DNA of 43,483 bases, taken from positions 1-43,483 of the IMG/VR virus record IMGVR_UViG_3300025512_000026. One strand, given 5' to 3'. Origin of the DNA: a virus. Below the pieces are notes generated by a model that saw only the letters and a list, made by a program, of their open reading frames with translations, made no database searches and had not been told where the DNA came from. Position numbers and translations under genes: made by a program. This document shows, in pieces, positions 1 to 43,483 of the stretch. The first letter of the stretch is position 1. Every line of letters begins with the position of its first letter.

Positions 1-315
1 CTACAGATTTTGCCGATGATCACAAAACTCCTCGGCAATTTTGGCAATAACTTTTTTTTCTATGCGGGAAACGTACGAGCGGGAAATGCCAAGGTTTTTG
101 GCAATCTCCTTTTGGGTTTGACGACGACCAAGCGGAAGCCCAAAGCGCATAGCAAGCACTGTCCGTTCCCGTTTTTTCAGTCCAAGGATAATCTCGTATA
201 GTTTGCCTTCGAGCATTTTCTTGTTTACTTCTTCCAAGACTTCTTCCGAGCCGGTACCAAGTATTTCCAGCAGAGTGATTTCATTTACGCTGTGGCTATA
301 TCTGTATTGGTGCAA
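1..315 (-). CDS. sigK: C-terminal half of sporulation sigma factor SigK (SpoIIIC-like)
   Basis: SigK is the late mother-cell RNA polymerase sigma factor. This reading frame holds only its C-terminal part: the NEITLLEILGTGSEEV segment, then region 4 with RERTVLAMRFGL and the helix-turn-helix TQKEIAKNLGISRSYVSRIEKK, to a TAG stop at bases 1-3. About 96 residues match the family from the codons GTA AAT GAA onward. The eight or nine codons before that (MHQYRYSHS, TTG start, no ribosome binding site) are element DNA, so this is not a free-standing gene. The N-terminal half (regions 2 and 3) is absent and should lie beyond the right end. The arrangement equals spoIIIC / skin / spoIVCB of B. subtilis; rejoining needs excision. 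Identification is strong; the function of the fragment alone is nil. Confidence 0.93.
   Translation of the reverse strand: MHQYRYSHSVNEITLLEILGTGSEEVLEEVNKKMLEGKLYEIILGLKKRERTVLAMRFGLPLGRRQTQKEIAKNLGISRSYVSRIEKKVIAKIAEEFCDHRQNL
281..306 (-). other. Left attachment half-site (attachment core plus phage arm)
   Basis: Read on the minus strand this gives TACAGATATA (306-297), eight bases, GTAA (288-285) and then ATGA, so GTAAATGA contains AATGA, the core reported for the B. subtilis sigK rearrangement. The same TACAGATATA-N8-GTAA arrangement occurs in opposite orientation at 43462-43483. Paired arms of this kind are what a large serine recombinase needs in attP. Exact crossover bases cannot be seen because the other junction is outside the window. 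Confidence 0.75.
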
Positions 316-364
316 AGTTTTAACAAATTAACTAATTTATATTTTTTTAGCCAGGGATCTAACA

Positions 365-392
365 AACAAAAAGAGCCTTTTTAGGGCTCTTT
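365..392 (-). terminator. Rho-independent terminator after the SDH protease gene
   Basis: AAAGAGCC (370-377) pairs with GGCTCTTT (385-392). Read on the minus strand the hairpin is followed by TTTTTGTTTGTT. It lies 150 bases downstream of the protease stop and keeps cargo transcription from running into the sigK fragment. The remainder of 316-543 shows no convincing gene. Confidence 0.8.
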
Positions 393-543
393 CGGCTTGC
401 TTGTTCGGCTGTTGAAGTCAATCCTTTGATTTTTGCCCAACAAAATTGTCCTCACCAAATGACGTGACTCTGTAATTTGTTTTTTATGGTCAAACTTTTG
501 TTGTTCAAAAGGCCACTCTATATTTTTACCCTTTTCAAATTTT

Positions 544-1551
544 CTACAAGTCGACGCCATTACCCGTATCCTCCTTGCTTATATCTATTATTGTATCAGC
601 CTGTTCATGTGTAGCAGCAGCTTCTTTTTTTACCAAATCCAAGCCTTCGCTACTGATAACGCATTCGTTAGACATACTGTATGCATCTCCATCACTAAAA
701 CCACCAACCAAATAGTTATCTGTCATTTCAGTCAGTATTGAAATCAACACTTCTAACTCATGAATCTCGATTAGCTCTACATTTAGGTGTAAAGATTTAA
801 GCTCCTCAAAGTTAATTGCAAATGAATGAGACGGATATCCATAGACAATTTTATTAGCTACCAAATCACATGAATAATCCTCAAACTCGCCGTATTTTTT
901 TAGTATTCTTAATGCGTACTGATAACCAATATCTAGTTGTCTTGCTCTTCTACCAAGCTTAACAGGATCGATTTGATTGTATAAAGGACTTACTAAATTT
1001 GAGACAAAGTTCCCTGCGGGCGCAAGTATGTCCCGTATATCCATGCCACTACCGTGAAGGATCAGGCGTACAGCGTGGTCAAACGTACTAAACGCTTCTT
1101 GTCTCACATGCATTATAGCTTGGTATTCATCTAACGCGCCTTTAAAATTAACCTCGCCCGGCTCTCTTACTTGAACGTCCAAAGGCCCTAGCTCTGCCAT
1201 TGGTGTCATTAATATTTTATCTGCGGCTAAACAAAGTAGGGTTGCCGCACTTTTTGCCCACATTGGTACGACTATCTCAAAGTATTGGCATTTAGATCTT
1301 AGGATTTGACATAAAGAATAGGCCGCATCAATATCACCGCCAGGTGAGTTAAGCACTAAAACAATCTTACCGTTTTTGTCGCACTGTATAATACTATTCC
1401 GTTTTAGGTAAAAATCAATAACAAGTTCACGCCGTATTTCGCTTACCCAATAAACAACACTGACATTATTATTACCGTTTTTTAAAACACTATTTACTTC
1501 TTTGAGAAGAGAGTTTACTTCTTTGGGGAAATCATTAATAACCCAAACCAC
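544..1551 (-). CDS. SDH-type (ClpP/SppA-fold) serine protease, prophage cargo
   Basis: Predicted cytoplasmic serine protease of the SDH proteinase family (ClpP/crotonase fold). The fold signature is visible: LNSPGGDIDAAY (about residues 68-78, oxyanion loop), WAKSAATLL (98-106, with the likely nucleophile Ser101) and AELGPLDVQV (119-128). There is no signal peptide or membrane segment. The start is GTG with AAGGAAG eight bases upstream. Codons and bases are markedly more AT-rich than in the adjacent lysis genes, and the gene has its own terminator on each side, which fits a late-acquired cargo gene. It is not the head maturation protease, which lies with the capsid genes. Substrate and biological role are unknown; defence, host modulation or peptide degradation are all possible. 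Confidence 0.82.
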   Translation of the reverse strand: MVWVINDFPKEVNSLLKEVNSVLKNGNNNVSVVYWVSEIRRELVIDFYLKRNSIIQCDKNGKIVLVLNSPGGDIDAAYSLCQILRSKCQYFEIVVPMWAKSAATLLCLAADKILMTPMAELGPLDVQVREPGEVNFKGALDEYQAIMHVRQEAFSTFDHAVRLILHGSGMDIRDILAPAGNFVSNLVSPLYNQIDPVKLGRRARQLDIGYQYALRILKKYGEFEDYSCDLVANKIVYGYPSHSFAINFEELKSLHLNVELIEIHELEVLISILTEMTDNYLVGGFSDGDAYSMSNECVISSEGLDLVKKEAAATHEQADTIIDISKEDTGNGVDL

Positions 1552-1664
1552 TAATCATCTTCCTTGCATAATATATTTTTGAGCATGAACGAGCTATCTA
1601 ATTCAACACGTTGTAATGATTTTCCTGCAAATGAATTAAGAAAAAATATATTTTGTGTTTTCAC
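1551..1664 (-). CDS. Possible 37-residue protein upstream of the SDH protease
   Basis: An open frame from GTG at 1664 to TAG at 1551-1553, whose stop overlaps the GTG start of the protease (TAGTG). The product begins MKTQNIFFLNSFAGKSLQ and shares the AT-rich composition of the protease gene. The upstream ribosome binding site is weak (GGGAT), and the stretch between the preceding terminator and this start is too short for an obvious promoter. It may be a leader peptide or chance. No family is recognised. Confidence 0.35.
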   Translation of the reverse strand: MKTQNIFFLNSFAGKSLQRVELDSSFMLKNILCKEDD

Positions 1665-1690
1665 ATCCCAGCCGCCATAGGCTTTCCCAA

Positions 1691-1716
1691 GAAAAAAAAG
1701 AAAACCCCCGAAGGGG
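1691..1716 (-). terminator. Terminator at the end of the lysis module / late operon
   Basis: On the minus strand CCCC-TTCG-GGGG is followed by TTTTCTTTTTTTTC, a compact tetraloop hairpin with a long U tract. It sits just after the amidase stop and most likely ends the whole late transcript. Confidence 0.85.
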
Positions 1717-1739
1717 CAGGAGGATTGCTGGCCAGTTGG

Positions 1740-2459
1740 CTAATCTAAAAACCTAAATACCCCCGTCGCTATCGCTTGTGCCATGCGCCGCTGAAAGTCC
1801 GCGCTGGCCAGAAGGCGCTCCTCGGCAGGGTTAGAGATAAACGCCATCTCCACCAGCACCGCCGGTACCCTGGCCCTTGTCAGCACAGTGAACCGGGCCT
1901 CCTTGTCGCTATCGCCGTCCGCCATGTCCCGGCGGATGCGCATCGCCGGGAACGCCTGTGCTACCGCCTTGATGATTTCCTCCGCCAGCACATCGGAGCG
2001 ATCCTGGCCGGGTGAAGTGAATACCTCAAAGCCATGCGCCTGCCGGTTAACCGCCGCGTTGCAATGGATGCTGATAAAGGCATCAGCTCTCCACGCATTG
2101 GCCATATCAGCGCGGGCAGTCAAGGCCACATCGATATCACTGTCACGGGTCAGCGTGACCGCTATCGGCACCACTGGACTTTGCCACAGCGCTTGTGCTC
2201 CTGCATCCGTGGCGCCCGCCGCTCGCGCCGCCTGCCCCGCTGCTCTCGCAGCTTCCATGGCCGCACTATCTCCGCGCTTCTGTGCCGCACCAAATGCTTC
2301 CTGTGCCTGTCGTAGGGCTTCATTCGGCGGCGTTATGAGCATCTCACGAAGCAGCCTTGATACCGCAAGCGCAATATCTTTTTCCCGGACTCCGGTCGGG
2401 CCAACCGCACCAGGTCGAGAACCGCCGTGCCCCGGATCTATACATACACGCCTACGCAT
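1740..2459 (-). CDS. N-acetylmuramoyl-L-alanine amidase (Amidase_3), endolysin
   Basis: Zinc amidase that cuts the MurNAc-L-Ala bond of peptidoglycan at lysis. Visible motifs: IDPGHGG (His11), Glu26 in VREKD, SIHCNAA (His132) and VLVEMAFISNPAEE (Glu204), the full zinc and catalytic set of the Amidase_3 (LytC/CwlD) family. No signal peptide and no separate wall-binding domain; 239 residues. Odd: residues about 43-95 are an Ala/Gln/Arg-rich helical insertion (QRGD-like repeats) between the first metal motif and the TLTRDSD strand, longer than in typical members. The ATG overlaps the stop of the preceding small gene, and the holin genes lie just upstream, so the endolysin role is well supported by context. 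Confidence 0.92.
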   Translation of the reverse strand: MRRRVCIDPGHGGSRPGAVGPTGVREKDIALAVSRLLREMLITPPNEALRQAQEAFGAAQKRGDSAAMEAARAAGQAARAAGATDAGAQALWQSPVVPIAVTLTRDSDIDVALTARADMANAWRADAFISIHCNAAVNRQAHGFEVFTSPGQDRSDVLAEEIIKAVAQAFPAMRIRRDMADGDSDKEARFTVLTRARVPAVLVEMAFISNPAEERLLASADFQRRMAQAIATGVFRFLD

Positions 2460-2622
2460 GCTGACGCCCTGCCCTTTCCAGCGCAGTCAGGGCCGTCCTA
2501 ACCAGCTCCCTGATGCGCTCAGAGTCTTGTTCTTTTTGTGCTTGATACATCAACACCGCCACGCGACCGACTGCGTTTGCCTTTTTGCACACGTCACAGC
2601 CATATACACTAGGTCTCTGCAT
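2452..2622 (-). CDS. Small CxxC protein of the lysis module
   Basis: A 56-residue protein starting MQRPSVYGCDVCKKANAV, followed by a charged helix rich in Gln, Glu and Arg. The ATG at 2622 is preceded by GGGAGGAGG with good spacing, so longer versions of this frame are not needed. The stop overlaps the amidase start by eight bases, indicating translational coupling. The single CxxC pair could bind metal as a dimer or be redox-active. It lies between the holin-like gene and the amidase. No family is recognised. Confidence 0.65.
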   Translation of the reverse strand: MQRPSVYGCDVCKKANAVGRVAVLMYQAQKEQDSERIRELVRTALTALERAGRQHA

Positions 2623-2639
2623 TAGTCTGCCTCCTCCCT

Positions 2640-2828
2640 TTAGTGGCTTGCGTCCACGAACGCCTGTGCCAGGATATACGCCACCACCGGCGCGGCAATG
2701 GCCGTAATTTCGCCCACGTCCAGCCCCAGGCCAAACACGTGATTCAGTACCGGGATAACCACGGCAATTGCTGTCATCCACCACCGCTTTGACGCCCAGA
2801 AAGGCTTGTTGATATTGTAATCGTCCAC
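2640..2828 (-). CDS. Holin-like small membrane protein
   Basis: A 62-residue protein: a short polar N-terminus (VDDYNINKPFWASKRWW), then two hydrophobic segments (TAIAVVIPVLNHVFGL and ITAIAAPVVAYILAQAFV) separated by a short LDVGE turn. Two short membrane segments next to an amidase and an XhlA-like gene indicate a holin or holin partner that permits endolysin action. The GTG at 2828 follows AGGAGG with a seven-base spacer; an in-frame GTG nine bases earlier abuts the binding site and is less likely. The sequence alone does not place it in a named holin family. Confidence 0.65.
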   Translation of the reverse strand: MDDYNINKPFWASKRWWMTAIAVVIPVLNHVFGLGLDVGEITAIAAPVVAYILAQAFVDASH

Positions 2829-2833
2829 CCTGT

Positions 2834-3043
2834 TCACCTCCTCACCCCTAGATTCAGCACCAGCAGCACGAGCGACGCCACTACTCCGCCGAGGACGCCA
2901 ATCAGCCACAGGTAGAGCCTGTCCAGTTTCTCCTCGATGCGTTCCAGTCGACCGTTCTGTTTGTTCATACAGTCCTCGATTTGTCCAATCCTTTCTTCAT
3001 GCCTCGCCTGCGCCACTTCCAGGGCAGCAACTCGCTCAATCAT
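2834..3043 (-). CDS. xhlA: XhlA-like haemolysin/holin-associated protein
   Basis: A 69-residue protein with an N-terminal heptad coiled coil (MIERVAALEVAQARHEER... LERIEEKLDRLYLWL) and one C-terminal membrane segment (IGVLGGVVASLVLLVLNLG) ending in VRR. This is the layout of the XhlA family, which acts with a holin in phage-mediated lysis of Gram-positive cells. The ATG at 3043 has GGAG upstream; an ATG at 3052 abuts its binding site. The stop TGA lies inside the ribosome binding site of the holin-like gene, so the two are coupled. Confidence 0.82.
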   Translation of the reverse strand: MIERVAALEVAQARHEERIGQIEDCMNKQNGRLERIEEKLDRLYLWLIGVLGGVVASLVLLVLNLGVRR

Positions 3044-3077
3044 TGACTCCATTCTCCTCTCGGACGACTGAATTTAA

Positions 3078-3095
3078 CACCTTGTGCACCTTGTG
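3078..3095. repeat. Tandem 9-bp repeat upstream of the plus-strand cargo genes
   Basis: CACCTTGTG occurs twice in direct succession (3078-3086 and 3087-3095), ten bases before a plausible -35. It may be a regulator site for the cargo promoter. Confidence 0.5.
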
Positions 3096-3104
3096 GCAAT
3101 TAGC

Positions 3105-3133
3105 TTTACCTTCTTTCAAAAATGAGATAAAAT
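3105..3133 (+). promoter_or_regulatory. Candidate promoter for the plus-strand cargo genes
   Basis: TTTACC (3105-3110) and TAAAAT (3128-3133) are separated by 17 bases and lie upstream of AAAGGAG and the ATG at 3158. The match to the vegetative consensus is fair, not strong. Because the surrounding late genes run the other way, these genes need a promoter of their own here. Confidence 0.5.
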
Positions 3134-3157
3134 AACTGGTAAAGGAGTGATGTGACG

Positions 3158-4462
3158 ATGAAAAGGTCAGTATTATTTACAATCGCGGCGCTTCTGCTTG
3201 TCGTCGCTCTATCGCTATTCGCGCCTACATACCAACGGGCAGCGGCCAGTCCCCCGATGGTTACCGTTCTATTGGACGGCTTGCCGGTACGCTTTGACGT
3301 GCCGCCCCAGATAATAAACGGACGAACCCTGGTCCCTTTTCGCTTGATTGCAGAGGCGATAAACATAAACGTAAACTGGGGCGGTGATACCCGCACCATC
3401 TCTGCCAGCGACGGTAAGACAAGGGTTATGCTTCAAATCGATAATAAAACCGCTCAGGTAAATGACCTGCCTACCCCGCTCGATGCGCCCCCTGTTATCG
3501 TTGATGGCCGAACGCTTGTACCGTTGAGATTTTTCAGTGAAGAATTCGGCTGCCTGGTAAATTGGGATTCGGAAACCCGGATTATAAGAATTGTCTCTCC
3601 GCCTCGTTCCATGAACGTCATTGGCTTTTATGCTTTAGGTGCGGGAGAAGCCAGTAGTTGGCTTGATCTTTTCGGCGTACCCTTCCCGGCTACCGGCAGC
3701 GGAAACACAGACACAGTGAGAGAGCTGGCCCTAGGCTGGTATACTATCGATGCGCAAGGCAACCTTTTAACCCGCACTTCTCGAAATGCTTGGCAGCGGC
3801 CTCCTGGCTGGGAAACAGTGCTGGCCACAGCCAAAGAGTTCGGGTTCAGGACAGAAATGGTCGTCCACGAGAACGACCGCAGCGGGCTGCTCACCACTTT
3901 CCTAAACGATGAACAGGCCATGTCTCGCGCCGTTGCCGCTATTGTACAGGAAGCATCCCTGTATCACGGTGTTAATCTGAACCTGGAAGAATTGGGACTG
4001 TACGCTGCAGGGGAAACGCGGCAGCAGATCCGTGACAGCTTTACCCGCTTTATTGCCATGCTAGCACCGCCACTGCGGGAGGCCGGAAGAACCCTGACGC
4101 TCACCATCCATCCGCCAAACAGTTCCTTCCGCGGCTATGATTATGCCGCACTCGGTCAATTAGCCGACCGCATTGTCGTTATGGCCCACGATTACGGACC
4201 AAAGCCTGAACCGCTAAACCGGGTGGTGCGGGCAGTGGAGATGGCGCTGGCCGTTGTCCCCCGGGAGAAGCTTGTTCTGGCCATCTCGGCTCCGAGCGAA
4301 ACTGCGGAAAGCATTATCCCCAAAATTGGTGTTGCTAAGCGCTATCGTCTGCAGGGTATCTCCCTCTGGCGGCTGGGGTTGGTGACAGAAGGCATGTGGA
4401 CGGCAATGAGGCAAACGATTACAAGGAGGGAAAAAGATGAGCACCTCGCTAAAAAGGACTAA
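3158..4462 (+). CDS. Secreted protein: copper-amine-oxidase-N domain plus GH18-like domain
   Basis: A 434-residue exported protein. Residues 1-31 are a signal peptide (MKRS, hydrophobic core, cleavage near AAAS). Residues about 34-147 are two copper-amine-oxidase-N type repeats (INGRTLVPFRLIAEAI...VNW and VDGRTLVPLRFFSEEF...VNW), common in cell-envelope proteins of Clostridia. Residues about 152-420 look like a glycoside hydrolase 18 barrel of the spore-hydrolase (YaaH/SleL) kind, starting NVIGFYALG. The expected DxDxE motif reads GVNLNLEE (271-278): Glu277 is kept but the aspartates are asparagine, so activity may be lost or altered. ATG at 3158 is preferred over GTG at 3152 on spacing. It stands on the strand opposite to the late operon, as lysogen-expressed cargo. 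Confidence 0.8.
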   Translation: MKRSVLFTIAALLLVVALSLFAPTYQRAAASPPMVTVLLDGLPVRFDVPPQIINGRTLVPFRLIAEAININVNWGGDTRTISASDGKTRVMLQIDNKTAQVNDLPTPLDAPPVIVDGRTLVPLRFFSEEFGCLVNWDSETRIIRIVSPPRSMNVIGFYALGAGEASSWLDLFGVPFPATGSGNTDTVRELALGWYTIDAQGNLLTRTSRNAWQRPPGWETVLATAKEFGFRTEMVVHENDRSGLLTTFLNDEQAMSRAVAAIVQEASLYHGVNLNLEELGLYAAGETRQQIRDSFTRFIAMLAPPLREAGRTLTLTIHPPNSSFRGYDYAALGQLADRIVVMAHDYGPKPEPLNRVVRAVEMALAVVPREKLVLAISAPSETAESIIPKIGVAKRYRLQGISLWRLGLVTEGMWTAMRQTITRREKDEHLAKKD

Positions 4463-4985
4463 AAGGCTTTGGTCGGTTATTGCTATTTTTGCAGTGTCGT
4501 TGTGTGTTGTCGTTTTATCTTTGTTTGTTTCACCTGGGCGCACACATCAAATACCTGAAACGACTGAGACGGAAAAGGACTATACAGGCGTATTTGTCAG
4601 TAAACTGCCGCTTGACGAGCAGTTAAAGGTAGCCCGCTGCGTCGAACTATCCGCTGTTGTCAACTGGGGCGAAGGAGGCCCCATGTATAGAAAAGAGGTT
4701 GCGGAGGCATTCCTGCTTGGTTATCCTTTTCTCGACTATCTTGAAAAAAAATATGGTAAAGGTAACTATGAATATATATTCCCTTCCCCGAAAGAAAGAG
4801 CAAGGAGAGAAGTAGCCTTCCTGACGCAAGTGGGGAATCGACGCGAAATCTGGTTCAAGACTAAATCAGGAACATATCAGGTTAATCTTCAGCTTGAAAA
4901 TAACGGAACAATACTCGCATCGTCGATCTCCTTCTCCGACGGTATTCATCCCTTTGAAGCTTACATTAAAGGTCAGACGAAATAG
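4437..4985 (+). CDS. Membrane-anchored protein of unknown function, cargo
   Basis: A 182-residue protein with a basic N-terminus, one membrane segment (WSVIAIFAVSLCVVVLSLFV) and an extracytoplasmic domain of about 150 residues. The latter contains VVNWGEGGPMYRKEVAEAFLLGYPFLDYLEKKYG and a strand-rich C-terminus. The start lies inside the end of the preceding gene (26-base overlap) behind AGGAGGG, so the two form an operon. No family is recognised. It is presumably displayed on the outside of the lysogen's membrane. Confidence 0.75.
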   Translation: MSTSLKRTKRLWSVIAIFAVSLCVVVLSLFVSPGRTHQIPETTETEKDYTGVFVSKLPLDEQLKVARCVELSAVVNWGEGGPMYRKEVAEAFLLGYPFLDYLEKKYGKGNYEYIFPSPKERARREVAFLTQVGNRREIWFKTKSGTYQVNLQLENNGTILASSISFSDGIHPFEAYIKGQTK

Positions 4986-4988
4986 TAG

Positions 4989-5029
4989 CTTTGACGCTCC
5001 AACTGACCTTAGTCGTGGGAGCGTCAAAG
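4989..5029. terminator. 12-bp inverted repeat between convergent genes
   Basis: CTTTGACGCTCC (4989-5000) and GGAGCGTCAAAG (5018-5029) are perfect inverted copies around a 17-base loop. It lies between the plus-strand cargo operon and the end of the minus-strand gene at 5048, the place for a two-way terminator, but neither side has a U tract. Confidence 0.5.
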
Positions 5030-5047
5030 ACTCCCATACCTTAAACT

Positions 5048-5680
5048 TTACACAAGCGAAGTGCGTATAAGACTACTAGCCGGTCTGTCTGCAGGCAGGC
5101 CGGTATTTACAAACCCAGGCTCGGCTGCAGCCATGTTTGCCCATGTCCACTGAACTCCTCCAAATTGAGGGATATATCGCCGCACAGCAATTACTCTCCA
5201 AAAAGTACACCAGGTCTGCCCCATAACCGCTTCAGCGATAACAGGTCTGACTCCGATCCTGGTTAAAAGCGGCAGCGTTTCTATGAGATTACCGTGTCTA
5301 TCACGAAGCTCCGCTGGACTGTTTTGAATATCAAACCGGTGCAAGGTCATACCTTGAAAAGTAAACGTCTCTAGTGGAAAATTGTAGACTGGAGTAAAAA
5401 CTTCTCCTGCGTTAAATATGTCACCAAAATTAACGCCTCCCCATTGCAGAGCACCTGTAAAATCATTTCTGACTAAAACAACCTTATGGTAGCCGAAGCC
5501 AGAAACAAATCCTTCTGCCTCCCATCGGAAAAAATCATTGAAGCGAAGGGAGCCGATAGTACTTCCAGTTGTAATAGAAGTAACAGTCACATCCCTTCCG
5601 CTTTGTCGCATTACACAAAACATTCGTTGCCATGCTGCTTCGGGTCCCATCAACGGAGGAGCGCCGGCTGGACAAGACAT
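5048..5680 (-). CDS. Late structural-region protein of unknown function
   Basis: A 210-residue protein, last gene of the tail/fibre block before the lysis module. It opens MSCPAGAPPLMGPEAAWQ and is rich in aromatic and small residues with alternating strand-like stretches (SLRFNDFFRWEAEGFVSGFGYHKVVLVRND). It contains no membrane segment or obvious catalytic motif. ATG at 5680 follows GAGGAGG with a good spacer. Position suggests a fibre-tip, host-recognition or fibre-assembly protein. No family is recognised. The 87 bases between it and the preceding gene contain only a short frame closed by an amber codon. Confidence 0.65.
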   Translation of the reverse strand: MSCPAGAPPLMGPEAAWQRMFCVMRQSGRDVTVTSITTGSTIGSLRFNDFFRWEAEGFVSGFGYHKVVLVRNDFTGALQWGGVNFGDIFNAGEVFTPVYNFPLETFTFQGMTLHRFDIQNSPAELRDRHGNLIETLPLLTRIGVRPVIAEAVMGQTWCTFWRVIAVRRYIPQFGGVQWTWANMAAAEPGFVNTGLPADRPASSLIRTSLV

Positions 5681-5767
5681 TTTTCATTACCTCCTCAAAT
5701 TTGTTTTGCTACACCACATCAAACGCCCTTTCCACATGCTGGTTGTTACATGTTGCTGCTACGTCAT

Positions 5768-8272
5768 CTAAACCACCTCCTCGTGATATTTAAAAATAAG
5801 CGGATCCTGTAACCCTAACGCCCACCAAGCCACCCCCTTTAGTCCCCAGCGATGCTTCGCCAGGTTTTTGAGTGTATCGAAATGCTCCGCATCAGAATAA
5901 TGCGCTAAGCTAAACCCCAACGCATCCCCCAGGTAGAGATTCGTCACCCAGAGGCCCCGATCTCGGAGCTTGACCGTCACTGGACGGTTATCTTCAAACG
6001 CCGCAAATGCCGGCGTATGCACATAGTCAAATTCAAGAGGGATACTCTCTGTCCGAGTATCCCTCTCTTCGTTCGGGCCAACATATTCAAAATATCCCCA
6101 CGGCTCCAGCCATGTCACGCCGCTGCGCGGGATGCGCCCCAGTGTCTGGCTATGGCCGCTCGGCAATACCACATCAATAGCTTCTTGCGGTACATAGACA
6201 TACGGGTCTCCGGCATCCAGCAGGCTGCACTCACAGGCCGCGTTGCTGGTACGTATCCCAAAGCCGCCCGTAGCGGGGAGAGTTGCCGGTACATTAAACA
6301 CTCGGGTTGTACCAACCCAGCAGTGCAGCTCGGTACCCCGGCTGCGCACCCGCAAGGTATACCAAGTATCCATGCTCACACTCTGTGCCACGTCCGGCTG
6401 CAGCCTTGTCCATATTCCGCCAGTCCTTTGCCAAAGTTCCGCTGTCTGCGTGCCGCGCCGCAGCAAAAACAGATACAGGTCGCCTGCTCCCTGTGCTTTG
6501 AAAATCACTCCCATGGTGCCGCTCCCCGCCGTCATGCGCAGCCTGGCCCTGATATTAAGGTCGCCAAACCCGTAATAAGAGAGGTGCACCTGGGCGTCTG
6601 CGCTTACCTGGTCGGACTGAATTAACACCCGCCTTGCCGGGTCTGTATCAATGCTCCAGACCCCGCCGCTGCGGTTGTAAAAAGCCAGAGCGTTGTCCCG
6701 GAAGTCGTCATACCAGACCCAGGCGTGCTCCGGGGTATGGCGCAAAACCTCCGGTGTCAGGATGAAGTTGGCCGGCAACACCCAATTGCCGTTAACATCT
6801 TTAAAGCGCCGTGGCATCAGGGTAAACGCGCCGCCCCCACCATCCATGCTCATACTAAAACCGCTACAGACGCAGAAACCCCAAAACTGTGTCCCATACT
6901 GACTGCCGCTGCCGTGGATCTCCAGCGTGTTTTCCCCCGCCGGCAAACTATGAACCCCCAAAGAAAGCCAGTGAATACGCCTATGCAGTGGATACCAGTC
7001 AGGGAACATTCCAACCTGCAAACCACTGCCATTTAGGCGTACTTGAAGAAGCTGCATACTCCACCACGGAGCATTAACTCTTACCGCCAACTGGTAAGTT
7101 CCCGCAACCGCTACGTTGAATCTGAAAATCGCCAGCCCGTCATCTTCCCAGGTTGACGGCGTATTAGGCGGTGACCCCGGCGGCGGCGGAATCAAGGCTG
7201 CTGCTCTAGGTGAAATCCATCCCGCTCCAACATTCATAGCTCCTGATACCTCATCGAAGCTGTCGCCTGCCCGGTCTGTAATAGTCCCCTGAAAGTCGTA
7301 CACAGGCGTTTTCTCATAAGTCACAAGGTAATTGCGCCTGACATTCCCAACTGCCCCGGAAACTCGCCGTGCCGGCATTGTTACGCTTGTAGCATCCGCG
7401 CCTTCCAGGCAGTCGTAAACATGTAACATCAAATACGGACTATGGCTCTCGTGGTCGTGATAGCCGGCAAATGGAATGAGCGGCTGTAGATCATGATGAG
7501 CAAACTGCCCCTGTTGCCAGCCCAGCATAGCCAAAAACGTCCAGCTGCTTCCCCGGTAGCCTATCGGCTTGTGATCAATGCGCCAGTTGAAACCAAAGCC
7601 TACAATGCCGAAAAGAATCTTTTCCCGGGGAATGCGCGTTACGGCATAATCATACACCTGTTCCAGCCACCACAGCGGGCTGATGGGTCCGGGAGCGCTC
7701 CCCGCCCAGGCAAAGGCGTAGCTCATGATCACGCAAGAGTCAAAGTAAGGTGCCATCCGGCGGTAATCACACCAACGCTCCCACCAGGGCACACCATCCC
7801 CAGTCATGGGTGGCAAGTCCCAATGCACATAGCGCTGCGATGGACGGCTCTTGACGCTCTCGTAGATCCTCTTCGCCAGGGCCACCACTCCGTCCGGGTT
7901 GTCGTTTGGCCCGACTTCAAGGTCAATATCCACTCCAGCTGCCCACGGATACATGTCTAGAATGCGGTGTAATTCGCTAATGAATAGGTCTTGCGCACCT
8001 CCAGCGTTGTCCACTATAGCCTTAAAGCGCGACAAGATACCATCATTCCTGACGGTCAGTAAGTGCATGATGTGCGGCCAGCGGTCGACGCGCGCTAAAT
8101 CTGCGGCGGAAATAGTGCCGGTTATCCTGCCGGTGTTATCAGGCACAAGAAAATCAAACAGCCCCATGTGCGTCAGCCGGTCACCGTAATCCCACCATTC
8201 TTGCCTTGCTCTCACTGTCTTTAAAAAAGACCAGGTCATAAAACCCCGGCCTTCTTGCCTCATATTACTCAT
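5768..8272 (-). CDS. Large phage tail protein with GH18 hydrolase and lectin-like domains
   Basis: An 834-residue protein. Residues about 10-310 form a GH18-type barrel: AGVDIDLEVGPN carries the DxDxE motif (Asp115, Asp117, Glu119), with WDLPPMTG and SCVIMSYAFAW further on. A carbohydrate-binding-like segment follows (TYQLAVRVNAPWW... LEIHGSGSQ, about 400-480). Next comes a concanavalin/LamG-like domain (about 530-690, DLNIRARLRMTAGSGTMGVIFKA, WYTLRVRSRGTELHCWVG). The C-terminus (LPLEFDYVHTP.. HRWGLKGVAWWALGLQDP) resembles the end of a GH18 barrel. ATG at 8272 gives an ATGA overlap with the preceding gene behind GGAGG; the ATG ten codons earlier is less likely. Probable tail-tip enzyme that degrades wall or capsule glycan during adsorption. 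Confidence 0.82.
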   Translation of the reverse strand: MSNMRQEGRGFMTWSFLKTVRARQEWWDYGDRLTHMGLFDFLVPDNTGRITGTISAADLARVDRWPHIMHLLTVRNDGILSRFKAIVDNAGGAQDLFISELHRILDMYPWAAGVDIDLEVGPNDNPDGVVALAKRIYESVKSRPSQRYVHWDLPPMTGDGVPWWERWCDYRRMAPYFDSCVIMSYAFAWAGSAPGPISPLWWLEQVYDYAVTRIPREKILFGIVGFGFNWRIDHKPIGYRGSSWTFLAMLGWQQGQFAHHDLQPLIPFAGYHDHESHSPYLMLHVYDCLEGADATSVTMPARRVSGAVGNVRRNYLVTYEKTPVYDFQGTITDRAGDSFDEVSGAMNVGAGWISPRAAALIPPPPGSPPNTPSTWEDDGLAIFRFNVAVAGTYQLAVRVNAPWWSMQLLQVRLNGSGLQVGMFPDWYPLHRRIHWLSLGVHSLPAGENTLEIHGSGSQYGTQFWGFCVCSGFSMSMDGGGGAFTLMPRRFKDVNGNWVLPANFILTPEVLRHTPEHAWVWYDDFRDNALAFYNRSGGVWSIDTDPARRVLIQSDQVSADAQVHLSYYGFGDLNIRARLRMTAGSGTMGVIFKAQGAGDLYLFLLRRGTQTAELWQRTGGIWTRLQPDVAQSVSMDTWYTLRVRSRGTELHCWVGTTRVFNVPATLPATGGFGIRTSNAACECSLLDAGDPYVYVPQEAIDVVLPSGHSQTLGRIPRSGVTWLEPWGYFEYVGPNEERDTRTESIPLEFDYVHTPAFAAFEDNRPVTVKLRDRGLWVTNLYLGDALGFSLAHYSDAEHFDTLKNLAKHRWGLKGVAWWALGLQDPLIFKYHEEVV

Positions 8273-8907
8273 AACCTTCTGCCTCCACTCGCTAATTCCC
8301 ATTCTTGGATTTCAACTAGGAGTCTCACCGCCGGCTGCGGCCTGATGGTCGCTCCTTCCGTCATCAGGTCGACATTAAAGCGCGAGTTGCCAGCGGCACA
8401 CTGGTGGTAGAAGCCAGTATAATATCTGGTCGGCGTGCCGTTATGGGCGACATGCCTTTTACTGGCAAGGAACTCAAACGTATCCCCGACTGCTAATGCA
8501 TTGCCATAAGCAAGCTGCCGTGTCCGGTGGAAGTGTGAAAACCGCATTCCTGCTGGCACGGCAGTCTTCGCCAGTGCCGTAAAGTCTATTGCTGTCGTCA
8601 CCACAGGCGTGCCCAGTTCAACGCTCCAGTAAGCACCCCTGTTGGGAATGACCAGCGTTTTCCGACCCCGGACAATGGCATTAAAATGCTTGGGTACCGC
8701 CGGCTGGCCGTTTTCCCGTAGCTTGCGCAACATCTCTCGCGTTGCCGGTAGATGCCCGGAAAGCTGCGCCCCTTCCTGGAACATGACGTCAGTCAGCGAC
8801 ACGGTGCCGGTAGCGTTTTGTGTTACAACCTTAAGGTCAATCCTCTGGACGCGCTTTGCCCTTTCATTGATTTCAATTTGACTAAAGTAACGCTTCATGA
8901 CAATCAC
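8269..8907 (-). CDS. Tail-region protein of unknown function (212 aa)
   Basis: Lies between the small gene at 8904 and the GH18 tail protein, overlapping both by four bases (GTGA at the start, ATGA at the end), so all three are translated together. The N-terminal part (VQRIDLKVVTQNATGTVSLTDVMFQEGAQLSG) resembles the whole of the upstream small protein, and the rest (VELGTPVVTTAIDF... DTFEFLASKRHVAHN) is strand-rich. No catalytic motif is seen. Probable baseplate or fibre-attachment component. Start GTG at 8907; an ATG three codons later is possible. Confidence 0.65.
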   Translation of the reverse strand: MIVMKRYFSQIEINERAKRVQRIDLKVVTQNATGTVSLTDVMFQEGAQLSGHLPATREMLRKLRENGQPAVPKHFNAIVRGRKTLVIPNRGAYWSVELGTPVVTTAIDFTALAKTAVPAGMRFSHFHRTRQLAYGNALAVGDTFEFLASKRHVAHNGTPTRYYTGFYHQCAAGNSRFNVDLMTEGATIRPQPAVRLLVEIQEWELASGGRRL

Positions 8908-9089
8908 TGCTCAAACGAGAATCTGATTTCTGATGTGTGTCCGCTCCAGATAGTGGCCAACAACCCGCCTTGAAGCATAATATCTGTCATGTTAACTGCG
9001 CCCACTGCGTCTTCCATGCAGAGCCGCACATCAACTTTAGAAACTGCCTTCATGGTTGGTATTATCAAAACTGCAGATTGCCAGGACAT
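8904..9089 (-). CDS. Small tail-region protein (61 aa)
   Basis: The product runs MSWQSAVLIIPTMKAVSKVD, then VGAVNMTDIMLQGG and ends RFSFEQ. The block VDVRL..DAVGAVNMTDIMLQGG parallels IDLKV..NATGTVSLTDVMFQEG of the next gene, suggesting a duplicated module. ATG at 9089 lies eleven bases after AGGAGG; a TTG three codons upstream is too close to it. Tightly packed between Tal and the 212-residue protein. Confidence 0.6.
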   Translation of the reverse strand: MSWQSAVLIIPTMKAVSKVDVRLCMEDAVGAVNMTDIMLQGGLLATIWSGHTSEIRFSFEQ

Positions 9090-9105
9090 CTTCTTCAATC
9101 CCTCC

Positions 9106-10560
9106 TCAAATCAGCGAAACAAAATGTATCTCGCTGGTGCCATCGGTGTAGTGCACCGCCACTTCCACGCCTACCCGGCCTTGCGCTCCAAGCTGGACAT
9201 TCTCCAGCAGAGCACGTAGGCTGATGACGTAATTCTCCCGGTGCGCCGGCCAGATAGTCTGCAACAGGGTCTTTGAAACTCCCAACTGCCCGACAGCCCG
9301 GAAGGAAGCCGGGCCAGAAAAGCCCCGAGTGTTGTCAACCTCCCACCCATTGTTAACCCAGTTCGCAAACCCGTCATCAGCCCGCGAATTAAGCAGATGG
9401 TTAAACACCATCAGCTGAGCAATGTCCTGAGATGTTACGGCATCCGCCGCTTCAAACCGTGTAACGGCCTGCTGAACCGTGCTCAGCGTGTGGGACAAAT
9501 CTTGTCGCACAGTTGACAGTTCGATCTCACTGTTCCACGGCTCCTCGACGCTGTAGCGCATTCGGATAACGCGAGTCTTGATATCAATCAAAGCATCCTC
9601 GTCATAAACAGTCACTACATCGCCAATGCGAACAGGTCCATCTTCGTGATCTGGCAGTGCAGATAAGTCGACAATCCCGCAAATATAGCTTACCTGTGGG
9701 GTATTTATGGTGGCAAAGACTGCCTCAGCATATTCCTTTAACTGCTGCGGGTCTGTAAACTCTTCTGCCTTCAAAACAGCAGATGGCGGCGGATCATAAA
9801 GACTTGGCACTTCAAGATAAGGGATACCGTTATTGACCACAGTAATGGTCAGCCCCTGATGTCCACGCGGGTACAACCTGTATACTGTTTCGACCATACT
9901 TGTTTCCGATTCAGCTTTGCGCAGGTTTTTGCCTCGCAGGAAGAACACGCCGGTATCAGCACCGCCACCCGGGACGACCGAGATTGTACGAGTCGCGGTG
10001 TCCCAGACAATCTCGGTGTTAAACACTCGTTCCATCTCCCGCAGCGCTTCCAGGCGGTTGCAGCCACCACCCCACCGCAGGTTCCGCCGTGCTGTAACCG
10101 TAACTAACCCCGTTGTCCAACCGGAGCCGGGCAGGAGCCATGCTAAAATCTCCGGAACCGACGCCCCTATCCACTCCTGCAGCGGCAGTTCCGGCATCTT
10201 GACCAAATCGTACCAGAGCGCCCAAGCTTCAATTTCAATAAGCCTTGTCCCACGTTCGTCTTCGCGGTTTGCAAGAATCATAACCCGGTAAACTTTTCCG
10301 GCCATGTCAAGAAGCGCTCCGGTCGTAAGCTCTGTCGGTGCAGGGTGAGGCAGTCTGAATGCCAGCCTGTCCTCTCCTACCAGTGTCTCATGAACAAATA
10401 TCTCGTAGGCTTGGTGCAGCAGAATTACGGGCCGCAAGTGGTTATCAACAATAATGGGCAACGCATGACCCAGATGGGTATACCATGCCGGTGCCTGCCG
10501 GAGCACCGCAACGTGGTTGTAGCTCTCTCCGGTGTTGTATCGCCGAACGGTGTTATACAT
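9106..10560 (-). CDS. Tail-associated protein (Tal/tail-tip, siphovirus)
   Basis: A 484-residue protein of the type following Dit in siphoviruses, where the N-terminal domain forms the tail tip and the C-terminal part carries host-facing functions. The N-terminus (DNHLRPVILLHQAYEIFVHETLVGEDRLAFRLPH) and the segment with LDMAGKVYRVMILANRED..IEIEAWALWYDL match the gp27-like Tal core. A second part (IGDVVTVYDEDALIDIKTRVIRMRYSVEEPWNSEIELSTVRQDL) is the usual closing strand region, then a heptad-like helix and a strand-rich C-terminus (residues about 410-484). No lysozyme or peptidase domain is fused. ATG follows AGGAG with ten-base spacing. Confidence 0.8.
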   Translation of the reverse strand: MYNTVRRYNTGESYNHVAVLRQAPAWYTHLGHALPIIVDNHLRPVILLHQAYEIFVHETLVGEDRLAFRLPHPAPTELTTGALLDMAGKVYRVMILANREDERGTRLIEIEAWALWYDLVKMPELPLQEWIGASVPEILAWLLPGSGWTTGLVTVTARRNLRWGGGCNRLEALREMERVFNTEIVWDTATRTISVVPGGGADTGVFFLRGKNLRKAESETSMVETVYRLYPRGHQGLTITVVNNGIPYLEVPSLYDPPPSAVLKAEEFTDPQQLKEYAEAVFATINTPQVSYICGIVDLSALPDHEDGPVRIGDVVTVYDEDALIDIKTRVIRMRYSVEEPWNSEIELSTVRQDLSHTLSTVQQAVTRFEAADAVTSQDIAQLMVFNHLLNSRADDGFANWVNNGWEVDNTRGFSGPASFRAVGQLGVSKTLLQTIWPAHRENYVISLRALLENVQLGAQGRVGVEVAVHYTDGTSEIHFVSLI

Positions 10561-10563
10561 AGG

Positions 10564-11541
10564 TTAGGCTCTCCTGAGAAATACTACCGGGCGGCTACCG
10601 GTCAGTTGGGACGCGCCGGCTGGAAACGGATCCGGCAGACCGTCGATATAAGCCCTCGTCACGCGCCAGCCAGTGACCATCGTGGCCAAATCCGCGCTGC
10701 CCAGTGCGATGAGGCCGTGACCGCTGATGGCTTGCAGCGAGGGCGTGGCATCCTGCTGCCTAACCGTCCAGTACAGGCCCGGAGCCAGAGCGATATTGAT
10801 TATCATCTCGCGGATGCCTGTGGTCCCCGTGGTTACGACGCCGGCGTCGAGTAACCGCGCTCCGGGATAAACCTCGCCGCTGTCGGCGTAAATGCCAAGC
10901 CGAGCGTTGCCCGCAGCCGCCGTTGTTACGTTTATGGCAATGCGGTCGAACGTCTGCGTAATAGGCACGTAGAAAGGCACCATGTCCAATACCCCGGCCG
11001 CTGTCGAAACCGGTGCGGGCGTTAAACCATTGATACCGGCATGATACAGCCCCGCCCGTCGGTACCTCAATAAATCAAGAGCCTCAAAACGCGCTTTGTC
11101 TGATGCCGACATAAACCCAGCCGATCCACTGCTTGCTGCCGCATGAGCCAAGCCCCCGCTGCCGACGTGGCTTAACAGCGGTGACACAGCTACGATATAG
11201 GTGACATCCGCGGTAACAACGGCGTCCGTGGGTTGCTGCTGGTGAAAAATCACCATACCCTGGGCCGAGTAGAGTGTATACTCGCCAATCGGCACAACCA
11301 CGCCGTCCCGTCTGATTACCGGCACCGGACTCTCCAACCAGTTCCGTATCGTTCCCTCATAAATACGACGATGCATTGCAGGTTCAGGCTGGTCGGACAC
11401 TGCCAACAAGGAGTGATTCACGATAGAAGCGGCCTGCATGTCCAGAACAGTCTCAACTTTATTTACTGCGTCCTGCAGCCCGGAAATATCAGCTCCGTAA
11501 ATTTCTCTGCTCGTTACCGTCCTGAAAGGCGTGATTGACAT
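10564..11541 (-). CDS. Fibre/baseplate-like protein between Dit and Tal
   Basis: A 325-residue protein. The N-terminus (TSREIYGADISGLQDAVNKVETVLDM) is helical and typical of proteins docking on a baseplate. The block VGSGGLAHAAASSGSAGFMSASDKARFEAL (about 127-157) is a motif repeated in many tail fibres. The C-terminal half is strand-rich (MVPFYVPITQTFDRIAINVTT). It fits an upper-baseplate or fibre protein that attaches receptor-binding domains. Its place between Dit and Tal is less common than Dit directly followed by Tal. The stop is three bases before the Tal start. Confidence 0.7.
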   Translation of the reverse strand: MSITPFRTVTSREIYGADISGLQDAVNKVETVLDMQAASIVNHSLLAVSDQPEPAMHRRIYEGTIRNWLESPVPVIRRDGVVVPIGEYTLYSAQGMVIFHQQQPTDAVVTADVTYIVAVSPLLSHVGSGGLAHAAASSGSAGFMSASDKARFEALDLLRYRRAGLYHAGINGLTPAPVSTAAGVLDMVPFYVPITQTFDRIAINVTTAAAGNARLGIYADSGEVYPGARLLDAGVVTTGTTGIREMIINIALAPGLYWTVRQQDATPSLQAISGHGLIALGSADLATMVTGWRVTRAYIDGLPDPFPAGASQLTGSRPVVFLRRA

Positions 11542-11557
11542 GATTTATTTCCTCCCC

Positions 11558-12337
11558 CTATAACCATCTGTTACGACAATGCAGTTCTAATCGCGACCAA
11601 GTCGCCCCACCCGTTGCAGTTATCGTTATCGTATTTATGCCGGGCGCAAGCTGTGGGAAGACAGGACGCTCTAAAAGTGCAAGCACCCTTGTCCGTGTTG
11701 CTCCCACAACTCGAAACACTGTCTTTGCCTGGCAGTCAATCTCAAGCCAATCACCGCTGGCCAGCGCACCGCGATACGTTACTGTGTGCGCCCCGACTGT
11801 GATGCTGATTTGCTGGCCACCCGCCCCGGTTGATACGCCTTGCAGTCGTAAGAGAGGATCTGCCGGCGCTGTACCCCGCTGAGTGTGGGTGTGCGGAGAT
11901 GCAGTTATCGCCACTACGTCCGGGATGACAGCATAGTAGAATGGGTCTGGACAGACAAACTCGGCGCGGAACATCCCCTGCCTTGCCTCCACGCGGGAAT
12001 TTATGCCTTGCGAAGCGGTTACAATTGCGTTATAAAACCGCGTAGCATCGTTATCGAATATCAGCTGTTGCAGCCCCCTCAAGGGATTCAGCCACGCCGC
12101 GACAGCACGAAGCCTTTCCTGCCTCTGTCCAGGCGTAAACGGCATCATATCAACATCCAGCCAGCACTCAAGCGATATTTGCCGCTCGCCCAGATCCGGC
12201 AGCGCACGTAACGCGCCATGTCTGCCCGGCATGTTAACCACCCGGTCACGAGTGGGCGGTAGTAACGTTTCTTCAGAGCGCAGCATCTGGACGTGATGCA
12301 GTGTCGAGTGCTCACCCGCGAACGAAAAATGGCTCAT
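11558..12337 (-). CDS. Distal tail protein (Dit, siphovirus tail family)
   Basis: A 259-residue protein with the classic Dit N-terminal domain: NMPGRHGALRALPDLGERQISLECWLD, then ERLRAVAAWLNPLRGLQQLIFDND and AEFVCPDPFYYA (the conserved close of the domain, about residue 133). The C-terminal galectin-like part (SITVGAHTVTYRGALASGDWLEIDCQAKTVF) ends in NRWL. Dit makes the hexameric ring joining the tail tube to the tip. It directly follows the tape measure gene, as expected. Confidence 0.88.
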   Translation of the reverse strand: MSHFSFAGEHSTLHHVQMLRSEETLLPPTRDRVVNMPGRHGALRALPDLGERQISLECWLDVDMMPFTPGQRQERLRAVAAWLNPLRGLQQLIFDNDATRFYNAIVTASQGINSRVEARQGMFRAEFVCPDPFYYAVIPDVVAITASPHTHTQRGTAPADPLLRLQGVSTGAGGQQISITVGAHTVTYRGALASGDWLEIDCQAKTVFRVVGATRTRVLALLERPVFPQLAPGINTITITATGGATWSRLELHCRNRWL

Positions 12338-12342
12338 GTAAC

Positions 12343-14721
12343 TTACCGCCCCCTCCCGCGTCCTCTTGCCGTTGTGCTGGCCTGAATTTGCCGATGCAGG
12401 GCACGGCTAACCGCTTCGATATCTGCTTCCTGCCGGATGGTCATACTCTGTACCTGCACCATCGGCCCAGCGACAGCAAAAGACGGCGCCGCCCTGACGG
12501 CGCCAGCGACGGTTTCCCGTGTCTGCCTCACCTGAGTAGCAAGCGGCGAAAGCAGCTGCTCAAACGGAGCTCTTATTCGGTCAATGAGGGGGATCACAGG
12601 TCCCGGACGACCAGCCATCTCCGAGACTTCTGATGGTCGAACGTGCCTATTCATTATTGGAGAAAGGTTTTGACGTGTGGGAGTTATTTGTGGCAAGCGT
12701 GGAGGTTGGTTTGCAACCCGTGGTGCTGTAGGAGAAGCGCCGCGTATACCCGCGCCAGCGGATACAACTGCCCCTTGTGCCGCTGCAGCCACCTCTCTCA
12801 GTCTTGCCATCGTGCCGTCAGCGGCAGCTCTGATGTCTGACAATGCAGCCGTGACCATGTTCCTAAGTTCCATCGGATACGGCCCCATCCCCTCGACCAA
12901 GCGCTGTCCAAAAGTTGCGCCGATGTCGCGCCAGCCGTCGCCGTACGTGCGAAGGAGTGCGAGGATCGCAGTCTGATTTTGTCCAATAATCAGCTTTTCC
13001 GCCTCGCCACCCAGCCTAGCGTCCGACAACCTCTGTTCCCACATGGTCTCGGCCGATGTTTTGGCGTTTGTTTCTTCTGTGGATAGTGTTTCGAGCTGAT
13101 CTTGCAGACGCTTGCGTTCGTTGTCCCGCTCAAACCTGCGGGTTTTGTCGCCGATAGTTTTTTGAAGCTCCGCGATACGGTTCTGGATATCGGCTCGGCG
13201 GCGGGCGTCAGTTTCGTACGCCAGTTCACGCTGGAGCAGACTAAGCTCATCCTGCTTTTCTGCCATTTCCCGGGTATGGTCTTCACGCCTTGCGCCTTCG
13301 TCCAGCGCATCTAGTTGCTGTTCGATGATCCTGCGCCTTGCCTGGTAGATTTCGCTCAAGTTCCGCAGTGCGATATCGCGCTCTTGTGTGTACTTACGCC
13401 GCAGAGCGTTGACGAGTGCATCATGCAACCTGTCTATTCTGCGCGTTGCGCCCTGTACCGCGTCCTGTGCCTCCCGCGCAGCATTTGCTACTTCTCTGCC
13501 GGCAGTACGCGCCGCTGCGCCGGTATTTCGCAATGCTCTGCTGAATGTCTGAGTGCCTGCAGTAGACCGATCAGTGGATGTCTGCTGCCTGCGCAGTTCG
13601 GCAATGTGGTCTTGGAGCGATTTGTTGCTGCCCCGTGTGGCTTCCGTTTGTCTTATCATGTGGGCTGCCATCAAACCTCCGGCTGCAGCACCAGCCAACA
13701 ACCAAGGTTTCAGCGCCGCTAACGCCGCGAATTTCAGCCATAGAGCCTTTGTCGCCGCATAAATCGCAGGAACCAACCCGCCGAGAATCGCACCGCCAAG
13801 GGATAGGACGGCCAAAGTAGTCCCAGGCCCGAACAGCTCTGTCACTGCGGCGGATAATCCGCGCTCTGTGACCACCTTGGCAAAAGCCTCCATTGTGATC
13901 CGCATCTCGTCAAGTGCCTCGATTGTCGCCTTCATGTGATCCGAGATGTCAAATGCTTCTATCAGGATGCCGCCCAAATGTCCCGCCGAAATTTGAACAT
14001 TATCCACAATAGTTGACCACATGCCAAGCACCGACTCCGACTGCCTGTCCATCGCTCCCTCAAAACGCTGGCCCATACCAGCAACAATCGCGTTGACACC
14101 TGTCAATCCATCAATTGCTCCTTGCTCAGCTAATTTCATAGCTTCCGGGACGCTCACTCCGATTTGCTCTGCCAACATATCCCATGCCGGAACGCCAAGC
14201 TCGGCAATCTGCCTCATCTCTTCCGCCGACACTTTGCCTTTTGCCCGCATCTGCCCCAATGCTCTGACGACACGCTGAATTTCAAACGTCCCGCCGCCGA
14301 GTGCACCGATGGAATCACCAACGGCAGTCATCATCGGGATTATTTCTTGTGCCTGAAAACCAAATGCTAACAGCATACGGCTGCTTTGTTTTAGACCTTT
14401 GAGGTCAAACGGGGTTCTTGCCGCGAACTGAGCTAGATCATCAAGGAATTCTTTGGCCTTTTCGCCCGAGCCGAGGAGTGTACCAAACGCGATTTTCGAC
14501 TGCTCCATCTGTGCGGCCATGGTGATCGCGTACATCCCCGCCGCTCCCATTGCTGCGCCAACCGCAAGGACGCCTTGCGCGAGCGTATTTGACGCTTCTT
14601 CCATCTCTGCCATCCTGCGCTCGATGGCGGTGATGTGCACTTCAGCCTGCTTTTTGGCCTGTACAAATCTGTCCATTCGCAAGCCCAGGCTCGCATATAT
14701 CGTCCCAAGGTTTACGGCCAT
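12343..14721 (-). CDS. Tape measure protein
   Basis: A 792-residue protein that sets tail length and is ejected with the DNA. The N-terminal 250 residues are the conserved tape-measure domain: IERRMAEMEEASNTLAQGVLAVGAAMGAAG, MEQSKIAFGTLLGSGEKAKEFLDDLAQFAARTPFDLKGL, MRAKGKVSAEEMRQIAELGVPAWDMLAEQIG. A hydrophobic stretch follows (about 300-350, TLAVLSLGGAILGGLVPAIYAATKALWL), then a long charged coiled coil (about 430-570) and a proline-rich C-terminus. At roughly 0.15 nm per residue, the usual ruler relation, the tail would be near 120 nm. It overlaps the end of the chaperone extension frame by ten bases. Confidence 0.92.
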   Translation of the reverse strand: MAVNLGTIYASLGLRMDRFVQAKKQAEVHITAIERRMAEMEEASNTLAQGVLAVGAAMGAAGMYAITMAAQMEQSKIAFGTLLGSGEKAKEFLDDLAQFAARTPFDLKGLKQSSRMLLAFGFQAQEIIPMMTAVGDSIGALGGGTFEIQRVVRALGQMRAKGKVSAEEMRQIAELGVPAWDMLAEQIGVSVPEAMKLAEQGAIDGLTGVNAIVAGMGQRFEGAMDRQSESVLGMWSTIVDNVQISAGHLGGILIEAFDISDHMKATIEALDEMRITMEAFAKVVTERGLSAAVTELFGPGTTLAVLSLGGAILGGLVPAIYAATKALWLKFAALAALKPWLLAGAAAGGLMAAHMIRQTEATRGSNKSLQDHIAELRRQQTSTDRSTAGTQTFSRALRNTGAAARTAGREVANAAREAQDAVQGATRRIDRLHDALVNALRRKYTQERDIALRNLSEIYQARRRIIEQQLDALDEGARREDHTREMAEKQDELSLLQRELAYETDARRRADIQNRIAELQKTIGDKTRRFERDNERKRLQDQLETLSTEETNAKTSAETMWEQRLSDARLGGEAEKLIIGQNQTAILALLRTYGDGWRDIGATFGQRLVEGMGPYPMELRNMVTAALSDIRAAADGTMARLREVAAAAQGAVVSAGAGIRGASPTAPRVANQPPRLPQITPTRQNLSPIMNRHVRPSEVSEMAGRPGPVIPLIDRIRAPFEQLLSPLATQVRQTRETVAGAVRAAPSFAVAGPMVQVQSMTIRQEADIEAVSRALHRQIQASTTARGRGRGR

Positions 14722-14930
14722 AAGTCTTCCCCCTTCCTGCCAGTTTTGTTGGCAAGAATACTGTCAATCCTGCGCTTCTCCAGCGTGTAGTAGGCGGCCG
14801 CTTCATCGAGCATAAATGCCTGCAGCCCTGATAGCTTGAAAAACTCTGACGGTCTGCAGTTATAAAACGTAGCTACGGCAACCAGCCGCTCAAACCCCTC
14901 GCTCAGTACGAAACGTGGACAATCCTTCGC
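14712..14930 (-). CDS. Frameshift extension of the tail assembly chaperone (T part)
   Basis: An open frame without its own ribosome binding site, offset by -2 (equivalently +1) from the chaperone frame. It continues AKDCPRFVLSEGFERLVAVATFYNCRPSEFFKLSGL... DLWP (72 residues). In tailed phages this position, between tail tube and tape measure, holds a G/GT pair made by programmed frameshift. The fusion at the GGGGCGA heptamer would give a protein of about 206 residues that recruits the tape measure protein. Independent translation from an internal ATG (14942) is possible, but no Shine-Dalgarno precedes it. Confidence 0.7.
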   Translation of the reverse strand, partial: AKDCPRFVLSEGFERLVAVATFYNCRPSEFFKLSGLQAFMLDEAAAYYTLEKRRIDSILANKTGRKGEDLWP

Positions 14931-15330
14931 CCCGCTCGCCATACAGCATGTAGAGGTAGATAGCGGCCAACTGTTCCGCATTCAGCGGCGCGATGGCCGT
15001 CAGTTCATCATAAGTCGGACTTACTAATGCTTGTTTCGCTAAGACATTCAGGGCTTGCAGGACTTGTTCGGCATCTTTCTCCGGGGAAGGATGTTTGCTG
15101 TTAATCTCCGCTGCGATCTCCGCTTCTGTCTTACCTTCCCGCGCCCTCTGATACGCCAGCGCAAGAAGCGGATTGCTGATGTTTGTCGACAATATCGCCG
15201 GAGTCAGGTCAACATAGCGAATTTGCACGTTGACAGTCGTGGCTGGCCGGAACCCGGGAATCGTGATAATCTCAGGCTCAGCTTGGACGCGGATGTCTTC
15301 AAGTGGTGTGGTTTTCTTTTTGTCTGGCAT
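14890..15330 (-). CDS. Tail assembly chaperone (G part)
   Basis: A 146-residue protein with an acidic helix-rich body (EGKTEAEIAAEINSKHPSPEKDAEQVLQALNVLAKQALVSPTYDEL) and the C-terminal LNAEQLAAIYLYMLYGERGEG. Size and place between the tail tube gene and the tape measure gene identify the short form of the tail chaperone, which coats the tape measure during tail assembly. The ATG lies one base after the stop of the tube gene and is probably coupled to it. A slippery heptamer spans codons 133-135. Confidence 0.82.
   Translation of the reverse strand: MPDKKKTTPLEDIRVQAEPEIITIPGFRPATTVNVQIRYVDLTPAILSTNISNPLLALAYQRAREGKTEAEIAAEINSKHPSPEKDAEQVLQALNVLAKQALVSPTYDELTAIAPLNAEQLAAIYLYMLYGERGEGLSTFRTERGV
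14927..14933 (-). promoter_or_regulatory. Candidate -2 ribosomal frameshift heptamer GGGGCGA
   Basis: On the minus strand the chaperone frame reads CGG GGC GAA here. Slipping back two bases puts the Gly tRNA on GGG and continues with GCG AAG GAT, exactly in the extension frame. GGGGCGA is, to my recollection, the heptamer described for the -2 frameshift in the phage Mu tail genes. The overlap in which a shift must occur is only about 92 bases, and no -1 option exists because the open frame is the -2/+1 one. Confidence 0.65.
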
Positions 15331-15331
15331 C

Positions 15332-15922
15332 TTAACTCAACTCCGCGGGCAAAGTATCGACAAATTCTTTATTGATGACGGACAATCCCATCACGGTATT
15401 CTCACGAGCGCGGATCGTGAACTCCGGACTCGCCCACGCCTGATCTTCATACGACACAGACGGAACCCGCCCGAAACATAAAGGATAAATTGTACGCATA
15501 AACCCATGCAGCACTCCATGGCTAAGGTAGTTGTCCACATACACTTCAGCGAGGAAGGGTAGACGTGTGCCTTGGTCAGCCAGGCGCGGCGCACGGTAGC
15601 CGACAATATTCCCCCCAGACTCTATCAGTGACCCCCCCGCCATAATCACTGTAGCTCGAGCATCAAATCTCGCGTCGCGGAAGGTTAGCTCAGCACCGAT
15701 AACCACATCTTCCTCTTCTCGGACAGCCTGTATTCTATCCCCGCCACGCAGCTGAGATTGCTCTCCTTCGGCATATGTGACTTCCTCGCCGACCGTCTGA
15801 GCTGTTCTGATGCCAAACCGCGCTGGCGCTGCAGGCATCGCCCCTGCTGCAGTGAGTTGCACTATTACAAGACCCCGGCATCCATACAGATACCCGGTTC
15901 TAACTTGAGTAGGTGTCGCCAT
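15332..15922 (-). CDS. Major tail tube protein
   Basis: A 196-residue strand-rich protein beginning MATPTQVRTGYLYGCRGLVIVQLTAAG, with EEVTYAEGEQSQLRGGDRIQAVREEEDVVIGAELTFRDARFDARATVIMAGG. This is the usual pattern of siphovirus tube subunits, a beta sandwich assembled in hexameric rings. It is followed directly by the tail chaperone, as in almost all siphoviruses. The supporting evidence is order, size and fold pattern rather than a catalytic motif. Confidence 0.85.
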   Translation of the reverse strand: MATPTQVRTGYLYGCRGLVIVQLTAAGAMPAAPARFGIRTAQTVGEEVTYAEGEQSQLRGGDRIQAVREEEDVVIGAELTFRDARFDARATVIMAGGSLIESGGNIVGYRAPRLADQGTRLPFLAEVYVDNYLSHGVLHGFMRTIYPLCFGRVPSVSYEDQAWASPEFTIRARENTVMGLSVINKEFVDTLPAELS

Positions 15923-15935
15923 TTTTTAGCCTCCT

Positions 15936-16265
15936 TTACGATCTGATTACGGCAAGCGTCAAAGCCGTCACAAGCGAATACGTGATCGATGTATGCCCCG
16001 CCGCGTTGTTGAATCTGCCGGGGTCCAGCGGCGGTGTTATCCACCGCGTCCCGTTGGGGACGGAGAAAACAAAGTCGTGATCAAAGCCTTGGTTGCACGG
16101 CGCGATTGAGTTGATAGTGATGGTTATAGGGGCAGTATGCCCGTTGACAAACTCCAGCGTTACGCGGCCGTCGTTGACAAAATGATTACCCGCTGCCGCA
16201 GCGGAAACAAACGTAGGCGCTCCGCCCAAACCGGTAATTTCCTGTACCGGCACTAAAACCGACAT
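15936..16265 (-). CDS. Small strand-rich structural protein (109 aa)
   Basis: Lies between the tail terminator-like gene and the tail tube gene. The sequence (MSVLVPVQEITGLGGAPTFV, HFVNDGRVTLEFVNGHTAPITITIN, FSVPNGTRWITPPLDPGRFNN, SITYSLVTALTLAVIRS) reads as a compact beta sandwich. This kind of protein is often a minor capsid/neck or decoration subunit. No family is recognised with certainty. The stop-to-start distance to the tube gene is 13 bases, so it belongs to the late operon. Confidence 0.65.
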   Translation of the reverse strand: MSVLVPVQEITGLGGAPTFVSAAAAGNHFVNDGRVTLEFVNGHTAPITITINSIAPCNQGFDHDFVFSVPNGTRWITPPLDPGRFNNAAGHTSITYSLVTALTLAVIRS

Positions 16266-16271
16266 GTTTAA

Positions 16272-16670
16272 TTACCTCCTTATGTCGTAAATTGTCGCCG
16301 CGTCAAAGCTGACTACGGCGCCGATAAGTTTCCGTTCGGGATCAACCACATCTCCTACACTCCCTGTCCACCGCAGGGCAAATCGCAGTCCGCTCTCGGC
16401 ATCAGTAATAACCACTCCATTTAGTGCTCTGACTACATCCTGCCGGAGCGCGTCCAGACCGACAAAGCTATCTAGCCCGCGATACAGATAGATCTCAATG
16501 GTTTGAGCGCCTGCAAAGCCGATGTTTGCCGCTTGACGCTCGGTGGCCAGCTTGACGGTGGCATAAGGCGTAGGCACATTTACCGGAGCGAGATACGCCT
16601 GGAACACCCTGCCGCCAAGCGCGGGAAGATGGATTCGCAACTGCTGGACTATCGCACGGCGCAAGGACAT
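16272..16670 (-). CDS. Tail terminator / tail completion protein
   Basis: A 132-residue protein with an N-terminal helix (SLRRAIVQQLRIHLPALGGRVFQAYLAP), PTPYATVKLATERQ, a central EIYLYRGLDSFVGLDALRQDVVRALNG and a C-terminal strand pair. This is the pattern of the gpU/gp17-type terminator that caps the tail and joins it to the head. It is the last of four consecutive connector-sized genes (17746 down to 16272). Assignment rests on order, size and pattern. Confidence 0.75.
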   Translation of the reverse strand: MSLRRAIVQQLRIHLPALGGRVFQAYLAPVNVPTPYATVKLATERQAANIGFAGAQTIEIYLYRGLDSFVGLDALRQDVVRALNGVVITDAESGLRFALRWTGSVGDVVDPERKLIGAVVSFDAATIYDIRR

Positions 16671-16676
16671 AACTTG

Positions 16677-17012
16677 TCACTCCCACAATTTCTTGTAATC
16701 TCTGGAAATCTCCGGTATTGCCGCGTCTACTGTTTTTTTCAGGACAGCAAACCTGCCGTCATTCGCGAGCTCCAGGAATATCCCATACTCCATCGAGTGA
16801 CCGAGGCGGATTTTGACTTCATTCCCCTTGACTTCTGTAGAGCCGAACAAACCGTTTCTGGCGTTACCCGTCCTGTCTGTCCATGGCACGGCTGCTTTTG
16901 CTCTACCCTCAAGCTGCCCGGCCCAGGTGTTTGCCAAAGCGATAACCGCCGCTCTTTGTCTGTCCGCCCAGGCCTGCAGGTTTTTTTTTACTTCGTTTGA
17001 GCCTTCGGCCAT
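16677..17012 (-). CDS. HK97 gp10-type tail completion/neck protein
   Basis: A 111-residue protein with a long N-terminal helix (VKKNLQAWADRQRAAVIALANTWAGQLEGRAKAAVPWTDRTGNARNGLFG), LGHSMEYGIFLELANDGRFAVLKKTVD and a C-terminal helix. The motifs WTDRTGNAR and HSMEYGIFLEL are hallmarks of the HK97 gp10 / SPP1 gp16.1-like family, which takes part in head-tail joining. The start follows the stop of the preceding gene without a gap. Confidence 0.85.
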   Translation of the reverse strand: MAEGSNEVKKNLQAWADRQRAAVIALANTWAGQLEGRAKAAVPWTDRTGNARNGLFGSTEVKGNEVKIRLGHSMEYGIFLELANDGRFAVLKKTVDAAIPEISRDYKKLWE

Positions 17013-17381
17013 CTAACTCACCTCCTCCAATACGGCATGGACGGCATAAATTTCGCCGGCCAACCTGCGCCAAACAACACGCTCAACGCGGAAATTTTGC
17101 CCTTGCGCGAAGAAGGTATCTCCCACCTTCAAATCTGCGGTCCAGGGAGCGATAAGCGTCCAGGCAAAAAAACGCACAATCCCAGCTTCATCCTGTCGCA
17201 TAACCATTTGTCGCTTCGTTGGCACAATACGACCATGGATTGGAGGCGTCGAGCTTGATACCAACCTATTTCCTCCTGCCAAGTCCGGCACGGCAACCTC
17301 GCGATGAATAACGATCGAGACCGGATTTTCGCCAATCAGGCGTTCGGTGGCCAGTCTCCGGGCGATTAAGACGGCGCTCAT
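17013..17381 (-). CDS. Head-tail connector (head closure) protein
   Basis: A 122-residue protein: SIVIHREVAVPDLAGGNRL, PPIHGRIVPTKRQMVMRQDEAGIVRFFAWTLIAPWTADLKVGDTFFAQGQNFRVERVVWRRLAGEIYAVHAVLEEV. The strand-rich layout with VGDTFFAQGQNFRVERV is typical of head closure/stopper proteins (SPP1 gp16 class). It overlaps the upstream adaptor gene by ATGA. Assignment by order and pattern. Confidence 0.75.
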   Translation of the reverse strand: MSAVLIARRLATERLIGENPVSIVIHREVAVPDLAGGNRLVSSSTPPIHGRIVPTKRQMVMRQDEAGIVRFFAWTLIAPWTADLKVGDTFFAQGQNFRVERVVWRRLAGEIYAVHAVLEEVS

Positions 17382-17746
17382 GGTGTAACCTCAAATACGG
17401 GCGGCAGGTCATAACCCAGTGCCCGACTGCCTGTCCCTGTAACCATATCACTGTACATCTTGGCCATCGCCAGGCAGTGGTCGCGGTACTCACCGATAGA
17501 CACAAACTTATGCTTCTCGTCCCCAGCCTGGCTTTCTTCAAGCCCCCCGCGCTCAGACATAGCCCTGGCCGCCTTGAGTTGCCAGCCCGTAGCTGCAGCC
17601 TCGTTGATATGCGTAGCGGTCTGTAGCAGGATATCCAGTTCAGTGTCCGCAAACCGGGTGTCCGCAGCCGTCCGGCCTACTGGGACGCGCTCATCAATCA
17701 ACCTGCGGAGCTCCGTCCGCAACGCTTCAGTCGGTACCAGAGCCAT
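17378..17746 (-). CDS. Head-tail connector (adaptor) protein
   Basis: A 122-residue helical protein: ALRTELRRLIDERVPVGRTAADTRFADTELDILLQTATHINEAAATGWQLKAARAM, then EKHKFVSIGEYRDHCLAMAKMYSDMV. Helix-rich adaptor proteins (HK97 gp6 / SPP1 gp15 class) that dock below the portal have this size and stand directly after the major capsid gene. The ATG at 17746 lies 20 bases after the capsid gene stop, and the stop overlaps the next start by four bases. Confidence 0.78.
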   Translation of the reverse strand: MALVPTEALRTELRRLIDERVPVGRTAADTRFADTELDILLQTATHINEAAATGWQLKAARAMSERGGLEESQAGDEKHKFVSIGEYRDHCLAMAKMYSDMVTGTGSRALGYDLPPVFEVTP

Positions 17747-17765
17747 GCTTCACGCCTCCTTATTG

Positions 17766-18791
17766 CTAGCCTAAGTTGATTTGTTGTACATTTTCCGTGA
17801 GGGCGGCAAAAACGCCCCGGTAAGCATAAGCCACTATCTGCTCTTGCACCAGGCGGCTCAAGTCACCAACCTGTGCTTCCACGCGCAGATCCTGCTTCAC
17901 CAGCTCCTTGAATCCTCTGCGTGGTCTGATCAGATACGCCCTGTTCTCCGCCACGCCAGTGTAGCCATGATGCACGTCATTGTCGTAGTAGATCACTTGC
18001 TGGATGCCGCCAATCGGCGGGTATTGGGTGCCCTCAATGTTGTGACCGCCACGCAGCGCCAGCTCAATCTCCGCCTGCATAACCGGATTCGCCAACAGGA
18101 CACTACCGGGGCGCTTCGCCCTGACCGCGGCTTTCTGGGCAGCAACGATAGTCTCCCGGATGCCGACCCAAGCAGGCTGCCCGGCAGGCGGGGCAATCCA
18201 AGTTGTCAGATTCGCGCCGGTGTAAGTGTGCGAGATAATCGGACGCAGGTGGATGTCGTTCAGCAGCGCGTTGTGCGCCTCGCCCAGTGCCCGGTTCAGC
18301 ATCTCCGGCCTGAAGCTCTCGTTGAAATCCATGATTTCCTTGGTGTACTCAAAGCCAGCGGAGAAAGTCAGTATTCTTGCTGTCGGCCCCTGCAGAGCGT
18401 CAAGCCGTCCGAACCGGACTTCCTGGCCCTCAAGGTGCTCACTGAAGACGACAACCCCCTGCAGCGCCCATTTTGCGTCTAGGACGCGCGGAAGGTTCGC
18501 ATCCTCGATTCGTTCGTAGATCGGACCATACACCACCGGTTGGAGCTCACGGCCAAGCTCTACATCGAGCACGACTTTGCGAAGGAGGTCTCTGAAGGCA
18601 CCCTGATCCAGCCCGCCACTTGTGATCATCTCGCCGATAGGCTTTGACAGTTGGTGCAACTCCATCTCGCCGTTAACAATTTTCTTTACAACGTGCTCAA
18701 CTTTTCCATCGAGCACAAACGGGACTTGCGTTTCGTACGTCCCCTGCCGCCGTTCAGCTCTGAGCGATTCTTTGCTGATTACTTTGAACAT
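17766..18791 (-). CDS. Major capsid protein
   Basis: A 341-residue protein with the HK97-fold capsid pattern of the type starting MFKVISKESLRAERRQGTYETQVPF. It has a central RFGRLDALQGPTARILTFSAGFEYTKEIMDFNESFRPEMLNRALGEAHNALLNDIHLRPI and the late VIYYDNDVHHGYTGVAENRAYLIRPRRGFKELVKQDLRVEAQVGDLSRLVQEQIVAYAYRGVF (P-domain and C-terminal strands). No long N-terminal scaffold domain is present; scaffold appears to be supplied by the protease gene upstream. GGGAGGG precedes the ATG. Place and sequence pattern agree. Confidence 0.88.
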   Translation of the reverse strand: MFKVISKESLRAERRQGTYETQVPFVLDGKVEHVVKKIVNGEMELHQLSKPIGEMITSGGLDQGAFRDLLRKVVLDVELGRELQPVVYGPIYERIEDANLPRVLDAKWALQGVVVFSEHLEGQEVRFGRLDALQGPTARILTFSAGFEYTKEIMDFNESFRPEMLNRALGEAHNALLNDIHLRPIISHTYTGANLTTWIAPPAGQPAWVGIRETIVAAQKAAVRAKRPGSVLLANPVMQAEIELALRGGHNIEGTQYPPIGGIQQVIYYDNDVHHGYTGVAENRAYLIRPRRGFKELVKQDLRVEAQVGDLSRLVQEQIVAYAYRGVFAALTENVQQINLG

Positions 18792-18808
18792 ATGTCTTTA
18801 TCCCTCCC

Positions 18809-19312
18809 TTAAGTTGCGATTACGCCGGCAGCCCGCAGACGAGCCAGCAAGTCATTGAAATTTGCCTGGGTTGGAGCAGCGCCAATATCCCCCATTGCTG
18901 TCGCCTGTGTAAGAAGCGTTGTCGCGGCATCACCCAGTACAAACCGAATCGGCCCAGCCGGGCCGGCACCGCCGATGGTGCATCGTCCTACCAAGCGATT
19001 GCCTACCGCAACATTCGTTAACAGGTTGCCAGGCGTCCAGTACACAAGCTGGCCACGAGTGAACGTCACCGAGGCAAGCTGCGGGCTTGTAATCTCATAC
19101 TCCGCCTGCTCCAGGTTAAGTGCCGTTAACGTCCCAGCAGGCGCGGTTGTCGGCACCGTAGCAAACGCAGCCCCGAAGTGCCCCTCGATTACATAGAACC
19201 TTCCTGCCTCTATCAGCATAGCTGTCGGCACCGTCACCACAACAGATCTTCCATCGCTGACCTTAGCGATGCGCGACGATGTAATTGTTACCGGTACAGG
19301 TCTTTCAGACAT
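18809..19312 (-). CDS. Capsid decoration / head fibre protein (DUF2190-like)
   Basis: A 167-residue strand-rich protein. The block LASVTFTRGQLVYWTPGNLLTNVAVGNRLVGRCTIGGAGPAGPIRFVLGD resembles the DUF2190 family of head decoration proteins, with its GD.VYWd...G.. G...vG motif. A short C-terminal helical tail (ANFNDLLARLRAAGVIAT) follows. It lies between the protease/scaffold and the major capsid gene, the usual place for such a protein. Strong GGGAGGG before the ATG. Confidence 0.75.
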   Translation of the reverse strand: MSERPVPVTITSSRIAKVSDGRSVVVTVPTAMLIEAGRFYVIEGHFGAAFATVPTTAPAGTLTALNLEQAEYEITSPQLASVTFTRGQLVYWTPGNLLTNVAVGNRLVGRCTIGGAGPAGPIRFVLGDAATTLLTQATAMGDIGAAPTQANFNDLLARLRAAGVIAT

Positions 19313-19325
19313 TTGTTATCCCTCC

Positions 19326-20831
19326 CTAAATTGATACTCGTTTGATTGTGTTGCTTGTGCCTGTGCCGCCAGTCGGACGCTGACCGTCCTTCGGCGCGAT
19401 TGCTTGGTCTTTGAACACCTCGGCCAAGGCTTTCTTCACATCTTCAGCTTGCATCAACTCGCCGACGGCTTTCTTCAGCGCGGGCTCATCACTAGCTGGA
19501 TCAGCCTGGAGCATCCGCTTAACCAGCGGCCTAACTGCTTCTGCTTGCACCATCTCGCCAATAACCTTGTCCACCAGCTTGTCGTGTTCTGCCGTGGCCG
19601 CTTTCGTCTGCGCTTCTTTAGCCAGTTTTACCGCACTGACCAAATCTGTCAGTTTCGCGTCCTTGCCCAAGCCAAACACTTGTGCGCATTCCCCGACCAC
19701 TTTTACCGCCTCTTGCAACTGTGTCCACCGTTCATTACTGATCTCGCCGGCCACCTTATCAAACTCCCAACCAAGTTCTTTGGCCAGCGTTTTCACGTCC
19801 CAGCCCATCTCACCAACCACCTGCCCAGGTTTTACGCCCAGCTTGCGCAGTTCTGCCAAAATCTCTGCCAACGTCATTTGCTTTACACCTCCATTTTTAT
19901 TCATCTCGCCTACCGCCACAACGCGAGTATTCATCCCCGCGCGGTCAAGCGGCACCCAGTCAATACTGAGCAACTCTATCCCTGTCACATGCGTCTTCCC
20001 GTCCCGCTCTTCCGTCGTCATATAGCCGTAGATGCTAACCTGGTTTATCACCTTCGCCCGTATCCACCGCTTGAGATCCGGGGCCGCCTTGTCCACAACA
20101 CCGCGGACAAACGCGCTGCCATCGCGATACACCGCTCCAACCCAGTGTGTAACAGGCGTTGGAAACTCATATTCCAGGTTTTCACTGCGCTGATGCCCCA
20201 AATAACCGGCTACGGGTTTTTGCATGATCTGTTCCGCCGTGTGCCGTATGACAACTTTGCCGTAATCCCAGTCCCGTGCTGACACACCGGACGGGATTTC
20301 CACAACCACCTCCATCGGATCAGAGTCGTTTGCCTTCAGAGAAAGGATATCCACACCAGGCGCGAGCGGGATATCCGTAGGCCGCATTTCGCCGGCGAGA
20401 CGGGTTGTCAGATAGGCCATCTCGCCCGTGCCGGCTAGGTCAAGCAGCAGCTGCGGCGGTTGCAGGTTGACTTCCTCCTGCCGATAGTGTCGCAGCAGGT
20501 GCCGTGCCGCCTGGCGCTTCTGTTCGGCGGTCAAGTCTGGTTCCGTTCTCGCACCAGCTAACGCTTCCGCTGATGCGATCATACCGCCGCGACTGAGAAC
20601 CAGCGTGCCGTCTTGCCGGATGGTGTGGTGGGGTCCAAAGAGATCCTCCAGCTTCAGGTCTTCACTAACTTCAGCTTTGACTACGGCATACATTTCCTGG
20701 ACAGCTTCAACGACACGCTCTGCTTTTTCGGTAATTCCGGTTTTGAGCGTGTGATACTGTGCGGCTTTGTCGATATCCCCCCACTGCGCCCCATCAAGCG
20801 TCTGGTTTCTAATCAGGAATTTCAGGGCCAA
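19326..20831 (-). CDS. Prohead protease with C-terminal scaffold-like region
   Basis: About 501 residues from a TTG start at 20831 (AGGAGG nine bases upstream); the 25 codons in front of it in this frame overlap the previous gene and are not needed. The central part (about 195-320) shows a phage prohead-protease pattern: LKANDSDPMEVVVEIP, VAGYLGHQRSE (possible catalytic His), VVDKAAPDLKRWIRAKVINQVSIYGYMTTEE (possible Ser) and LLSIDWVPLDRAGMN. The C-terminal 170 residues are Lys/Glu/Ala-rich helix (MTLAEILAELRKLGVKPGQ..., HDKLVDKVIGEMVQAEAVRPLVKRML) ending in a Gly/Thr/Pro tail, as in scaffolds. Protease and scaffold appear fused. Confidence 0.75.
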   Translation of the reverse strand: MALKFLIRNQTLDGAQWGDIDKAAQYHTLKTGITEKAERVVEAVQEMYAVVKAEVSEDLKLEDLFGPHHTIRQDGTLVLSRGGMIASAEALAGARTEPDLTAEQKRQAARHLLRHYRQEEVNLQPPQLLLDLAGTGEMAYLTTRLAGEMRPTDIPLAPGVDILSLKANDSDPMEVVVEIPSGVSARDWDYGKVVIRHTAEQIMQKPVAGYLGHQRSENLEYEFPTPVTHWVGAVYRDGSAFVRGVVDKAAPDLKRWIRAKVINQVSIYGYMTTEERDGKTHVTGIELLSIDWVPLDRAGMNTRVVAVGEMNKNGGVKQMTLAEILAELRKLGVKPGQVVGEMGWDVKTLAKELGWEFDKVAGEISNERWTQLQEAVKVVGECAQVFGLGKDAKLTDLVSAVKLAKEAQTKAATAEHDKLVDKVIGEMVQAEAVRPLVKRMLQADPASDEPALKKAVGELMQAEDVKKALAEVFKDQAIAPKDGQRPTGGTGTSNTIKRVSI

Positions 20832-20854
20832 GTCGTTCCACCTCCTTTTCGCCG

Positions 20855-21154
20855 TTATCTTGACCTTCTGTTGCGATGACAGCAGCAGGCGCACGGAATC
20901 CGGCACTGGCCTTCCGGGTTGTTGAAATAAAATACGAACTTTTGGTGCGCTATTCGCTTGCGAATCTCTTGCAATTCTCGTTTAGCGTATTTCTTTACGT
21001 TCCAGCAAACGAATGTGTAACCCTTCGAATGCTGAATTACTTCTTTCACTTCCCGCTGCGTTGCTTCAAGAGTTGCCAGTTCGTCCAACAAACTCTGCTC
21101 AAACTCGTCCCAATCCCCAGGCAAGTCCCAGTGACTCCGTTCAGGAGTATCCAT
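20855..21154 (-). CDS. Small late-operon protein with a C-terminal Cys cluster
   Basis: A 99-residue acidic-to-basic protein. A heptad-like helix (FEQSLLDELATLEATQREVKEVIQHSKG) is followed by KYAKRELQEIRKRIAHQKFVFYFNNPEG and ends with CRIPCACCCHRN, a dense Cys/His cluster that could bind metal. ATG at 21154 sits eight bases after GAAGG; five upstream codons in the same frame lie inside the preceding gene. Located between the MuF gene and the protease. No family is recognised. Confidence 0.6.
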   Translation of the reverse strand: MDTPERSHWDLPGDWDEFEQSLLDELATLEATQREVKEVIQHSKGYTFVCWNVKKYAKRELQEIRKRIAHQKFVFYFNNPEGQCRIPCACCCHRNRRSR

Positions 21155-21386
21155 CCTTTTCACCTTCAATCCTCAACGTGATCTCCACCTCCGGCGGAAG
21201 AGCTTCGCGCTCGACTACTCTGCACTGCAAAATCCGGATATTGACAGGAATTAGCTGCAATGCTTGATAAATCGCCGCCACATAATTGCCGCGCCCCAAA
21301 TGAAAAGGCACCGGTTGGGTTTCCGATGCCTCTGTGTTTGGTATTGTCATGCCTTTTGGGATTTCTTTATTATTGTATTGGTTCAA
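21141..21386 (-). CDS. Small late-operon protein (81 aa)
   Basis: The product has a polar N-terminus, then VPFHLGRGNYVAAIYQALQLIPVNIRILQCRVVEREALPPEVEITLRIEGE. The start is a TTG at 21386 with GGAGG and eight-base spacing; a later ATG (codon 13) has only a weak binding site. It overlaps both neighbours (17 bases upstream, 14 downstream). The HLGRGNYVAAIYQALQL segment suggests a short helix followed by a beta sheet. No family is recognised. Confidence 0.6.
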   Translation of the reverse strand: MNQYNNKEIPKGMTIPNTEASETQPVPFHLGRGNYVAAIYQALQLIPVNIRILQCRVVEREALPPEVEITLRIEGEKDGYS

Positions 21387-21603
21387 ACCTTATCCCTCCA
21401 TCTCCGGGGAAAGGCAAGGTGTGGTCATGCTTCCCTTCCAGAATCTCACGCGGGATTCGGGCAAAGGCCGCGCAGCGAGACCCGATTGAATCCTTAGGCC
21501 GCTCATCGCGCAAATGCTTGCAACGCATACACTGCAGGCCGTAAATCGGATAATCAACACCCCTGTCGTCCAAAACCCAGCCGCCGTCTTTTGTTGCCGG
21601 CAT
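21370..21603 (-). CDS. Zinc-ribbon-like small protein next to MuF
   Basis: A 77-residue protein: GWVLDDRGVDYPIYGLQCMRCKHLRDERPKDSIGSRCAAFARIPREILEGKHDHTLPFPGDGGIRFEPI. The CMRC pair plus a later Cys and His, and the close pattern IPREIL..DH..P.PGD.GI.FE, are characteristic of a small phage protein that often follows the minor head gene. Function is unknown; metal binding is likely. ATG follows GGGAGGTG, one base after the MuF stop. Confidence 0.7.
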   Translation of the reverse strand: MPATKDGGWVLDDRGVDYPIYGLQCMRCKHLRDERPKDSIGSRCAAFARIPREILEGKHDHTLPFPGDGGIRFEPIQ

Positions 21604-21604
21604 A

Positions 21605-23101
21605 TCAACGCACCTCCCTGATATAGTTTAAACCTGTTTTGTGGGCCGCTCTTAACCAAACTTCATGAAAGTGTTTTTCTCCTGCTTCTGTTGTTGTCAT
21701 GATTCCAGCGTTTACTTTTGGTATAAACATGCGGTACACTTCATTGTCAGCCACTTGATATGCGTCCCTGATCACGCGAACCTCCGGCCACCCCGCTTCA
21801 GGCCTTATCATCCGATGTACATATTTTTGCCCCACTGCCCGTATTTCCGCCATATCCTCCTGCGCTGCAAACCAGATATCATCCCAAGAGAACGAGCCCC
21901 CGGTGGTTGGGTGATTGTGAGTAAGTATATTGTCTTTCATCACAACGCGCTCAGATGCAGCGAAGGAAACCTGGTTTCGCGAGCCGTCTTTGACTAATAC
22001 TTCTTTCCCTTTTTTGTCAAATAGATACGCTCGTTCATGCTGCAGACCGGCAATCTGTGCTTCTGCTTTCTGTAACGCTGTCTCCAGTGCGGTTGGAGCT
22101 GTGATTATAATCGTTCGCCCTATAAACCGCCTTGCATCCTCATTATACCACCGCTCAATATCGGGCTGCAAGCGCGGGTTTTGTTGCCAACTGCGCAACC
22201 GTTCGGCGAATTGTTCGGGATTTTCCCAAGAACTGATCGTGATGCAAAAGCATTGCGGATGCGGCCTCACCGGTTCAAAGCCCTTTGGATAGAATCCCGG
22301 CTCACCGTGGCTCATATCCGCAGCCATATCGTCGCAGATGTCAGGTGCCGGATGTTGCGGGCTTAGCCGCCAGTATATCCCCCGATACCCCGGGCTATGC
22401 TGGTTGGCCGCCACCATGCCTTCGTGGAACGCATTGTTCATCTCGGTTCGTGCCAGCCGCATCGCCTGGTAGCTTACATCCGTGCCTACTCCTAATCGTC
22501 TGCGTGTCTCTAATTTATGCGCTTTCCACACTCCCGGTTGCAAATACTGCTGCACAAGTCTTGCCGTCTTTCTTGCGTCCTGGCCGCGTACCACCGCGTC
22601 TTCTACGATGCGCCGGATATTGTTCCTCGCGTTTTCGCTTGTGCGCCACACTCTGTCGGAGATCTTCAAACCGTCCCGCCGGGTCCTGGCCAACATCGCC
22701 AGCGTTGCTCTCTCGTTGATTCCGGCGAACAGTCTCGCTACCGCTGGTGCAGGGAAAGCATCCCCCAGTATGTGCTGTGTCACCTGCGTCACGCCCTGGC
22801 TGGCGGACGTGCTTGCCATCCAGATGCCATGATGTGTGGCAGCCAATACATCCTTACTCATCTGCGCCGCTCGTCCATCCAGCTTAGCCTGAAGCGCACT
22901 AAGATGCGCGTGTCTGAGCGTGCCGGGCGTCAATGCTGCTATATCATCCCGTATCCCCGCCGCCGCTCGACGGTACACATCCTGTACTTGCTCTATTGTC
23001 GCGGCGCTGCCCTGCTCGAACTGCCGCCGCGCTCGCAGCAGATATTGTGCATATTCGCTGCCGCCGGAAAGCCGCGCTATGTCTCCTCTGCGGATAGACA
23101 T
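21605..23101 (-). CDS. MuF-type minor head protein with C-terminal JAMM/MPN-like domain
   Basis: A 498-residue protein. Residues about 160-290 are the MuF (SPP1 gp7-like) head morphogenesis domain, with RLARTEMNNAFHEGM, YWRLSPQHPAPDICDDMA and the closing RPHPQCFC. Residues about 335-498 are an added domain. Within it Glu356 (HERAYLFDKKGKEV) and HNHPTTGGSFSWDD (395-408) satisfy the JAMM metalloprotease consensus HxHx7SxxD (His395, His397, Ser405, Asp408) with an upstream Glu. MuF proteins with C-terminal effector domains are known as phage-carried polymorphic toxins. The start overlaps the portal stop (TAATG). MuF call firm, JAMM call motif-based. Confidence 0.85.
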   Translation of the reverse strand: MSIRRGDIARLSGGSEYAQYLLRARRQFEQGSAATIEQVQDVYRRAAAGIRDDIAALTPGTLRHAHLSALQAKLDGRAAQMSKDVLAATHHGIWMASTSASQGVTQVTQHILGDAFPAPAVARLFAGINERATLAMLARTRRDGLKISDRVWRTSENARNNIRRIVEDAVVRGQDARKTARLVQQYLQPGVWKAHKLETRRRLGVGTDVSYQAMRLARTEMNNAFHEGMVAANQHSPGYRGIYWRLSPQHPAPDICDDMAADMSHGEPGFYPKGFEPVRPHPQCFCITISSWENPEQFAERLRSWQQNPRLQPDIERWYNEDARRFIGRTIIITAPTALETALQKAEAQIAGLQHERAYLFDKKGKEVLVKDGSRNQVSFAASERVVMKDNILTHNHPTTGGSFSWDDIWFAAQEDMAEIRAVGQKYVHRMIRPEAGWPEVRVIRDAYQVADNEVYRMFIPKVNAGIMTTTEAGEKHFHEVWLRAAHKTGLNYIREVR

Positions 23102-24555
23102 TACACTTCACCTGCTTCACCCGGCCAGCCTTCGGTGTCTTCAATTCGTTTGCGCCAAAGGAACGACTTAGCCACTCTGCGCCGCTCGTCATCCGCTGCG
23201 TCCGGGTCGGCATAAGGCAGCATCGTCGGCACGAATTCACGCAAGAACTCACTAGCCGCATCCATAGACAACAGATTGCTCTCCACCGCCGTCGTTAGCC
23301 CTTCCACAAGCGTTTTTATAGTAGTTGCGACCTCACTATCCGCTTTCGGCGAAAGCTCGTCCCACGAAATATCCACGTGGTACGTATCCAATCTCCGATT
23401 CTCAACCTTGCTCCTCATAGCCAGAAACATGCCAGCCAACTCGCCGTAATGTTCCTCGAATACACCGCGCTTACGACGGATCTTGCGAGCCAGAGGAACC
23501 ATCTGCTCGGACACTGACGCTTTACTGCTGGCCACAGCTGTGCCGAATGCGAATTCGGGCGTCTCGCTCACATCAACAATATTGCGAAAGATGAACTTGA
23601 GCAGTGTTGTGATTCCAGTCAGCCCACTATCAGCCGTGATGAACGACACATTGTCGTTTTCTTGCATGAGGAAAATTTCTTTATCAGCGAATTTCAGCTT
23701 CCCTGATTGAATCTCCGCAGCGTCAAAGTTGTCTTTCAAGAACTTTTGGACATCCTTGAGCGCAAACTTCGTTTTTGGGCGGCTGAACAGCCTTGAGCCT
23801 TGTACGGCGTTAAACATTGTGTCATGATACGCTTTGAGGAACGGCTCCAACGGCTCGATTTCGCTGCAGCCAAAAAGTTGATTCTCTTCCGACTCGTTCC
23901 GGAAGTGCACTATCGGAATGAAGCCCCAGGGATTCGGCTCTGTCCTGTTCTTTTGTCGCAACTCTGCCGGTGCACGGCTGTCGGCCTCAATAGTCCTCTC
24001 CCTCGGTGTCAGCGTCTCGATTATGCTGTAGTCCCCAGTCTTCCGTCCGGTGTTGTCAGTAAGCGATACCGGATGCCGGATAATCAACTTTTGCCATTCG
24101 CCGGTGAGTGGGTCGATAATTGGCGTTATCCATTCGGGCGGCACCAGCTGCAAGCCGAAGGACTGCCGCTGGTCAAACCGGCCAGGCTCCCGCACAATCC
24201 GCGCAAACACATCCCCATCTCTCAATACGTTGCGGTTGATGCGCAAAATCTTGCCCGTCCATTTCTGCATTGCTTGCTCCAACGCCTGGTCAGCCTCCAC
24301 GTCAGCATGCGTAAACGCGGGCGCACCCATGAAGCCAGCTGTTGTATTGACAACCGGCTTGACGAATGCCGCTCCAAGCTTATAGCTGTCGTTTGTGTTG
24401 CGATACAGTTCACGGGCTAGAGCATAATCAACGCGGCTGGAGTCAAGGGTGTAAGGCCTTGTAAATTGATAGCCCCATACACCGGCACTACGATCGCGTA
24501 ATGCGGACGCCTCGCCAACCAGCTGCCGTAAGCGCATTTTTACTTTATCAAGCAT
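23101..24555 (-). CDS. Portal protein (SPP1 gp6-like)
   Basis: A 484-residue protein forming the dodecameric DNA channel at the capsid vertex. Family pattern: YRNTNDSYKLGAAFVKPVVNTTAGFMGAP, RNVLRDGDVFARIVREPG, LVPPEWITPIIDPLTGEW, PWGFIPIVHFRNESEENQLFGCSEIEPLEPFLKAYHDTMFNAVQGSRL, then the tunnel-loop/helix region and SSKASVSEQMVPLARKIRRKRGVFEEHYGEL. The C-terminal arm is charged and helical. The ATG lies within the last codons of terL (eight-base overlap) and the stop overlaps the MuF start. Confidence 0.9.
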   Translation of the reverse strand: MLDKVKMRLRQLVGEASALRDRSAGVWGYQFTRPYTLDSSRVDYALARELYRNTNDSYKLGAAFVKPVVNTTAGFMGAPAFTHADVEADQALEQAMQKWTGKILRINRNVLRDGDVFARIVREPGRFDQRQSFGLQLVPPEWITPIIDPLTGEWQKLIIRHPVSLTDNTGRKTGDYSIIETLTPRERTIEADSRAPAELRQKNRTEPNPWGFIPIVHFRNESEENQLFGCSEIEPLEPFLKAYHDTMFNAVQGSRLFSRPKTKFALKDVQKFLKDNFDAAEIQSGKLKFADKEIFLMQENDNVSFITADSGLTGITTLLKFIFRNIVDVSETPEFAFGTAVASSKASVSEQMVPLARKIRRKRGVFEEHYGELAGMFLAMRSKVENRRLDTYHVDISWDELSPKADSEVATTIKTLVEGLTTAVESNLLSMDAASEFLREFVPTMLPYADPDAADDERRRVAKSFLWRKRIEDTEGWPGEAGEV

Positions 24556-25897
24556 ACAGGCTTGCCCCCTTGAATAGCTGTTTCGTTTCTTCCGGCAGTG
24601 CGCCCGCTCCTATGCGCATCGGCCAGCACGCCAGTGCCAAGCTCATCACGCAGTCATCGTATCCACCCTGTGGAGCTTCCGGCCTGACGTTTGTGCCATG
24701 CCTGACACGCTGGAAGAACCGCAGCTCATCCCGCAATGCTGTGTTTCCCGCCGGCAGTAGTAACCGCTTCTGTTCTGTTTGCACAATCAAGTTTGAGATA
24801 AGCTCCTCCCGGCTGCGCTGCGTAAAAACAAAAGAGTGACAGTTTTTAACCTGCTCGGCCACCGGGTCACCTACCCCTGTTGCGTCCAGATAAACCGTCG
24901 CCTGGTATCTCTCTTGCAACCCGTTCACTTGGGCCACTATATCGCCATACAGCTTGCCCCGGTAGCGGTGCCACTCAGCGAGCTGAAACGGCGGCTGTGT
25001 AACATCCAGCACTGTAATTACCGTGTAGTCCTGATATTTGGCCAGGTCTACGCCGATAGTGTAATTGTGGCCAGCTTCCGGCGCCGCCTTCGGTACGTAG
25101 TCATCGAATATCTCCTGCAGCACTACCCACGGGAAAACGACGGTGTCATCGTCCACGAATTCAGCTAGATACTCGACGCGAAACGCAAGCTCTGGGATCT
25201 CCTTGCGAATCTGCTCTATCTCGCTTTTGTCCAGCCGCGCGTTATCATAAGCCGTGGCATGGAAGCTGCGGTAGTATCCATCAGCATCACTTTGACCTTG
25301 CTTGAATAACTGGTAAACATAGCCCTGGCTGCCATTCGGCGTGCTCTCGGCGCGAATTTTACCTTTGCGGTCAAGCACCATCGCTCTGATGACGTCTGTA
25401 TAAACCCTGTCTTTCACAAACGCCGCCTCGGTGATCACTATGCCATCAGCGCCTTTGCCACGCAGATATATGCCGTCCCTGGCCGTTGAACGCGCCATAA
25501 TCTTGCTACCGTTTATCAATTCGACTTCCGGAAAAGGGCTCATCTTAAATTTTTTTTCCGGCACCAAAAGCGATAACGGCAGTTTCGGGTTACTCAGAAG
25601 CTGCTCAATCTCGCCGAAATATATCTTTGCCTGGTCAATAGACGGCGCCGTAACAAACCATCGCTGCTGTTTTTTTGTCGCGCACTCATGCAGCATATCG
25701 ATCAGTGTTGTCAGCGACTTACCGAAGCGCCGGCCGGCAACTTTGGCGGACACTCTGCCGCCCAGCTTAACCGCGTCAGCTTGCTTGCCCGCAAGACTGA
25801 TTCCAAGAATTTTATCTGCGAAATAGATTTTGTCCTGCCGGCATCGTTGCAGAGATTCTTTGATTATCCGTTCACGTTCAGGCGTCAGCGCCGGCAT
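24548..25897 (-). CDS. terL: Terminase large subunit
   Basis: A 449-residue packaging motor with ATPase and nuclease domains. Walker A is VAGRRFGKSLTT (about 53-64), Walker B GIVITEAAF, with the coupling motif in RAESTPNGSQGYVYQLF. The RNase-H-like nuclease carries IGVDLAKYQDYT, VYLDATGVGD and GGYDDCVMSLALA. ATG at 25897 has GGGG eight bases upstream; an ATG two codons earlier is possible. Much longer 5' extensions in this frame lie inside terS and are rejected. The gene overlaps terS by about 20 bases. Confidence 0.93.
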   Translation of the reverse strand: MPALTPERERIIKESLQRCRQDKIYFADKILGISLAGKQADAVKLGGRVSAKVAGRRFGKSLTTLIDMLHECATKKQQRWFVTAPSIDQAKIYFGEIEQLLSNPKLPLSLLVPEKKFKMSPFPEVELINGSKIMARSTARDGIYLRGKGADGIVITEAAFVKDRVYTDVIRAMVLDRKGKIRAESTPNGSQGYVYQLFKQGQSDADGYYRSFHATAYDNARLDKSEIEQIRKEIPELAFRVEYLAEFVDDDTVVFPWVVLQEIFDDYVPKAAPEAGHNYTIGVDLAKYQDYTVITVLDVTQPPFQLAEWHRYRGKLYGDIVAQVNGLQERYQATVYLDATGVGDPVAEQVKNCHSFVFTQRSREELISNLIVQTEQKRLLLPAGNTALRDELRFFQRVRHGTNVRPEAPQGGYDDCVMSLALACWPMRIGAGALPEETKQLFKGASLYA

Positions 25898-26420
25898 CGT
25901 CATCGCCCCACATATCCCTAAACACGTCAACCAGCCTCGACTGTGGATCATCGCCCAGGAATTCAGCTTTCGTCCGCATGGCCTGGCGCATCTCTGCCTG
26001 GAGTTTTTCCCGTAGCATAACAAGTGTAAGCGGAATTTTGGTTTTCTGCTCGACCAATTCCATGAGCCAGGCTGTGGTGGCTTGGCTTAGGTTAAAATTT
26101 TCTATTGCAGTAGATTCGAGCATCTCTATGTCAGACAAGCACTTCATTACGGCCTGCTGTAGTTGTTCTTCACTTTTTTGTAATTGCTCTTGCACTATTT
26201 TGCGATGCTGCTCTTTTTTCTCTTTTACCTCGGCTCTAATATCAAAATGCTCATCCATATGCTTCCAGATAGACTGGTGGCTTATCTTTTCCCCGTATTC
26301 ACCCAGAAGGCGGGCAGTTGCTCCTCGAGGACTTAGTCCCTCCTCCTTGCACCATTTTTCGACTTCTGTCCGGTGCGGCGAGTTGCATACCCGACACCGG
26401 GAGCTATACCCTGCCGGCAT
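25878..26420 (-). CDS. terS: Terminase small subunit
   Basis: A 180-residue DNA-recognition subunit. The N-terminus carries a short zinc-finger-like segment (SSRCRVCNSPHRTEVEKW), then a helix-turn-helix-like stretch (LSPRGATARLLGEYGEKISHQSIWKHMDEHF). A long coiled coil follows (EVKEKKEQHRKIVQEQLQKSEEQLQQAVMKCL) that probably oligomerises, and an acidic tail. ATG at 26420 follows GGAGG with eight-base spacing; an upstream GTG at 26468 has no good site. Directly upstream of terL. Confidence 0.82.
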   Translation of the reverse strand: MPAGYSSRCRVCNSPHRTEVEKWCKEEGLSPRGATARLLGEYGEKISHQSIWKHMDEHFDIRAEVKEKKEQHRKIVQEQLQKSEEQLQQAVMKCLSDIEMLESTAIENFNLSQATTAWLMELVEQKTKIPLTLVMLREKLQAEMRQAMRTKAEFLGDDPQSRLVDVFRDMWGDDDAGADA

Positions 26421-26510
26421 TGTGTTCGCCTCCCCGTTCGTCTTGTTCGTTCGTGTTTGCTTGTTCACGTTCCCGTGTTCGTATCTCCCCCCTCAATGTT
26501 CGCATCTTTT
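26420..26510 (-). repeat. Cluster of short GAAC direct repeats upstream of terS
   Basis: On the minus strand CGAACA/CGAACG-type units occur about eight times in 85 bases (GCGAACATT, ACGAACACG, GGAACGTGAACAAG, CACGAACGAACAAGACGAACGG, GCGAACACA), ending at the terS start. Repeat clusters next to terS are candidates for the packaging recognition site; transcription control is also possible. Confidence 0.5.
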
Positions 26511-26517
26511 TCCCAAC

Positions 26518-26541
26518 ACAAAAGCCGCCCATCGGACGGCC
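26518..26541 (-). terminator. Terminator closing the early operon before terS
   Basis: On the minus strand GCCGTCC-GAT-GGGCGGC forms a seven-pair stem (one G-U) followed by TTTTGTG. It separates the early genes from the late operon. The rest of 26542-26621 holds two overlapping AGAATA/TATTCT inverted repeats but no gene. Confidence 0.7.
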
Positions 26542-26621
26542 TCGGGAAAATAGAATACCCGCCTCAGGGAGACAGGTAGCTATTCTAAGAATAAACGCCT
26601 TTTTTGCAAATGTCAAGGAAA

Positions 26622-26951
26622 TTATTTCAAGCGGTAACGTTCGGTCATTAAAGACTTAGTGGCCTTTTTTTTTCGCTTCTTTGCGCTGCCGCTACCGCCG
26701 CCAGGCTTACTCATCTGCCGCTTGTATCGCATTTCAAGTTTCCAGAGCCGTTCAGCTGATATTTGAACCGCCGGCATAACAAAAACTGTGGGTGTATCTG
26801 TAAAAATGTACCCCGTTTCGCAGTCCGGGCAAATATAATATGCGTAAAGCTTACCCTCATACTCTGGCAGAAAGCGCTGGGAAAGACGCACATCTGCGCA
26901 CCAAAAACACTTATGCTCACCAGCTTCCATCAAGCAGGCCACCTCCCTCAT
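26622..26951 (-). CDS. Zinc-binding protein with four Cys, end of the early operon
   Basis: A 109-residue protein: HKCFWCADVRLSQRFLPEYEGKLYAYYICPDCETGYIF (two CxxC knuckles, a zinc ribbon), then a helix and a very basic C-terminus (KPGGGSGSAKKRKKKATKSL). The fold and basic tail suggest a nucleic-acid-binding regulator, perhaps a late-gene activator given its place just before the late operon (inference). ATG at 26951 sits eight bases after GGAGGAGG and overlaps the stop of the preceding small gene by ATGA; an upstream ATG in frame is not supported. Confidence 0.7.
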   Translation of the reverse strand: MREVACLMEAGEHKCFWCADVRLSQRFLPEYEGKLYAYYICPDCETGYIFTDTPTVFVMPAVQISAERLWKLEMRYKRQMSKPGGGSGSAKKRKKKATKSLMTERYRLK

Positions 26952-27103
26952 GTATGGCACCTCCTCCAGTACTTTCGCTTCCGCCGGCGCCGACAGTCCC
27001 GGCATAGCCTCTTCATCTCGTGGCCAGCTGGGCCGATGTACTCCACTGCCGGCAAGTACATCGGCTTTGTGGCTGCCGGGCGCTTACAATCAACGCAGAT
27101 CAT
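26948..27103 (-). CDS. 51-residue zinc-ribbon protein
   Basis: A short gene: MICVDCKRPAATKPMY... MKRLCRDCRRRRKRKY ending RRCHT. Two CxxC pairs about 30 residues apart form a zinc ribbon, followed by an Arg/Lys-rich tail. It overlaps the upstream gene (ATGA) and the downstream gene (ATGA), an arrangement hard to explain by chance. A GGGGAG element precedes the ATG. Probably nucleic-acid binding; family unknown. Confidence 0.7.
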   Translation of the reverse strand: MICVDCKRPAATKPMYLPAVEYIGPAGHEMKRLCRDCRRRRKRKYWRRCHT

Positions 27104-27210
27104 GGCTCCCCACTTTGTTCTGGTAGTTCTGTTTCCTTGGGCGCGAAAAATCCGGTCTGACCGACTAAATGCTTTATATCAGCGGGCATTTTCTTATCGT
27201 TGTGTTTCAC
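27100..27210 (-). CDS. 36-residue early-operon protein
   Basis: A GTG-started frame at 27210: MKHNDKKMPADIKHLVGQTG, then FFAPKETELPEQSGEP. GGAGAGG lies about ten bases upstream, inside the end of the preceding gene, and the stop overlaps the next start by ATGA. Tight packing on both sides supports a real gene. No function can be proposed. Confidence 0.55.
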   Translation of the reverse strand: MKHNDKKMPADIKHLVGQTGFFAPKETELPEQSGEP

Positions 27211-27214
27211 AAAC

Positions 27215-27856
27215 TCACACCCTCTCCACCGTGATAATCAGTCTAACCTGCCCCTCACCGATACGCTCAAGCATTTTTGATACGCCTGCGGCGAGTGGCG
27301 CCAGCACTATACCTGTGTCTGTTAGATCTAACAGCGGCTTTGGTGCCTGCTCCTGCCACAGTACAGGCTCTGGGCACCCAGGCACCGGCACCCATCTCGA
27401 TTCTGGCGTTGGCAAAGGTTCCGTTTCTGGCGACGGAAGAAATTCCGGCTCTGGCAAAACCTCTGTGGCACCAACCTTGGTTTTCGGCGCCGCCGCGTCT
27501 CTCGGCTTAGAGCCGGGTTTCCCGCCGAGGTCATAGAGTTTCCGGAGTCTCGAAATCAGTACGCTGGTAGTCCCGAGGCGCTTGGCTATCACGATATTGG
27601 TAAAACCTCCCCTAATCCACTCTTCCAGCGCTTCTTTGGGTATGTCATTTATCGTGCCCATTGGCAGTAGCCCTCTCAGCCCCTTTTCGTCCAGTAGCTT
27701 CTCTATCGCTTTTTTGTTGTCCGTCACCGGTACCTCCTCCTTTTTTCTGCGGATAATCTCAACCCCGAGGTCCGCCATCTGCTCCTCAAAGCCCCGGTCA
27801 TCGTGCAAGCACTCTCCCGCCTCCGGAAACATCCTAGGCTTAAGTCTAGGTTTCAT
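27215..27856 (-). CDS. Helix-turn-helix protein with Pro/Glu-rich linker
   Basis: A 213-residue protein. Residues about 75-112 (PKEALEEWIRGGFTNIVIAKRLGTTSVLISRLRKLYDLG) form a helix-turn-helix. Then comes a long Pro/Glu-rich linker (VLPEPEFLPSPETEPLPTPESRWVPVPGCPEP) and a C-terminal helix (APLAAGVSKMLERIGEGQVRLIITVERV). The ATG at 27856 has GGAGGAGG eight bases upstream; an internal GTG at 27727, with its own GGAGGAGG, could yield a shorter form that keeps the DNA-binding domain. Probably a phage regulator. No named family. Confidence 0.7.
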   Translation of the reverse strand: MKPRLKPRMFPEAGECLHDDRGFEEQMADLGVEIIRRKKEEVPVTDNKKAIEKLLDEKGLRGLLPMGTINDIPKEALEEWIRGGFTNIVIAKRLGTTSVLISRLRKLYDLGGKPGSKPRDAAAPKTKVGATEVLPEPEFLPSPETEPLPTPESRWVPVPGCPEPVLWQEQAPKPLLDLTDTGIVLAPLAAGVSKMLERIGEGQVRLIITVERV

Positions 27857-27876
27857 GGCCTCCGCCTCCTCCGTGA

Positions 27877-28185
27877 TTAGCTTTTGTTAGGTTTTGACAG
27901 CTTTGTCTCCGCTAAGTACCGCTCCACATCGTCCACACTCTTAGCAACGATGTACTCCCCACCATGCGCCAGCACAGCACAGCCAAACTTTGCCTGCTCT
28001 GGCGACTGTTTGCCACGTGGCGCCTTTACCTCAATCCACAGCGACCGCCCGGCCTTTAGCGCGTACAGGTCAGCGATGCCTTTGTATGATAGCGCTGACT
28101 GATGAATCTTAAAGCAGTACCAGCCTTGCCACTGGAGATAGTCTTTAATTTGGCGCTGAATGTCGGCTTCTTTTATGCGATTCAC
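27877..28185 (-). CDS. VRR-NUC domain nuclease
   Basis: A 102-residue nuclease of the PD-(D/E)xK superfamily, VRR-NUC type. Motifs: EADIQRQIKDYLQWQGWYCFKIHQS, KGIADLYALKAGRSLWIEVKAPRGKQSPEQAKFGCAVLAHGGEYIVAKSVDDVERYL. The catalytic set is Asp in GIADLYA and Glu/Lys in WIEVKAP; Gln in SPEQAKF is also typical. Phage members cut branched DNA. GTG at 28185 overlaps the previous stop (GTGA); the ORF could extend 12 codons upstream but with no binding site. Confidence 0.9.
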   Translation of the reverse strand: MNRIKEADIQRQIKDYLQWQGWYCFKIHQSALSYKGIADLYALKAGRSLWIEVKAPRGKQSPEQAKFGCAVLAHGGEYIVAKSVDDVERYLAETKLSKPNKS

Positions 28186-28361
28186 CCTCCAATACCCCCT
28201 TTGACGAGCGTCTTCGGCCACAGGTGCTGGTTTTTTTCCCAGCCCGGGAAGATTAAGTCCAGAAAAGCATCGGGCTCATGCCGCTTCTCGTAACGCTCTC
28301 TCCTGGTGGCGGATTCATCGTCCGGACTCAGCAGCGGCAGCTTGTCAAGCGGATAACTCAC
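28182..28361 (-). CDS. Small early-operon protein (59 aa)
   Basis: Begins MSYPLDKLPLLSPDDESATRR and ends with EPDAFLDLIFPGWEKNQHLWPK. GTG at 28361 is seven bases after GGGGG; a longer frame from TTG 28391 abuts its binding site. The stop overlaps the VRR-NUC start by four bases. No family is recognised. Confidence 0.6.
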   Translation of the reverse strand: MSYPLDKLPLLSPDDESATRRERYEKRHEPDAFLDLIFPGWEKNQHLWPKTLVKGGIGG

Positions 28362-28380
28362 GGTACCACCCCCATACGCC

Positions 28381-28758
28381 TCATGAGGCAAACCTCCTAA
28401 AACTGGTCAGCGCCGCTACGATCTGCTCCCGTCTCTCAACCACACCCGGGCAGGCAAGGACCGTAAATGCTGGCCGGCCATCTCTGATCCCCTTGTGCCA
28501 GAGAGCATAATATCCGCGAAACGTTTGGATATAACACGTTTCGTTGCACTTTTCCTCGCGGGTTTTAAGATGCCTGTACCAGTCAGAGCACTGGTGATTC
28601 AACCAGGTGCGACACGCCTTCCCGTCACAGTTCTGGCAGGCATTATAATCATGCAGAGCCATTTCAAAATCCGGCTCAAAAACATCTATGGCCTTGTCAG
28701 AAAAACTATATTTCTCAAACCCAATCAGGACATTGCGGTATTTATGTTTAAGGCTCAC
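28381..28758 (-). CDS. Cysteine-rich early protein (125 aa)
   Basis: Contains CQNCDGKACRTWLNHQC (41-57) and, further on, EEKCNETCYIQTF: six cysteines in the middle third, enough for a zinc site or an iron-sulphur cluster. The surrounding sequence is aromatic-rich (FRGYYALWHKG). The GTG start overlaps the end of the replication protein gene by eleven bases. The position, downstream of the replication initiator and upstream of the nuclease, suggests a DNA-metabolism role. No named family. Confidence 0.65.
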   Translation of the reverse strand: MSLKHKYRNVLIGFEKYSFSDKAIDVFEPDFEMALHDYNACQNCDGKACRTWLNHQCSDWYRHLKTREEKCNETCYIQTFRGYYALWHKGIRDGRPAFTVLACPGVVERREQIVAALTSFRRFAS

Positions 28759-29689
28759 CGGGCATCACCATCCCCTTCGAAAGTTCGGCAATGAGTTTGT
28801 CCGCTTCCTGGATGCGCATTCGGTCTTCGTCTGTGAGTGGTCGTGCAGTTGGTGCCCTAGGTTGCTGTTCTGGATCCGGCGGCTTTCTTCGTCGTTTTGA
28901 TTGAATCCGGTCGCGTTCCCGTGCTTCCGCGTGGGCCCTGGTGGTGATGCCCTCGGAATGCAGGTTGAGCAGAATGCCGTTTATATAGCTGGCTGTTCGA
29001 TTCCCGGCTAGAACGGCCTGTTCTATGGCAAAGATAAGCACCCCCGGCTCCATTCCGTCTTCCTGCCATGCTTCCAGTTTTTCGGCCTCGATCGGGGTGA
29101 TGGGGTGAATATTTTTGTTAAATGCTTCCACCACATCCTTAAAATCAGGCGGGACGATGACGACGTCGGCACGGTCCTCGCGCGCGCGTTTCTCTTCTTC
29201 TTCGTCTTCTTCTTCTCTTCTCTTCTCTTCTTCTTCATTACATACAGGTTTATACTCGTTTATACCAGTATGAACGTGTATATACCCGTGACGTGTTTCT
29301 TCAAACCACTGGCAATACGCGTCCTTTTCAGGGGCAGGGAAATCGCTTTCCGCCTTCATATTGCCAACCATCTTCTGATGTTTGTCCCATGAAGTTTCCG
29401 GGAACTGGATAAACTTTTCGCCGTTGTTCTCATACCAGTAAAGAAGGCCTGCATTATGTAGCTGCAATAATATCTCCGCCATACGCTCCGGTGGCACTAC
29501 ATCCCGCTGACGGGGAAAGATCATGCTGGCGACGACATCTTCGTCCCCCTCCATGCGTCCAACATTATCAGCTGAAGGAATAAGCCACGTGTATGCCAAC
29601 ATGGCCCACGGATCCTTTAGGTCGTTCACTCGTTTATCGTTGCTTATTCTCCAAGATATAGGCCTTCCTTTGCAGTTACGGCTTGGCAT
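28748..29689 (-). CDS. Phage replication initiator (replisome organiser, DnaD-like)
   Basis: A 313-residue protein. The N-terminal winged-helix part (WRISNDKRVNDLKDPWAMLAYTWLIPSADNVGRMEGD... GLLYWYENNGEKFIQFP) matches phage replisome organisers. A charged Glu-rich linker follows (about 150-170), then a DnaD-like domain (VVEAFNKNIHPITPIEAEKLEAWQEDGMEPGVLIFAIEQAVLAGNRTASYINGILLNL), and a basic tail. Such proteins bind the origin, often inside their own gene, and recruit the helicase. GGGGGTAGGGG precedes the ATG. Confidence 0.85.
   Translation of the reverse strand: MPSRNCKGRPISWRISNDKRVNDLKDPWAMLAYTWLIPSADNVGRMEGDEDVVASMIFPRQRDVVPPERMAEILLQLHNAGLLYWYENNGEKFIQFPETSWDKHQKMVGNMKAESDFPAPEKDAYCQWFEETRHGYIHVHTGINEYKPVCNEEEEKRREEEDEEEEKRAREDRADVVIVPPDFKDVVEAFNKNIHPITPIEAEKLEAWQEDGMEPGVLIFAIEQAVLAGNRTASYINGILLNLHSEGITTRAHAEARERDRIQSKRRRKPPDPEQQPRAPTARPLTDEDRMRIQEADKLIAELSKGMVMPGEP
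29178..29240. repeat. CTT/CTTCT low-complexity tract inside the replication gene
   Basis: A nearly pure pyrimidine run on the plus strand built of CTT and CTCTT units, encoding the Glu-rich linker of the initiator. The sequence is repetitive and purine/pyrimidine-skewed, as seen in some DNA-unwinding regions, but no iterons are evident. Confidence 0.45.
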
Positions 29690-29735
29690 TCCCCTACCCC
29701 CTGGCTTCGCTATTTTTTACCTTCGTTTGCTGCAC

Positions 29736-30032
29736 TCATGTTCCGGTTTTCGCCCCGCTCTGCAGTAAATGGCCGTACTGCCGCCAGAGCATCGGGAACT
29801 TATTAAAAGTGCCACGTTCGAAATAATAAAGCCGCCTTTTTTTAGTTTCGTCCCCGTGCCCGTGGCCGACAAAAAAATCATAAAAACGGGATTTCCACCA
29901 GTCGTAACAGTTTCCAGCAGACCAACTTTCACGCTGCAGCCGCCAGCATTTCTGGGCGTGCGGCAAAAATTCATCCCAAATTGAAGTCAAATCGTCGGCA
30001 GGTAAGAATTCAAAGATGGTTAATTGTTGCAT
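29736..30032 (-). CDS. Small early phage protein (98 aa)
   Basis: Begins MQQLTIFEFLP, a start frequent among small clostridial phage proteins, followed by FLPHAQKCWRLQRESWSAGNCYDWWKSRFYDFFVGHGHGDETKKRRLYYFERGTF. Rich in aromatic residues with two Cys. GAGGAG precedes the ATG. It lies between the PAPS-reductase-family gene and the replication initiator. No function known. A competing frame (29717-29974) has no binding site. Confidence 0.65.
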   Translation of the reverse strand: MQQLTIFEFLPADDLTSIWDEFLPHAQKCWRLQRESWSAGNCYDWWKSRFYDFFVGHGHGDETKKRRLYYFERGTFNKFPMLWRQYGHLLQSGAKTGT

Positions 30033-30047
30033 GAGCCGTCTCCTCGG

Positions 30048-31286
30048 CTAAAACAAAACTGTCCCATATGACAACGCCTCCAGCATATTTTTCTTTGGCG
30101 TTAACCTATCAAACGCACACGGCCTCATATCCAACAGCCAATCATGTTCACAAGAATTTAACTTCACGTCATCACTTATCGCACAGGCAAATGTTTTCAT
30201 TTCCCTTGCCATTCCGTATTCCATCAATGCTCTCCACTTAGCAGGGAAGTGCTTCCGCAGTATCTCAATGTTGTTACCTTCGTAGGCCAACCCCGTGCCA
30301 CAGGTATAGCAGCCGTTGCGCTGGAACAGTTTTCTGCCGTCATCGTCCGTCAGGTCATACAGGGGTGAATACGGGCAGCTCCGCGACCAAATATATGCCC
30401 ACACATCTTCATCGTCCCATACTGACAAAGGGTTTGAATACAATGCGGCTTTCGTCTGGTACAAAAACCCGTAGTCAAGGAATGTAAACGTCCGGCGACG
30501 AGATTCGCTTGCCATCAAGCCTCTGAACAAAGTGTCGCACCCCAGTTTCCGTTGGAGCTTCTCGCTCGGGTTCTCCTTGATGAACATGCAGCAGGCATGG
30601 GAAATTCGCATATCGGGGAATTTGCTAATCATGTCGTAGTATTTTTTGTTCCCTTTGCTCTGCTCTGCGCTATATTTCAGGAACACATTGATATTGATGC
30701 GTGGCGCGTCCAATTTTGTAGCGTCTTTGCCCAGTATCGGGAAGCCGTACTGTTCTGCAATGAACCAGAAGCTGATGAGCGTCCCCGCTTCCCAGACCAG
30801 TTTGCGCTTGCGAAAGTCTGCCCACATATCAGGCGTGACCGCTTCGTTGAGCATGTCGGTTTTAAGCAGGCGACCTTTTTTGTTCAGATACCGTTGGATA
30901 TCTCCTTCCGCCTCAATCTTCGCCCAGACCTCTTTTTGTGCTTCATACTTCAGTCGTGGCACCTTGATGCGGTCAAGCTTTGTTTCATAAAAGTTATCGC
31001 CGCCCCATTCCTTCCCAAGCTTGCGGGCAAACAGAAGGGATTCTCGGTATTCAACTCCAGTATTGCCGAAAATAACTACCATGTTTTTAGCTTCTTCTGG
31101 GCAGGTCTCGCGAATTAGGTGCCAAAGAGCAGTCGAATCTTTGCCGCCCGAAAATGCAAGAGCAACCTTCTTGCCGCGCCGAAACGTTTCACGGATTATT
31201 TCCTGCGCCTTTTCGACTTTTTTATCCAGCGGCCACTGCTGCATCTCCTGCATCTGGGCATATAACAGGGCAGGCTGTTTGTCCAT
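30048..31286 (-). CDS. Phosphoadenylylsulfate reductase-family (PP-loop) protein
   Basis: A 412-residue protein with the ATP-pyrophosphatase loop ALAFSGGKDSTALWHL (about 42-55) and MVVIFGNTGVEYRESL, as in the PAPS reductase / DndC superfamily. Cys residues in SHACCMF and in GCYTCGTG of the C-terminal part could hold a metal or Fe-S cluster. Phages often carry such proteins; proposed roles are sulphur transfer in DNA modification or nucleotide chemistry, but the substrate is not known here. It follows the cytosine methyltransferase gene directly, which may point to DNA modification. Confidence 0.85.
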   Translation of the reverse strand: MDKQPALLYAQMQEMQQWPLDKKVEKAQEIIRETFRRGKKVALAFSGGKDSTALWHLIRETCPEEAKNMVVIFGNTGVEYRESLLFARKLGKEWGGDNFYETKLDRIKVPRLKYEAQKEVWAKIEAEGDIQRYLNKKGRLLKTDMLNEAVTPDMWADFRKRKLVWEAGTLISFWFIAEQYGFPILGKDATKLDAPRININVFLKYSAEQSKGNKKYYDMISKFPDMRISHACCMFIKENPSEKLQRKLGCDTLFRGLMASESRRRTFTFLDYGFLYQTKAALYSNPLSVWDDEDVWAYIWSRSCPYSPLYDLTDDDGRKLFQRNGCYTCGTGLAYEGNNIEILRKHFPAKWRALMEYGMAREMKTFACAISDDVKLNSCEHDWLLDMRPCAFDRLTPKKNMLEALSYGTVLF

Positions 31287-31305
31287 TATGCCACCACCTA
31301 TTCAT

Positions 31306-32820
31306 CTAATTGACGGCTGACATCCTCTGCATTCCACCGGCACACATCTCCGGCAAATTCGCCAGGACCAGCGCCTCGGCCAGCGGCGGGCACACTGCGT
31401 TCCCACACTTGGCCACCTGATCAGACTTTGTAAACTTATTGCCTTCACTGTCCCGGTCAATGATGTAATCAGCCGGAAATCCCTGCGCCGCAAAGAGTTC
31501 ATGCGGTTCGAGCATCCTCATCCCAATGTCCACGATCTGATAATCTTGGCCGTGGACTGTAACAAGGCCGAAGCGGTCACGGGTCGTAACGGTGTGTAGC
31601 GGCTCGGTGCAGTTGCTTCCTACGCTGGTGCCGTAGTAAGCCATGAGGAAGGCCCTCACTTCGCCCAGGTGCAGACCGCCGGCGGTGATCGTCGGAGCCG
31701 GATCCGTTACCGGTGCGCCGTGCTGACAGGTGCCACGCATTTTTATTAAATGGCTGACAACTAAGGCATTATGGTCTACGGTTGTAACTGTCGGCAACGG
31801 TGCTCCTAAGCTTGCTCCCGGACCGGTATAACCGCCGCCGTAGTGCTTGGCAAGAAAAGCTGCGACCAATCCATAGCGGTTCGATGTGTCCAGTGTCAGG
31901 ATGGGCCTGTCCATCGTCTGCCCTCGTGGAGTGTCGTCGTAGCTGTGGTACTGGGTAAGGAATGGCGTCACAACATAGTGCCCATTCACTGCAGTTATTG
32001 TGCTTAACGGTTGATTAATGTTCTCCGGACCGTTTTCAAATTTATAATTCACAATGAACGGACGTGGATTTTCCACCACAAATTTCTGAATCCCGCGGGC
32101 AATTCGCCGCATAGTGTTTTCCGCCAACGGCTTTTTACGCTCAAAAATGCTGGGACAAGGTAGGCTCCAGTCGATAATCTCCGCCGCCGTCCGCCAAGGT
32201 TTTAGCACCCCGGCATGGACTTCCAGTGTGTCAGGCTGCCCATGCGTCGGCTCTGGCCACACGATGGGCCTGCCGTCGCACCGGGCGACAAGAAATAACC
32301 TTTTGCGGATCGTCGGAGCCCCGTAGTCGCAGGCTCTTAGTTCACGCCAGTCCACCTTATAACCATACCGCTTCAGGGCATTAACAAAGGCATTAAACGT
32401 CCGGCCTTTCTGTTTGGGATCGGGCCTGTCGCCGACAAGCGGTCCCCAGGTCTTAAACTCTTCCACGTTCTCCAGGATGATCAAGCGAGGCCGGACAGTC
32501 GCCGCCCACCTGACGGCCACCCATGCGAGGCCACGAATCTTCTTTTCCACTGGCTTGCCGCCTTTGGCCTTACTGAAATGCTTACAATCCGGAGAGAGCC
32601 AGCAGAGTGCCACAGGTCGACCGGCCGCGACTTCCCTCGGGTCAACGTCCCAAACATCTTCTAAGTAGTGCTTGGTGTCAGGATGATTGACTTTGTGCAT
32701 GGCAATAGCTATGGGGTCGTGATTGATGGCAATGTCTACGGAGCGCCCTATGGCTCTTGCAATACCGATTGATGCGCCACCGCCACCTGCAAAATTATCT
32801 ATAAATATTTCGCGATTCAA
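31306..32820 (-). CDS. C5 cytosine DNA methyltransferase
   Basis: A SAM-dependent methyltransferase of about 504 residues. Motif I is IDNFAGGGGASIGIARA; the catalytic loop is LSPDCKHFS (Cys nucleophile, PDC variant of PC); motif VI is LENVEE; the late motif is LEPHELFAAQGFP. Between motif VIII and IX the recognition part contains five repeats of about 33-35 residues. Probably self-protection against host restriction, as no partner endonuclease is adjacent. The start is unclear: TTG at 32820 puts motif I near residue 8, while GTG at 32871 overlaps the upstream gene. Confidence 0.9.
   Translation of the reverse strand: MNREIFIDNFAGGGGASIGIARAIGRSVDIAINHDPIAIAMHKVNHPDTKHYLEDVWDVDPREVAAGRPVALCWLSPDCKHFSKAKGGKPVEKKIRGLAWVAVRWAATVRPRLIILENVEEFKTWGPLVGDRPDPKQKGRTFNAFVNALKRYGYKVDWRELRACDYGAPTIRKRLFLVARCDGRPIVWPEPTHGQPDTLEVHAGVLKPWRTAAEIIDWSLPCPSIFERKKPLAENTMRRIARGIQKFVVENPRPFIVNYKFENGPENINQPLSTITAVNGHYVVTPFLTQYHSYDDTPRGQTMDRPILTLDTSNRYGLVAAFLAKHYGGGYTGPGASLGAPLPTVTTVDHNALVVSHLIKMRGTCQHGAPVTDPAPTITAGGLHLGEVRAFLMAYYGTSVGSNCTEPLHTVTTRDRFGLVTVHGQDYQIVDIGMRMLEPHELFAAQGFPADYIIDRDSEGNKFTKSDQVAKCGNAVCPPLAEALVLANLPEMCAGGMQRMSAVN
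31490..32013 (-). repeat. Five tandem protein repeats in the methyltransferase recognition region
   Basis: Units begin at QPLSTITAVN, RPILTLDTSN, APLPTVTTVD, DPAPTITAGG and EPLHTVTTRD and continue with a conserved L-V..fL..yyG block. Spacing is 35, 35, 33 and 33 codons. The repetition is at protein level; the DNA copies are diverged. Confidence 0.75.
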
Positions 32821-32824
32821 TCCC

Positions 32825-33058
32825 TTACACTGCCCTTCTAAGCCGGCCTTGCCGTTGATACATCCCCACACCGATACCCGCCAGGATGAGGATAATCACC
32901 GGCCAGTCACCAGATGATTCGCCGCGCAAACTTTTTCCGGTAGCCGTGTATATTTTAAAACTCCACAACGTAACATAGCCTAGGGAGAGTATTGCAACTA
33001 ACCAGCGAGGAATTTTTTTAAAAGGGGTCGATTGCCGCCACTTAATCATGTTAATCAC
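32825..33058 (-). CDS. Small membrane protein with two transmembrane segments
   Basis: A 77-residue protein with hydrophobic segments WLVAILSLGYVTLWSF and WPVIILILAGIGVGMY, separated by a short polar stretch (KIYTATGKSLRGESSGD); the C-terminus is basic (RQGRLRRAV). GTG at 33058 overlaps the preceding stop, and the stop lies just before the methyltransferase start. Early-expressed, in the recombination/modification cluster. Possibly a superinfection-exclusion or host-modulation protein, but nothing in the sequence decides this. Confidence 0.65.
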   Translation of the reverse strand: MINMIKWRQSTPFKKIPRWLVAILSLGYVTLWSFKIYTATGKSLRGESSGDWPVIILILAGIGVGMYQRQGRLRRAV

Positions 33059-33770
33059 TTACCGCCCTTTCTGCAGCAATATAGGTCGGCTTGCCGGTTA
33101 GTTCCTGTATCTCCCGCTTGAACCGGGCACCGTCACTGTTGCCGTCGGATAGATGTATAAGCCAAATTTCCTGCAACTTGCTTAGGTCATTGGCCAACAG
33201 AAATTTTTTTACGTTCTCCAAGCTAAAGTGACTTTTGATGAGTCGTTTTTTCATTTCTGCCGGCAATGACCCGCTTGAGACATTGCTGTCCAAAATTTCA
33301 TAGCTGTGGTTACACTCAAGCATAATGTGTGTCAGGCCGGTAAACGTGTAGCGACAGTAGTAGCTGTCAGTCAAGTAAAGTAGCTTTTCTCCTATCGGAT
33401 TTGCCAGCAAAAACCCCATAGCGCCCTCGCAGTCGTGTTCAGCGGGAAAGGGTAGCACAACCCATGTGCCTAGCTTGAATTGCTTCAGCGGTGCGACGAT
33501 GTGCAACCGATGATGCCGCTCCAAATCCCTCGCCGTTCCCTGGCTCATGTACACATCCACGCTTGCTTTGAGCAGGTCCGGCACCGCCTTAATATGATCG
33601 CCATGCAGATGCGAGACAAGGCAGCCAGATAATGATGCTAGGCCAAAACCAATGCCTTCGCGGAGTCTCTTGATGTTGATGCCTGCGTCAAGGAGCAAAC
33701 TGCTACTACTGCCGGTGATGTAGTAGCAGTTCCCTTTGCTTGAAGATGCGAGGGGCTTAATTGAGATCAA
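33051..33770 (-). CDS. MBL-fold metallo-hydrolase of the recombination module
   Basis: A 239-residue metallo-beta-lactamase-fold enzyme. The metal motif is SHLHGDHI (HxHxDH), with later HDCEGAMGF, LTDSYYCRY and ECNHS, a set seen in the YycJ-like nuclease/phosphodiesterase branch. It overlaps the recT stop by TTGA, so the two are coupled. In Firmicute phages a gene of this type is often found with RecT and an SbcC-like ATPase. It may act as the exonuclease that feeds single strands to RecT (inference). Confidence 0.83.
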   Translation of the reverse strand: MISIKPLASSSKGNCYYITGSSSSLLLDAGINIKRLREGIGFGLASLSGCLVSHLHGDHIKAVPDLLKASVDVYMSQGTARDLERHHRLHIVAPLKQFKLGTWVVLPFPAEHDCEGAMGFLLANPIGEKLLYLTDSYYCRYTFTGLTHIMLECNHSYEILDSNVSSGSLPAEMKKRLIKSHFSLENVKKFLLANDLSKLQEIWLIHLSDGNSDGARFKREIQELTGKPTYIAAERAVSD

Positions 33771-34651
33771 AAGTCTGGTCCGCCCGCAATCGTTTGTTGC
33801 CCGCAGGCGCCCTCCTGCTCATCCGCAGGAAAGTCCTCATACTCTATTTCAACAATATCGATCGGCGTTGTGTTGGCGTTTAATTCAATCTCTTCCGCAA
33901 CTTCAATTTCTGCTTGGATTTCACCAGACCGGACGATGCTCTGCCGCAATAAATGACGATCACTGGACGAGTTGAGGATGGTTTTGCATGCCCGGTTGAT
34001 GATCGTCTTTTTCGCCATTTCAGCGGTAAATTTATCATGCGTGCTTCCGGCTTTAACCTGCCCCTTTTCGTCTACCGGGTTCATTTGGCTTTGCTTCCAA
34101 GACTGCTTGATTTCTTCAAAAGTCATGATTTCAGTTTTTGCAATCTCACCGTCCGTGTTGATGATCAGGCAGTAGGCAGCCTTGATCTTCTTGCTGTTGA
34201 TATTCTCCAGCGCCTGCTCGTGTATGGAGATTTCCTTCCTCCCGCGAACCATTGCATACTTGAAGGTGTCGCCCTCGTAAACCACTTCCGCTACGATGTC
34301 GGCAATGGTGTCATCAATCATCTTTGCCAGCGCCATGGTCCCGAAGTAACTACGCTGGAATACAAGCTGATCCCCGTAGGCAATGAAATACCCTTGTTTC
34401 TTCATGGGGTTCAGCCCCTGAACAACCATGTCCAGCAGGGCATTTGCAATGCTTGTCTTGTTGCATACCTGCAAAACCGGCTTTTTATCCCTGTTAAGCG
34501 TGTTCTGTAGAATCAGCCATGCCGACTTCATTGCGTTGTCCGGCGAATATCCTGCCGGCAGGTGAAGTTCCCCCCGCTTGATAAACTCCTGCACCTTGCG
34601 CGCAACGACATCAACAACGTCTTTTTTTACTACTGCTAAATCATTAGTCAT
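33767..34651 (-). CDS. recT: RecT single-strand annealing protein
   Basis: A 294-residue recombinase that pairs complementary single-stranded DNA in phage replication and recombination. Family blocks: AWLILQNTLNRDKKPVLQVCNKTSIANALLDMVVQGLNPMKKQGYFIAYGDQLVFQRSYFGTMALAKM, VYEGDTFKYAMVRGRKEISIHEQ, AAYCLIINTDGEIAKTEIMTFEEIKQSWKQS, KFTAEMAKKTIINRACKTIL. The C-terminus is acidic, as usual. The ATG follows GGGGAGG inside the end of the ATPase gene. No RecE-type exonuclease is encoded nearby. Confidence 0.93.
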   Translation of the reverse strand: MTNDLAVVKKDVVDVVARKVQEFIKRGELHLPAGYSPDNAMKSAWLILQNTLNRDKKPVLQVCNKTSIANALLDMVVQGLNPMKKQGYFIAYGDQLVFQRSYFGTMALAKMIDDTIADIVAEVVYEGDTFKYAMVRGRKEISIHEQALENINSKKIKAAYCLIINTDGEIAKTEIMTFEEIKQSWKQSQMNPVDEKGQVKAGSTHDKFTAEMAKKTIINRACKTILNSSSDRHLLRQSIVRSGEIQAEIEVAEEIELNANTTPIDIVEIEYEDFPADEQEGACGQQTIAGGPDF

Positions 34652-36646
34652 TTATGCTACCTCCCCGAATAACGTATTTTGTCCCTCGATCTCAACTCTC
34701 AGCTGCTTATCCTTCGCGCTTACAATCAGACGGATCTGTTGTCCACGGGTTTCCGGCAATCGCGTTACGGCCTCTGCATTGTCCAGGAATATCGGTGGGG
34801 CGAAAGCGTAATGCTCCGCCAGCGTGTTAATGATGTCTAGGCCGACGATAAACTGATGTCCACGATTCAGTCCGCTGTTATAGGGCACACCATTCAAAAC
34901 GGTTTCACAGCACGGTTCCACGCCACCGTTGATGTTTTCTTTGAACAGCTTAAACCGAGCGAGCTTAAACTTGCTGTTAATCTTCTCTTCCAACATGTCT
35001 ACTTTCGCTTTGACAAACAGGTCAGCTAGGTACAGTTCGCGCTCTAGCTTCTCGTATTCGGCAGCCAACTTCTTTTCCTCGGCGGCCAGTTCTTTTATCC
35101 TGGTTTGACCCTTTTCGCGCCGGTCAATATGCGCCAAGACATCATCTACGCGGCTGATTTTGCTCTCCAGCAGACAAACTTCTTCCTCGGCCATGGTCAG
35201 CAGTTCCCGGTCGCCGGCGCGGAGAGCATCGATCTCGGATTCAAGGGCTTGTATTTTTACCTGTGCCGCTTTGTATTCAGGTGAGGTTGCGGGGTCTGTG
35301 GCCGATGCAATGATTTTGACTATCTCCGCTTCCATCTTCCCGATAACGTCGGCATCCAGCAGGGCCAGCTTGGACTGAGCGTCGGTTATGGTTTTGGTGT
35401 GCATCTCGTTTGCTGCTTTAAGGGATTCAATGTCAGCCTTGCACCGCTTCCCTTTGGTGCTGATTGCTTCAAGATCCATGGCTTTTTGGTGGTTGAAAGA
35501 TGCAAGGGCTTTTTCCTTTGCTTCCTGCAGACGCTCCGCTGGCAGCGTCTGCCCACACGCAGAACAGGCACCGTCCTGTTCAAGCGTAAACTCTCTGCCG
35601 TTTACTTCGTGCCACAGCTTTCTGAGGGTTTCCGCGTCTTTCTCGTGGGCCTGAATAGCGAACAGGTTAGCGTCCCTATATCGTTCTGCGGACTGGATTT
35701 CCCGTCTTAGCACGTCTGCGGCATCCTTCAGCGCGTTTATCTCCTGTCGTTTCCCTGCTGCTCTCACATCCACAGCCGCCCCGTGCTTGTTGCGGATGTC
35801 CAGCAGTTGCGACTCAACTTCCCGCAGCATCTTCGTTTTTTCGGCAATTTCACCGCCGCTCTTTATGCGGGCGACTTCGGCCTGTTTCTCTTTCAACTGC
35901 TTTTTCAGTTCCGCTTTCTCACCATTTAGCTGACTTTGTGTCACATCGGCTGGTGCAGGCAGCCCACGTTCGGCCTCGTCAATGCGTACCGGGATTTTCT
36001 CTAGTTCCTTGTTGATCTCCGTACGCCGGGACAAAATAACCCTGCGGTGTTCGTCCAGCGTCCTGCTGCCGAGTATGGCGGGCAGGCCCTTCAGATCAAC
36101 GCTGGAGGCAACTACATCGGCATCCGACACATCACCGCAGACCTCCAGAAGCACCTCGCGCCTCTTCTGCCAGTGCAAAACGGTGTTGAAATAGGCCGGG
36201 TTCGTCAGCAACCTAAAGGCATCTTCGTCGGCAATCTCGGCGATTTTGTCAGCGTATTCCCCAGCCTTAACCGGTACGCAGTCAATAAAATGGTCAACTG
36301 TGTGGCCGGTGAACTCTTTGGTGGCGCTTCCACGCTTTTTTGTCCAGTTCTCGGCATAACGCTTCCGCAGGGTCAGTGCCGTGCCATTGATTTCAAATAT
36401 GCCTTCAACCTCATGGTCCAACCCGTGGATAACTTGTCCGTCCGGCGTTAGCGTCTTAATCTCAAAATCCTTGCGATTGTGACTGTCTTTGCCGAATAGG
36501 AGCCAGAGAAACGCATCGTAGATGGTTGTCTTGCCGGCCGCATTGTCTCCGTATACGTCGACGTTGTGGCCGTTTGGCCTGAAGATAAAATCCCGGCAGC
36601 CCTTGAAGTTCTTTAATGTCAATGAAAGCAGTTTCATGATCTGCAT
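34652..36646 (-). CDS. SbcC/Rad50-like ATPase with zinc hook
   Basis: A 664-residue SMC-type ATPase. The Walker A is VYGDNAAGKTTIYDAFLWLLFG (about 31-52). Two long coiled coils flank ACSACGQTLP (about 360-370), a CxxC zinc hook. The C-terminal head carries FIVGLDIINTLAEHY and PIFLDNAEAV, where a Walker B of the usual LDE type reads LDNAE. Bridges DNA ends and drives a partner nuclease in SbcCD; here the partner is probably the MBL-fold protein or an absent host SbcD. AGGAGG precedes the ATG. Confidence 0.88.
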   Translation of the reverse strand: MQIMKLLSLTLKNFKGCRDFIFRPNGHNVDVYGDNAAGKTTIYDAFLWLLFGKDSHNRKDFEIKTLTPDGQVIHGLDHEVEGIFEINGTALTLRKRYAENWTKKRGSATKEFTGHTVDHFIDCVPVKAGEYADKIAEIADEDAFRLLTNPAYFNTVLHWQKRREVLLEVCGDVSDADVVASSVDLKGLPAILGSRTLDEHRRVILSRRTEINKELEKIPVRIDEAERGLPAPADVTQSQLNGEKAELKKQLKEKQAEVARIKSGGEIAEKTKMLREVESQLLDIRNKHGAAVDVRAAGKRQEINALKDAADVLRREIQSAERYRDANLFAIQAHEKDAETLRKLWHEVNGREFTLEQDGACSACGQTLPAERLQEAKEKALASFNHQKAMDLEAISTKGKRCKADIESLKAANEMHTKTITDAQSKLALLDADVIGKMEAEIVKIIASATDPATSPEYKAAQVKIQALESEIDALRAGDRELLTMAEEEVCLLESKISRVDDVLAHIDRREKGQTRIKELAAEEKKLAAEYEKLERELYLADLFVKAKVDMLEEKINSKFKLARFKLFKENINGGVEPCCETVLNGVPYNSGLNRGHQFIVGLDIINTLAEHYAFAPPIFLDNAEAVTRLPETRGQQIRLIVSAKDKQLRVEIEGQNTLFGEVA

Positions 36647-36654
36647 CCGTCCTC

Positions 36655-36867
36655 CTAACTATGGCTTACGCCGCACTTGGTGCAACCGCTCCCTAGGCCG
36701 TGTATAGCTCCGTTATACTCGTATCTGTTGCCGATAGCTTTGCCCCCGCAAAACGGGCAAATGAACTCCAGTCTTCCTGTCTCTATGCCGGCCTTTTTGA
36801 AGGCCTCGTTTGATGCCTCCATAAAATTGCAGGCCTTGAACAAAAAGTCATTCTGGCTGCTGCTCAC
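36655..36867 (-). CDS. Small zinc-ribbon protein (70 aa)
   Basis: A GTG-started protein with FLFKACNFMEASNEAFKKAGIETG, then FICPFCGGKAIGNRYEYNGAIHGLGSGCTKCGVSHS: two CxxC knuckles in a classic zinc ribbon. GTG at 36867 has AAAGGAGG and an eight-base spacer. It overlaps the end of the upstream gene by 20 bases. Function unknown. Confidence 0.68.
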   Translation of the reverse strand: MSSSQNDFLFKACNFMEASNEAFKKAGIETGRLEFICPFCGGKAIGNRYEYNGAIHGLGSGCTKCGVSHS

Positions 36868-37027
36868 TTGTTTCGCCTCCTTTGTCGTTGGGCGCTGCTG
36901 GTATATAGCGTACATACTTGTAATTCAGGCACCCGCCTGGCTCAATTAAAATCACTGCTAGGTCGCAGGTACCTTCTTTGTTATCGAGATGATCACAAAA
37001 TTGACATCTGCAATATACAAGAGTCAT
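36848..37027 (-). CDS. 59-residue cysteine-rich early protein
   Basis: Runs MTLVYCRCQFCDHLDNKEG and on to TCDLAVILIEPGGCLNYKYVRY. Five cysteines in the first 33 residues (CRC..C...C...C) suggest metal binding. GAGGAGG precedes the ATG at 37027, which overlaps the stop of the upstream gene by ATGA. Confidence 0.68.
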   Translation of the reverse strand: MTLVYCRCQFCDHLDNKEGTCDLAVILIEPGGCLNYKYVRYIPAAPNDKGGETSEQQPE

Positions 37028-37272
37028 AGCTTCGCCTCCTCTACATACGGGGCCTTGTCGATAATCCTGCGGATACGCTCAATCTCATGATGCAGGCGTA
37101 TCCACCACTCCGCATCAGCTGCCCTGTTCGGGAACATAGGATTACCGTCAGCAGTTTTCTCTTGTCCTAACTCACCACAGGCCTTGATTTCGCGTTCGCG
37201 ATATTTGGTGCTTATGAGTATATACATCGTCAACAAGGTTGCTTGCTCATCTGTAAGTGTAATGGTGCGCAT
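37024..37272 (-). CDS. Small early phage protein (82 aa)
   Basis: Starts MRTITLTDEQATLLTMYILISTKYREREIKACGELG and ends with a helix (EWWIRLHHEIERIRRIIDKAPY). The ATG at 37272 lies after AGAGGAG. A common size and pattern of phage accessory proteins of unknown role. The downstream stop overlaps the next start by ATGA. Confidence 0.65.
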   Translation of the reverse strand: MRTITLTDEQATLLTMYILISTKYREREIKACGELGQEKTADGNPMFPNRAADAEWWIRLHHEIERIRRIIDKAPYVEEAKL

Positions 37273-37333
37273 CTTTACGTCTCCTCTCTCCCCTTGCACC
37301 AGCCTGCCAGGCGTGGTACAATAGGGGCAACAA

Positions 37334-37468
37334 TCATTTCGTGTGCCGCTTCCGAGCGGTCTTTTTCTTTTCTCGGTACTCGGCCAGGTAAACTACCTGG
37401 CTTTTTTGGTTGCGCAGCCAGGCACGGAAGCTGCGGACTGTGCCAGCGTACCTCAATACAACAAGCAC
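37334..37468 (-). CDS. 44-residue basic protein
   Basis: Begins MLVVLRYAGTVRSFRAWLRN and ends EKKKTARKRHTK, very basic at the C-terminus. GTG at 37468 follows GGAGGAGG with eight-base spacing, within the end of the preceding small gene. Could bind nucleic acid. Inside it, CCAGGTA and TACCTGG form an inverted repeat that reads as a T-tailed hairpin on the plus strand. Confidence 0.6.
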   Translation of the reverse strand: MLVVLRYAGTVRSFRAWLRNQKSQVVYLAEYREKKKTARKRHTK

Positions 37469-37469
37469 T

Positions 37470-37637
37470 TTATCCACCTCCTCCCAGGTACTCCCGGCAA
37501 ACCTCTAGGATAATCCGCTCAGTCACTGCAGCCGCCGAGAATACCGCCACATGCTCCTTGCCGTGGTACAGGTCGACACAGTGGTCATCCTGCTCCCACA
37601 GCTCGAACCCGCCCGGCAGTCCGTATGCCGGGATCAC
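37470..37637 (-). CDS. 55-residue early protein
   Basis: A GTG-started frame: MIPAYGLPGGFELWEQDDHC, then VDLYHGKEHVAVFSAAAVTERIILEVCREYLGGGG. Acidic N-terminal half, helical C-terminal half. No good Shine-Dalgarno precedes the GTG, but a six-codon leader (TTG...TAG) behind AGGGGGG ends just upstream, which would allow reinitiation. The open frame contains the strong ribosome binding site of the next gene. Confidence 0.5.
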   Translation of the reverse strand: MIPAYGLPGGFELWEQDDHCVDLYHGKEHVAVFSAAAVTERIILEVCREYLGGGG

Positions 37638-37675
37638 GAGCTAACCACGTTTGTCTTTCAAGGTCGCCCCCCTTT

Positions 37676-38134
37676 CTACCCCGCCAGGGGCATGATTTCT
37701 TTGATGTTTATACCCTGCCGCAGGGCGTAGATTTTCAGCTCGCCGATCCGCTTCTCCAGCTCCACCGCTTCCTTCAGGATGCTCTCAAACTCGTCTACTT
37801 CATGCTGCCTAAGCTCCCCGTCGGCAGCGATCCTGATCAGCCTGTCCCGCAGCTGCTCCACATCAGACAACTCCCTTAATACTCTTAACACCGTCACTGC
37901 AAACTCGGATCGTTCCACTGAATGCGCGAGTACCTGCCCGATGGGGCATACTTTTGCGCAGTAATCCGCCGGCAACGCTGGTTCTTTGTACACCTCCGCC
38001 ATACGCAACGCTACATCCGGCGGCGCTATGGTGCGCCCACTCTCGTAATCCGCAAGCGTCCTGGTGCCTATGTAGAGCTGGTGGGCGGCACATTCCCTGC
38101 TTATTCCGGCTGTACTTCGTGCTGTCTTGAACAT
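37676..38134 (-). CDS. XRE-family regulator with C-terminal helical domain
   Basis: A 152-residue protein. The N-terminal helix-turn-helix (TARSTAGISRECAAHQLYIGTRTLADYESGRTIAPPDVALRMAEVY) is of the XRE/Cro type. The central Cys pair (DYCAKVCPIG) and a long C-terminal coiled region (VLRELSDVEQLRDRLIRIAADGELRQHEVDEFESILKEAVELEKRIGELK) follow. ATG at 38134 has AAGGAGG with eight-base spacing. A second early regulator, perhaps switching between early and replication genes. Confidence 0.78.
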   Translation of the reverse strand: MFKTARSTAGISRECAAHQLYIGTRTLADYESGRTIAPPDVALRMAEVYKEPALPADYCAKVCPIGQVLAHSVERSEFAVTVLRVLRELSDVEQLRDRLIRIAADGELRQHEVDEFESILKEAVELEKRIGELKIYALRQGINIKEIMPLAG

Positions 38135-38185
38135 TGTTATCACCTCCTTACCGGGTCAAAATATAAGTAAACGAGCTCGTCCACC

Positions 38186-38209
38186 GGGGGGACTAAACGT
38201 CCTCCCCCC
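38186..38209. repeat. GC-rich inverted repeat at the end of a small early gene
   Basis: GGGGGGAC (38186-38193) and GTCC-T-CCCCCC (38199-38209) can form a stem around TAAAC. It covers the last codons and stop of the gene at 38193. No U tract follows on either strand; it might attenuate transcription or pause polymerase. Confidence 0.4.
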
Positions 38210-38402
38210 TCCCCGCCAGCTCCTCGATGATGTCCCAGCCGGCAGCGTGGTAGGCCTCCAGGACACGCTCGATCTCTTCCTTGGTCATGGGCAGTGGTTC
38301 TACGACCTGGATTAGCGTATTGCCGGCTCTGTACGTGTGGACTTTGCGCTCCATATTCTCACCCCGTACATGTGTATGCGGGCGCCTAGCGGTCTGGGCC
38401 AT
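38193..38402 (-). CDS. Small early phage protein (69 aa)
   Basis: Contains KVHTYRAGNTLIQVVEPLPMTKEEIERVLEAYHAAGWDIIEEL: a short strand hairpin followed by a helix, a pattern of small Firmicute phage proteins without known role. GGGAG precedes the ATG at 38402; an ATG at 38354 with GGTGAG is an alternative that would drop a basic N-terminal stretch. Confidence 0.6.
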   Translation of the reverse strand: MAQTARRPHTHVRGENMERKVHTYRAGNTLIQVVEPLPMTKEEIERVLEAYHAAGWDIIEELAGRGEDV

Positions 38403-38433
38403 GGTAATTTCTCCCTTCTATGCCGAATAGCGA

Positions 38434-38655
38434 TTAAAGATAAACCCGGTTCTCGGGAGCCAGCGGACGGTCATGCTCCTGATCTGTGTAGAAGAATTCA
38501 CGTGGGTTCTCGTCCGCTTTGTCCCGCTTAATCTGGGATATATACTGGCGGATCGTGTTTAAGCTTTTGGCACTCCAACCGCCGTGCAGATGCTCGCCGA
38601 TGTTGGAACGCGGATCAAGTCTGTCGCTGGTGTAGTATAAGGCATAGCGTTTCAT
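38434..38655 (-). CDS. Small early phage protein (73 aa)
   Basis: The product starts MKRYALYYTSDRLDPRSNIGEHLHGGWSAKSLNTIRQYISQIKRDKADENP. AAGGAGG inside the end of the Cro-like gene lies seven bases before this ATG (TGATG overlap), so it is coupled to that regulator. A C-terminal acidic stretch (FFYTDQEHDRPLAPENRVYL) follows. No known family. Confidence 0.65.
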   Translation of the reverse strand: MKRYALYYTSDRLDPRSNIGEHLHGGWSAKSLNTIRQYISQIKRDKADENPREFFYTDQEHDRPLAPENRVYL

Positions 38656-38891
38656 CACACGGCCTCCTTAGGCAACTCATACAATGAGTTAAATACATCT
38701 AAAAAAAGCTCCTCTTTGGGGACACCAAGCACTTTTTCTAAAAGGAGCATTTTTTCAATCGAAGGCCTTGTGCGACCTCTTTCCCAGTGACTATAGGTTT
38801 GCTGTTCAACCCCGCATAAGCCAGCTATTTCAGCCTGTGTCCGTTTACCGCGTGCGGCAATGAGCGTTGATCTCTCGTGAAGTACTTCCAT
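38655..38891 (-). CDS. Cro-like XRE regulator, first gene of the early operon
   Basis: A 78-residue helix-turn-helix protein: LIAARGKRTQAEIAGLCGVEQQTYSHWERGRTRPSIEKMLLLEKVLGVPKEELF. As first gene under the divergent promoter facing the repressor, it takes the position of Cro. AAAGGTGG precedes the ATG. It probably binds the same three operators to lower repressor synthesis during lytic growth (inference from position). Confidence 0.8.
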   Translation of the reverse strand: MEVLHERSTLIAARGKRTQAEIAGLCGVEQQTYSHWERGRTRPSIEKMLLLEKVLGVPKEELFLDVFNSLYELPKEAV

Positions 38892-38907
38892 GTTTAATCA
38901 CCACCTT

Positions 38908-38924
38908 TACTCATATTATGAGTA
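38908..38924. promoter_or_regulatory. Operator O1 (TACTCATATTATGAGTA)
   Basis: A 17-bp operator with arms TACTCA and TGAGTA around five bases, between the start of the Cro-like gene and the -10 of its promoter, close to the expected transcription start. Confidence 0.75.
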
Positions 38925-38935
38925 TGACTAATCTA

Positions 38936-38964
38936 AATATATACTCATATTACGAGTATGTCAA
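38936..38964 (-). promoter_or_regulatory. Early (PR-like) promoter
   Basis: On the minus strand TTGACA (38964-38959), a 17-base spacer and TATATT (38941-38936). The -35 is perfect, and the spacer is exactly operator O2, so a bound repressor would sit between the two elements. Drives the Cro-like gene and the early operon. Confidence 0.85.
38942..38958. promoter_or_regulatory. Operator O2 (TACTCATATTACGAGTA)
   Basis: A 17-bp copy of O1 with one change in the inner part (ACGAGTA for ATGAGTA). It fills the -35/-10 spacer of the early promoter. Confidence 0.75.
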
Positions 38965-38971
38965 GAGTAAT

Positions 38972-38988
38972 TACTGTATTTTTGAGTA
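38972..38988. promoter_or_regulatory. Operator O3 (TACTGTATTTTTGAGTA), degenerate
   Basis: A weaker copy with TACT and GAGTA kept at the same 17-bp length. Centre-to-centre distances are 34 (O1-O2) and 30 (O2-O3). It overlaps the -35 region of the rightward repressor promoter, suggesting autoregulation. Confidence 0.6.
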
Positions 38989-39013
38989 AATGTTTTCTTT
39001 AACTATTTATAAT
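38982..39013 (+). promoter_or_regulatory. Repressor (PRM-like) promoter
   Basis: A good TATAAT lies at 39008-39013 upstream of the repressor. The nearest -35-like hexamer, TTGAGT (38982-38987), is at a long 20-base spacing and overlaps O3. This is a weak promoter by sequence, as expected for an activated or autoregulated repressor gene. Confidence 0.55.
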
Positions 39014-39040
39014 AGTAAAATGGTTTTGAGGTGTTAGGAA

Positions 39041-39355
39041 ATGTTAGGCAAACGTCTTAAAACTCTTCGTGAAGCAAAAGGTTTGACTCAACAACAACTG
39101 GGCGAACTAATAAATTTGTCGCAACAAACAATAGGCCATTATGAAGTAGGTAGAGCAAGCCCTGACGCAGAAACATTAATAAAACTAGCTGATTATTTTC
39201 AGACTTCGGTGGATCAACTCCTCGGCCGCACCAACATCCGCACCCCCATCGAAACCATCGCCGCCCATCACGAGGGTGATGAGTGGACGGAGGACGAGCT
39301 GGAAGACATAGAGAACTTTAAGGATTTTGTACGAATGAAGAGGGAGAAAAAGTAA
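39041..39355 (+). CDS. XRE-family prophage repressor
   Basis: A 104-residue repressor. The helix-turn-helix is RLKTLREAKGLTQQQLGELINLSQQTIGHYEVGRASPDAETLIKLADYFQTSVDQLLG (residues about 5-62), typical of ImmR/CI-like regulators. An acidic linker (HHEGDEWTEDELEDIENFKDFV) and basic tail (RMKREKK) follow. It lacks a LexA-type peptidase domain, so autocleavage is unlikely. The ImmA-like peptidase encoded downstream would be the inactivating protease. Base composition is AT-rich like its neighbour. GAGGTGTTAGG precedes the ATG. A palindrome AAAAAGTAATTACTTTTT covers its stop. Confidence 0.88.
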   Translation: MLGKRLKTLREAKGLTQQQLGELINLSQQTIGHYEVGRASPDAETLIKLADYFQTSVDQLLGRTNIRTPIETIAAHHEGDEWTEDELEDIENFKDFVRMKREKK

Positions 39356-39386
39356 TTACTTTTTTTTGAGAAGGGCGGAGGAAGCA

Positions 39387-40448
39387 ATGACGTTTGAAGA
39401 GCAAATTAAAAGCTTTGCGGAGAGAGCAAAGTCGATTAAAACCAGCATTGCAACCGAGGAAGCTACAAAGACGTCATTAGTTATGCCTTTTTTCCAGATA
39501 TTGGGGTATGATGTTTTTAATCCCAATGAATTTACCCCCGAGTATGTGGCCGATGTCGGGATCAAAAAAGGTGAAAAAGTAGATTACGCAATCCTGCAAA
39601 ACAAGAAGCCTGTTATCTTGATAGAAGCCAAGTCTATAAAAGAAGCTTTAACTAATCACGATTCACAATTATTTAGATATTTCGGAACGACAACGGCTAA
39701 ATTTGCGATTCTAACAAATGGAGCCGTTTATAGGTTTTATACCGATCTGGATGAACCTAATAAAATGGACAATACACCATTCCTAGAAATTGATGTCCTT
39801 GATTTAAAAGAACCGCAGATACAAGAGTTAAAAAAGTTTTGTAAAGATTGTTTTGATTTAAATAAAATCATTGATACGGCCTCTGAGCTTAAATACCTAG
39901 GATTAATTAGAAACGTGTTGAAAGATATTTTTTCTAACCCATCAGACGCTTATGTAAGGTTTATACTTGGATGCGGGGTCTTTGAAAGCCCAAAAACCCA
40001 GAGCGTCGTAGACAAGTTCAAACCTTTAGTAAAAAAATCCATAAGTGCCTACATAAACGAATTAGTAAATGAAAAGATCCAAACAGCGCTAAAAACAGAT
40101 GAAGATCAAGAAAAAACACTGAAAGAACAGGGGGTAGAACTCGAGGACACTGCTCACACCGTAACCACAGAGAGCGAAATAGAAGCTTACTACATAGTAA
40201 AATCTATTTTGCGAAACCACATAGACAGCTCTTTAATTACGTATAAAGATACCCAATCCTATTTTGGCATCCTGTTTGACAATAAAGTCACAAAATGGAT
40301 ATGCAGACTGTATTTGAGGGATCGTGCCATGTTTATGTATATGCAAGACGAGAACAAAGAATTTAGTAAGTACCCGATTACCAAACTCGACGATTTATAT
40401 AAACATTCTGATATCCTAGTCAAAAAGGCCATGTCTTTTTCTAAGTAA
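39387..40448 (+). CDS. Solitary HsdR N-terminal-type nuclease
   Basis: A 353-residue protein with the N-terminal nuclease domain of type I restriction R subunits (PD-(D/E)xK): FFQILGYDVFNPNEFTPEYVADVGIKKGEKVDYAILQNKKPVILIEAKSI, with Asp66 and Glu80-x-Lys82 as catalytic set. LFRYFGTTTAKFAILTNGAVYRFY follows. There is no helicase part; the C-terminal half is helical and of unknown role. Such stand-alone proteins are common next to prophage repressors. A superinfection or defence role is inferred. ATG at 39387 follows GGAGGAAG; codons upstream in frame are not used. AT-rich. Confidence 0.8.
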   Translation: MTFEEQIKSFAERAKSIKTSIATEEATKTSLVMPFFQILGYDVFNPNEFTPEYVADVGIKKGEKVDYAILQNKKPVILIEAKSIKEALTNHDSQLFRYFGTTTAKFAILTNGAVYRFYTDLDEPNKMDNTPFLEIDVLDLKEPQIQELKKFCKDCFDLNKIIDTASELKYLGLIRNVLKDIFSNPSDAYVRFILGCGVFESPKTQSVVDKFKPLVKKSISAYINELVNEKIQTALKTDEDQEKTLKEQGVELEDTAHTVTTESEIEAYYIVKSILRNHIDSSLITYKDTQSYFGILFDNKVTKWICRLYLRDRAMFMYMQDENKEFSKYPITKLDDLYKHSDILVKKAMSFSK

Positions 40449-40513
40449 AAACACCTATACTGTGTCTGGTAGGTGCCCTATTCCCACACTTGAACAATAA
40501 GGAGTGACACCAG

Positions 40514-40813
40514 ATGACTGATCGCGAGCTGCTGGAGCTTATCGCAAGCCAGGTAGGCGGGCTTACCAACCGAGTAGATACACTTACAAAAGATATGGCT
40601 GAAGTCAAACAAAACATGGCGACCAAAGACGAGATGGCTTTAGTCAAAGACGACCTGACTTCAGTCAGAGCCACCGTTATCCGCATCGAAAACGACCACG
40701 GACAAAAACTTGGCGCCCTGTTTGACGGGTACAAGCTTAATTCTGAAAAACTAGATCGCATTGAAGCCGAAGTCACAAAACACGATGAAATAATCTTACG
40801 ACGAATCCGGTAG
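40514..40813 (+). CDS. Coiled-coil protein of unknown function (99 aa)
   Basis: A heptad-rich protein (LTNRVDTLTKDMAEVKQNMATKDEMALVKDDL... SVRATVIRIENDHGQKLGALFDGYKLNSEKLDRIEAEVTKHDEIILRR). The RIENDHGQKLGALFDGYK block recurs in Firmicute prophages next to repressor/peptidase modules. AAGGAG precedes the ATG. It has no DNA-binding motif or membrane segment. Between 40449 and 40513 only a short CACCTA/TAGGTG hairpin is seen. Confidence 0.7.
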   Translation: MTDRELLELIASQVGGLTNRVDTLTKDMAEVKQNMATKDEMALVKDDLTSVRATVIRIENDHGQKLGALFDGYKLNSEKLDRIEAEVTKHDEIILRRIR

Positions 40814-40825
40814 CGAGGACCCACC

Positions 40826-41269
40826 ATGTACGAAGAGATACTACAAGAAGCACATGAGGAAGGCGTCGAGGTGGTCTACCTCCCGCTCCGTGGTAAACTT
40901 AAAGGCCTGTACAGTTGCAATGTAATCGCCATCAACGGCAACACAGCAACGGAAGCGGAGAAGGCCTGCATCTTGGCCGAGGAGCTTGGCCACTACCACA
41001 CAACCGCAGGAGACATCCTAGACCAGACAAACACACAGAACCGCAAGCAAGAGCGCCAGGCACGCGCCTGGGGCTATAGAAGGCTGGTTCCGCTAGGCAA
41101 GCTGATGGATGCACACCAAGCAGGCACGAAAAACCAGGATGCGATCGCCGAACACTTAAACGTTACCGACCAATTTTTAATGGCAGCGCTAAGCTATTAC
41201 ATAGAAAAATACGGGATTGAGTTGGAAAAATTGATTAATAAGCCGTCTAAACCACTTAATGTAGAATAA
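40826..41269 (+). CDS. immA: ImmA/IrrE-like metallopeptidase
   Basis: A 147-residue zinc peptidase of the ImmA/IrrE family, which in ICEBs1 and related elements cleaves the XRE repressor ImmR after DNA damage. The active motif is ILAEELGHYHTT (residues 49-60). It keeps Glu53, His56 and His58, but the first His of HExxH is Glu52, a variant seen in ImmA-type proteins. ATG follows after a 12-base gap to the previous stop. Together with the repressor at 39041 it makes an induction switch. Confidence 0.85.
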   Translation: MYEEILQEAHEEGVEVVYLPLRGKLKGLYSCNVIAINGNTATEAEKACILAEELGHYHTTAGDILDQTNTQNRKQERQARAWGYRRLVPLGKLMDAHQAGTKNQDAIAEHLNVTDQFLMAALSYYIEKYGIELEKLINKPSKPLNVE

Positions 41270-41289
41270 AATTATTTGGAGGGTTGATA

Positions 41290-41844
41290 ATGGGAAAACT
41301 TCAAAAAGGATTAGCCGTAGTATTGTTTGTAGTCGTCGCGTTTGCCAGCGGAGTTTGGGCGAGTCCGGCAATCACCTTGATTGTGAACGGACGAAGAGCC
41401 AGTGCAGAGGTGCGGATTATTAACGGCGTTTCTTTTCTGCCTCTCCGTGCTGTCGCTGACCTACTCGAAGTTCCAGTACATTGGAACGGCAGCACCAGAA
41501 CTATTACCGTGGGAACAGCGGCACCCCCTGGAGGCGCCCCCTCTCCGATAGCGGAAGAAGGGGTCTATCGAGTCAGGAATCTGGTTTTTTCCGATGTCCA
41601 AGTAAAGCTTAATGTGTTAGAAATGTGGGATGTTTCTGCCCAGTTAAGAAACAATGATACCAGGGATTATTCGGTCATTACTTTTACAGCCGCCTTTTTT
41701 GACAGCACCGGCAGGCGCATTGGGACTGCCAACGGAACGGTTCTCGATATAAAAAGAGGAGAAACCAAAACGGTTCAAATGCTAACTACTGACAACTTAA
41801 GCGGGTTTACGAGAATCACGTTTCAGGTTGACGCGGCGTTTTAG
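41290..41844 (+). CDS. Secreted copper-amine-oxidase-N / FxLYD-like protein
   Basis: A 184-residue exported protein. The signal peptide (residues 1-25, MGKLQKGLAVVLFVVVAFASGVWAS) is followed by one copper-amine-oxidase-N repeat (ITLIVNGRRASAEVRIINGVSFLPLRAVADLLEVPVHWNGSTRTITV). After a Pro-rich hinge (APPGGAPSPIAEEG) comes an FxLYD-like beta sandwich (VSAQLRNNDTRDYSVITFTAAFFDSTGRRIGTANGTVLDIKRGETKTVQ). ATG at 41290 is seven bases after GGAGGG. Same domain type as the cargo gene at 3158. Likely lysogenic-conversion cargo on the cell surface. Confidence 0.82.
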   Translation: MGKLQKGLAVVLFVVVAFASGVWASPAITLIVNGRRASAEVRIINGVSFLPLRAVADLLEVPVHWNGSTRTITVGTAAPPGGAPSPIAEEGVYRVRNLVFSDVQVKLNVLEMWDVSAQLRNNDTRDYSVITFTAAFFDSTGRRIGTANGTVLDIKRGETKTVQMLTTDNLSGFTRITFQVDAAF

Positions 41845-41860
41845 TAAGAGCAATGTTTAA

Positions 41861-41886
41861 GGCCTCCCTCGAGGCTTTTCTTTTTA
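41861..41886 (+). terminator. Terminator between the lysogeny module and the recombinase
   Basis: GCCTC-CCTC-GAGGC (41862-41875) followed by TTTTCTTTTTATC on the plus strand. It isolates the recombinase gene from lysogeny transcription, so the recombinase needs its own promoter. None of the usual sigma-A or sigma-E patterns is clear in the remaining 34 bases. Confidence 0.82.
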
Positions 41887-41920
41887 TCTGCTCTCACCAA
41901 ACCTAAACCGAGGTGATACG

Positions 41921-43483
41921 ATGGAACGCGTTGCGATATACCTTAGAAAGTCACGCCAGGATATAGAAGCAGAGTCTCGCGGCGAGGGTGAGACTCTGGC
42001 CAAACACAAAACAGCCCTGCTGAAGTTGGCAAAACAGCAGGGCTTAAACATAGTGCGCATATTCGAGGAAATCGCCTCCGGAGAGAGCCTTATCCACCGG
42101 CCGCAAATGCTGGCGCTTTTAAAGGCTGTAGAATCCGGCGAATATGACGGCGTCCTAGTCATGGATATGGATCGCTTGGGCAGGGGCAACATGCGGGAGC
42201 AGGGTCTCATCCTGGAGACGTTCCAAGAGTCCGGGACAAAAATCATCACGCCCCGAAAGACCTATGACCTCTCCAATGAGTTCGATGAGGAGTATTCCGA
42301 GTTTGAAACCTTCATGGCCAGACGTGAGCTGAAGCTCATCACCAGGCGGCTCCAGCGTGGCCGTATTGCGTCGGTACGGGAAGGGAGATATCTTGGCACC
42401 CGTCCCCCCTACGGCTACGAACTGGCCGAAATTGGCGGCCACAGAACGCTTATTCCGCATCCGGATCAGGCCACCATTGTACGGATGATATATGACTGGT
42501 ACACGGATCCGACAAAGAGTATGGGCGCCAACAACATCGCAAACGAGCTAAACGCTATGAACATCCCCTCTTACTCCGGGCAACAGTGGGATGGCTCCGT
42601 CATCCGGAATGTTTTGAAGAACCCTGTCTATACCGGAAAAATAAAATGGCGCCAGAAGGAGCGGAAAAAATCAGCAGATCCGAGCAAAATCACTGAAAGC
42701 AGGACTAGGCCAAAGTCTGAGTGGATAATCGTAGAGGGCAAGCACGAACCGCTTGTAGACGAAACGATATTCGCCCAGGCGCAAAGCATACTAAGCAGCC
42801 GAACGCATACACCGGTAAAGCCTAAGCAGGCACTCGCAAACCCTCTGGCCGGGCTGATCCGCTGCGAACTGTGTGGGTTCTCCATGGTGCTCAGGCCGTA
42901 CGTCCAGCAAAAGCCGCACATCATCTGCCAGAATCGGCTCTGCCCCAATAAGAGTGCACGCTTCGAATTTGTAGAGCAGAAACTCCTTGATGCACTTCAG
43001 GAGTGGCTTACTGAGTATAAAGCCCAGTGGGGCAAACGCCGGCGCCGAGAGCCGGACAGCGAGGCCGTGGAGCTGCGCAAGTCAGCCTTGCAATCCCTGC
43101 AGCGCGAACTGGCGGAACTTGAAAAGCAAAAAGAACGGCTACATGACTTCCTGGAGCGCGGGGTATACGACGAAGCTACATATCTGGACAGGTCACAGAA
43201 CCTAGCCAGCCGCATCGAAGAGACTAGGCACGGCATTGCAAACACCGAAGTAGCCCTGGGCGATGAAATTAAGCGGGCCAAAGCCCAGATGGACATCATA
43301 CCGAGTGTGGAAAACGCGCTGAAGCTCTACCACCGAACCGAGGACCAAAAAAAGAAAAACGCACTCCTCAAAAGCGTAGTGGAGTGCGCGATGTACCTTA
43401 AAGAGAAACACCAGAAAGGCGACAACTTTAAACTCGTTATATATCCGAAGCTCCCGCCTAGTACAGATATAAACCAGACGTAA
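41921..43483 (+). CDS. spoIVCA: Large serine recombinase (SpoIVCA-like), sigK element integrase/excisionase
   Basis: A 520-residue large serine recombinase. The resolvase domain (1-150) has YLRKSRQD with the nucleophile Ser11, VLVMDMDRLGRG and EFDEEYSEFETFMARRELKLITRRLQRG. The recombinase domain follows (RPPYGYELAE..., VLKNPVYTGKIKW). A zinc ribbon has Cys315, Cys318, Cys336 and Cys341 (CELCGF...CQNRLCP), and a coiled coil extends over about 375-450. It lies at the edge of the element, facing out toward the missing sigK 5' half, as SpoIVCA does. GAGGTGATACG precedes the ATG. Its final codons and stop form the right attachment arm. Confidence 0.92.
   Translation: MERVAIYLRKSRQDIEAESRGEGETLAKHKTALLKLAKQQGLNIVRIFEEIASGESLIHRPQMLALLKAVESGEYDGVLVMDMDRLGRGNMREQGLILETFQESGTKIITPRKTYDLSNEFDEEYSEFETFMARRELKLITRRLQRGRIASVREGRYLGTRPPYGYELAEIGGHRTLIPHPDQATIVRMIYDWYTDPTKSMGANNIANELNAMNIPSYSGQQWDGSVIRNVLKNPVYTGKIKWRQKERKKSADPSKITESRTRPKSEWIIVEGKHEPLVDETIFAQAQSILSSRTHTPVKPKQALANPLAGLIRCELCGFSMVLRPYVQQKPHIICQNRLCPNKSARFEFVEQKLLDALQEWLTEYKAQWGKRRRREPDSEAVELRKSALQSLQRELAELEKQKERLHDFLERGVYDEATYLDRSQNLASRIEETRHGIANTEVALGDEIKRAKAQMDIIPSVENALKLYHRTEDQKKKNALLKSVVECAMYLKEKHQKGDNFKLVIYPKLPPSTDINQT
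43462..43483 (+). other. Right attachment half-site, overlapping the recombinase 3' end
   Basis: TACAGATATA (43462-43471), eight bases, GTAA (43480-43483). This mirrors the left half-site at 285-306 with the same spacing. The GTAA is the end of codon ACG plus stop TAA. The core itself and the sigK 5' half lie beyond the window. Confidence 0.72.

Follow-up and report, generated by a model that had tools for sequence, protein, structure and literature searches.

A probable +1 frameshift at a conserved UUU_CGU site joins the tail assembly chaperone genes of a family of phages

We have described here a conserved UUU_CGU junction in the overlap between two tail genes of a 43,483-nucleotide virus sequence (IMG/VR record IMGVR_UViG_3300025512_000026, referred to in full as the window), at which a +1 slip very probably joins a short tail assembly chaperone, G, to a downstream frame, T, yielding a G-T fusion that would have roles of the kind played by the phage lambda proteins. 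Comparison of homologous loci gives good support for a programmed frameshift linking the chaperone pair, through synteny, a conserved T domain that lacks a start, and a junction site common to the family. An earlier note on this DNA also placed a frameshift in the chaperone pair, as a rare -2 event of the phage Mu type at a GGGGCGA heptamer; the programmed shift is well supported, but the Mu-type -2 event at the heptamer is not.

Results

The G gene is flanked by the tail tube and tape measure genes, in the order tail tube - G - T - tape measure (Table 1). The geometry given in the earlier note agrees with what we find: the two frames overlap by 92 bases, the T frame is offset from that of G by +1/-2 (15330-14981 = 349 = 3x116+1), and the extension has no start of its own, the T-frame ATG at 14981 being absent from both L002 and L006, the closest homologues that differ from the window in G. 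The window G has a profile match to phrog_6280 alone, a family of unknown function, and its relatives L017 and L031 match phrog_4336, 'tail assembly chaperone' (1.6e-6 and 8e-7 respectively). The T of Dp-1, Dulem virus 36, and Youna2 matches phrog_6541, and an RPSE-type T domain is conserved among the homologues. When an AlphaFold model of the window G (mean pLDDT 77) was compared with BFVD, it matched the tail assembly chaperone of Mycobacterium phage Madruga (E=1.5e-3), with weaker matches to others so named; a fold search of the PDB with the same model gave no significant match. On homology, the pair is best read as a tail assembly chaperone of the lambda type, G, with T as its frameshift extension.

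Table 1. Coordinates of the chaperone locus and its putative frameshift signals within the window
Feature	Position	Strand	Basis or remark
Tail tube protein (context)	15332..15922	minus	phrog_6686 E=2e-32
G, short tail assembly chaperone, 146 aa	14890..15330	minus	ORF; phrog_6280 E=2e-15
T open frame, 89 codons	14712-14981	minus	ORF
27-nt block TATGGCGAGCGGGGCGAAGGATTGTCC	14917..14943	minus	no difference between window, L002, and L006, even at silent positions
GGGGCGA heptamer, not in the register of Mu	14927..14933	minus	
UUU_CGU, proposed +1 shift site	14908..14913	minus	UUU 41/41, CGU 37/41 distinct loci
T extension after the proposed +1 shift, 65 residues past the shared Phe	14712..14909	minus	
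Tape measure protein (context)	12343..14721	minus	PF20155 E=4e-27; phrog_12798

Homologues were drawn from viral contigs, genomes, and phage records, giving 48 loci of which 41 are distinct around the junction; these loci are related by descent, and all locus counts given here are therefore of non-independent events. T is in the +1/-2 frame at every one of the 48. The G proteins are about 20-30% identical to that of the window, except for those of L002 (87%) and L006 (70%); the L001 G is 100% identical, and L001 is probably the same phage. L006 is a 4-kb contig (QLUB01000138.1) binned with a MAG of candidate division NPL-UPA2, and the host assignment is uncertain. Searches for extra members of the window clade found none in plasmids, in 15 genomes of the class of L006, or in 398 genomes of the phylum; an exact scan of viral contigs for the 27-nt block recovered already known loci only, and viral scans with the L019/L020 and Dp-1/MS1 alignments gave no new relatives.

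The overlap contains one candidate in-frame UUU at each of the 41 distinct loci. The codon 3' of it is CGU in 37, CGC in two (L019 and L020), UGU in L055, and CUC in L061, whereas background usage in the same loci is 0.57 of Phe codons for TTT and 0.15 of Arg codons for CGT. The conservation of UUU_CGU could be due in part to the Phe-Arg pair in G. At no fewer than 12 loci, just 5 nt separate the opening of the T frame from UUU. L057 has the sequence AAA TCC TTT CGT TAG, in which the G stop falls 3 nt after the UUU codon and directly 3' of CGU, and this geometry limits the shift to about four codons; +1 re-pairing is available there by UUU_C only, and -2 re-pairing is impossible. The codon 5' of UUU is CCC, UCC, or ACC in 25 of the 41 distinct loci (the window and L002-L065), a bias reminiscent of the stimulatory UCC in PA-X, and the complete influenza PA-X site UCC_UUU_CGU is present in 9 of the 41 phage loci; the E-site codon of the window is ACG, as opposed to the prevailing NCC.

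The pattern of conservation changes at the same place. Upstream of UUU the mean information per column at phases 0, 1, and 2 is 0.83, 1.03, and 0.29 bits, and downstream it is 0.26, 0.41, and 0.71 bits (41 loci), such that the free position is the wobble position of the G frame upstream of UUU and the wobble position of the T frame downstream. Pairwise differences by phase are 27/13/47 upstream and 52/29/23 downstream (chi-square p=3e-5, with pairs that are not fully independent). The switch in conservation phase at UUU_CGU indicates that the coding frame changes there, as a shift at this site predicts.

We propose that most ribosomes would terminate at the G stop and that a minority would slip. 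With UUU (14913-14911) in the P site and CGU in the A site, the P-site tRNA-Phe would move one base forward from UUU to UUC (14913-14910), and translation would restart at GUA in the T frame, so that the extension begins Val-Leu-Ser. The predicted product is a G-T fusion of 205 residues, with ...GLSTF|VLSEGFER... at its junction. The tryptic peptide expected from a +1 shift is GEGLSTFVLSEGFER; a -2 product would instead give DCPR and FVLSEGFER. We infer the slip itself, its +1 direction (from the re-pairing), and its efficiency from the sequences. On bacterial ribosomes, UUU_Ynn is known to be particularly prone to +1 slippage (PMC5009743). Influenza has a proven +1 site in UCC_UUU_CGU, where the UCC 5' of UUU is stimulatory and not essential (PMC3498833), and UUU_CGN is used by amalgaviruses (PMC5052127). 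If the roles are as in lambda, G would coat the tape measure protein and G-T would bring in tail tube subunits.

A different explanation for the T frame is that it is translated as a separate protein from a start of its own, for example the T-frame ATG at 14942-14940, with no frameshift at all. The 27-nt block that is frozen in the window, L002, and L006 begins exactly at this ATG in all three clade members, and in the records of Dp-1 and MS1, T is annotated as an ORF of its own that has a ribosome-binding site. However, the ATG at 14942-14940 has no Shine-Dalgarno sequence 5' of it, T opens 5 nt before UUU and has no conserved start codon in many homologues, and a separate start leaves the conservation of UUU_CGY without explanation. 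We consider independent initiation of T to be very improbable and reject it on the missing Shine-Dalgarno sequence and the non-conserved start.

The GGGGCGA heptamer is indeed within the overlap, at 14933-14927 on the minus strand, and the earlier note was correct on the overlap, the frame, and the presence of the heptamer, but did not mention the in-frame UUU_CGU at 14913-14908. Its placement as C GGG GCG A holds as a grouping in the shifted frame; the G frame, however, reads CGG GGC GAA. The G-frame codons of Mu are CGG GGG CGA (AF083977), and the window is one base out of register. The consequence for pairing is that in Mu the tRNA-Gly on GGG can re-pair with GGG, with CGA in the A site, whereas a -2 slip in the window would leave GAA in the A site, with the GGC tRNA re-paired to GGG. 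Nor is the heptamer conserved across the homologues: it is found in 3 of the 41 distinct loci, namely the window, L002, and L006, which form one clade. GGGGCGA occurs eight times on the two strands of the window against 7.45 expected from dinucleotide shuffles, and at this chance frequency its mere presence is no evidence for a shift. What the window and Mu have in common is a string in a different register.

We nonetheless considered the reading in which a Mu-type -2 shift does occur at GGGGCGA, with the tRNA-Gly moving from GGC to GGG, translation restarting at GCG, and the product running ...YGERG|AKDCPRFVLSEGFER. The heptamer is invariant in the three sequences that carry it, silent positions included, the T frame is open from GGGGCGA onward, and the T residues MASGAKDCP are identical in the window, L002, and L006. 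These observations are set against the register (CGG_GGC_GAA in place of CGG_GGG_CGA), the absence of the heptamer from the other 38 of 41 homologues together with its chance frequency in the window, and three frozen codons that lie 5' of the heptamer, for which dual coding after the heptamer cannot account. As the event that makes the fusion, this shift appears very unlikely.

The frozen block itself counts against a simple version of the +1 model, in that a shift at UUU alone does not account for the lack of silent change at codons -10 to -2 of the window clade. The block (3371-3397 in L002 and 1400-1426 in L006) contains GGGGCGA and begins at the T-frame ATG (14942-14940). Its nine codons, TAT, GGC, GAG, CGG, GGC, GAA, GGA, TTG, and TCC, adjoin the codon just 5' of UUU and have no silent change between the three sequences. 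Identical degenerate codons number nine of nine at -10 to -2, compared with six of the 33 conserved-residue codons upstream (Fisher p=7e-5, for a 10-codon block). In other clades silent changes reach up to the site, as between Dp-1 and MS1. The freeze could stem from dual coding, from a stimulator or a minor second shift site, or from internal initiation of T, and given the frozen stretch in three members, it is possible that a -2 event at GGGGCGA acts as an extra site in the window clade.

A combined model, in which ribosomes shift mainly by +1 slippage at UUU_CGU and the frozen block is a 5' stimulator or a minor second site confined to the window clade, is an addition to the +1 explanation and compatible with it. 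The identity of all nine degenerate codons is in its favor, as are a purine-rich GGGGCGAAGGA inside the block and a local 35-nt hairpin in the window sequence (z=-2.5). However, significance for the hairpin is lost in L006 (z=-0.4) and in 85-nt windows, anti-Shine-Dalgarno pairing within the block does not exceed that of synonymous shuffles, and only three sequences are available; this model is possible but less likely than not. No conserved RNA structure was found at or after the site (85-nt windows, z -0.9 to +0.4), and the consensus fold has no net covariation support (its covariation term is positive).

A Shine-Dalgarno stimulator was examined as a separate candidate. Across the 41 loci there is a G-rich stretch resembling an anti-Shine-Dalgarno partner at nt -27 to -13 from UUU, with the best 9-mer ending 15-17 nt 5' of it, and the best family-wide pairing has a mean of -6.8 kcal/mol compared with -4.9 kcal/mol in synonymous shuffles (mean z -0.7). 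In the window clade the pairing is no better than in synonymous shuffles. A spacing of 15-17 nt from UUU is beyond the reach of known +1 Shine-Dalgarno stimulation, and the candidate was dropped on both counts.

Beyond the 48 loci, weak matches connect L031 with annotated actinobacteriophage chaperone pairs, and UUU_CGY is present at the junction in seven of the eight that were examined (Terapin, Gibbin, Nova, Damien, Labelle, FreddieHg, and Tedro), as TTT_CGC in Gibbin and Labelle. The junction TTT is the sole TTT of a high-GC gene in Terapin, Nova, Damien, FreddieHg, and Tedro; the Nova chaperone gene has one TTT compared with nine TTC, and its T frame opens 5 nt before UUU. Mycobacterium phage Aikoy (L076), a distant relative, has no in-frame TTT in its overlap; its chaperone is annotated as joined, in the +1/-2 frame, and seems to use another site. 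The archaeal myovirus HF2 has AAG_TTT_CGC AGA TAG, and TTT-CGC near the end of G has been proposed as the shift site of the Halorubrum HF1-group haloviruses (PMC7230728). The weak fold match psiM2 was set aside, its downstream frame being +2 with no site of the UUU_CGY type.

Discussion

A close known counterpart of this arrangement is the lambda G/GT programmed frameshift of the tail assembly chaperones, reportedly described by Xu, Hendrix and Duda in 2004. The lambda system, which has been reviewed (PMC5009743), resembles the one proposed here in gene order, in a T without a conserved start, and in a minority G-T fusion (here inferred), but the shift is +1 on UUU_CGU rather than the usual -1 on a heptamer. 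The likeness is one of order and frameshift layout. Mu gp41/gp56 (AF083977) is similar in that it too is a tail chaperone with a +1/-2 extension and GGGGCGA in the overlap, but it differs in register (CGG_GGG_CGA versus CGG_GGC_GAA), and the heptamer is not conserved in the family of the window.

Parallels to the site itself come from other quarters. Influenza A PA-X (PMC3498833) and the amalgaviruses (PMC5052127) have the core UUU_CGN and the +1 direction in common with the phage site, although they are RNA viruses with unrelated genes that are translated by eukaryotic ribosomes, and the window differs in having ACG in the E site. The HF1-group haloviruses have a chaperone pair in the +1 frame and TTT-CGC near the end of G, but they are archaeal myoviruses with CGC where the window has CGU, and the comparison is one of sites. 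The actinobacteriophage chaperones (Nova, Damien, Gibbin, Terapin, FreddieHg, and Tedro) are annotated pairs with a +1/-2 T and UUU_CGY, although they are distant, mostly have CGC, and are linked to the window weakly, through L031. The actinobacteriophage papers that we found do not name the slip site, and we found no paper that names UUU_CGY as a shift site of bacterial phages, subscription papers being outside the search. Programmed frameshifting of tail chaperones is already known, as is UUU_CGN +1 shifting in eukaryotic viruses, and such a site has been proposed for the HF1 haloviruses.

It is about an even chance, in our estimate, that UUU_CGY is an ancient homologous +1 site of a single tail-chaperone superfamily, kept in the lineages compared here at ~20% protein identity and convergent with the PA-X site as [U/C/A]CC_UUU_CGU, and that the window clade has gained the frozen 27-nt element to tune or redirect the shift. 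The superfamily would then extend over phages of Bacillota, Actinomycetota, and candidate phyla, and possibly archaeal viruses.

The proposed +1 shift at UUU_CGU has several implications. A claimed rare -2 site is replaced by a +1 site that can be searched for in thousands of phage genomes. The findings also suggest that a slip motif of eukaryotic RNA viruses serves bacterial ribosomes too as a programmed site, in a setting that makes it easy to study. PHROG families 6280 and 6541, both listed without a known function, can be assigned to what seem to be the two halves, G and T respectively, of a tail chaperone joined by a +1 shift.

Current records treat the T region in different ways. The records of Dp-1, MS1, and Dulem virus 36 give T as a hypothetical gene in its own right, and the T ORF is unannotated in Youna2 (L003) and in Bacillus phage BSTP5 (L004, 3541-3651). 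Part of this region in BSTP5 is instead assigned to a small antisense ORF, BSTP5_013.
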